From Planctomycetota bacterium (lineage in GTDB: Bacteria; Planctomycetota; Planctomycetia; Gemmatales; Gemmataceae), in assembly GCA_021413735.1 (NCBI GenBank), contig JAIOPV010000289.1, positions 1 through 32,995 on the forward strand: a stretch of 32,995 nt of DNA. The letters run 5' to 3'. The position numbers were made by a program, and so were the translations under genes. Position 1 is the first letter of the stretch, and the number at the start of each line of letters is the position of its first letter. Of this stretch, positions 1-32,995 are shown piece by piece. The notes below the pieces were generated by a model, which made no database searches, was not told the origin of the DNA, and worked only from the letters and a program-made list of their open reading frames with translations.

Positions 1-1
1 G

Positions 2-184
2 GGCGGCTGCGGGAAGCCCGGCTGCGGCACCGAATCCGGCGGCGGTTGTTCGACCGGTGGCGGTTGCTCGTCTGGTTCGTGTTCACGCGGGTCCGTGAAG
101 TCGGCGGACGAACTGACTGCCCACTTTGCCGAGCTTCGCCAGAAGATGGAAGCTGCCGGCCTCGCTCGCACCCCGTTGAATTGA
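2..184 (+). CDS. C-terminal end of a Gly/Cys-rich tailed protein (partial; possibly PSP1/RicT-like)
   Basis: An open frame enters from the left edge and stops with TGA at 182-184, leaving 60 residues. The visible part is a low-complexity Gly/Cys/Ser tract (GGCGKPGCG, then GGGCSTGGGCSSGSC) followed by a compact helical end, ADELTAHFAELRQKMEAAG. The seven cysteines in the tail could bind metal. From memory, PSP1-domain (YaaT/RicT-like) proteins of planctomycetes end in a similar Gly-Cys tail and short helix, but the diagnostic domain lies outside the window, so this identity is a guess. The coding frame itself is well supported because the composition changes sharply after the stop. It runs in the same direction as the cyclophilin gene, with about 100 nt between. 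Confidence 0.6.
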   Translation, partial: GGCGKPGCGTESGGGCSTGGGCSSGSCSRGSVKSADELTAHFAELRQKMEAAGLARTPLN

Positions 185-287
185 CGCCCCGACAACCTCG
201 CTCATTCCCGTTTGACCTCCGTACAATTCCCGTGTCGAAATCGTGCCCGCCTCAAGCCGGTGGGTGCCCAACCCTAGGAGTAACGTC

Positions 288-884
288 ATGCTCTCGATCA
301 AAACGGTCGCGCTGTGCTTCATCGTTCTCGGTGTCGTCTCTGCTGGCGGGGCGCGCGCCGCGAACCCCGTCGTGGTGATGGAGACCAACCTGGGAACGAT
401 CAAGATCGAACTGTTCGAGGATAAAGCTCCGATCACGGTCAAGAACTTCCTTCAATACGCGGAAGACAAGCACTACGACGGCACCGTGTTCCACCGCGTT
501 ATCGAGACGTTCATGATTCAGGGCGGCGGCTTCGAGCCGGGGATGAAGGAAAAGAAAACCCGCGAGCCGATCAAGAACGAGTCGGACAACGGCATCGAGA
601 ACCGTCGCGGCACGATCGCAATGGCACGTCTCGGGCGAGATGTCGGCGCGGTGAAGGCGGCCGACAGCGCTACCAGTCAGTTCTTCATCAACGTGAAGGA
701 CAACGCGGGTCTGAACGGTCGCAAGGATTCCGCGACGGGCTACACCGTGTTCGGCCGCGTGACCGAAGGCATGGACGTGGTGGACAAGATCAAGGGCGTG
801 AAGACCGGCAGCAAGAATGGCTTCGACGATGTGCCGGCAGACGATGTGGTCATCAAGTCAGTGCGGCTCGAAAAGGCGAAGTAA
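288..884 (+). CDS. Secreted cyclophilin-type peptidyl-prolyl cis-trans isomerase
   Basis: Catalyses cis-trans isomerisation of X-Pro bonds, probably outside the cytoplasmic membrane. The 198-residue protein starts with a signal peptide (residues 1-24: MLSIK, hydrophobic core, cleavage after GARA). The cyclophilin domain fills the rest: [15 protein letters not shown], the active-site [14 protein letters not shown] with the catalytic Arg, a substrate-pocket ATSQFFINV, and [18 protein letters not shown]. The start at 288 is preferred over an in-frame ATG at 243 because AGGAG lies at 276-280 and the signal peptide then begins at its charged end. A TACAAT hexamer at 222-227 may be the -10 box, although no convincing -35 accompanies it. 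A hairpin at 915-949 follows the stop. Family assignment is secure. Confidence 0.93.
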
Positions 885-914
885 CGTCGTCGTGGCTTAT
901 CCTGGGACTGCCAC

Positions 915-949
915 CATCTTGGCCTGCTTATCCAAGAGCGGCCAAGATG
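915..949. terminator. Hairpin between convergent genes
   Basis: CATCTTGGCC (915-924) is perfectly complementary to GGCCAAGATG (940-949) across a 15-nt loop. It lies between the stop of the cyclophilin gene (884) and the stop of the reverse transcriptase gene (969), so it could end transcription from both sides. No T-run follows, so a Rho-independent role is not certain. Confidence 0.5.
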
Positions 950-968
950 CCGGTGCAACGAAACCCCA

Positions 969-2516
969 TCAATTCTTGGATTGTTCGCCTTCTTTTGGTG
1001 GCGTTTCGCCCTCGGGCTTGCCGATCAAGTCGTTCACTCGCTTCAGTAACGCCGCGCCGTGTTCGGGCTGCACCATGTTCAGGTACGCCGCGATGCCCCG
1101 CAGATATTGCGAGAACGCTCCGACGTTTTCCGTGAATCGCGGGTGACGTTTCGCCTGCTCTTCAACGCTGGTCTTCTCACAGTTGTGGAGGATCGCACGC
1201 AGTTCCCGCCGCAGCTCTCGCGGCACTTGAAGCTTGTCGTTCACCACGATGCCCGTGACGACTTGCCGCTGCGAATCGCGAATGACACGGAACTTCTGCT
1301 GATTGATCGTGAAGCCTTCCTGCTGACACACCTGATCGACCCACCAACGGAATCGCCCGAGGTTGAGCCCCTCTGCCTTCGGGAACGAGAACGTGAGATC
1401 GTCGGCGTAGCGAGTGTAGGTTCCTTTGTTGGCTTCCGCGAGGCCACCGAGTCGGGCGTCGAGACGGCGACACATCAAGTTCGAGATGGCGGGCGACGTC
1501 GGGGCACCCTGCGGCAAAACAGCCGAGCCCCATTTCTTCGGGTCTGGCGTGTAGCAGCACAACCGAGCGAGCACCGGCGCGATCTGGTTCGATTTGTCTT
1601 CGGTGCCGAACATGCAGTTGCCGACCGGATAGCCCATGCTGGCGAACAGCCCGATCACGCGGAAGTAGTGGACCGTCGGGAAGAACTCTTTCAGGTCGAA
1701 CTTCACGACGAGTTCCGCCCCGACATGCGGGCCGGCATTGCTGACCGTGGAGCGACCATTCACGAAACCGTGCGCGGCGGGATGCGGCGGAACCTTGCTC
1801 AGAATGTGCTTCAGGATTTGCCGCTGCACCCACTTCAGTTGCTTCTTCGGAGCGCAGATTTTGCGGTCACTGCCGTCGCGTTTCGGAATGGTGTGCGTCG
1901 TGTACGGCCCGTCTTTGTTGTCGCTCGCCAGTAGGAAGTAACCGAGTTGGTTGGTCGATTTGATGTTCAGCAACTTGCGGAGCTGAGCCAGGTTCGTCAG
2001 CACTGGCAACTCGTTTTTCTCCAGTGTTCGCTTGCCGGGCTTGTGTCGCGTGACCTTCGTTTCTTCGCTTTGAAGCAGCCAGCCGCTCGTGTCCCAGTCG
2101 CCGCCCTTTTTGTGGGGCAACGCTACTTCACGAATCTTCGACTTGCGAAGTGCCCGCGAAACGTGGTTCCGCACTTCCATGTCGGGGTCTTTGGCGAGCC
2201 GACGCAGAACGCGAGCCGCGGCACGCTCGGGCATGTGTGCGGTGGCGTAACCGATCAGCAATCTTCGGCACTTTCCGTCTGGATTGGTGACGAGTGCCTC
2301 GAACTGCTCCCAGACGAGTTCATTCGCGCGATTGACGCACGGTTCGTAGGACGAGAATGCCCGCACATCGTCGAGCGTTTTCTGGAGTTTGAGGAACTCA
2401 TTCGGTAATTTGGAACAGTGTTGCTCGACCTTCTTGATGACGGCATCGTCGTGATCGGCGTTTGCGGGAAGTGGTCGGAAGAGCCATTCCGGTCCGGTGC
2501 GGGTCGTCGCAGACAT
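969..2516 (-). CDS. Retron-type reverse transcriptase with HEAT-like N-terminal extension
   Basis: RNA-dependent DNA polymerase of 515 residues. The palm motifs are complete: FDLKEFFP (first catalytic Asp, about residue 274), LPQGAPTSPAISNL (334-347) and YADD (370-373). Two marks specific to retron enzymes are present: NAxxH (NAGPH, 260-264) and VTG (420-422) followed by VPRELRRELRAILHN. In retrons these enzymes copy part of a structured RNA (msr-msd) starting from the 2'-OH of a guanosine in that RNA. The protein is longer than the common 300-350 residues. About 180 residues precede the core, with a HEAT-like stretch at 90-135 (VLRRLAKDPDMEVRNHVSRAL). Some myxobacterial retron enzymes also have an N-terminal extension. 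GAGGA stands 7 nt before the ATG. The usual ncRNA is not recognisable directly upstream. A candidate array in the same orientation lies at 4913-6290, beyond a divergent gene. Confidence 0.9.
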   Translation of the reverse strand: MSATTRTGPEWLFRPLPANADHDDAVIKKVEQHCSKLPNEFLKLQKTLDDVRAFSSYEPCVNRANELVWEQFEALVTNPDGKCRRLLIGYATAHMPERAAARVLRRLAKDPDMEVRNHVSRALRKSKIREVALPHKKGGDWDTSGWLLQSEETKVTRHKPGKRTLEKNELPVLTNLAQLRKLLNIKSTNQLGYFLLASDNKDGPYTTHTIPKRDGSDRKICAPKKQLKWVQRQILKHILSKVPPHPAAHGFVNGRSTVSNAGPHVGAELVVKFDLKEFFPTVHYFRVIGLFASMGYPVGNCMFGTEDKSNQIAPVLARLCCYTPDPKKWGSAVLPQGAPTSPAISNLMCRRLDARLGGLAEANKGTYTRYADDLTFSFPKAEGLNLGRFRWWVDQVCQQEGFTINQQKFRVIRDSQRQVVTGIVVNDKLQVPRELRRELRAILHNCEKTSVEEQAKRHPRFTENVGAFSQYLRGIAAYLNMVQPEHGAALLKRVNDLIGKPEGETPPKEGEQSKN

Positions 2517-2605
2517 CGCGGTTCCTCAACGGCGTTCTCGTGCATAAAAGGTAGCGAAAGCCACGTGTCATCACAAGCACCGAAGCGAGTTCTCGCCTGA
2601 GAAGA

Positions 2606-2723
2606 CACAGGGCTTCCGCCCTGTGCTAAGAAAGACGGCCCTTCCATGGCGAAGAGGGCAATTGGGTCTTGGTTTTCCACCCCGGAGGGGTCGGCTTTCT
2701 TAGCACAGGGCGGAAGCCCTGTG
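2606..2723. repeat. REPIN-like element A (two inverted hairpin repeats)
   Basis: Arms 2606-2634 and 2695-2723 are perfect 29-bp inverted copies. Each arm is itself a hairpin (CACAGGGC, loop TTCC, GCCCTGTG) followed by the tail CTAAGAAAG. Between the arms are two smaller palindromes (GCCCT...AGGGC and ACCCC..GGGGT). The element fills most of the promoter region between the divergent reverse transcriptase and HEAT/AKR genes, ending 16 nt before the latter's start. Element B at 10443-10553 has the same plan and tail but a different hairpin sequence. A role as this reverse transcriptase's own template RNA was considered and rejected because element B occurs away from any reverse transcriptase. 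Confidence 0.8.
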
Positions 2724-2739
2724 CCCCAAGGTAATCACA

Positions 2740-4869
2740 ATGCCGAAGCAAGTTCCCTCCGATCATCCGCTGGCACGCACTTTCGCGTTGCTCGACCCCG
2801 ACTTCGCACCAGCGGCAGCGGCGACTCTCCAAGGCACTACCGACCCCGTCGCAATCGACGGCCTGGTCGAACTGCTGTTGGATCAGCGGGCCACTGCTGC
2901 GGCATGTTCGACGGCGTTGCGGAGCCTGGAACACGATACCGGTCCGCTTGTGTCAGATGCCGTGGTTCGGGCACTTGACAATCAGTATCCGACGATCCGC
3001 ATTCAGGCTGCGGCCGAAGTCGTGCGGCGCGGGCTATTCGATCTCGCCGCGAACAGCCTCGATCAGCACATTCGCACCGATCCGTTCTGGCAGGTTCGCC
3101 GTGCTGCTGTGAACGCACTCGGAGCCGATCCGACTTACCGGCGCTGGCTCGTGATGTTCGCCGCGACCGATCCGCACTGGCGGGTACGCTATGCGCTGGC
3201 TCACGTTCTGGTCGGTTGGGGCTACGACGAAACCGAACGTGCGACGGTGTTGGAACTGCTGCCCGAGACGCATTCGCGAGTGGTCAGGCTGCGCGATTAC
3301 CTCGCGTTCCGCTGGACCGGGGACCTTCCGCCAGAACGCCCGAGCGAGAACCCGGCGGAATGGTGCCCATTCTGGGACTGGGACCCCGCCGTGTTGTCGC
3401 GGCAGCTCGGCGAGCTTGGAAACGCGGGTCGCCGTGAGTCGCTTCACATTCTGACCAGGCTCGTGAACCACGCCGATGAGCGAGTGCGAGCGTGGGTGAT
3501 TCAGGCCCTCCGCGACGACGGCGACGTCACGCACTGGGCCGACGCACTTGCCCGGCTCGGCGATCCGCGTGAAGACACTGCACCTCCGCAAGCCGATCTC
3601 GTGAAAGGCTTGGAACTCGACCGCCTCGAAGCCGTGGCGCGGTTCATTTTGTCGCAAGCGTCTCCGGAACCCGCCGCGTTGTCGTGGGCACTCAGGCAAC
3701 TCGACGAATCGTTCCCCGCAGAGGAAGTGCAGACCGATTTGGAACGCCTCGGGGTTCAAACCAAGACCCCTCCCCAACCCCTCCCCCAAGGGGAGAGGGG
3801 CTTCAAACCTGGGAGTTCTGAGCCCCTCTCCCCTTGGGGGAGGGGTTGGGGAGGGGTTGTTTTGGCCAATCATCCCCATTCTCGTGCCGCGTCGCTGACT
3901 CCAGAGCGGGCACGCGAACTAATCGAGAACCCGACACTCGAAACGTCGTGGTTCGTGCTTGGTCATGCGGCGAAGATGTGCCGCGTTCCCGTGTGGAAGC
4001 TCGCCCCCGAAACGGAGTGGAAGCCGCCAGCGGAACCTCGCGAACCCGCCACTTCGCTCGCGTTGCCGCTAATCACACTGGTCAGGCCGCGACGACTCGG
4101 ACCGGGCGGGCCATTTGTGTCGCCGTTGGGCCTGTCCGGTCATTACGGCTTGCCTGTGGAGGGGTTCGCACGAGCAACGGAAGCCGGCGTGAATCTCTTC
4201 TTCTGGGAACCCAATTACGCCACGCTGACACGCTTCGTCACGCGGCTTTCGCCAGCAGATCGCCAGCAGATTCATCTTCTTGCGGGCACGTTCGAGGCCG
4301 AGCCGACGAAGATTCGCAAGGACGTCGAACGTGCCCTTCGCAACCTGAAACTCGACCGCCTCAGCGTGTTTCTCATCTTCTGGACGCAATCCTGGCAACG
4401 GATCACCCCCGACGTTCGCGACGTGCTGGAACGCCTCAAATCCGAGGGGAAAGTGCAAGTATTCGGGCTATCGACACATTCGCGGCCGCTGGCAGCAGAA
4501 GCGATTCGCGAGGGTTGGAATCCCGTGATGGTGCGCCACAGCGCCGCTCATCGCAAAGCCGAAACCGAGGTGTTTCCGCTGGCAATCGAACGCGGCACGT
4601 CGATCCTGACCTTCAACAACACCTGTTACGGCAGACTGCTCGACGACGGGCAATTCAGGCCGAGCGATTGCTTCCGCTTCACGCTGAACACGCCAGGAGT
4701 GTCGGCGTGCTTCACGGCACCGAGCACGCTGGAATACCTCGATGAAAACCTCGACGCCCTGCGGAACCCGGAGTTGGCCGACGACGTGCGAGAACGCTTG
4801 CTGAAACGCGGCGAATGGATGTATCGCGAAGACACGGTCTTCCGCAAGACGGTGCGAGCCGACGGGTGA
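2740..4869 (+). CDS. HEAT-repeat protein with degenerate aldo/keto reductase-like domain
   Basis: A 709-residue protein with no signal peptide. Residues about 25-310 form HEAT-like helical repeats (for example TDPFWQVRRAAVNALG and TDPHWRVRYALAHVLVG). Residues about 440-700 resemble an aldo/keto reductase barrel: KLDRLSVFLIFW, SEGKVQVFGLSTHSRPLAAEAI, then PLAIERGTSILTFNNTCYGRLL. The barrel looks catalytically altered. The usual His of the 'L-I-H-W' strand is Phe, and the Asp/Tyr segment near the start of the barrel reads FFWEPNYATL, so a binding or regulatory role is possible. Residues about 343-374 are encoded by an inserted palindromic repeat (3766-3857). AAGG at 2727-2730 precedes the ATG by 9 nt. 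It is transcribed divergently from the reverse transcriptase, whose N-terminus is also HEAT-like. A functional link between them is only a suggestion. Confidence 0.8.
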   Translation: MPKQVPSDHPLARTFALLDPDFAPAAAATLQGTTDPVAIDGLVELLLDQRATAAACSTALRSLEHDTGPLVSDAVVRALDNQYPTIRIQAAAEVVRRGLFDLAANSLDQHIRTDPFWQVRRAAVNALGADPTYRRWLVMFAATDPHWRVRYALAHVLVGWGYDETERATVLELLPETHSRVVRLRDYLAFRWTGDLPPERPSENPAEWCPFWDWDPAVLSRQLGELGNAGRRESLHILTRLVNHADERVRAWVIQALRDDGDVTHWADALARLGDPREDTAPPQADLVKGLELDRLEAVARFILSQASPEPAALSWALRQLDESFPAEEVQTDLERLGVQTKTPPQPLPQGERGFKPGSSEPLSPWGRGWGGVVLANHPHSRAASLTPERARELIENPTLETSWFVLGHAAKMCRVPVWKLAPETEWKPPAEPREPATSLALPLITLVRPRRLGPGGPFVSPLGLSGHYGLPVEGFARATEAGVNLFFWEPNYATLTRFVTRLSPADRQQIHLLAGTFEAEPTKIRKDVERALRNLKLDRLSVFLIFWTQSWQRITPDVRDVLERLKSEGKVQVFGLSTHSRPLAAEAIREGWNPVMVRHSAAHRKAETEVFPLAIERGTSILTFNNTCYGRLLDDGQFRPSDCFRFTLNTPGVSACFTAPSTLEYLDENLDALRNPELADDVRERLLKRGEWMYREDTVFRKTVRADG
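3766..3857. repeat. Perfect 37-bp inverted repeat inserted in frame inside a gene
   Basis: Arms 3766-3802 and 3821-3857 are exact reverse complements, 37 bp each, around an 18-nt centre. Each arm is built of C-rich runs, with a smaller inverted pair CCCC-AAGGGG inside. The repeat is translated in the HEAT/AKR gene as a Pro/Gly/Arg-rich insert (PPQPLPQGERG, then PLSPWGRGWGG) without breaking the frame. C-rich palindromes of this style are common between genes in GC-rich bacteria, so this looks like an intergenic element that landed in a linker between the HEAT and AKR parts. Confidence 0.9.
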
Positions 4870-4873
4870 AAGT

Positions 4874-4905
4874 GAAAGCCCACACGCCGAAACGTGTGGG
4901 CTTTC
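4874..4905 (+). terminator. Terminator hairpin after the HEAT/AKR gene
   Basis: A perfect 13-bp stem (GAAAGCCCACACG with CGTGTGGGCTTTC) with a 6-nt loop CCGAAA begins 5 nt after the stop codon. There is no long T-run after it on the plus strand. It also closes the downstream end of the minus-strand RNA array, 8 nt beyond the last unit. Confidence 0.7.
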
Positions 4906-4912
4906 GAGTTCC

Positions 4913-5069
4913 GTCGCCGAGCTACTCTCAAATCACACTCGCGCAGAGCGGCGCCAAACTATTGTTGTTGCCTGCGCAACGGCAGTTTGGCGCCGGTCGC
5001 GCATAACTGGTCGGCACTGAGGATCACCCACGGCGTAACGCCGCAGTTTTCGCTAACTCAACCGACGAC
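4913..5069 (-). ncRNA. Retron-like msr-msd unit 1 of the array (nearest the reverse transcriptase)
   Basis: Read on the minus strand. Outer arm a1 (complement of 5063-5069, then 5054-5059) pairs with a2 (complement of 4913-4924) using two G-U pairs that exist only on this strand. Directly after a1 comes G-C-G-A-A-A-A; the first G (opposite 5053) is in the place of a retron branching guanosine. A short hairpin with core CGGCG-TTA-CGCCG follows (5031-5043). Then comes the conserved stretch ending GTGCCGACCAG, a long hairpin (GGCGCCAAACT at 4950-4960 with 4984-4994), and GAGAGTAGC leading into a2. The structure is read by eye; the retron interpretation is inference. Confidence 0.7.
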
Positions 5070-5081
5070 GGAACCCAAACT

Positions 5082-5236
5082 CACGGATCGCGGGGCTACT
5101 TTCCTCCTGCGGCACGGTCTGCTCCGAGACCGCCCCTGGTGCGAGTCTCGGAGTAGACCCGATCTGAACTGGTCGGCACTGAAAACCACCCACGGCGTAA
5201 CACCGTGGTTTTCGCTAACTTCAACCGCGAACCGTG
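5082..5236 (-). ncRNA. Retron-like msr-msd unit 2
   Basis: Outer stem: 5225-5236 with 5082-5093, twelve positions with one mismatch, different in sequence from unit 1 but in the same place, plus GTTA/TAGC at its inner end. The short hairpin is CCACGGTG-TTA-CGCCGTGG (minus strand), changed at several stem positions relative to unit 1 while keeping the pairing. The long hairpin is 5116-5130 with 5144-5158 (15 bp; one G-T wobble that forms on the plus, cDNA-sense strand only). GGAAAGTAGC is conserved. The candidate branching G is opposite 5215. Confidence 0.72.
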
Positions 5237-5246
5237 AATCAAATGC

Positions 5247-5398
5247 GTGAGGTTGCCGGAGCTACTTTCCTCCCCGCGGCACGCAGCCCGTGCTGACGAG
5301 ATCTATCCGTCGGAACGGGCTGCAGTCAACTGGCTGGCACTGCGAACCATCCACGGCGTAACGCCGCAGTCTTCGCTAACTCCTGCCGACAACCCCAC
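5247..5398 (-). ncRNA. Retron-like msr-msd unit 3
   Basis: The best outer stem of the array: the minus-strand RNA copy of 5386-5398 pairs with that of 5247-5259 over 13 consecutive positions, two of them G-U, followed by AGTTA/TAGCT. Then come GCGAAGAC, the CGGCG-TTA-CGCCG hairpin, and a long hairpin with a 9-bp base (5283-5291 with 5315-5323) and a second helix TGACG/CGTCG further in. GGAAAGTAGC is conserved. The candidate branching G is opposite 5376. Confidence 0.72.
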
Positions 5399-5410
5399 AA
5401 AACCGTCGCT

Positions 5411-5547
5411 CACCACCGGGCACTTTCTTTACCGAAGGCCGGTCTTCCCGAGACTGATCCTGATTGTACCGAGGGAAGACTTGAACTGTCGGGCACCAAT
5501 AACCATCCCCAGCGTAGCGCTGGAGCAATCGCTATCCCTTGGTGGCT
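5411..5547 (-). ncRNA. Retron-like msr-msd unit 4 (most diverged)
   Basis: This copy has drifted most in sequence but keeps the structure. The short hairpin reads CCAGCG-CTA-CGCTGG (minus strand) instead of the usual CGGCG/CGCCG, so both sides changed together. The long hairpin is GTCTTCCC (5442-5449) with GGGAAGAC (5473-5480). ATAGCGA replaces TTAGCGA, and GAAAGTGCCC replaces GGAAAGTAGCC. Outer pairing is CCACC/GGTGG and GGG/CCC. The candidate branching G is opposite 5532. Confidence 0.65.
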
Positions 5548-5550
5548 TGT

Positions 5551-5736
5551 GAACTCACCGGTCTGGTGAAACTATCCTCCCTGGCACACCCCTCCCGGGT
5601 GGTCTGATTGTCGGGCACAGCCCGCAAACAGGACACTCGGGAGGGCCAACGCGGAACGCGGTGGCTGAACTGGTCGGCACTGGGAACCCTCCACGGCGTA
5701 ACGCCGCAGTCACGCTATCCCCCGACCGGTGAGTTC
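5551..5736 (-). ncRNA. Retron-like msr-msd unit 5
   Basis: The outer stem is a perfect 13-bp match between 5551-5563 and 5724-5736, again unrelated to the other units' arms. The short hairpin is CGGCG-TTA-CGCCG. The long hairpin is the largest regular one: CCTCCCG (5591-5597) with CGGGAGG (5638-5644), and inside it a bulged helix capped by CGGGC-ACA-GCCCG. The conserved AACTGGTCGGCACTG (plus strand) is intact. The a1 side reads ATAGCG. The candidate branching G is opposite 5715. Confidence 0.7.
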
Positions 5737-5747
5737 GTCTCAAGATT

Positions 5748-5906
5748 ACCACACACGCGACAGTCCGGCTACTCTCTCGAACACTTGCGTGACGCCGGCA
5801 CACGCCTGTCGTCGGCTGGCGTCGGACTCGAACTGGTGGGCATCATGAACCCTCCACGGCGTGACGCCGTGGCAATCGCTAACTTCTGAACCGTCGCAAG
5901 TTTGGT
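5748..5906 (-). ncRNA. Retron-like msr-msd unit 6
   Basis: Outer pairing is GCGAC/GTCGC plus a further imperfect helix (5748-5761 with 5893-5906). The short hairpin is a perfect CCACGGCG-TCA-CGCCGTGG. The long hairpin is GACGCC (5791-5796) with GGCGTC (5818-5823), extended by three pairs of which one is a plus-strand G-T wobble. TTAGCGA is conserved. The a2 region closely resembles that of the truncated unit 8, suggesting the two arose by duplication. The candidate branching G is opposite 5879. Confidence 0.68.
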
Positions 5907-6054
5907 GATCCGTCTCCCGGCTACTTTCCTCGGAACGCACGGGACAGGCACTTCCGTGCTCTGTCAGTGGTGCCTGTCCAATTCATCTGGTGGGCACTGA
6001 GAACCACCCACGGCGTAACGCCGCAGCATTCGCTAACTCGTGAGTTGACGGATC
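5907..6054 (-). ncRNA. Retron-like msr-msd unit 7
   Basis: The outer stem is a perfect 8-bp match, GATCCGTC (5907-5914) with GACGGATC (6047-6054). The short hairpin is CGGCG-TTA-CGCCG. The long hairpin is a perfect 10-bp stem, GGACAGGCAC (5942-5951) with GTGCCTGTCC (5970-5979). Both GGAAAGTAGCC and TTAGCGA are intact. It abuts unit 6 with no spacer. The candidate branching G is opposite 6033. Confidence 0.7.
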
Positions 6055-6066
6055 CGAGTTGAATTT

Positions 6067-6288
6067 ACCACACCCGCGACGGCCCGGCTACTTTCTGACC
6101 TGGGTGGGCGTCTGGAAACTCGGTGGGAGGTGTTGAGAGGCTGTGATTGTGGTTCGCTCGCTCCGCGAGCGGCTTGCGAACCCAGCCACACTTCCGCTCT
6201 CCCAACTGCTTCCGAACCGCTCGCGGAGCGAGCGGAACACAATTACAACTCCTCCGCATTTTCCACCGACTTTCCTGACGCTCACCCA
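6067..6288 (-). ncRNA. Truncated retron-like unit 8: a2 end plus very long hairpin, no msr part
   Basis: GAAAGTAGCCGGGCCGTCGC (minus strand, 6076-6095) matches the a2 side of the other units, especially unit 6. In place of the usual 10-20 bp hairpin there is a 72-nt inverted repeat (6101-6172 with 6217-6288; 58 of 72 positions match by hand alignment) around a 44-nt centre. The parts expected upstream on this strand (TTAGCGA, short UUA-loop hairpin, a1) are absent beyond 6288. The unit is therefore either broken or a different kind of element that captured the a2 end. The innermost 30 bp (6143-6172/6217-6246) are the best conserved and look like a separate REPIN nested in the hairpin. Confidence 0.5.
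6143..6246. repeat. Inner hairpin-pair repeat (REPIN-like) within the long inverted repeat
   Basis: Arms 6143-6172 and 6217-6246 (30 nt each, four mismatches) end in the word CGCTCGCTCCGCGAGCGG and its reverse complement. Each arm is itself partly palindromic (CGCTCG..CGAGCG). It has the two-hairpin layout of elements A and B but neither their stem nor their CTRAGRRAG tail. It sits about 130 nt upstream of the zinc-ribbon gene. Confidence 0.65.
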
Positions 6289-6375
6289 CAACCTTGATCC
6301 TTTCCACTTTCCACAGCACCTTCCGCACCGCATAATCCCGCTTGTGTTCCCTTCATCTCTCGGGGATGGTTTGTC

Positions 6376-7143
6376 ATGAATAACGCCTGTCCCAGTTGCG
6401 ACGCGGTTTACGCCGTGACCGCGAAAGATGTCGGCCGGAAGATCAAGTGCAAGAAGTGCGGCACCGCCCTGCGGGTGGACGATTCAGGACTTGTCGAGGA
6501 TGGAGTCGAAGCCCCAGAGCCCGAGGAGAGCGAAAGCGAGGAAGTCGCCGCCCCTAAGAACAAGAAGGCGAGCCGGTTTGCCGGAGCGAATCGGCCCAAG
6601 GTCGGCGACATCCTCCAAAAACTCGGCGGCGTGCCGTCGGCCCTGTTCGGATTCGGCGTGTTCCTCACGATCTGGTTCTTCTTCCAGCAGTCCATTTCCG
6701 CCCCAAACGGAGCGTCGGATAGTCGCGCGAAAGCGTCAGCGATGCGCGTGAAGTTGGAGCAGGATCAGGAAATTCGCAAGGCGGAAGCCGACCCGCCGGA
6801 ACTTCCTGAAGGTGCAGTCGATGCCGCGGCTATGGAAACGTACTCCAAAGCGAAGCAGGAGTACGACAAGAACCTGATGAAGAAGCGCAAGGAGATCGAC
6901 AAGAAATTCAAGAAGCCATTGAACGAGGCCAACGATGACTTCACGCTGACGCAGATTGGCAACGCTCGCGGTCAGTGGTGGGATCAATACGGGCTGATGT
7001 TCGGGTTCATGTTCCTGTCGTTTGGTTGCATCGCTTACGTCCGGGGCGATGGGAACCTCGTACTCCGCATTGTCGCGGGCACGATCCTGACCTTGTTGTT
7101 CCTGGTGATCTTCGGAAAGTTCAGCGGTTGCGGTGCGCGGTAG
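6376..7143 (+). CDS. MJ0042-like zinc-ribbon membrane protein
   Basis: A 255-residue protein of unknown function. The N-terminal zinc ribbon binds one metal through two CxxC pairs (Cys5/Cys8 in CPSC and Cys25/Cys28 in CKKC), in the pattern of MJ0042/GJO-type fingers common at the start of planctomycete proteins. An acidic linker (about 35-60) follows, then a hydrophobic segment (about 88-108), a charged helical region rich in Lys/Glu (about 120-190), and two more membrane segments (about 205-222 and 228-249). The finger probably faces the cytoplasm. It ends 2 nt from the stop of the convergent SUMF1-domain gene. No clear Shine-Dalgarno is present; the start is fixed by the finger. Confidence 0.85.
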   Translation: MNNACPSCDAVYAVTAKDVGRKIKCKKCGTALRVDDSGLVEDGVEAPEPEESESEEVAAPKNKKASRFAGANRPKVGDILQKLGGVPSALFGFGVFLTIWFFFQQSISAPNGASDSRAKASAMRVKLEQDQEIRKAEADPPELPEGAVDAAAMETYSKAKQEYDKNLMKKRKEIDKKFKKPLNEANDDFTLTQIGNARGQWWDQYGLMFGFMFLSFGCIAYVRGDGNLVLRIVAGTILTLLFLVIFGKFSGCGAR

Positions 7144-7145
7144 GA

Positions 7146-8102
7146 TTATTCCGCTGGACGCACGGGCAGCAACACGGCGAGCCGGAAACCAACCCAGTGG
7201 TTCCGGCGCGCGACCGAGAGATTTCGACGGTGGCTGCTCTTGGTTGCCGTCACGCTCGTTCGCAAGAAGCACGCACCACGCACGACCGACTGAACGGGTT
7301 CGCCATCTGAGGGGTACGCGACTTTCGGATACGGTTCCGGGAATGCACCGATCACCGCGTCTTCGGTCGTCGGCAGGCACCACTCCGACACGTTGCCGAT
7401 CAATTCTTCGCAGCCGTAAGGCGACCGCACCCGCGAGAACTTCCCCACTTCGCACGTTCCCGTCACCGCGATCTGCGCGAGCTTCTTGGATGGCACGCTG
7501 TCGCCCCAAGGATATGTGCGTCCGTCCGTGCCGCGTGCGGCTTTCTCCCACAGCCATTCGGTCGGCAGCGTCCCCCCTGCCCACTTCGCGTAAGCCAGTG
7601 CGTCGAACAGCGACACCTGCGTGACGGGATGGCGTTCCTTTCCCTTCGGAGGCTTCCCGCTTCTCCAGTTGGAGAGGAAGCTTTCGTTATTCGGATGTTC
7701 CGCCGCGGGCGTATAGCCGGTTTCCGCACAGAACTTCGCGTACTGCTCATGCGTGACCGGGAAGCGGCCGAGTGAGAAGCCGGCGGTTTCGGCGGTCTTG
7801 TTCGCTGTGCCGTAGAGGAACTTCCCTGGCGGAATCCACACCATCTCGGAGCCGTCGAGCGGGTTCTGCCAGGTGAGATTCGCGGTGGTGCTGTCGGTGT
7901 GTTCGCACGGTAACACGAGGTCGTTTTCGCGGGCGAAGTCGAGGACGCCGTGCGCATCGGGGTTGCCCATGACGCTCGTGACGAGTCGCCATGCTGCCGA
8001 AGAACGTTTGGGGCTGGGTTGCCGTTTCGCGAGAAGCGTGAGTTCGTGCAGCGCCTTGGCCGACGGCGGCCCGACGGTGTTCGGGGTGTCGTCTTCGTCC
8101 AT
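7146..8102 (-). CDS. SUMF1/formylglycine-generating enzyme-fold protein, probably not a sulfatase activator
   Basis: A 318-residue protein. Residues about 85-312 are a SUMF1 (FGE-sulfatase) domain: WQNPLDGSEMVWIPPGKFLYG, FPVTHEQYAKFC, HPVTQVSLFDALAYAKWAGG, LPTEWLWEKAARG, YPWGD, ELIGNVSEWC, and a C-terminal VGFRLAV. True formylglycine-generating enzymes carry two copper-binding cysteines shortly after the RGG(S) motif. Here that stretch reads RGACFLRTSVTATKSSHRR and both positions are non-Cys. It therefore more likely belongs to the large group of SUMF1-fold proteins with other or unknown roles. The first 80 residues show no known domain. It is the last gene of the phosphatase-ClpS-SUMF1 operon, 78 nt after clpS. 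Confidence 0.85.
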   Translation of the reverse strand: MDEDDTPNTVGPPSAKALHELTLLAKRQPSPKRSSAAWRLVTSVMGNPDAHGVLDFARENDLVLPCEHTDSTTANLTWQNPLDGSEMVWIPPGKFLYGTANKTAETAGFSLGRFPVTHEQYAKFCAETGYTPAAEHPNNESFLSNWRSGKPPKGKERHPVTQVSLFDALAYAKWAGGTLPTEWLWEKAARGTDGRTYPWGDSVPSKKLAQIAVTGTCEVGKFSRVRSPYGCEELIGNVSEWCLPTTEDAVIGAFPEPYPKVAYPSDGEPVQSVVRGACFLRTSVTATKSSHRRNLSVARRNHWVGFRLAVLLPVRPAE

Positions 8103-8180
8103 TTGAGTGGAACCCGTGAGGGTCGCGAGGAATTTACTTCAGAAAGCTCAATATGGCTGCGGTCGCAAGACGAAAATGCC

Positions 8181-8507
8181 TCATTCTGCTGCTTCAAGCA
8201 CGGCGGTCATCGAGCCTTGACAACGCGGAATGCGAGCGTCGGGGCCGTATGCGTGAATCTGATCGCGCTTCAACTCGGCTCGCTCCAGGCTCGTCGTGCA
8301 GACAATCGCTCGGCCCGTCGAATCCACCATCTTCGCGAGCAGGTAGCCCTTCTCAACCGGGTGACCGAACAACGCCTTCAACATCTCGATGACGTATTCG
8401 TAAGTGTGGTCGTCGTCGTTCAGGAGAATCACGTTATACGGCGGCTGCCGCTTTGTTCGCTGTTCCTGTTCGACGTCGGTATCCGGCAGTGTGGCTGTGT
8501 CGCTCAT
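8181..8507 (-). CDS. clpS: ClpS family ATP-dependent protease adaptor
   Basis: A 108-residue adaptor that hands N-degron proteins to ClpA/ClpC-ClpP. The core is clear: PPYNVILLNDDDHTYEYVIEML (Asn-Asp of the substrate pocket), then a helix, then GRAIVCTTSLERAELKRDQIHAYG. The position of the Escherichia coli pocket His66 seems to be Asp here (VDSTGRAIV), so substrate preference may differ from classical ClpS. Planctomycete ClpS proteins with this form and a KRDQI-x-x-x-G tail are familiar to me from memory. GAGG lies about 10 nt before the ATG. It sits 37 nt after the phosphatase gene and is presumably co-transcribed. Confidence 0.92.
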   Translation of the reverse strand: MSDTATLPDTDVEQEQRTKRQPPYNVILLNDDDHTYEYVIEMLKALFGHPVEKGYLLAKMVDSTGRAIVCTTSLERAELKRDQIHAYGPDARIPRCQGSMTAVLEAAE

Positions 8508-8544
8508 CTTCGCGTAACCTCGAGTGGGCCTACTTCATTGTAGG

Positions 8545-10338
8545 TCAACTTGCCGCTGGCCATGCACCAGTCGCACGCGGACGTGCAACATCCGACTGCG
8601 GCGCGAGCGGTTGTTCCAGGCGACCAAAGCAGACAATCGCAATGTCGTCGTTTTGCGGCACACCACTGGCGTGCCTGCGAACCTCGGTCACGAGCCGTTC
8701 GCCCATGCGTTTCGGTCGCACCGTTTCGGGCAAACTCGATTCGTCCGGGAACAAATAGCGATCCACTCGATCAAACCCGAACATCTCCCCGGCTGGGCTC
8801 ATCGCGTCCGTCACGCCGTCGGTGAAGACCGTGATCGTGTCGCCCAGTTCGAGCGTAATCGTGGCCGCTTCGTACTCGTAACCGGGGATCACGCCCAGCG
8901 GCAATCCCGTCGCGTCGTTCGAGATCGCTTCGCCGAGTTCGCCATTGGTTCCCTTGTACAGCTTCGGGTTCATGTGCCCCGCGTTCACCACCGTAAGCTG
9001 ATTACTCGCGGGATCGAGTATCATCGCCGTGAGCGTCACGAACCGATCCTGCAATCCGCCCTTAATCATCTGGTCGTTCAGCATCGAGATGGCCTTTGCC
9101 GGGTTCGGCTCGGTCACCAGCGAGAACTTGACCTCGGAACTCAGCTTCGCCACGAGAAGCGCCGCCGGCACGCCCTTGCCCGCGACATCGCCCAGCACGA
9201 CCGCGATTCGACCATGCGGAAGCTGCACGAAGTCGTAGTAGTCGCCGCCGACGGTCTGGGCCGGCGAGTAATGCGAAAAGAACTCGTAGCCGGTCACTAA
9301 CGGAAGCGTCTGCGGAAGGAAACCCAGCAGCACTGTGCGAGCGAGTTCGATCTCTTTCAGTTCCTTTTCGCGGGCCATCTCGGAAGCGTGCATTCGAGCC
9401 TTCTCGACTGCGACACTCGCCAGATTTGCCACGATCGTGAGCAGGTTCAGATCGTCGGTGCTGAACTTCTTGGTGCGGTTCTGCGTGTCGAGCTGGATGG
9501 CCCCAATAGGGTTGCCCTCGCCGTTCATGAGCGGAACGCACATCACCGAGCGAATCTTGAACTCGGCGATGCTCGCGGCCGGTCCGAGATTCGTATCGCC
9601 GGTGGCGTCTTCGCTGAGGAACGATTGCCGTGATTCGAGCGCCTTGCGGACGATGGTTCGGCTAAACCGCGTGTCCTCAAGCCCGACGTGGCGACTCTTC
9701 ACAACCTTCGGAATGGGTCGGCCGGCTTCGTCGAGTTGCAGGACGAAACAGCGATCAGCTTGCTTGAACACGCCCAGCAGCGTGTCGGCGATCTGGACGA
9801 GCAGATGTTCGAGATTCAGCGTTTTCGAGAGGCCCGTGCTGATATCGAGCAACGCTCGCAGCCGGTCGGCCGGGGCCACCTGGAGGAAGTCTTGCGCGTT
9901 CGACTTCCCCTGGCTGGCCTCGATGGTGGTCATGCCACCGGTATCGTCCTCGTCGTCTGGCGATTCCTTCTGCATCCACGACGGCAGCTTGCCCCGCTTC
10001 GCGATGCGTTCGTCGCGGAACTGAAAGAGGAAGTCGCAGATTTTGATGCGGTCGTCCGGCTTCAGTGGTTGCCGAGTTGGCGGAGGTACCTCTTTGCCTT
10101 CGACGAACGTGTGGTTACGACTCTTCAAATCTTCGATGTAGAAGGTGCCATTCTGAACGGTGATCTTCGCGTGTTCGCGACTGACGGCGTGGTGCGGAAT
10201 GACGATCTGGCATCGATCGGCGTCGCGGCCGATGATTTGCGATTCGCCGGTCAACTGAATTGTCTTGCTCGTGGAAACGCCGTCGGGAATTTTGAGTAGT
10301 TGGAGCGTCGGCATTGCAGGCATCCGGGAAATAGCCAC
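8545..10338 (-). CDS. FHA-GAF-SpoIIE (PP2C-type) serine phosphatase, RsbU-like
   Basis: A 597-residue soluble signalling protein. The FHA domain (about 30-108: IIGRDADRCQIVIPHHAVSREH, DLKSRNHTFVEG) binds phosphothreonine. The GAF domain (about 165-320) senses a ligand or partner. The SpoIIE phosphatase domain (about 345-565) has the metal-binding GGDYYDF, VLGDVAGKGVPAALL, GHMNP and FTDGVTDAM. Enzymes of this type dephosphorylate anti-sigma antagonists and so switch stress responses; here the partner is unknown. The start is uncertain: GTG at 10338 or ATG at 10323 or 10314, none with a good Shine-Dalgarno. It is first gene of an operon with clpS and the SUMF1-domain gene. Confidence 0.92.
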   Translation of the reverse strand: MAISRMPAMPTLQLLKIPDGVSTSKTIQLTGESQIIGRDADRCQIVIPHHAVSREHAKITVQNGTFYIEDLKSRNHTFVEGKEVPPPTRQPLKPDDRIKICDFLFQFRDERIAKRGKLPSWMQKESPDDEDDTGGMTTIEASQGKSNAQDFLQVAPADRLRALLDISTGLSKTLNLEHLLVQIADTLLGVFKQADRCFVLQLDEAGRPIPKVVKSRHVGLEDTRFSRTIVRKALESRQSFLSEDATGDTNLGPAASIAEFKIRSVMCVPLMNGEGNPIGAIQLDTQNRTKKFSTDDLNLLTIVANLASVAVEKARMHASEMAREKELKEIELARTVLLGFLPQTLPLVTGYEFFSHYSPAQTVGGDYYDFVQLPHGRIAVVLGDVAGKGVPAALLVAKLSSEVKFSLVTEPNPAKAISMLNDQMIKGGLQDRFVTLTAMILDPASNQLTVVNAGHMNPKLYKGTNGELGEAISNDATGLPLGVIPGYEYEAATITLELGDTITVFTDGVTDAMSPAGEMFGFDRVDRYLFPDESSLPETVRPKRMGERLVTEVRRHASGVPQNDDIAIVCFGRLEQPLAPQSDVARPRATGAWPAAS

Positions 10339-10442
10339 TGGGGGTTGGCTCCAATGTCCGAATAAATGAGCCGAATAATCGCGAGAAGTTCCTTACGGAT
10401 GTTACTGCCGAATCGTCCTTAACGCAAGGAACACTGCGAGAT

Positions 10443-10553
10443 CCCAGGCCATTGGCCTGGGCTGAGGAAGCGCGGTCCTTCAGACCGCAAAGACATGACC
10501 GGATTTTGAGGTCTGAAGGACCGATCTCCCTTAGCCCAGACCAACGGCCTGGG
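10443..10553. repeat. REPIN-like element B
   Basis: Arms of 44 nt (10443-10486 and 10510-10553) match in inverted orientation at 38 positions. Each begins with a hairpin (CCCAGGCC-ATT-GGCCTGGG; the other arm is slightly altered), then a tail CTGAGGAAG or CTAAGGGAG, then a second small hairpin (GCGGTC..GACCGC). The tail equals that of element A (consensus CTRAGRRAG) although the hairpin stems differ. It lies between the divergent phosphatase and PEBP genes. TTTTT follows at 10555-10559, but there is no upstream gene on that strand to terminate. Confidence 0.8.
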
Positions 10554-10625
10554 TCTTTTTCGTATGCTGGCTCCCGAGATTGCGGGATGGTACTCTGACG
10601 GTTCCACTTCTCCTGGAGACCGCAA

Positions 10626-11114
10626 ATGTCGTTCAGCATCACTTCGCCCGCGTTCGTCGCAGGGCACGACATCCCGAGCGATTACACCTGCGAAGGGGGC
10701 GACATCTCGCCGGCGCTCGCCTGGTCGGACATTCCCACCGGAACGAAAAGCCTTGCCCTCATTGTGGACGATCCCGACGCCCCAGACCCTGCTGCGCCGA
10801 AAATGACGTGGGTTCACTGGGTGCTGTACAACCTGCCATCGAACACGACACGATTGGCGGAAGCCATCGACCCAGACTCACTGCCGACGGGTACTCTCGA
10901 AGGCAAGAACGACTGGAAGCGAACGGGTTACGGTGGTCCGTGCCCGCCGATTGGGCGGCATCGGTACTTTTTCAAGCTGTATGCGCTCGACGTGCTGCTC
11001 CCCGACCTGAAGCACCCGACGAAGGTGCAACTGGAGAAGGCGATGGAAGGACACATCCTGGCGAAAGCCGAAATGATCGGCACATACCAGAAAGCTCGAA
11101 CCGAGGAAGCGTGA
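10626..11114 (+). CDS. YbhB/YbcL family PEBP (Raf kinase inhibitor-like) protein
   Basis: A 162-residue cytoplasmic protein of the phosphatidylethanolamine-binding family. Visible marks are SFSITSPAFVAGHDIPSDYTCEGGDISPALAW, the ligand-site DPDAPDPAAPKMTWVHWVLYNLP, and YGGPCPPIGRHRYFFKLYALD. The Asp-Pro-Asp-x-Pro and G-P-x-P-P-x-G-x-H-R-Y segments form the anion pocket. Family members bind small anionic ligands; the bacterial role is not settled. The start at 10626 has GGAG about 8 nt upstream. It is a single gene, convergent with the large hydrolase. Confidence 0.93.
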   Translation: MSFSITSPAFVAGHDIPSDYTCEGGDISPALAWSDIPTGTKSLALIVDDPDAPDPAAPKMTWVHWVLYNLPSNTTRLAEAIDPDSLPTGTLEGKNDWKRTGYGGPCPPIGRHRYFFKLYALDVLLPDLKHPTKVQLEKAMEGHILAKAEMIGTYQKARTEEA

Positions 11115-11121
11115 GCGTCCC

Positions 11122-13344
11122 TCAATGCTTGCCGCGAAGTTTCTCGATCACCCACTTCGCGGCCTCGCCCGACGCAGGCTTACTCGTCGTCCGGTTCTGA
11201 GCGTCTACCGTTCCCTCGTACTTGCTCACGAACGGAGCCAGTGTCCCAACCGGCAGCGGACCAGGGATCACCGCGTCGAGTGGAACATACACATACGGAC
11301 TCGTCGCGAACGTCTCGGTCATGTCGATGCCACCGCGAGCGTATGCGACGGTCACGCCGTCCTCGAACAGTGCCGCGAGCAATGCCAAGTTCGCGCCACC
11401 CGGTTCGCTCACGGCAGGTTGCTCCAACTCCGAGGGCACCGCGAGTTTCACAGCCGGCCCGTTCACCTTCGCGAACGAATCGCCCCACACGGCCAGCTTC
11501 TTGCCGTCGATGTCGTCACGGGTCGGCAACCAGCGGATCACCGTTCGCAGATCGCGAAGTTGTGCTCCCAGAATCGGTTGCCCCAAAATCATGTACGTCT
11601 GCGCAATCGACGTTCGACTGCTCCCGCGATCAGCTCCCGTGCCGGCTTTTGTTTCACCCGTACCGCGAACATCGACCAGACACACCACGACGCCAGCTTT
11701 CAGCAATGCCGAGATATCCTCGCTGCGTTCACGCAAGAACGCTTGCTTCCCAGCCTGTGCGACCATCACCACAGCGGGCAGTTTCCCCTTTGCGTCCTTG
11801 GGCCGAATCACAATCAGCGGCACCGTGATCCCCGAATCGGTTTCCAACGCGAACCGTGCGAGCGTTCCGCCGGGTACGTCTTCGGTCGCTCCCGAAATCG
11901 TCTTCGGGTTTGCGACCGGCTCGATGTTGCCGAGCAGTTTCGTCCAGGTGGTCTGTGCCCACGCACGCTGAGCCGGCGCTTCAGCGGGAAGTTTCGCGTG
12001 TGCTTCGGTGCGTCGCTGAACAGCCAACTGTGCGATCACTTCGAGTACGGGTTTCGGCTTCAGCTCGGCTCGTGCTTCGTCGGTCCAACAGGTCAGTTCC
12101 TCTTTCGTGCGGCGCATGCTGTACTCGTCAGGAATCGCCATCCCGAACCAGTCCTTGAGTGCCGGGTAGATCATCTTGCGATGCACCGCTCCGATGTGGT
12201 TGCAATGCGTGTTCCCTGCGCCGCTCGCCCGCACCGTGCCTGCCCCGTGTGCGACCCGCAGCGAATCCTTCGCGTCGTAGAAACCAAAGATCTTCTGCAA
12301 TCGCGGCCACGCCGGGTCGGTCTTTGCATCCCATGCGAACTCGTGACCGTAGATCACCTTTCGCGGAGCCACGCTGCCCACGATGACGAAATGAGCGAAG
12401 CCGCCAGCCGCCCCGCCACGCAAGCCGCGTGTGCTTTCCCAGTAGCCGTCGCCGAACCATGCGAAGTCGCGATCAGGATTCTCCAACGCCGACGATTCCG
12501 GCTGCCAGCCCCCGAAGTTGAACGGCACCACGCAACTGATTCGCGGATCGAGCGCTGCCGTAACACCAGCAGGATCGCCGCCGCCAGCCACCGAACCCAT
12601 CAGAATGATGCGATCCTTGTCGATCGTCGGTTGCTTCAAGAGGACATCGACGCCACGCATGAGATCCCAGGCCATCCAGCCCATGAGACTGTCGCCAATG
12701 GCCGAGAGTTGCAGGTTCGAGTTGTACCGGAAGTAGTAATCCTGGCGACCGACGCGGAACGGCTTGTCGAAGTCCTTCGCGGTGTTGAACCCGTGCAGTC
12801 GCCGTTCACCGTAACCGAATTGATCGGGCACCAACACCGCGACGCCGGAACGTGCCCAGGTCATGCCCATGTCTTGCAGTTCGCCGTCGGCCTTCGGCGT
12901 GTGGTGAGCGTGCGCGATGATGATGCCCGGCATCTTCTCGGGTGGCTTGGCAGGCAGATACAAATTCGCTGACACCCACATCCCCGGCCGCGATTCGTAC
13001 AGGATGTTGTGGATGCGGAAGCCGTCGCCCTCCAGTTCGCGGGTCACCTTCACGACCATGTTCTTGGGCGCTTCGGGGAACGTGCCGAGCGAGTCGCGGA
13101 GTGCCTGAATGCGAGCATCGCGGTACTTGGTCCATTCCTCTTTCGTGGTGACGGCTGCGAACGCCTTCGACTCTCGCAGATTGGCTTCTTGCATCCGCGT
13201 CTTGATGTCCTGGCCCATCATCTTGGGCAGGTCTTTGGTGCGGGGATCGTCCTTGGGGAACACGTTCGGGTCGACGTCTTTGAAGTCGGCGGCGACGGAT
13301 GCAAACGCAACCACAGCGATGAGCGCGACGCGAGTGAGTGACAT
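11122..13344 (-). CDS. Secreted tandem alpha/beta hydrolase (acetyl-xylan esterase-like)
   Basis: A 740-residue exported protein with signal peptide MSLTRVALIAVVAFASVAA and two alpha/beta-hydrolase regions. The first (about 110-440) resembles planctomycete acetyl-xylan-esterase-like hydrolases: PGIIIAHAHHTPKADGE, VAVLVPDQFGYGERR, MRGVDVLLKQPTIDKDRIILMG. Its nucleophile elbow reads GSVAGGG, where relatives have G-A-S-G-G-G, so Ser appears replaced by Ala253. The second (about 500-735) has LPAVVMVAQAG, VVCLVDVRGTGET and an elbow GDSFA with Ser623. The start was moved from 13479 to the ATG at 13344, where the signal peptide begins. Paired palindromes 150 nt upstream suggest a dedicated repressor. 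Substrate unknown. Confidence 0.85.
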   Translation of the reverse strand: MSLTRVALIAVVAFASVAADFKDVDPNVFPKDDPRTKDLPKMMGQDIKTRMQEANLRESKAFAAVTTKEEWTKYRDARIQALRDSLGTFPEAPKNMVVKVTRELEGDGFRIHNILYESRPGMWVSANLYLPAKPPEKMPGIIIAHAHHTPKADGELQDMGMTWARSGVAVLVPDQFGYGERRLHGFNTAKDFDKPFRVGRQDYYFRYNSNLQLSAIGDSLMGWMAWDLMRGVDVLLKQPTIDKDRIILMGSVAGGGDPAGVTAALDPRISCVVPFNFGGWQPESSALENPDRDFAWFGDGYWESTRGLRGGAAGGFAHFVIVGSVAPRKVIYGHEFAWDAKTDPAWPRLQKIFGFYDAKDSLRVAHGAGTVRASGAGNTHCNHIGAVHRKMIYPALKDWFGMAIPDEYSMRRTKEELTCWTDEARAELKPKPVLEVIAQLAVQRRTEAHAKLPAEAPAQRAWAQTTWTKLLGNIEPVANPKTISGATEDVPGGTLARFALETDSGITVPLIVIRPKDAKGKLPAVVMVAQAGKQAFLRERSEDISALLKAGVVVCLVDVRGTGETKAGTGADRGSSRTSIAQTYMILGQPILGAQLRDLRTVIRWLPTRDDIDGKKLAVWGDSFAKVNGPAVKLAVPSELEQPAVSEPGGANLALLAALFEDGVTVAYARGGIDMTETFATSPYVYVPLDAVIPGPLPVGTLAPFVSKYEGTVDAQNRTTSKPASGEAAKWVIEKLRGKH

Positions 13345-13494
13345 TGGTAGCAGCGGGGTTTGGGAAAGTGAGCGGCAGGAACAGGATCGTAAGCGAGCCT
13401 CGGAACGAACGCCAGAGGCGCGAAGGTCTTTTTCTTTGCGGTGGTGGCTCGACCGCGCAAGTGGTCTCGACACATCCACCGCAAATCTCCCCTG

Positions 13495-13537
13495 AGTGAC
13501 AACGCGTTGTCACTGGCAGTGACAACGCGTTGTCACT
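13495..13537. promoter_or_regulatory. Twin perfect palindromes, probable operator
   Basis: AGTGACAACGCGTTGTCACT occurs twice, at 13495-13514 and 13518-13537, each a perfect 20-bp palindrome, with centres 23 bp apart. Half-sites resembling TTGTCA recur at 13610-13616 and 13679-13685. The pair lies upstream of the large hydrolase gene, next to an AT-rich stretch that probably holds its promoter. The layout fits cooperative binding of a dimeric repressor or activator; no regulator gene is adjacent. Confidence 0.75.
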
Positions 13538-13700
13538 GATTAACCCGTACTCACGTCCTTCCAAATCACGTTTTCTTCTAACAATTCTAGTGCTTTGGCA
13601 CTCCGTTGTGACATACCATAGCCACTGACGATCTTTATTATGACTAAATACAGAAATTAAGTGATGATAAAACTTTTCCGTTGTCAGTTCCATTTTTTTT
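13538..13700. other. AT-rich intergenic stretch, probable promoter region
   Basis: About 160 nt much richer in A/T than the rest of the window, including ATCTTTATTATGACTAAATA and a run of nine T at 13692-13700. No convincing coding frame was found on either strand. It lies immediately upstream of the twin operator as seen from the hydrolase gene, so the hydrolase promoter is likely here, though a unique -35/-10 pair could not be chosen. Confidence 0.4.
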
Positions 13701-13811
13701 TCGCCGACATCCGGCGGGGTGGTCGGTCGTAACCGCTTACCGGGATGCGATGTCGAGAAACCACCGCCGACGCTGCGACCGACGGGCGAGTTTCGCAGGC
13801 CGCGCAGCGCC

Positions 13812-13841
13812 TTGACACCCCTTTTCGCCCCTTTCTATGAT
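13812..13841 (+). promoter_or_regulatory. Sigma70-type promoter for the small conserved gene and methyltransferase
   Basis: TTGACA (13812-13817), an 18-bp spacer and TATGAT (13836-13841) are close to consensus. Transcription would start near 13848, giving a leader of about 150 nt before the ATG at 14001. This rules out an upstream in-frame start at 13719 for the downstream protein. Confidence 0.65.
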
Positions 13842-14000
13842 GCCCGCATCGAACCTGGGCCGCCGCCACTGATCCGGCGGTTTTGCACCACCTGCGCCTT
13901 GGTTCTGGCGAAGCCTAAATTCCAGGCAGACATTCGCCAGATTGCTGTAGCGTCCCGTTCATACCGCCGAACTGTGCTGGCTGTGCCGCCAGGAGTGCCC

Positions 14001-14381
14001 ATGCCCTCCGCCGACCCCGTTGCCGAATTTCGGGCCGATTGGCTGCCTCACGTCACCGACGAGGGGTTAGATCGACTCGTTGAGTTACTTCAGAAGGGCA
14101 GTCCACTACTGATCCACGGCGCGTTCACACGGGCGGTGCCAATGGGCTGCCTCGCGTCGCACGTGGCCTGGAATCATCCCCACACTTGTAGACTGAGCCA
14201 CGAAGCGGGCGTAATCTGGTTGACGAAAATTGCGGGCTTGAACCCGGCGACTTCTGCCGTAATTCAGGCATGGGACGAGGGCGGCCTCGGCGACTTTGAA
14301 CTGCGATCGGGCTTGCTCACCGCATGCCTCGAAGACCGCGAGCGCCGAACGGTCGAAGAGTTGGAACCCGCCGCATGCTGA
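14001..14381 (+). CDS. Conserved-looking small protein of unknown function
   Basis: A 126-residue soluble protein beginning MPSADPVAEFRADWLPHVT. No family recognised. It is mostly helical by eye, with one hydrophobic stretch (GSPLLIHGAFTRAVPMGCLASHVAWNHP is the densest part, two His and one Cys) and an acidic end. The start at 14001 has AGGAG 5 nt upstream (13991-13995) and lies below a good promoter. The following methyltransferase gene begins 7 nt after its stop, so the two are probably co-expressed, and this protein may be its partner. Confidence 0.75.
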   Translation: MPSADPVAEFRADWLPHVTDEGLDRLVELLQKGSPLLIHGAFTRAVPMGCLASHVAWNHPHTCRLSHEAGVIWLTKIAGLNPATSAVIQAWDEGGLGDFELRSGLLTACLEDRERRTVEELEPAAC

Positions 14382-14388
14382 GATCGCC

Positions 14389-15108
14389 ATGCTTCCAAGA
14401 GTGCTCGAACCCGAGGTGATGGACACCGCGGAGGATGCTCGCGATTACGATTCGATGGATCACTCGTCGGTGAACCTGCTCTTCGCGGCCGAGTTCCTCG
14501 AAATCTGGGATGGAACCTGCCCCATACTCGATGTTGGCACCGGAACCGCTCAGATTCCAATCGAACTGTGTGCCCTCCACCGCGCCCTTGCGGAAGCGTC
14601 ACGCGAAACCGTTCCCCATCTCAGCGCATCTACCTGGGGCGAAATCCGAATCACAGCAATCGACCTTGCGGAACACATGCTCGCGTTGGCACGGGTCAAC
14701 GTCGAACGGGCCGGATTGGGGAAGCAGGTCGCGATTGAAATGGCCGACGCGAAGAGCTTCGCGTATCCGGATGGGCACTTCGGCGCGGTCATCTCAAACA
14801 GCATCATCCATCACATTCCCGAACCGTCGGTGTGCTTCGCTGAGATGCACCGCGTGTGTGCGGTGAACGGAACAGTGTTTGTTCGCGATCTGCTGCGGCC
14901 ACCCAATTCCGCGACGCTCATCAAACTCGTCGATACCTACGCTGCAAAAGCAAACCCCCACCAGCGTCAGTTATTCGGCGAGTCGCTTCACGCGGCACTG
15001 ACGCTCGAAGAAGTTCGCGGTTTGGTTGGAGCGCTGGGCTATCCACCGGAAACCGTGCAGCAGACATCCGACCGACACTGGACATGGGCCGACGTGCGAC
15101 GGGCCTGA
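14389..15108 (+). CDS. Class I SAM-dependent methyltransferase
   Basis: A 239-residue Rossmann-fold methyltransferase. Motif I is ILDVGTGTAQIPIEL. An Asp after the second strand (ITAIDLAEHMLALA) would bind the SAM ribose. Motif II is AKSFAYPDGHFGAVISNSIIHHI, then CFAEMHRVCAVNGTVFVRDLLRP. The order matches UbiE/Methyltransf_11-type enzymes; the substrate cannot be told. The N-terminus MLPRVLEPEVMDTAEDARDYDSMDHSSVN is typical of a small-molecule methyltransferase. The ATG at 14389 is preferred over 14296, which would overlap the preceding gene by 86 nt. It ends just before a long palindrome at 15122. Confidence 0.88.
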   Translation: MLPRVLEPEVMDTAEDARDYDSMDHSSVNLLFAAEFLEIWDGTCPILDVGTGTAQIPIELCALHRALAEASRETVPHLSASTWGEIRITAIDLAEHMLALARVNVERAGLGKQVAIEMADAKSFAYPDGHFGAVISNSIIHHIPEPSVCFAEMHRVCAVNGTVFVRDLLRPPNSATLIKLVDTYAAKANPHQRQLFGESLHAALTLEEVRGLVGALGYPPETVQQTSDRHWTWADVRRA

Positions 15109-15121
15109 ACACCGATTCATC

Positions 15122-15196
15122 GCGAGCCACGGGGTTGATCCCCGTGGTCTTGTTTCAACGGAAGATAAGACCACGGGGATCAACCCCGTGGCTCGC
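15122..15196. repeat. Perfect 30-bp inverted repeat
   Basis: Arms 15122-15151 and 15167-15196 are exact reverse complements around a 15-nt centre. Each arm contains its own hairpin CCACGGGG-TTGAT-CCCCGTGG. The two-level palindrome is the same plan as elements A and B, with a different tail (TCTT). It starts 13 nt after the methyltransferase stop and could also terminate transcription. Confidence 0.85.
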
Positions 15197-15389
15197 AGAA
15201 CCTCCATTTGGCGAGCCAGGTAGACTGGGTCGGCGCGTGAAATTGCGGGGTCGGTAAGGATCGTGGTAAGCGTCGTTTACGGCGTCGGGAATTGGTTTGT
15301 TTTGGCGAGAGAATCGGCACGACGAGTGCTTGTTCATTCCTCGCCGGGCACACACCACAGTCGCAAGCCCGGCTCCCGAGGACTGAACG

Positions 15390-15533
15390 ATGATGACGAG
15401 CGCTGGCCTGTCCAACAATGACACCCTGCTCGCCCCCGTGGATGAGTTCCGCCCAGTTTTGCGTGACGAACTTCACGACATCGCACCCGCCGACCTTGGT
15501 GATTGGTGGATTGATTTGGGTTGCGGCGACTGA
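15390..15533 (+). CDS. Possible 47-residue acidic protein
   Basis: ATG-ATG start, 47 codons, TGA at 15531-15533. The product begins MMTSAGLSNND and ends GDWWIDLGCGD, with strong negative charge in its second half. GAGGA at 15378-15382 lies 7 nt before the ATG, and a strong hairpin terminator follows 30 nt after the stop. No family recognised. The third-position base preference is mixed, so this could be chance; the ribosome site plus terminator are the arguments in favour. Confidence 0.42.
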   Translation: MMTSAGLSNNDTLLAPVDEFRPVLRDELHDIAPADLGDWWIDLGCGD

Positions 15534-15562
15534 GTCGGCGTAACCATTCGCGTTGAATCGAG

Positions 15563-15603
15563 GGCGACCCCCAGGCAACAGCATTGCCTTGGGGTCGCCT
15601 TCT
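15563..15603 (+). terminator. Rho-independent-type terminator
   Basis: GGCGACCCC (15563-15571) pairs with GGGGTCGCC (15591-15599), continued by AGGCAA/TTGCCT after one mismatch, with a small loop CAGCA. It is followed by TTCTTTG. It would end a transcript over the small gene at 15390. Confidence 0.7.
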
Positions 15604-15624
15604 TTGCGTTTATAGTTCATGGTG

Positions 15625-15676
15625 TTCACCGCTTGCGGCTTTGCAGGTCAGAGCCTGTAAAGCCGCAAGCGGTGAA
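15625..15676. repeat. 23-bp inverted repeat of the CCGCTTGCGG family
   Basis: Arms 15625-15647 and 15654-15676 pair at 22 of 23 positions around TCAGAG. The arm word CACCGCTTGCGGC is shared, with changes, by palindromes at 17491 and 32663, so they form a family. No gene lies on either side within 400 nt to the right. Confidence 0.75.
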
Positions 15677-16160
15677 TCGGACCCCTCGACCGTGTAACTT
15701 CGGCGTGTAACTCTTTCTCGCCTTTCTACACGAAGTGACATTCTTACCGAATCATGGCAGAATCTACTCGCCGGGGACGTTCTGATAGATTTTCTTCCGG
15801 ACGAGAGTGGATGGTTCCGGGTCTGAAACGATGATTCCGGGTCTGAAACGATTGGTTCCGGGGGTGGGGTGGGGAAGTGGCCCGGAACCAATGAGAGACA
15901 CTCCCAAAAGCCCGCAGCGGACCTTTTCGGCGATGAAATGGGAAAGTGGTGTTTGCACAGGGGGGATAAGACGGTATGACTCCTTGTGTGGGGGCAACTC
16001 CACTGACAGGAGACGGCACTGCTTCGCGCATTCTCTCGACCCGATCACGCCAGGCCATTCCGTACTGAGTTGAGTCGAGTTCGTCGAATCCTGTCCGGAC
16101 GCGATCATTTCGGTCGCGACGCAATTTCCTGGGCCGCGAGGCTCACAAGGTGAGTGACTT
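15677..16160. other. Intergenic region upstream of the RRM gene: short tandem repeat and G-rich hairpin
   Basis: No protein gene seen. GATTCCGGGTCTGAAACG-type units recur from 15813 with a 20-21-nt step (two full copies and a third start). They run into a hairpin ATTGGTTCCGGG (15851-15862) with CCCGGAACCAAT (15881-15892) whose 18-nt loop is GGTGGGGTGGGGAAGTGG, able in principle to form G-G structures. The remainder has no clear element apart from the leader of the RRM gene. Confidence 0.5.
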
Positions 16161-16448
16161 TTGAGCAAGAAACTTTACGTCGGCAACCTGCCGTTCGATG
16201 CCAACGCTGACGAACTGCGGGAGATGTTCACGGCCTACGGGCGCGTGCTGAGCGCAACGCTGGTGACGGACCGCGAAACTGGTCGTCCTCGTGGTTTCGG
16301 CTTCGTCGAAATGCACGACGGTGGGGATGAAGCCATCCAGGCGCTGCACATGGCTCAGTTCGGCGGCCGCACCTTGACCGTCAACGAAGCGAAGCCCCGC
16401 GAAGAGCGGCCTCGCGTCGGAAGCGGCGGCCAGTCTCGCAATCGCTGA
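16161..16448 (+). CDS. Small single-RRM RNA-binding protein, TTG start
   Basis: A 95-residue glycine-poor RRM protein of the kind found in cyanobacteria and planctomycetes. RNP2 is LYVGNL (residues 5-10) and RNP1 is RGFGFVEM; both carry the aromatic residues that stack on RNA bases. The C-terminal 20 residues are basic and disordered (REERPRVGSGGQSRNR). It probably acts as an RNA chaperone or cold-response factor. The start must be TTG at 16161: AAGGTGAG lies 6 nt upstream, the domain begins four residues later, and the first in-frame ATG is inside the domain. A terminator follows 27 nt after the stop. Confidence 0.92.
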   Translation: MSKKLYVGNLPFDANADELREMFTAYGRVLSATLVTDRETGRPRGFGFVEMHDGGDEAIQALHMAQFGGRTLTVNEAKPREERPRVGSGGQSRNR

Positions 16449-16475
16449 TTTCCATCGCGAACGGTAGAATCTGTC

Positions 16476-16505
16476 AAAGCCTACTCGTTCAACGGGTAGG
16501 CTTTT
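16476..16505 (+). terminator. Rho-independent terminator of the RRM gene
   Basis: AAAGCCTACTCG pairs with CGGGTAGGCTTT around a short loop TTCAA, and TTTT ends the stem. It is the clearest intrinsic terminator of the window. Confidence 0.85.
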
Positions 16506-16548
16506 CAGTTTGGTGAATGAGAACTCATTTGATGTTTGAGGATCACCA

Positions 16549-17289
16549 ATGCCCACCAACTACGACCCCATCGCGGCACTGTACCAACTGTCGAAACAGC
16601 AACCGTGGCGAAGGCACATCGAAGCGTTCTCATTCCTCGACTTGATCGGCGACGTCACCGGGAAATCCGTGCTCGACGTGGCCTGTGGTGAAGGCTTTTA
16701 CACGCGAATGATTCGTCAGCGTGGAGCGGCGAAGGTTACGGGCGTTGATCTATCCGCTGGCATGATCGAACTGGCTCGAAAGCAAGAAGCCGACCATCAA
16801 CTCGGCATCGAGTATCAGATCGCGGACGCTCTGAAACTCTCGCTGCCAGCCGAGTACGATCTGGTGATCGCGGCATATCTGTTGAACTACGCTCGTGATC
16901 GTGCGGAGTTGCGGGCCATGTGTGATGGCATCGCACGCAGTCTGAAACCAGGCGGGCGGTTCGTCACGGTGAACACCAACCCAGCGATAGACTTCCCGAC
17001 GCTGCCTTCGTATCGGAAGTACGGCTTCGAGGCGTCGGCTTCTGGCGACTGGCGAGAAGGCTCGCCGATCAAGTGGAAGTTCTACCTCGGAGACCGCACG
17101 TTCGAGATCGAGAACTATTACCTCGACATTGCCGCTCACGAGGAAGCGCTAACGGCCGCAGGCTTCCGGAATATTCGCTGGCACGGTCCGCGACTGTCGC
17201 CAGAGGGCAAGGCGGAATACGGCGACGAGTTCTGGTCGATGCTGATGACGCAGTGCCCGGTGACGTTCCTCGAATGCACTCGAATGTAG
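16549..17289 (+). CDS. Class I SAM-dependent methyltransferase
   Basis: A 246-residue enzyme. Motif I is VLDVACGEGFYTRMI. The ribose-binding acidic residue is in VTGVDLSAGMIELA. Motif II/III are ADALKLSLPAEYDLVIAAYLLNYA and SLKPGGRFVTVNTNP. The N-terminus YDPIAALYQLSKQQPWRRHIEAFSFLDLIG resembles small-molecule methyltransferases (toxin or antibiotic O/N-methylation type), but the substrate is unknown. It is not closely similar to the methyltransferase at 14389. Single gene after the RRM terminator; the solo retron-like RNA begins 40 nt after its stop. Confidence 0.9.
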   Translation: MPTNYDPIAALYQLSKQQPWRRHIEAFSFLDLIGDVTGKSVLDVACGEGFYTRMIRQRGAAKVTGVDLSAGMIELARKQEADHQLGIEYQIADALKLSLPAEYDLVIAAYLLNYARDRAELRAMCDGIARSLKPGGRFVTVNTNPAIDFPTLPSYRKYGFEASASGDWREGSPIKWKFYLGDRTFEIENYYLDIAAHEEALTAAGFRNIRWHGPRLSPEGKAEYGDEFWSMLMTQCPVTFLECTRM

Positions 17290-17329
17290 TTGCCTCGCGG
17301 TCGGAACGCCGATTGAATGAGCATGCCCA

Positions 17330-17473
17330 TTCGCGGCAACGAGCCAGCGAAAACTGCGGCGTTACGCCGTGGGTGGATTGCAATGCCGGCCAGAACGCAC
17401 CCTCCATCGGGGTGAATGACAGGTTCTTCACCCCGATCGGAGGGTGCAGAGATCGAAAGTAGCTGGCCGCGAA
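17330..17473 (+). ncRNA. Solo retron-like msr-msd unit, opposite orientation to the array
   Basis: Same plan as the array units, on the plus strand. The outer stem is TTCGCGG (17330-17336) with CCGCGAA (17467-17473) and CCAGC (17344-17348) with GCTGG (17462-17466). AGCGAAAACTGCGGCG follows directly, G17347 being the candidate branching base. The short CGGCG-TTA-CGCCG hairpin, GTGGGTGG and ATGCCGGCCAG are conserved. The long hairpin is unrelated in sequence to the others: GCACCCTCC plus ATCGGGGTGAA (17397-17416) with TTCACCCCGAT, a bulged C, and GGAGGGTGC (17427-17447). Then GAAAGTAGC and a2. It lies 15 kb from the reverse transcriptase, so any use of it would be in trans. Confidence 0.72.
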
Positions 17474-17490
17474 GGGGCGTGTTCTTGGTG

Positions 17491-17536
17491 TTCGCGGCTT
17501 GCGGCATCACACCCCTGCTCTGCCGCAAGCCGCGAA
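17491..17536. terminator. 16-bp perfect hairpin between convergent features
   Basis: TTCGCGGCTTGCGGCA (17491-17506) with its reverse complement (17521-17536), 14-nt loop. It shares the GCTTGCGG word with the palindromes at 15625 and 32663. It lies just after the solo RNA and just after the stop of the minus-strand LRR gene (17543), so it could serve both as terminator. Confidence 0.6.
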
Positions 17537-17542
17537 TATCCG

Positions 17543-18868
17543 TCATGAGTTCGGGAGCGTTCGCGGGTGGGAAATGCGTCGCCGCATCTCGGCGGCTTCC
17601 CTCATGCCTCGCAACGCCGCCGAAGTCACGTCGCCAATCGCCACCGGCACCTCGCCCCCATCCGATGCCTGCACGTTGCCGGTCAGTTTGAGATGGACCC
17701 CCGAGTCGCCCCTCGCTCCGTGAAGAACGCCAATTCCATAACGAGTCAGCCGATTGTCTGAGAGATCGAGCACTCTCAGGCGAGCCATCAACTCCGGCAA
17801 ATGACCCCGAACTGCGGACATGCCAGCATCCGTAATCTGGTTCCCACTCAGTTTCAGCGAACAGACGTTGCCAATGTTCGGCGACGCGATGAGTGCCGCG
17901 AAACCACGATCACTCAGGTAGTTCGCGGACAGATCGAGAGACGCACAGCAAGCCAGCGCCGGACACTCGGCAAGCGCCGCCACGCCGTCTGGGCCGATTC
18001 CATTTTGACGCAGATCCAGATGCGGCGAATGGGTCAGCATTCGTTCCAGCAAGGCCGCATGCGCCAGATGTGCCATGCCTTCATCGCCGAAGTGATTGCC
18101 TTTGAGTCGCAACGTGTTCAATCGTGGAAACGCCTTCTTGGTCGTCAGCGCGAGAACTCCCGTCTCGTTGATGTCGTTCCCGCAGAGGTCGAGCGTCGTC
18201 AGACCCGCGAAGAAAGGCGACTCCGCCAGTTCGGCGACGCCGTGGCTGGTGATCTCCGCGTTGTCGTTCAGCAACAAGCTGGAGAGGTTCACGAGCGTGC
18301 TCGCCTTCGCGAGTGCTTCCAACCCCGCATCATCCAAGCCGTTGAACCCCAGATCGAGTTCGTCGAGGTGTGTCAAGAAGGGCGAGCGAATCAGTACATT
18401 CAACCCGCCATTGCCCAGATCGTTCCCGCACAGGTCGAGTTCGCGAACCAACGCCAACAGCGGCGACTCGATGAGTTTCTCCATCACCGGAGCTGCGTCG
18501 AGGAGTCGAAGTCGCCGGACACGCGCCAGCCGAAACAGCTCTGCGCCATTGGTGAGGAAGGCTTCCGCATCGACGCTCACGGAATCGAGAACCCCTCGAC
18601 GGAACTCGGCTGCCGCGATCAGATGGCTGAGATGTTCTTGCCACTCCGCGGAGTGTGTCGCGTGGAGTTCGGCATTGCGATCGGCCAGTTCGGTGCGGCG
18701 GTGGTCATCGTCTGGCAGTTTGGCGAGTGCGATTTGCACACGGACGAGTTCGGCACGTTCGGGTTCGCCGGAGTCGTCGAGGAAATCGGCGTACATCAAC
18801 CGCGGCCCGTCGTCGTGGTATCGGGTGAAGATCGCGTCCAGAAATGGTTCTTCGTCCGTGAACGGCAT
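17543..18868 (-). CDS. TIGR02996-domain leucine-rich-repeat protein
   Basis: A 441-residue protein. It begins with the Gemmata-type module (MPFTDEEPFLDAIFTRYHDD, then PRLMYADFLDDSGEPERAELVRVQIALAKL). From about residue 130 follow about nine leucine-rich repeats of the ribonuclease-inhibitor kind (for example LRELDLCGNDLGNGGLNVL and LDLSANYLSDRGFAAL). Such proteins are many in Gemmata genomes and have no settled function; the repeats suggest protein binding. The start at 18868 opens exactly at the module. A promoter (TTCACA, 16 bp, TATACT) ends only 6 nt before this ATG, which suggests a leaderless message. The upstream in-frame start at 18973 would lie above that promoter. Confidence 0.88.
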   Translation of the reverse strand: MPFTDEEPFLDAIFTRYHDDGPRLMYADFLDDSGEPERAELVRVQIALAKLPDDDHRRTELADRNAELHATHSAEWQEHLSHLIAAAEFRRGVLDSVSVDAEAFLTNGAELFRLARVRRLRLLDAAPVMEKLIESPLLALVRELDLCGNDLGNGGLNVLIRSPFLTHLDELDLGFNGLDDAGLEALAKASTLVNLSSLLLNDNAEITSHGVAELAESPFFAGLTTLDLCGNDINETGVLALTTKKAFPRLNTLRLKGNHFGDEGMAHLAHAALLERMLTHSPHLDLRQNGIGPDGVAALAECPALACCASLDLSANYLSDRGFAALIASPNIGNVCSLKLSGNQITDAGMSAVRGHLPELMARLRVLDLSDNRLTRYGIGVLHGARGDSGVHLKLTGNVQASDGGEVPVAIGDVTSAALRGMREAAEMRRRISHPRTLPNS

Positions 18869-18874
18869 GCGCCG

Positions 18875-18902
18875 AGTATACCGCGTGTCCGGCGAGTGTG
18901 AA
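18875..18902 (-). promoter_or_regulatory. Promoter placing transcription start at the LRR gene's ATG
   Basis: On the minus strand TTCACA (complement of 18897-18902), a 16-bp spacer and TATACT (complement of 18875-18880). The ATG (18868) begins 6 nt after the -10 hexamer, so the predicted first transcribed base is at or beside the start codon, and no Shine-Dalgarno is visible. Confidence 0.55.
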
Positions 18903-19143
18903 ACTACTGGAATCGCAGATTGACGAGCGACGATTCGTGATTCCGTGAAACGGCCCGTGGGCGGGGTCGTCAATTCTTCGGCAGGATCGGCGCAGTCGGC
19001 ACAACCACCGCGATCTCGGCTCGTTGGCCGTCCATTCGAGTTGACTCAACTCAGCGTTCGATTATGCTCAAGTATGAGGGGTCAGCGTATAATCTCGCGT
19101 CCCCGCAAATCTCCCAGTCTCTGCACCCGACGACGAGGAACAC

Positions 19144-20721
19144 ATGGCAAAGAAAGCCGCTGGTGGCAAAGAAACAAGTCTGCCTCTGATCCTGGCGCTG
19201 GTGTTCTTTGTTCTCACCACGATCACCTTCGGTGTGCTGTGGTACATGCAGTTCGCTGACCAGGAAGCGAAGGTCAAGACTGTCGATGACGCGAAGAAAG
19301 ACGCTGCCGCGGCTCGTGAGCTCGCAAAGAAACACGAATTGAAGGCTCGGCTCTATCGCATCTACCTTGGCGCCGATGAAGGCGAAGATAGAACGCAGTT
19401 GGCAGGCGATCACAAGGCCGGCGATGAACTTTCCATTGAATTGAAGCGGATCAACAACGAACTGGCGAAGAAGATGGGCCTCGCTGACGCCACTTCGCTT
19501 CCCGAAGAACTGAAGATTTGGGGCGTGGATGACGCGGGGAAGATCGGTGAACCGCCGACCAAGGCGTTCGTTGAGGCTGTGTCGGCGTCCATCAAGGAAC
19601 GCGATGCGGCCAAGGCTGAAGAAGCCAAAACCACCAAACTCTACAAAGATGCGGCGGCGGGTTACGAGAGCGCCGGAAAGGTGCTCCAGGAAGCCCGAGC
19701 CGCGTTCGCCAAAGTCGCCGAGGATCTGCCGAAGGACTTCAAGACCAAGCTCGATGCCCAGATCGCACTGTTCGAGGCACGCAAGGCGAAGTTCATCGGT
19801 GCAGAAGCACAGACTCGCGGGGAACTCGACAAGGCGATGGAAGAGAAAGGCAGTCTCGAACGCGACCAGAAGAAAAAGCAGGAACAGATCAACGGCCTGC
19901 TCGACCAGATCGCGATCCTCATCAAAGAGCAGGCGAAGAATCAGGTCAATCAGTTCGCGTTCGAGGAACCGCAGGGCAAGATTCTCCGACGCCCAGAGCC
20001 AGGAGTTGTCGAGATCAACCTCGGTTCTGCCGACCTCGTACGTCCGGGTCTAACCTTCACCGTGCTGCCGAACGATTACCAGGAGAAGGGTCGGCAGTCG
20101 CGCGTTCGGATCCTGCGAGTGCCCGATGAACGCGGCCAGTACAAGAACGTTGAACGGTTCGTGGAGAAGGCGACGATCGAGGTGATCGACGTTGTTGGTC
20201 CGCACTTGGCCCGTTGTCGCGTGACGCAGGAGTTCGACCCGATTCGCGATGGGGCTGCTCCCGGCGACCTGCTCTACAACTCGGTGTGGCGCAAGGGCAC
20301 CGCCGATCACATCGCGCTCGTTGGGATCTTCGACATCAACGGCGACGGTACCGATGACATCGAGGCCGTGATTCGCGATATGAATCGGATGGGCGTTCCG
20401 GTCGATGCATTTTACGACCTGAAGCAACGCAAGTGGATTGGCCAGATCAACGAGCAGACTCGATATCTCGTCGAGGGTTGGTATCCAGCAAACTCGGCGA
20501 ACGACCCGAACCGTGATGACAAGACGAAGCTCATCGCAGCGATGACGGGGGCAGTCACGTTCGGTCGCGAGAAGGGTGTCGCAGTGGTGAAGTTCCAGGA
20601 CTTCTTCCCACGGATGGGGTACCGCGTGAAGCTCGACCTTCCGGTGGAGAAACTCAATCAGGCGACGGCACCGTACCTGAACCGAGTTGCAAGCATTGAA
20701 GCTCCGCCGATGAAAGAATGA
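19144..20721 (+). CDS. Membrane-anchored coiled-coil protein of unknown function
   Basis: A 525-residue protein. After a short basic start there is one membrane segment (about 14-35, LPLILALVFFVLTTITFGVLWYM). A long charged helical region follows (about 38-270, dense in Lys/Glu/Ala with heptad character, strongest at EKGSLERDQKKKQEQINGLL). The C-terminal half is globular, with beta-rich segments (PGVVEINLGSADLVRPGLTFTVLP; ALVGIFDINGDGTDDIEAVIRDMNRMGVPVDAF). The last part of that, with GAVTFGREKGVAVVKFQDF, faintly recalls a BRCT fold; not certain. The tail is extracytoplasmic if the anchor is N-in. AGGAA lies 6 nt before the ATG; TATAAT at 19088-19093 may be the -10 box. Proteins of this design appear conserved in planctomycetes. 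Confidence 0.82.
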   Translation: MAKKAAGGKETSLPLILALVFFVLTTITFGVLWYMQFADQEAKVKTVDDAKKDAAAARELAKKHELKARLYRIYLGADEGEDRTQLAGDHKAGDELSIELKRINNELAKKMGLADATSLPEELKIWGVDDAGKIGEPPTKAFVEAVSASIKERDAAKAEEAKTTKLYKDAAAGYESAGKVLQEARAAFAKVAEDLPKDFKTKLDAQIALFEARKAKFIGAEAQTRGELDKAMEEKGSLERDQKKKQEQINGLLDQIAILIKEQAKNQVNQFAFEEPQGKILRRPEPGVVEINLGSADLVRPGLTFTVLPNDYQEKGRQSRVRILRVPDERGQYKNVERFVEKATIEVIDVVGPHLARCRVTQEFDPIRDGAAPGDLLYNSVWRKGTADHIALVGIFDINGDGTDDIEAVIRDMNRMGVPVDAFYDLKQRKWIGQINEQTRYLVEGWYPANSANDPNRDDKTKLIAAMTGAVTFGREKGVAVVKFQDFFPRMGYRVKLDLPVEKLNQATAPYLNRVASIEAPPMKE

Positions 20722-20732
20722 AACTGACCGGC

Positions 20733-20773
20733 AAAGCTTAGCGGCGATCCCAAAAGGATCGCCGCTAAGCTTT
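20733..20773. terminator. 18-bp perfect bidirectional terminator overlapping a stop codon
   Basis: AAAGCTTAGCGGCGATCC (20733-20750) with its exact reverse complement (20756-20773), loop CAAAA. The minus-strand phosphopantetheinyl transferase ends inside it: its last codons AAA GCT TAG form the outer part of the stem. It serves the convergent coiled-coil gene as well. Confidence 0.8.
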
Positions 20774-21481
20774 GGTACTGACCGCAACGGCAGCCGCGAA
20801 ACCGGCGATCGGCTCCCAGGCTGTCAGCCCCCAGTTCTTCGCGATCAATTCGGGATGTCGCGCCGCGAGCAATGTCGCGGGTCGTGTTGGGTTCAGCTCC
20901 ACATCAAACTCGCTCAAAGTTGTCACACTCAAACCAGCCGCCTTGATGATGGCTTCCTTGCACGTCCACGCACGGAAGAAGCCTTGTGGTCGAAGTTCCG
21001 TTGGCAGATCGCGATACGCTGCGCACTCTGCAACCGAGAAGAACCGTTCGACCAACCCGTCGGGGTTCGCGAGCGTTCGCACTTGTTCGACGTCGATTCC
21101 CACAGGTCGTGTTGCAAGCGCGATGAGCGCGACCGCGTCCGTGTGAGTTACGTTGAAGTGCAACTCGCCGACCCCGAGGACTGGCTTCCCGGCACCGGTG
21201 TAGGTAATCGGCACATCACACGGAGATTGCCTGAGGCAGTTGCCGAGGATTTGCCTGAGCAACCCGCGACCGGTGACGAACTGGTGCCGGGGCTTGCGAA
21301 TCTTGTAGCGGTCGGCACGTTCGCGTTCTTCGTTCGTCAGACACGCGAACAGCGTGGCTTCGCTCTGCGGCGGTGCGTCGAGAGGAATCGCCCACATACG
21401 CACTTCGCCATCGGTTGGCGTACCCCCGAGTTCATCACAGGACGCCAGCACGACACGCGGAGCATTCAGAGCGTTTGGCAT
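20765..21481 (-). CDS. 4'-phosphopantetheinyl transferase (Sfp type)
   Basis: A 238-residue enzyme that moves phosphopantetheine from coenzyme A to a Ser on acyl, peptidyl or aryl carrier proteins. Key residues are in place: RHQFVTGRGLLRQIL, FNVTHTD (109-115, the CoA-binding His), GIDVE (Asp130 and Glu132, magnesium), FFSVAECAAY, and WTCKEAIIKAAG (Trp172, Lys175, Glu176). The length matches Sfp rather than AcpS. No carrier protein or synthase gene is in the window, so its targets are elsewhere. It starts 2 nt after the preceding gene's stop, so the two are translationally linked. The gene ends in the shared terminator. Confidence 0.92.
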   Translation of the reverse strand: MPNALNAPRVVLASCDELGGTPTDGEVRMWAIPLDAPPQSEATLFACLTNEERERADRYKIRKPRHQFVTGRGLLRQILGNCLRQSPCDVPITYTGAGKPVLGVGELHFNVTHTDAVALIALATRPVGIDVEQVRTLANPDGLVERFFSVAECAAYRDLPTELRPQGFFRAWTCKEAIIKAAGLSVTTLSEFDVELNPTRPATLLAARHPELIAKNWGLTAWEPIAGFAAAVAVSTKA

Positions 21482-21483
21482 GT

Positions 21484-22131
21484 TCAGTCCACGTCATCGC
21501 GGGTGAGGAAGCGTTCGACTTCGGCAGCGGTCTTCGACGTGCCGGTGCCCGGCAGCGTCAGCCCGACCGAATTGATGACCCTACGAGCGGCGAGATCTGG
21601 TTCGTCGATGATGGCTTTGTGCAAAACACCGAGTGGGTTCGCGATTCCCCGCACCCACGGCAACAAGCTGTTGTTAATGGCGACGATGTACGATTCGCCG
21701 TGTGGCAGTTCCAGTTCCGTGACGAACGGCAGATACTTCGCTTCGCCTGTTGGGAACATGGGGTTGAACTTCGCGACGAACTCGGGCAGCGGAAGCTCTG
21801 CCTCGACTGCGGCTTTGCTCGAATCGGCGATGAAGATGCGACTTCGCACGGAACTCGCTTCGTAGCCAAGAAGCAATAACGACGCGGTTGGAGCGCCGTC
21901 GCGGTGGAATTTCGAGCTGACTTGCTGATCGAACCGACCGAGGCGTTCGGCCACGAACCTGACCGGAAACGCCTCAACGAGTGCGAAGATAGTTCGTCGC
22001 AGTTCGTGCGAATCCACGGGCTTCGCGAATCGTAGCACGGCGAAGCCGCGTTGATCGAGCGTCGTGCGCCACACACGACTGAACAGCTCTGCTGCGATTG
22101 CGGTTGGGTTATCGGGATCAAGAAGCAGCAT
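21484..22131 (-). CDS. Possible Fe(II)/2-oxoglutarate-type oxygenase
   Basis: A 215-residue protein. KFHRDGAP (His76, Asp78) is an HxD pair; a later His171 (GVLHKAI) and Arg183/184 about 12 residues on fit the order HxD...H...R of Fe(II)/2OG dioxygenases of the double-stranded beta-helix fold. The N-terminal LFSRVWRTTLDQRGFAVLRF also looks like the start of such enzymes. This is motif reading only; no close family was recognised. The start at 22131 follows the DUF4058 stop by 1 nt; a longer frame to 22239 would overlap that gene. It is the middle gene of a three-gene operon ending in a phosphopantetheinyl transferase. Confidence 0.6.
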   Translation of the reverse strand: MLLLDPDNPTAIAAELFSRVWRTTLDQRGFAVLRFAKPVDSHELRRTIFALVEAFPVRFVAERLGRFDQQVSSKFHRDGAPTASLLLLGYEASSVRSRIFIADSSKAAVEAELPLPEFVAKFNPMFPTGEAKYLPFVTELELPHGESYIVAINNSLLPWVRGIANPLGVLHKAIIDEPDLAARRVINSVGLTLPGTGTSKTAAEVERFLTRDDVD

Positions 22132-22132
22132 T

Positions 22133-22876
22133 TCAGACGAGTCTCCGACGGCGACAGGCTTCGGTGTATGTCGCTTCGAGTTCGACCGGCACGAATAAAT
22201 CCGCGATGAGTCGCAGTGGCATCGTCGGTAGCGCGTCACCGACCGAGAAGGCGGTTGTCCACACGTCGATTTCAGTGCGTTTCGTGCGAACTACCGGACG
22301 ATATGCGGCCGCGTAGAGGTACGATGCCTCCGGAAGTTCCAAATCCGACGGAGCCCCGATTGCCTCAATGAGTTCGTTGTGCAGGTTCGCATGCCGATCA
22401 GTTACGACATCCACGATCACGACACTCGCACCTGCCCCGAGGTAGTCCAGACATTTTCCCACGAAAGCGGTTCGAGATTCGGGCCGGTCCTTGTTTCCTG
22501 GACTTATCAGTTCGATTGCTCCGACGAGTCGTCGCGGCCCACGATCAGTATAGACCTTGATTTCAGCCAACTCAGGGATCTCGAAAGATGCGGTTCCGAC
22601 GGCTGCTGGCGGAGAATATACCGCCGAGGCTGTTGCCAAGGCCACGCCACAACCATCGCTGCCGTTCGTGCCCACATGGTCCTCAGCTTCACTGCTGCCG
22701 ACGGCAGATATGTCGATTTCGAGCCCGCCGCTGAGTCGCAGACTATCGAGTGCGAGATACTTTGGCGGGAGCAATTCGTTCAGGCGTTCCGTAATCGTGC
22801 TGATCCATCCGCTATGGAGTGAAGGCCAGGGCAAGTCAAATTGAATCGGGGGGCGGTGGTGATCGCGAATTGGCAT
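22133..22876 (-). CDS. DUF4058-like protein
   Basis: A 247-residue protein without signal peptide. It opens [28 protein letters not shown] and contains [12 protein letters not shown] and [29 protein letters not shown], ending in a segment that handles LHNELI and [11 protein letters not shown]. The order (short N-terminal aromatic part, LPP-Y-x-A, IELISPxNK, K-x-x-x-L) matches DUF4058 proteins of cyanobacteria and planctomycetes. Their function is unknown; the E-x-I-S-P-x-N-K stretch recalls a nuclease-like D/E...E-x-K core. First gene of the operon with the 2OG-like and phosphopantetheinyl transferase genes. Confidence 0.7.
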
Positions 22877-22942
22877 GCGGGGCTCCTGTGAGTTCCGGTC
22901 ATCTTACCCGACGGATGTTTGTTTCGGGAACGTTGGCCGGTC

Positions 22943-22948
22943 TAGAAT
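22943..22948 (+). promoter_or_regulatory. Probable -10 box of the AAA+ gene
   Basis: TAGAAT 36 nt before the ATG, with TTGTTT 18 bp upstream (22919-22924). An identical TAGAAT stands before the VWA gene at 27277-27282, so the two partner genes appear to have similar promoters. Confidence 0.45.
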
Positions 22949-22983
22949 GCAGGGGTCACCCGCATTGCACGCAAGGACTCCCC

Positions 22984-24396
22984 ATGACCGCACCCCGGCC
23001 AACCAATCTCCAACAGCTTCGCGAAAGTGGCTGGCAATCGAAATCCGTCAAACACGAACTTCGCGATAACTTCCTCACGGCTCTCAAAGCGAATACGCCA
23101 CTCTTCCCGGGCATCGTCGGCTACGAGAACACCGTCGTGCCTGAGATCAGCATTGCGGTGCTGGCGGGCCACGACATGCTTTTCCTCGGCGAAAAGGGCC
23201 AGGCGAAAAGCCGCCTCATGCGGTCGCTCGTGAAATTCCTCGATCCAGAGATCCCCTACCTCGACATCCCGGGCAGCCCGGTTCACGAAGACCCGTACTC
23301 GCCAATCACGCGAGCGGGGAAGGAGTTGCTTCGCACGCATCCGCCGGAGCAGGTGCCGATTGCGTGGTGGCCTCGTGCAGAGCGTTATGCCGAACGCCTC
23401 GCCCCTGGCACCAAGTTCGCCGACGTCATTGGTGAGATCGACCCTGCGAAGCTCGCGATGGGAACGAGCATGGGTGCGGAGGATGCTCTGCACTTCGGGC
23501 TGATTCCGCGAATGCATCGTGGCATCTTCGCCATGAACGAAATCCCGGAACTCGACGAACTCATTCAGGTCGGGCTGTTCAACATCCTCGAAGAACGCGA
23601 CGTGCAAATTCGCGGCTATCCGATCCAGTTCGACCTCGACGTGATGGTGCTGTTCTCCGCGAACCCCACCACGTTCAACCGCTCTGGCAAGGTGATTCCG
23701 CAACTGAAGGACCGCATCGGCTCGCTGATTCAGACGCACTACCCGAAGGAACGCGCCCTGGGCATTGAGATCATGGAGCAGGAAGCGACTCTCGAAACCG
23801 GTGGCGAATTCCCGGTTGTGGTGCCGTACTTCATGAAGGAGATCATCGAGCAGATCAGCGTGAGTGCCCGCAAGTCGAAGTACGTCGATCACGCGAGCGG
23901 CGTGAGTGCCCGCTTCAGCATCGCGAACTACCGAACGATGGTCGCGTCGGCGATGCATCGTGGCGTGCGACTTGGCGAGAAGCCGGCCGTGCCGCGAATC
24001 AGCGACCTGGGGCATCTTCCGACGTCGTCGATTGGTAAGCTCGAACTCGACCTGATGGGTTCGCACCAGATGAGCGAGAAGCAGGTGCTGGAGTCGATCA
24101 TTGCGGACGCGATTCGGGTGGTGTTCGAGGAGTATGTCGACAAGCACGGGCTAGACGAAATCGCGACGGCGTTCGGCAAGGGCGTGAAGATCGAGGTGGG
24201 CGACATGCTTGCAAGTGCGGAGTACGCGAAACGGTTGAAGCGCGTGCCGAAGGCGTGGGAGAAGGCGTTCGAGGTGAACGCGGGCACGACGGACGCGATG
24301 CGGGCGAGTTGTGTGGAGTTCGTGCTTGCGGGGCTGTACGCGACCGATCAGATTAGCAGGGGTGCCCACCACGGCCACATCACCTACGAGACGTGA
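22984..24396 (+). CDS. Magnesium-chelatase I / MoxR-like AAA+ ATPase
   Basis: A 470-residue AAA+ protein. The P-loop is GEKGQAKSR (69-77), with a Gln in place of the usual Gly-Thr/Gly-Lys order, as in this subfamily. Walker B and sensor regions follow ([26 protein letters not shown] and [30 protein letters not shown]). The later [13 protein letters not shown] is typical of ChlI/MoxR-like proteins. These act with a VWA/MIDAS protein as a metal-dependent chaperone or cofactor-inserting machine. The partner VWA gene is present at 27311 but three genes lie between. The start at 22984 is chosen because the conserved part begins there and the promoter lies just upstream; a longer frame to 22819 overlaps the divergent gene. 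Confidence 0.88.
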
Positions 24397-24400
24397 GACC

Positions 24401-25030
24401 ATGAACGCGGTTGTGCCATACGAAACGAGGCTGAACGCGGACCGCCGGTGGGCGTTAATGGAGGGGAGTATGCACTTTGAGAAAGAAAGTGCCGTCTTCA
24501 AGACGATGCAGGAGATCACAAAGCGGCTTGATGCCCTCGGGGTTGCGTACGCCGTTGTGGGGGGCATGGCGTTGTTTATGCACGGCTACCGGCGCTTCAC
24601 GGAAGATGTGGATATCCTGGTCACAAAGGAAAGTTTGGTGGTTATCCATGAGCGGCTCGAAGGGTTGGGCTATCTGCCGTTGTTCGTGGGTGGCAAGAAC
24701 CTTCGGGACACCGACACCGGAGTGAAAATCGAATTCCTTGTCAGTGGAGGATTCCCAGGTGATGGGCTGCCGAAGCCGGTGGCTTTCCCCGATCCAGCAG
24801 AGGTATCGATTCGACTTGACGGTGTGAGTTGCGCGAGCCTCTCGAAGTTGGTCGAACTCAAACTCGCCTCCGGCACGGCCGCGTGGCGTTTGAAAGACCT
24901 CGCCGACGTGCAGGAGATGATCCGGGTATTCGGCTTAGCCGCGGAGTTTGCTGAACAACTCGACCCATCAGTCCAAGCGTCGTACCGCATGCTTTGGACG
25001 CAACTTCAACATGCCCCCCGCGACGAGTGA
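24401..25030 (+). CDS. Nucleotidyltransferase-fold protein
   Basis: A 209-residue protein with the minimal nucleotidyltransferase signature: AVVGGMALFMHGYRRFTEDVDILV, that is GG (54-55) and D-x-D (Asp69, Asp71). The part after it (GVKIEFLVSGGFPGDGLP, SLSKLVELKL, RLKDLADVQEMI) is as in DUF6036/AbiEii-like proteins, some of which are toxins that modify RNA or proteins, others of unknown use. No partner antitoxin is next to it. It begins 4 nt after the AAA+ stop. A second start at 24470 has a stronger ribosome site (GGAGGGG) and would give 186 residues. Confidence 0.78.
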   Translation: MNAVVPYETRLNADRRWALMEGSMHFEKESAVFKTMQEITKRLDALGVAYAVVGGMALFMHGYRRFTEDVDILVTKESLVVIHERLEGLGYLPLFVGGKNLRDTDTGVKIEFLVSGGFPGDGLPKPVAFPDPAEVSIRLDGVSCASLSKLVELKLASGTAAWRLKDLADVQEMIRVFGLAAEFAEQLDPSVQASYRMLWTQLQHAPRDE

Positions 25031-25034
25031 CCAG

Positions 25035-26225
25035 ATGCCGCCGCGTTCGCCCAAATCGAAGGCTGCTCCCGAGCCGTATCCGCCGGGTTGGGAGCCGTTC
25101 CTTGACGCGATTTGCGATAACATCGACGACGACACGCCGCGGCTCGTCTTCGCCGACTGGCTTCAGGAAAACGGCGACGATGCTCGTGCCGAGTTCATTC
25201 GCATTCAGTGCAGCCAGTACCGCCGCGTCCATCCGGAATACGAAAACCCAGCTGTGCGGAACAAGGTGTTCACGCCCGAACTGCGGAAAGCGTACATCCG
25301 CCAGCGACAACTGCGGATCGACAACTTTGATCGGTGGATCAGTCCGTTTCCGGAGTGGTCTTCAGGCTCGACGTGGGCGTTTCAGCGAGGCTTCGCGTAC
25401 TTCTTCGCCCCGACCGGTCGGCAGTGGGTGAAAGATGGCCCACGTGTTCGCCAACTCACGCCGGTGGAACTGCTGCGAATCACGCGAACTGACGACCTCG
25501 CGAGGCAACTATTCGACTCGCCGATCCTGGTCGGGATCAAACGGCTCCACCTGCCCGACATCGACAACGACGGCGTGAGGGCGCTATCGAAGTCGGCGGC
25601 TCTCGATTCACTCACCGAACTCGACATCGGCAAAATCGGACGTTACGGGTTCGGTCGTTCCGGCATCACTTCTGCCGCTGCCACGGCACTCCTTCGATCG
25701 CCGAGACTCACCAAACTGACGTCGCTCTCGCTTCACTCGAACCATCTCGGGGCCACCGCCGCAACGGCCCTCCTGAAATCGGTCTGCATCGGAAACCTCA
25801 CCCAACTCCATTTGGTCTCTACCGCCCTCGGAGGAATGGACTTCACCAAGCTCATTGCATCCCCGAAACTGAAGCAGTTACGCTCGCTGAATCTGCAAGG
25901 AAATGCGGTCGGCGACGACGGCATTCGCGAGTTGTGCCACTCCGAGATCCAGGGGCTGGAAGAACTGAACCTCAAGTATAATCGTCTCGCGTCGAGATCG
26001 GCCCAGAGGCTTGCCGTGTGGCCGGGGTTGCAGTCGGTGCGTGTGCTGGAACTTGCTGGCAATCCGCTCGGGATTGAAGGCTGCCGCGACCTGCTGACAA
26101 GCGAGTATCTTGACAGCATGGAACGACTGGAACTGTCGAGCCTGAACCTCACGAGACGGGACCGGGCGGACCTCGAAGCGCTGCCCGGGTTCAAACGCCT
26201 CAAAAATGTGTCTTTCGCATCGTGA
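25035..26225 (+). CDS. TIGR02996-domain leucine-rich-repeat protein
   Basis: A 396-residue protein. The module is PYPPGWEPFLDAICDNIDDD, TPRLVFADWLQENGDDARAEFIRIQ. After an aromatic insert (WISPFPEWSSGSTWAFQRGF) about seven leucine-rich repeats run to the end (for example LTSLSLHSNHLGATAATALL and LRSLNLQGNAVGDDGIREL). It starts 4 nt after the previous stop; an ATG at 25011 that overlaps that gene by 20 nt is the alternative. The next gene is a paralogue 6 nt away, so tandem duplication is likely. Function unknown; LRRs suggest protein contacts. Confidence 0.85.
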   Translation: MPPRSPKSKAAPEPYPPGWEPFLDAICDNIDDDTPRLVFADWLQENGDDARAEFIRIQCSQYRRVHPEYENPAVRNKVFTPELRKAYIRQRQLRIDNFDRWISPFPEWSSGSTWAFQRGFAYFFAPTGRQWVKDGPRVRQLTPVELLRITRTDDLARQLFDSPILVGIKRLHLPDIDNDGVRALSKSAALDSLTELDIGKIGRYGFGRSGITSAAATALLRSPRLTKLTSLSLHSNHLGATAATALLKSVCIGNLTQLHLVSTALGGMDFTKLIASPKLKQLRSLNLQGNAVGDDGIRELCHSEIQGLEELNLKYNRLASRSAQRLAVWPGLQSVRVLELAGNPLGIEGCRDLLTSEYLDSMERLELSSLNLTRRDRADLEALPGFKRLKNVSFAS

Positions 26226-26231
26226 ATCCCC

Positions 26232-27266
26232 ATGGCGACACCAGCGAAGAAGCCGAAAGCCAACCCCGACCCGTATCCGCCGGGATGGGAACCGTTCCTG
26301 GGTGCGATCCGGGCTCATGTCGACGAAGACACGCCACGTGTCGTGTTCGCCGACTGGCTCGAAGAGAATGGCGACCCCGAACGCGCTGAGTTCATCCGCA
26401 TTCAGTGCGACGTGGCACGCGGAAAGACCGAGGCCGCGCCGCGGGCCGAGGCTCTGCTCGCTGCCAATCGCAAACGCTGGATTCGCGGCTTCCCAAAGGT
26501 TCTCGTTGACAACCCCGAACGGTGCAAGTTCCGCCGTGGGTTCGTGTACGCGGTGCCGCTCAAGGGTCCGCAGTTGGTGAAAGAGGGGGCCGCACTCGCT
26601 CGCCTCACGCCGCTGGAAGAATTGCATCTCGAACAGGTGAACGCCCAAGCGATTCAACTCCCCGCGCTGGCCAGCGTCCGTGCTCTCGTGATGCCGCAGG
26701 CCACATCGCCACTGGTCGAAGGGCTTGCGAAGTCGCCGGTCATTCCCACGCTGCGAAAGCTCAGACTCGCTCCGGTGTGGGGAGCGCGAGTGAGTCAGCG
26801 GTCGGTGCGGTCGGTGATCGCCAACCCGGCCCTCACGCAACTCCGCGAACTGCGGCTGGAGTCGATGCCGGTTGGTGATGTCGTGTGTTCAGCCTTGGCG
26901 GCGGCACCGCACGTCAACGGCCTTGAAGTCCTCGAACTCTCGCGCACTGAAGTCACCACGGTCGGAGCCGAGGCGCTCGCCAAGGCTCCCGCTGCGGCAA
27001 CCCTCCGAGTTCTGAGCATGGACGGGTACATCGGGGATGCTGGCCTCCAGCATCTGGTTCGCTCGAAGCATTTACGCCAACTCGAAACGCTCGATTTGCG
27101 ATGGTGCCAGCTCACGAATGCGTCGGCAACGCTGCTCGCTGAATGGGAGGGTCTCCGCACCGTGCGGAAGCTGGATCTGCGAGGCAATCGCACGGGGCCA
27201 ACCGCTCGGCAGATCATTTCCGGCAGCCCGAACGCCATCAATCTGAAAGAGTTGCACGTCCCGTAA
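26232..27266 (+). CDS. TIGR02996-domain leucine-rich-repeat protein (paralogue)
   Basis: A 344-residue paralogue of the preceding gene. PYPPGWEPFLGAIRAHVDED and TPRVVFADWLEENGDPERAEFIRIQ are nearly the same as the neighbour's module, but the C-terminal repeats have diverged more (LRELRLESMPVGDVVCSAL, LEVLELSRTEVTTVGAEAL, LETLDLRWCQLTNASATLL). The last repeats are shorter. It precedes the VWA gene by 44 nt, in which a separate TAGAAT -10 box lies, so the VWA gene need not depend on readthrough from here. Confidence 0.87.
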   Translation: MATPAKKPKANPDPYPPGWEPFLGAIRAHVDEDTPRVVFADWLEENGDPERAEFIRIQCDVARGKTEAAPRAEALLAANRKRWIRGFPKVLVDNPERCKFRRGFVYAVPLKGPQLVKEGAALARLTPLEELHLEQVNAQAIQLPALASVRALVMPQATSPLVEGLAKSPVIPTLRKLRLAPVWGARVSQRSVRSVIANPALTQLRELRLESMPVGDVVCSALAAAPHVNGLEVLELSRTEVTTVGAEALAKAPAAATLRVLSMDGYIGDAGLQHLVRSKHLRQLETLDLRWCQLTNASATLLAEWEGLRTVRKLDLRGNRTGPTARQIISGSPNAINLKELHVP

Positions 27267-27276
27267 ATCGGTCGCG

Positions 27277-27282
27277 TAGAAT
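27277..27282 (+). promoter_or_regulatory. Probable -10 box of the VWA gene
   Basis: TAGAAT 28 nt before the GTG start, with TTGCAC at 27252-27257 about 19 bp upstream. The hexamer matches the one before the AAA+ partner gene (22943). Confidence 0.4.
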
Positions 27283-27310
27283 GGGGTTGCCCCAACGCCG
27301 AGGAATCATT

Positions 27311-29020
27311 GTGAGCGAGCAAGAACACCTGACGCCCGGCGGGATTGTCCACACGTACCAGAAGTACGACCCCGTTCACTTCCCGAGTCCGACGGCACCG
27401 CCGCCCGACATGGTTTCGCCGCTAATGGAGCACATGCTCGCGTTCGGCGACACCGACGAATTCACCGAAGAACAGCTCGCCAACGCCATTCGACTCGATG
27501 CGTCGCAGATCGCGGGCCTCGGGCCGAGTCTGAACGCCATCAAGCAGATGCTCCTCGAACGCAAGCGAAAGATCCTCGCCACCTACGAGACAAAGCACGC
27601 CAAGAAGCTCGCCGCCGAGAGCTTCCGCGACATCGCCAAGAAGCTGACCCCGCCGCCGAAGCTCGCGAACGCTTACAACAAGTCCGTGAAGCAGGAACAA
27701 CTCGCGGACCTCGAATCGCTGTACTTTCAAGTCGGGGATGACACGAACCCGTTCGCCCGGCAACTCGTTTTGGTTGTGGGATTGCTCGGCGAGAAGTACC
27801 TCGTGGATGAACTCGCCGCGAAGTACGAGTTCACCGGCCGCGAAAAGATGGACGTGCCCAAAGCTCTCGAAATCAAGGAAGAACTGGAGACGATCGACAA
27901 ACTGCTGAAACAACTTGAGGAGGCGAAGAAGACGGCTCAGCTTGCGATTATCGACATGGAGGAACTGGAGAAGTACGCAGAGCCTGGCGACATGGAACGC
28001 CTTTCGGCCCTGAAACAGCAAATCGAGGACTACCTTCGCGAGCAGGCCGAGAAGCAGGGGCTTGAGGGCGATGGCAAGGGCAAGTATCGCCTCACGCCGA
28101 AGGCTCTCCGGCTGTTCCAGTCGAAGGTGCTGACGAAGATTTTCTCCGACATGCAGGCATCGCGCACGGGCCGACACCCCGACGCGGTTGCCGGTGAGGG
28201 TGCGGTCGAGTCGCCGAAAACGAAGCCCTACGAGTTCGGCGATTCCGTCGCGCAGATGGATATTCCCGCGAGCATGACGAACGCTCTGCTTCGCAGTGGG
28301 CCTGGGCTGCCGGTGCGGATGAACCCCGACGACATCGTGATTCACCGAACGCGAGTGAACCCGAAAGCCGCGACGTGCGTGCTCCTCGATATGTCGGGGT
28401 CGATGCGTTACGACGCACAGTATGTGAATGTGAAGCGAATGGGGCTGGCGCTCGAAGGGCTGATCCGCTCGGAGTACCCCGGCGATTACTTGCAGTTCGT
28501 GGAGATGTACACGTTCGCGAAACCGCGGCACGTTTCGGAAGTGGCGTCGCTGATGCCCAAGCCAGTGACGATCTTCAGCCCAGTTGTGCGGCTCAAGGCG
28601 GACATGAGCAACCCGGACGTGAGCGAGCTTCGCATCCCGACGCACTTCACGAACATTCAGCACGCACTGCAAACCGCCCGGCGGCATCTCGCGACGCAGG
28701 ATACGCCGAACCGTCAGGTCGTGCTCATCACGGACGGATTGCCGACTGCACACTTCGAGGGCAGCACGCTGTTCATGCTGTACCCACCGGACCCACGCAC
28801 GGAAGAAGCGACGATGCGCGAGGCGTTGCTGTGTGCCCGCGAAGGAATCACGATCAACATCTTCCTGCTGAGCAACTGGAATCAGTCGGAGGAGGACGTG
28901 CGGTTCGCGTACAAGATCGCGGAGAGCACCAAGGGCCGGGTGATCTTCACCGCTGGCCGCGACCTGGATCGGTACGTGATCTGGGATTACATCAAGCGCC
29001 GCAAACAGATCGTTTCGTGA
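27311..29020 (+). CDS. VWA-domain protein, partner of the AAA+ ATPase
   Basis: A 569-residue protein. The N-terminal half is helical and charged (VWA-associated region, with EELETIDKLLKQLEEAKKT about residue 190). The VWA domain occupies the last 220 residues with a full metal-binding MIDAS: DMSGS (Asp360, Ser362, Ser364), Thr447 in HFTNIQ, and Asp475 in ITDGLP. Paired with MoxR/ChlI-type AAA+ proteins, such proteins insert metals or remodel substrates. GTG start: GAGGA lies 8 nt upstream and no ATG is near. It is separated from its AAA+ partner (ending 24396) by 2.9 kb. A 28-bp palindrome follows the stop. Confidence 0.88.
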   Translation: MSEQEHLTPGGIVHTYQKYDPVHFPSPTAPPPDMVSPLMEHMLAFGDTDEFTEEQLANAIRLDASQIAGLGPSLNAIKQMLLERKRKILATYETKHAKKLAAESFRDIAKKLTPPPKLANAYNKSVKQEQLADLESLYFQVGDDTNPFARQLVLVVGLLGEKYLVDELAAKYEFTGREKMDVPKALEIKEELETIDKLLKQLEEAKKTAQLAIIDMEELEKYAEPGDMERLSALKQQIEDYLREQAEKQGLEGDGKGKYRLTPKALRLFQSKVLTKIFSDMQASRTGRHPDAVAGEGAVESPKTKPYEFGDSVAQMDIPASMTNALLRSGPGLPVRMNPDDIVIHRTRVNPKAATCVLLDMSGSMRYDAQYVNVKRMGLALEGLIRSEYPGDYLQFVEMYTFAKPRHVSEVASLMPKPVTIFSPVVRLKADMSNPDVSELRIPTHFTNIQHALQTARRHLATQDTPNRQVVLITDGLPTAHFEGSTLFMLYPPDPRTEEATMREALLCAREGITINIFLLSNWNQSEEDVRFAYKIAESTKGRVIFTAGRDLDRYVIWDYIKRRKQIVS

Positions 29021-29023
29021 AGG

Positions 29024-29115
29024 TTGGCGAGCGGGGGACGTGAGTCCCCTGTTTGCTTTGGTCGGGTTTCGTCAATACGAAAACAATCAGGGGACTCACG
29101 TCCCCCGCTCGCCAA
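29024..29115. repeat. Perfect 28-bp inverted repeat between convergent genes
   Basis: Arms 29024-29051 and 29088-29115 are exact reverse complements around a 36-nt centre. Each arm contains the hairpin GGGGAC-GTGA-GTCCCC. It begins 4 nt after the VWA stop and ends 6 nt before the stop of the convergent gene, so it could work as a terminator for both, though its two-level shape is that of the mobile palindromes seen elsewhere here. Confidence 0.82.
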
Positions 29116-29120
29116 ACTGC

Positions 29121-30626
29121 TCAGGCCCGCGCAGACTGCGTGCGATTTACCAGCGGCGAATCGGGCGTTTCCGATCCTTTCATCCAGAACAAACTCGCAG
29201 CCAAGAAGCGATCTCGCCACGCCGGCGAGATCGCTTCGACATCCTCCAACACCGCCGTGCTGAACTTGTAATCGTGAGCGTCGGTGCCCTTCAAGAAGAT
29301 CAGGCGACGGCCCTCGTCGGTCAGCTCTTTCGCGCTGCCGGTGTGCGACTTCAGATAACTCAGTGCCGTGCGGGCGGCCGTGTCCTTGTTCTTACTCACT
29401 TCGCGATACACCTCCGCAACGCCGAACATCGCGTTTTCATCACGCGGTTCCAGGGCGTCGATCTTTGCGTCGCCGACCTTGCCGCGAACCTTCATCGCCT
29501 CGCGGAACATCGGCAAGAACGACGCCGCTTGCAACAGAAGCAACTTCCGCGTGTCAGCAGCCGCGACTGTCTGATGTGCGTAATGCAAAGCGTTCAGCGT
29601 CGTGAGCGTGTGAAGCCCGACGATGCCCGGTTGCCGCATCAGCAGTTCACCGGCACCGAGCAACAAGCCTTCCCACACAGCTTGCGGGGCAGCTCCTTTC
29701 GCCGTCAATTCGGCGACCTTCGCACCCATTTCGTCGGCCGATGCCGTGCGAAGCGAACTCAGCAACTCAGCGGGAATCTCGGGGAGTGCTCCCTGCCCTG
29801 CCCCACCTTCGCGAATGCGTTCGAGGTTCTTGCGACCAGGGCGGTCGGCTTCCAGGTCTTCCTTCGCGGGGTTCTTGCCGCCGTCGTACTTTTGCAGTGC
29901 ATACGCCAGCGAACGCAGCACCGGTTCAGAGTGTTGCCAGCCGATCACGTTGAGCGTGCGGAACGAACACGCCACGAAGATTGCCTTGTGGCCGATGTCG
30001 CGGAAATCCCGGCTGCCGTAACGTGCGAACAACTCCAGCAATTCGCCGGGCGTCGCAGTGCGAGCGAGTCCCACAACGGCCGTGTCGGCGGCTTCCACGT
30101 CCCAGTTGTCCATTGCAGACGTGAACGCGGCGCGAGCCTTCGATGCGGTGGGAACCTTCGCTTCATCGACCGGCTTCATTCGCCAGCCGGCGGATTCCTT
30201 CGCGTTGACTTCCTGAGCACCCTTGAAGCTGTCGAGCCCCCAGAACAATGGCAGCCAGCGTTCGCGGTCTGGTCCGGCGAGCGCGGCCTGATGCACGGCG
30301 TTCACGGCCATCACCGCGTGAAACTTGAACCCAACCTGCGGACGCGGCTGAATGTTCCGCACCCCCGCGAGGAAGAGAGCCGTCAGCACATCGCGATACG
30401 CCAACCCCTTCTTGACACGCGAACCGACCTCTTCGAGCAACTTGTCGCGCGGCGTTTCTTCGATGAGACGCACGAGTGGTTCGATGCCGGAATCGAGTCG
30501 CACAACCTTGGCATCGGGCTTGGCTTCGTCAGCGGACACAAGCGGAAGTTGATTGAGAAACGCCAGACTGCCAGCACCCGCGGCGGAAGTGGATAGGAAC
30601 TTGCGACGGTCAGGAGACACGCTCAT
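29121..30626 (-). CDS. Tat-exported protein of unknown function
   Basis: A 501-residue protein with a twin-arginine signal (SPDRRKFLSTSAAGAGSLAFL), so it is folded before export. The mature part is helical: repeated short amphipathic helices, a His/Asp-containing GFKFHAVMAVNAVHQAAL and GHKAIFVACSFRTLNVIGWQHSEPVLRSL. His residues are well spaced and could bind a metal or haem-type cofactor, which is a guess. Family not recognised beyond 'conserved planctomycete exported protein'. GGAG lies about 10 nt before the ATG. Confidence 0.85.
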   Translation of the reverse strand: MSVSPDRRKFLSTSAAGAGSLAFLNQLPLVSADEAKPDAKVVRLDSGIEPLVRLIEETPRDKLLEEVGSRVKKGLAYRDVLTALFLAGVRNIQPRPQVGFKFHAVMAVNAVHQAALAGPDRERWLPLFWGLDSFKGAQEVNAKESAGWRMKPVDEAKVPTASKARAAFTSAMDNWDVEAADTAVVGLARTATPGELLELFARYGSRDFRDIGHKAIFVACSFRTLNVIGWQHSEPVLRSLAYALQKYDGGKNPAKEDLEADRPGRKNLERIREGGAGQGALPEIPAELLSSLRTASADEMGAKVAELTAKGAAPQAVWEGLLLGAGELLMRQPGIVGLHTLTTLNALHYAHQTVAAADTRKLLLLQAASFLPMFREAMKVRGKVGDAKIDALEPRDENAMFGVAEVYREVSKNKDTAARTALSYLKSHTGSAKELTDEGRRLIFLKGTDAHDYKFSTAVLEDVEAISPAWRDRFLAASLFWMKGSETPDSPLVNRTQSARA

Positions 30627-30688
30627 TGCATCGCTCCGAGAAGAGGACAGGGCGACGGAATTAGACAGGCGGGGGAATTGTACTGCGC

Positions 30689-31615
30689 TCAGTCGGCTTT
30701 CCCGCCACGGTCGCCAGTCTTCACCAAGGTGACCTGGTTGCCGGTTGAATTGTATCGCACTTCCGACATGAATGCCCGCATCAGCAGAATGCCGCGACCA
30801 CTCGGCCCCGGAATGTACTCGGGCGAGTCCGGATCAGGCAACTTGGTGATGTCGAATCCAGGCCCCTGATCCGCGATCACGAACGTCGCCCGACCCGGAA
30901 TCATTCGCGCATTCACACGCACTCGCCGAGCCTGGTACGGCTCCAGAAATCGCCGCTCGGCCGCGAGTTTGTGAAACGCTTCGTCGCCGTTCTCCCGCAG
31001 ATCCGAACTGACTTCCAGATTGCCGTGATACATCGCGTTCAGCAGCGATTCTTCCAGGGCAATGCCCGCACGAGTCGCGCCGGTAATGTCGCACAGCCCG
31101 ATCTCGATCATGTCATCGCGTAACAATGCGACCAACGGCGGCACAAGCGACGGATCGTTTTCCAGAAGGAATTGCGAACTGCGGCGAGTGAGGCCAGCCA
31201 GCACGCGGAATCGCTTGGTTTCCGCCTGCCGAATGGAAAGCACACGCTCCAACACCGACGCGAGATCGTGCGTGAGTGCTTGCTTGGGAACGTAGTCGGC
31301 GGCTCCGGCTTTCAGGGCTTCGACGGCGATTCGCTCGCTGCCGTCGCCGGTCATAAGTACGACCGGCACCTGAGGAAATTGATCGCGAATCTTCTCGACG
31401 AGCGTGAGCCCGTCCATTTGTGGCATCTGAATGTCGGTCAGCACCACCGATGGGATTTCACGAGCAAGCACGGCGAGAGCTTCGATGCCATTTCGTGCGA
31501 AGAGAATTCGCCAACCGCCTTGCGTTTCCAGCAACTTGGCGACGAACCGCTGTTCCAGTTGTGAGTCGTCCACCACGAGAATCGCGGGAACGTCGGTGGG
31601 TGCAGGCGTGTTCAT
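30689..31615 (-). CDS. Response regulator with histidine-kinase-type ATPase output domain
   Basis: A 308-residue protein. The receiver (about 10-130) has the acidic pair ILVVDDS, the phospho-acceptor Asp61 (VLTDIQMPQMDG), Thr/Ser (VVLMTGDG) and Lys (DYVPKQAL). The C-terminal part (about 160-305) is a GHKL ATPase fold of the anti-sigma/RsbW kind: ALEESLLNAMYHGN (N-box), VIADQGPGFD (G1) and SGRGILLMRAFM (G2). Such proteins often work with PP2C phosphatases like the one at 8545; a link here is a guess. The promoter (TTGCGT-16-TACAAT) ends at 31649, so translation starts at 31624 or 31615. Confidence 0.88.
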   Translation of the reverse strand: MNTPAPTDVPAILVVDDSQLEQRFVAKLLETQGGWRILFARNGIEALAVLAREIPSVVLTDIQMPQMDGLTLVEKIRDQFPQVPVVLMTGDGSERIAVEALKAGAADYVPKQALTHDLASVLERVLSIRQAETKRFRVLAGLTRRSSQFLLENDPSLVPPLVALLRDDMIEIGLCDITGATRAGIALEESLLNAMYHGNLEVSSDLRENGDEAFHKLAAERRFLEPYQARRVRVNARMIPGRATFVIADQGPGFDITKLPDPDSPEYIPGPSGRGILLMRAFMSEVRYNSTGNQVTLVKTGDRGGKAD

Positions 31616-31648
31616 CTCGGGCATCTCGGGCGTGGCGGACCCGTTCGG

Positions 31649-31676
31649 ATTGTAGCACGTTATAAAGCGGACGCAA
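31649..31676 (-). promoter_or_regulatory. Promoter of the response regulator gene
   Basis: On the minus strand TTGCGT (31671-31676), 16-bp spacer, TACAAT (31649-31654). Transcription should begin near 31642, leaving a leader of about 20-30 nt. It sits in the gap after the stop of the upstream TIM-barrel gene (31690). Confidence 0.6.
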
Positions 31677-31689
31677 AAACCGAGCGGCA

Positions 31690-32607
31690 TTACTCCTTGG
31701 CTGAGCGGCCAAAACTCGCACTCAGACTGCGGAAGCAGGCTCGTGCTGCGGCGGCTGGGTCGTATCCGGCTTTGGCACTCACCATGCCGCTGACCTCGAC
31801 GACAACCGGCCCGTTGTACTTTGACTTGCTCAACAGCTTCGCATACTCCGGATAGTTGGTCGTGCCCTCACCAGGAAGCACAAACTCGAACTTCTCCGCC
31901 GTTCCCTTCGCGTCCTTGACGTGAACGAACACGGCATGCGGAACCAACTCCGACACCGCATCGGCGAGTTTCACGCCGCGAAGCTCGAAGTGGCTGTAGT
32001 CGAACGCCAATCGAATGAAGTCGCTGTTCACCTGCTTCAGAAGCCAGATCGCGCCTTCTGGAGTGTGTAGGGCATTCGAGACATGAGGCTTCACTGCGAG
32101 CACTGTCTTCCCCGCTTTCGCGACGGCAGCCCAATCCGTGAGTCGAGCGGCGAGTTTCTCTTTCACCTTGTCCCATTCCGCCAGCTTGCCCCCAAGGACG
32201 GTTTCGATCGGTGGCGGTGAGTCTGGAACCAGCACGTTCGCGAGTTCCGTGGCCGCTTTGAGGCGGTCGAGGTTCGCCTTGTGAGTCGCGTCGTCGCCGA
32301 GAGCGGGGAGATTCTCCATCAAGCCGAGTACCGAAAGGCCCGAGTCCGTGAGACGCTTGCGAAGCTCTTTCGTGTCTGCCGCACTGAGTTTCGCTGGGTC
32401 CGCGTGGTAACCGGGCATCAGAGCGAGTTCGACGCCGTCGTAGCCGCAATCGCGACACACCTTGAGCGAGTCAGCGATTGCGAGCGACTTCATGCCGTAG
32501 AGACTGAACCCGAGCGGAAGTTTCGCCGCTGAGTTAGCTGAAGCGTTGGCAGAGATGCACGACGAAGCGGCAGTGGCAAGCCATTCGCGGCGAGTGAATA
32601 GGAACAC
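31690..32607 (-). CDS. Tat-exported xylose-isomerase-like TIM-barrel protein
   Basis: A 305-residue protein of the AP-endonuclease-2/xylose-isomerase-like barrel family: GFSLYGMKSLAIADSLKVCRDCGYDGVELALMPGYHAD, AVKPHVSNALHTPEGAIWLL, RLAFDYSHFELRG, AVFVHVKDAKG and PVVVEVSGM. Metal ligands (Glu, Asp, His) sit at the strand ends as expected for sugar isomerases or epimerases. A twin-arginine start (MFLFTRREWLATAAS) marks export. The GTG at 32607 is favoured because GAGGA lies 5 nt before and the RR then sits at residue 6-7; an ATG at 32643 adds 12 residues. Confidence 0.83.
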   Translation of the reverse strand: MFLFTRREWLATAASSCISANASANSAAKLPLGFSLYGMKSLAIADSLKVCRDCGYDGVELALMPGYHADPAKLSAADTKELRKRLTDSGLSVLGLMENLPALGDDATHKANLDRLKAATELANVLVPDSPPPIETVLGGKLAEWDKVKEKLAARLTDWAAVAKAGKTVLAVKPHVSNALHTPEGAIWLLKQVNSDFIRLAFDYSHFELRGVKLADAVSELVPHAVFVHVKDAKGTAEKFEFVLPGEGTTNYPEYAKLLSKSKYNGPVVVEVSGMVSAKAGYDPAAAARACFRSLSASFGRSAKE

Positions 32608-32662
32608 GGTATCCTCGCGGTCGGAAGTGGAGTTGAGGCTCATCTTACGCCGCGAGAAATGA

Positions 32663-32714
32663 TTTCGCCGCTTGCGGCGTAGCAGCTCAGTCTGCTACGC
32701 CGCAAGCGGCGAAA
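32663..32714. terminator. 23-bp perfect hairpin, terminator of the porin gene
   Basis: Arms 32663-32685 and 32692-32714, loop CTCAGT. The arm word CGCCGCTTGCGGCG belongs to the same family as the palindromes at 15625 and 17491. It lies 19 nt after the stop of the minus-strand beta-barrel gene. Confidence 0.7.
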
Positions 32715-32733
32715 GAATCACATCAAATCGGGA

Positions 32734-32995
32734 TCACCAACGGAAGATCATTTCGAAGGCACCGGTCCACATGTCGTGCTTGCCGTCGAACGGAGCGCTG
32801 GTGGAGTTGTTGTCGTAGCGAACGCTCGGGCGGATGATGATGCCCGGCTTCGGCTGCCACGCAACGCCATAGGTCACTTCCGTGTACAGACCCGCGAAGC
32901 CCGTTCGCACGCCCTGGTTGTCGTCGAACACTTCAGCACGAATCGTGCTCGTGATCTTGTCCGTGTGTTTGTAGATGAAGTAGTTCACCGCACCG
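32734..32995 (-). CDS. C-terminal end of an outer-membrane beta-barrel porin (partial, BBP2/OmpL-like)
   Basis: The 87 visible codons run off the right edge. The pattern alternates as in transmembrane beta strands: STIRAEVFDDNQGVRTG, LYTEVTYGVAWQPKPGIIIRPSVRYDNN, and a final strand MWTGAFEMIFRW ending in an aromatic residue, the usual signal for outer-membrane insertion. RAE-x-F-D-D-x-x-G-x-R-T-G and the IRPSVRYD turn are typical of the planctomycete porin-2 (BBP2) group. Only the end is in the window, so pore type and substrate are open. Confidence 0.75.
   Translation of the reverse strand, partial: GAVNYFIYKHTDKITSTIRAEVFDDNQGVRTGFAGLYTEVTYGVAWQPKPGIIIRPSVRYDNNSTSAPFDGKHDMWTGAFEMIFRW

What the first reader, a model, noticed from the sequence alone, without database searches (positions are those of the whole stretch)
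4913..6290. Tandem array of retron-like msr-msd RNA units
Seen: seven ~135-185 nt units in a gene-free region, same orientation, each with an outer stem (5-13 bp, different sequence per unit but always paired), TA-GCGA directly after the first arm, a short UUA/UCA/CUA-loop hairpin whose stem co-varies (CGGCG/CGCCG, CCACGGTG/CGCCGTGG, CCAGCG/CGCTGG), a conserved linker, a long hairpin of unrelated sequence, and GGAAAGTAGC leading to the second arm. Known: retron ncRNAs have exactly the order a1, branching G in an AGC context, short msr hairpins, long msd hairpin, a2; from memory the Eco1 RNA also reads TTA-GCGA at the end of a1. Inference: this is a multi-cassette set of msr-msd templates for one reverse transcriptase. 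Retrons normally have one template; a tandem array of seven with different msd hairpins would be new.
Basis: partly seen in the sequence, partly recalled or inferred. Interest (0 to 1): 0.93.

Follow-up and report, generated by a model that had tools for sequence, protein, structure and literature searches.

The report
Retron with many template RNAs
A planctomycete bacterium carries a retron-type reverse transcriptase near a row of seven similar template RNAs, each with its own different hairpin, which suggests that one enzyme makes a whole set of small DNAs instead of the usual single one.

Summary
Seven minus-strand units have the retron order: arm, TAGC, 8-bp hairpin with 3-nt loop, long hairpin of unrelated sequence, GGAAAGTAGC-like motif, matching arm. 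Arms pair within units, not between them: 1 of 5040 pairings, 0 of 100,000 shufflings of 78 units. The short hairpin covaries in 6 of 8 pairs. A retron reverse transcriptase (RT; best PADLOC model RT_XIII) lies 2.4 kb away on the same strand. Of 397 class genomes, the 18 with this RT clade all have detected units, against 5 of 379 without it. A HEAT/aldo-keto-reductase-like gene occurs in the same 18 of 95 family genomes. Unit numbers vary: 16 of 18 RT genomes have two or more, two have one. Units also lie scattered, many with a promoter-like box, and about half carry ACAGRT. A sister type XIII clade has its own multi-copy RNA family. Best reading: a multi-template retron, a new variant of a known kind. 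No transcript, msDNA or defence phenotype has been measured; the main retron classification paper could not be read.

The parts
969..2516 (-). Retron-type reverse transcriptase, 515 aa, with ~160-aa N-terminal extension
   Evidence: PF00078 E 6.6e-19; PADLOC RT_XIII E 3.8e-111; Ec86 RT in PDB E 8.6e-40; NAGPH, YADD, VVTG
2740..4869 (+). HEAT-repeat plus aldo-keto-reductase-like barrel protein (709 aa), proposed partner/effector
   Evidence: Pfam HEAT_2 and Aldo_ket_red; model pLDDT 82.7; Foldseek to AKRs; found in the same 18 of 95 family genomes as the RT clade
4874..4905 (.). 13-bp perfect hairpin just past U7, between the convergent HEAT-AKR gene and the array; possible terminator
   Evidence: inverted repeat I14; function inferred
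4903..5079 (-). Unit U7 (msr-msd with outer arms)
   Evidence: R1 match 4999-5063, 75.3 bits (R1 was built from U1-U7, so these seven match by construction); 18-bp outer stem
5080..5238 (-). Unit U6
   Evidence: by construction; own a1:a2 -32.7 kcal/mol; fold
5246..5399 (-). Unit U5
   Evidence: by construction; 14-bp outer stem
5412..5546 (-). Unit U4; alignable with a G022 unit, the short hairpin changed on both sides
   Evidence: by construction; 6-bp outer stem
5551..5736 (-). Unit U3; counterpart of L067:5442 in G022
   Evidence: by construction; 13-bp outer stem; alignment
5756..5898 (-). Unit U2
   Evidence: by construction; 11-bp outer stem
5907..6054 (-). Unit U1, first of the array
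   Evidence: by construction; 8-bp outer stem
6062..6072 (-). Promoter-like TGTGGTAAATT upstream of U1
   Evidence: sequence; enrichment of TANNNT before first/solitary units; activity inferred
6065..6288 (-). Probable truncated unit: 72-nt-arm hairpin, GAAAGTAGC and arm-like sequence, no msr found
   Evidence: I1 and D4
7146..8102 (-). FGE-sulfatase (SUMF1-like) gene; its relatives lie next to the RT in other genomes, here displaced
   Evidence: PF03781 E 4e-41; next to RT in 16 of 17 relative loci
17330..17473 (+). Solitary eighth full unit (CAGC variant, ACAGGT loop)
   Evidence: R1 match 17337-17401, 53.4 bits; fold z -6.1

Best explanation
It is a retron in which one reverse transcriptase uses many alternative msr-msd templates. 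The array is transcribed on the minus strand, probably as one precursor from a promoter before U1 with some inner starts (inferred). Each unit folds by its own a1:a2 stem, which ends right at the TAGC guanosine. The RT recognises the shared 8-bp/3-nt-loop hairpin, primes on that guanosine and copies the unit's own hairpin from just inside the GTAGC end, giving one msDNA species per unit (inferred from the retron anatomy). The same RT would also serve solitary units elsewhere in the genome (inferred). The HEAT-AKR protein and the FGE-like protein are the most likely accessory/effector pair, held in check by RT-msDNA complexes as in known retron defence (inferred). Different hairpins, often with a common ACAGRT loop, would then be several sensors or baits feeding one effector (inferred). 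Shown by computation: anatomy, pairing, covariation, co-occurrence, gene linkage. Not shown: any transcript, msDNA or phage phenotype. The confidence given is for the first sentence.
For: a1:a2 pairing; SL1 covariation, 6 of 8 pairs, 0 of 500 shuffles, and 99.8% paired cells against at most 63.4% when slid; a similar unit in seven genomes with 14 of 49 predicted pairs changed on both sides; NAXXH, YADD and VTG in 18 of 18 RT orthologues; RT clade and units 18 of 18 against 5 of 379 (Fisher 5e-27, not corrected for kinship); within the genus 10 of 10 against 3 of 9 (p 0.003); HEAT-AKR gene in the same 18 of 95 genomes and next to units where the RT is on another contig (G088, G050; G019); FGE-like gene next to the RT in 16 of 17 relatives; TANNNT before 43 of 57 first/solitary units against 7.5 in shuffles; ACAGRT in 40 of 78 msd against 1.6 in shuffles. 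Retron anatomy as in review PMC6868368 sections 6 and 7.
Against: Five genomes have units but no RT of this clade; one (G013) is rated 100% complete. In 8 of 18 RT genomes no unit was found in the RT locus. Two of the 18 (G044, G051) show a single unit at E up to 1e-5, so many templates is not a rule of the clade, unless R1 misses divergent ones. U2 and U4 fold no better than shuffles. Two of 8 SL1 pairs show no paired change. 50 of the 76 standard pairs next to the priming site are G-U, and 13 of 92 are G with G. 17 of 83 units in RT genomes have fewer than 8 uninterrupted outer pairs. ACAGRT is absent from all seven array units of the window. No phage link was found.
Confidence: 0.85

Rival explanations
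1. Only one or two units are working templates; the rest are duplicated, decaying or retrotransposed copies, as proposed for Ne160.
For: Precedent in PMC6868368 section 9; a truncated unit at 6065-6288; 17 of 83 units of RT genomes with weak outer stems; a G010 unit (L084:5885-5949) whose arms no longer pair, 3 bp.
Against: Own-arm pairing is kept across units of different arm sequence; counterparts in other species keep hairpins by paired changes; 66 of 83 units in RT genomes keep at least 8 outer pairs; window msd hairpins are not copies of one another.
Confidence: 0.1
2. The units are structured small RNAs with another job (regulation, or RNA baits) that came from retron templates and no longer need reverse transcription.
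For: Solitary units with their own promoter-like box; units not in the RT locus in 8 of 18 genomes; genomes with units and no RT of the clade: four in the order, five in the class sample.
Against: Every genome found with the RT clade has units; the priming AGC and the GTA end next to the paired arm are kept (TAGC in 96 of 103; though AGC/AGA was required by the anchor search).
Confidence: 0.07
3. A diversifying or adaptive repertoire: msd hairpins are turned over quickly and chosen against current phages.
For: msd sequences differ between units and species while the frame stays; unit numbers vary between relatives.
Against: No match of the array in phage or plasmid records at the sensitivity used; some msd hairpins are shared between species; no acquisition gene was noticed, though none was searched for.
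Confidence: 0.05

Closest known systems
Type XIII retrons (PADLOC RT_XIII, SWIM_XIII, HEAT-ARM_XIII)
   Same: RT_XIII is the best RT model. The same genome holds a locus with HEAT-ARM_XIII, SWIM_XIII and RT_XIII hits (L106). Sister clade B has 2-3 copies of its own RNA in each of the four loci looked at and 1-7 matches per genome in 26 of 95
   Different: The window clade is separate (100/100), scores lower on RT_XIII (370 bits against 518-535 for three sister RTs), shows no SWIM_XIII and only a weak HEAT match to HEAT-ARM_XIII, and goes with HEAT-AKR and FGE-like genes
Retron-Eco1 (Ec86) and other classical retrons
   Same: a1/a2, TAGC priming site, 8-bp/3-nt-loop msr hairpin, long msd hairpin, RT motifs
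   Different: The review describes msr and msd in one cassette with the RT; here seven units in a row plus others elsewhere
Retron-Nex1 (Ne160) repeats of Nannocystis exedens
   Same: Several duplicated msr/msd repeats, no RT within a kilobase (PMC6868368 section 9)
   Different: There read as duplications; here units have unrelated msd hairpins, matched arms and a linked RT clade. The original papers were not read
Engineered retron arrays (Gonzalez-Delgado et al. 2024, Nat Chem Biol)
   Same: By its title, several templates used together for multi-site editing; seen only as a reference in seven papers, the paper itself is not held
   Different: Man-made for genome editing; the present array is natural

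Membership tests
Retron | Retron RT with NAXXH, YXDD and VTG | tested here: met
   18 of 18 orthologues; PADLOC and PDB matches
Retron | Complementary 5' and 3' arms of about 8-30 nt, ending at the priming G | tested here: met
   at least 8 uninterrupted pairs in 66 of 83 units of RT genomes
Retron | Priming guanosine in TAGC (or CAGC, GAGC and other listed variants) | tested here: met
   TAGC in 7 of 7 window array units, CAGC in the solitary one; TAGC in 96 of 103 units, AGC/AGA having been required by the anchor search
Retron | msr with 1-3 hairpins of about 7-10 bp | tested here: met
   8-bp SL1 with covariation; no second hairpin in the 70-sequence fold
Retron | Long msd hairpin | tested here: met
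   predicted in most of 78 units, judged by eye; paired changes in one unit family
Retron | msr-msd in the same cassette as the RT | tested here: inconclusive
   array 2.4 kb from the RT in the window with an opposite gene between; not in the RT locus in 8 of 18 genomes
Retron | Branched RNA-DNA (msDNA) produced | not testable with these tools
   needs ssDNA sequencing or in vitro priming
Type XIII retron (features taken from PADLOC model names) | RT closest to RT_XIII | tested here: met
   370 bits, next best 310
Type XIII retron (features taken from PADLOC model names) | SWIM_XIII protein at the locus | tested here: not met
   no hit among the 13 window proteins scanned; smaller or unscanned ORFs not tested
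Type XIII retron (features taken from PADLOC model names) | HEAT-ARM_XIII protein at the locus | tested here: not met
   only a weak local HEAT match, 18 bits, E 8e-5, against 1566 bits at L106

The most novel reading that the evidence does not exclude
A retron with a genome-wide template repertoire: one RT turns an array and scattered solitary RNA genes into many different msDNAs, many sharing an ACAGRT (msDNA: AYCTGT) loop, which report to one HEAT-AKR/FGE effector pair, so that several phage activities can be sensed by one system. A second RT clade in the same family has the same habit with its own template family.
Probability: 0.35. Interest if true: 0.93.

Novelty: new variant of a known kind. 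Interest (0 to 1): 0.82.

Why it matters
Retrons are described as one RT with one template. A natural system in which one RT serves many templates would separate template recognition from msDNA content, give a natural test of which msDNA features the effector reads, and offer a ready model for making several ssDNAs in one cell. It also adds two candidate partner genes to the type XIII-like retrons.

Tried and rejected
Rfam gathering search of the window: no hit. CRISPR, integron attC and plain tandem-repeat readings were considered by inspection and dropped: the units are not identical repeats, arms pair only within a unit, and the RT co-occurs. Phage and plasmid similarity of the array: no match at E 0.01. 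The idea that units in the RT-less complete genome G013 have decayed was tested and not supported (2 of 4 still have 8 or more outer pairs). A fixed second msr hairpin was not found in the 70-sequence fold.

Rows dropped and choices made: of 83 R1 matches, one reverse-strand match had no anchor and 78 of the other 82 were used (four dropped for a poor end motif or N); of 26 further places, 25 were used. 70 of the 83 went into the covariation alignment; I left out by hand partial rows, a row with N and rows with long gaps or insertions. For the seven-genome unit family five members came from clustering and two (L100, L091) were added by hand; one member (G018) is from a genome without the RT clade and one (G010) lacks most of its first arm. 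The TANNNT range and the ACAGRT motif were chosen after looking at sequences; ACAGGT was then also the commonest hexamer. Large genome searches score few candidates per genome with stricter filters (13 for R1, 3 for the RT), so misses are possible; the class sample is 397 genomes drawn from a larger group. In G019 the HEAT-AKR evidence is a fragment at a contig end; in G044 the FGE match is split in two frames.

Literature: Mestre et al. 2020, the classification paper, is not held, so multi-copy type XIII templates may already be noted there. Ten paper searches, seen as listings, showed no title or abstract start describing natural tandem msr-msd arrays; the phrase 'retron arrays' in seven papers proved to be a reference to one engineering paper that is not held. 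Of PMC6868368 I read sections 6, 7 and 9, the outline and passages; of PMC12548924, PMC8867640, PMC9252829 and the papers only term-search passages. The AKR catalytic tetrad is recalled: aspartate, lysine and histidine seem replaced in HEAT-AKR (by eye), not tested.

Full report
WHAT IS THERE. The window is contig C16 of a 9.8-Mb genome. Its nearest named records are titled mostly Gemmata or Gemmataceae, with Limnoglobus roseus, one 'Planctomycetia' and one 'Singulisphaera' MAG. On the minus strand between 4903 and 6054 lie seven units, U1 (first transcribed) to U7. D1 shows a shared 57-nt core at spacings of 154-184 nt. Each unit reads a1 - TAGCG - hairpin SL1 (8 bp; loop TTA, TCA or CTA) - linker - long hairpin - GGAAAGTAGC-like motif - a2.

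IS IT MORE THAN CHANCE. For the seven units the a1:a2 duplexes within units sum to -214.0 kcal/mol, which only the true pairing among 5040 permutations reaches. For 78 units of the window and relatives, own pairs average -31.0 and foreign pairs -18.2 kcal/mol; 0 of 100,000 permutations reach the own sum; the own partner ranks first for 33 of 78, and a few units rank near the bottom. SL1 on 70 sequences: 99.8% of cells paired, 6 of 8 pairs with changes on both sides, 0 of 500 shuffles as high. A similar unit aligned over seven genomes has 14 of 49 predicted pairs with changes on both sides: 6 in the outer stem, 1 in SL1, 7 in the msd hairpin; a few pairs are broken in one or two rows. Folding energy is no better than shuffles for U2 and U4 (z -0.4 and -0.5); the other six window units give -3.0 to -6.1. 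The outer stem ends at the TA before the priming G: the base before TA and the base after GTA form a standard pair in 76 of 92 units counted, 50 of these G-U, while 13 are G with G.

THE REVERSE TRANSCRIPTASE. The 515-aa RT at 969-2516 is on the same strand, 2.4 kb from U7. It matches RT_XIII best in PADLOC (E 3.8e-111) and Ec86 RT best in the PDB. NAXXH, YADD and VTG are present in 18 of 18 orthologues. In a tree of 36 RT domains its 18 orthologues form one side of a branch with 100/100 support, apart from two further groups, B and C. Three RTs of B and C that were scanned score 518-535 bits on RT_XIII; SWIM_XIII was found in the two loci scanned for it, HEAT-ARM_XIII in the one.

CO-OCCURRENCE. 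A covariance model of the seven msr parts (R1) finds units (E up to 1e-5) in 23 of 397 class genomes; the RT clade (E up to 1e-80) is in 18 of the 397. All 18 have units; 5 of 379 without it do: G013, G018, G025, G030 and G200, rated 100, 82, 68, 69 and 83% complete. Fisher p is 5e-27, not corrected for kinship; inside the genus 10 of 10 against 3 of 9, p 0.003. In the 18 RT genomes the count at E up to 1e-5 runs from 1 (G044, G051) to 11 (G010); 16 have two or more.

PARTNER GENES. The HEAT-AKR gene (2740-4869) is found (E up to 1e-30) in 18 of 95 family genomes, the same 18 as the RT clade, in G019 only as an end-of-contig fragment. Units lie beside it in 10 of 18 genomes; in three of these (G088, G050, G019) the RT is on another contig. 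In the other eight no unit was found in the 14-16-kb RT locus. An FGE-sulfatase-like gene is next to the RT in 16 of 17 relative loci; in the 17th (G092) the RT is at a contig end; in the window it is displaced to 7146-8102. A structure model of HEAT-AKR (pLDDT 82.7) has a helical solenoid and a barrel most like aldo-keto reductases. Partner roles are inferred from association.

SOLITARY UNITS, PROMOTERS, LOOP. Besides the array the genome has a unit at window 17330-17473 (+) and a pair on contig C22. Among 57 first or solitary units 43 have TANNNT starting 20-48 nt before TAGC, against 7.5 in shuffles (highest 15); among 45 inner units 13, against 4.5 (highest 10). So first and solitary units probably have their own promoter and inner units are mostly co-transcribed. 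ACAGRT stands in 40 of 78 msd parts against 1.6 in shuffles (highest 5); of 99 units considered later 49 have it, in 42 of them in the apical loop of the predicted fold. None of the seven array units of the window has it; the solitary one does. Some msd hairpins are shared between species, but 74 of 103 fall in no cluster.

A SECOND FAMILY. Sister clade B has its own repeated RNA with a similar SL1, 2-3 copies in each of four loci. Its model R2 finds copies in 26 of 95 family genomes, 1 to 7 per genome; G074 has seven, three of them in tandem. Several template-like RNAs per RT may thus be a wider habit. Arm pairing and RT co-occurrence of this family were not tested in numbers.

HOW IT PROBABLY WORKS. 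Review PMC6868368 (sections 6, 7) says that RT-Eco1 binds an msr piece with an 8-bp stem and a 3-base loop through its region Y, and that RT and msr must usually be cognate. The shared SL1 has that shape, so one RT should accept all units whatever their msd. Priming at TAGC and copying of each hairpin would give one msDNA per unit. The use of several msDNAs, most simply as several sensors or baits for one effector, is inference.

VERDICT. Retron membership is met on the sequence features tested, tight linkage to the RT is inconclusive and msDNA is untested. It is not a canonical type XIII retron: two protein features named by PADLOC were tested and not met. Precedent for several msr/msd repeats exists (Ne160), engineered arrays exist by title, and the classification paper was not readable, so I call it a new variant of a known kind.

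Noticed in passing
window 17330-17473 (+): An eighth full unit on the other strand, CAGC priming variant, ACAGGT loop, best folding z-score of the eight window units.
   Followed up: yes
window 6065-6288: 72-nt-arm imperfect hairpin ending in GAAAGTAGC and an arm-like stretch 88% like the U2 end: a truncated unit without msr, or a different inserted hairpin.
   Followed up: partly
L107, L109, L110, L113: Sister retron clade B with its own multi-copy template-like RNA; by the R2 model genome G074 has seven copies, three in tandem.
   Followed up: partly
L106 (contig C24 of the same genome): Type XIII locus with HEAT-ARM (1712 aa), SWIM (625 aa) and RT (452 aa); with the RTs of C16 and C237 this genome carries three retron RT kinds.
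   Followed up: partly
window 7146-8102 (-): The FGE-like gene lies away from the RT here, while it is next to the RT in the 16 relative loci where it was seen.
   Followed up: partly
L084 5863-6042: In G010 one unit has arms that no longer pair (3 bp) while its G009 counterpart has 15, suggesting recombination between units.
   Followed up: no
window 2740-4869: The aldo-keto-reductase-like barrel seems to lack the usual catalytic residues (recalled, by eye) but has its own invariant ones.
   Followed up: no
G044 and G051: Two genomes with the RT clade show a single unit, so a one-template form of the same retron may exist.
   Followed up: no
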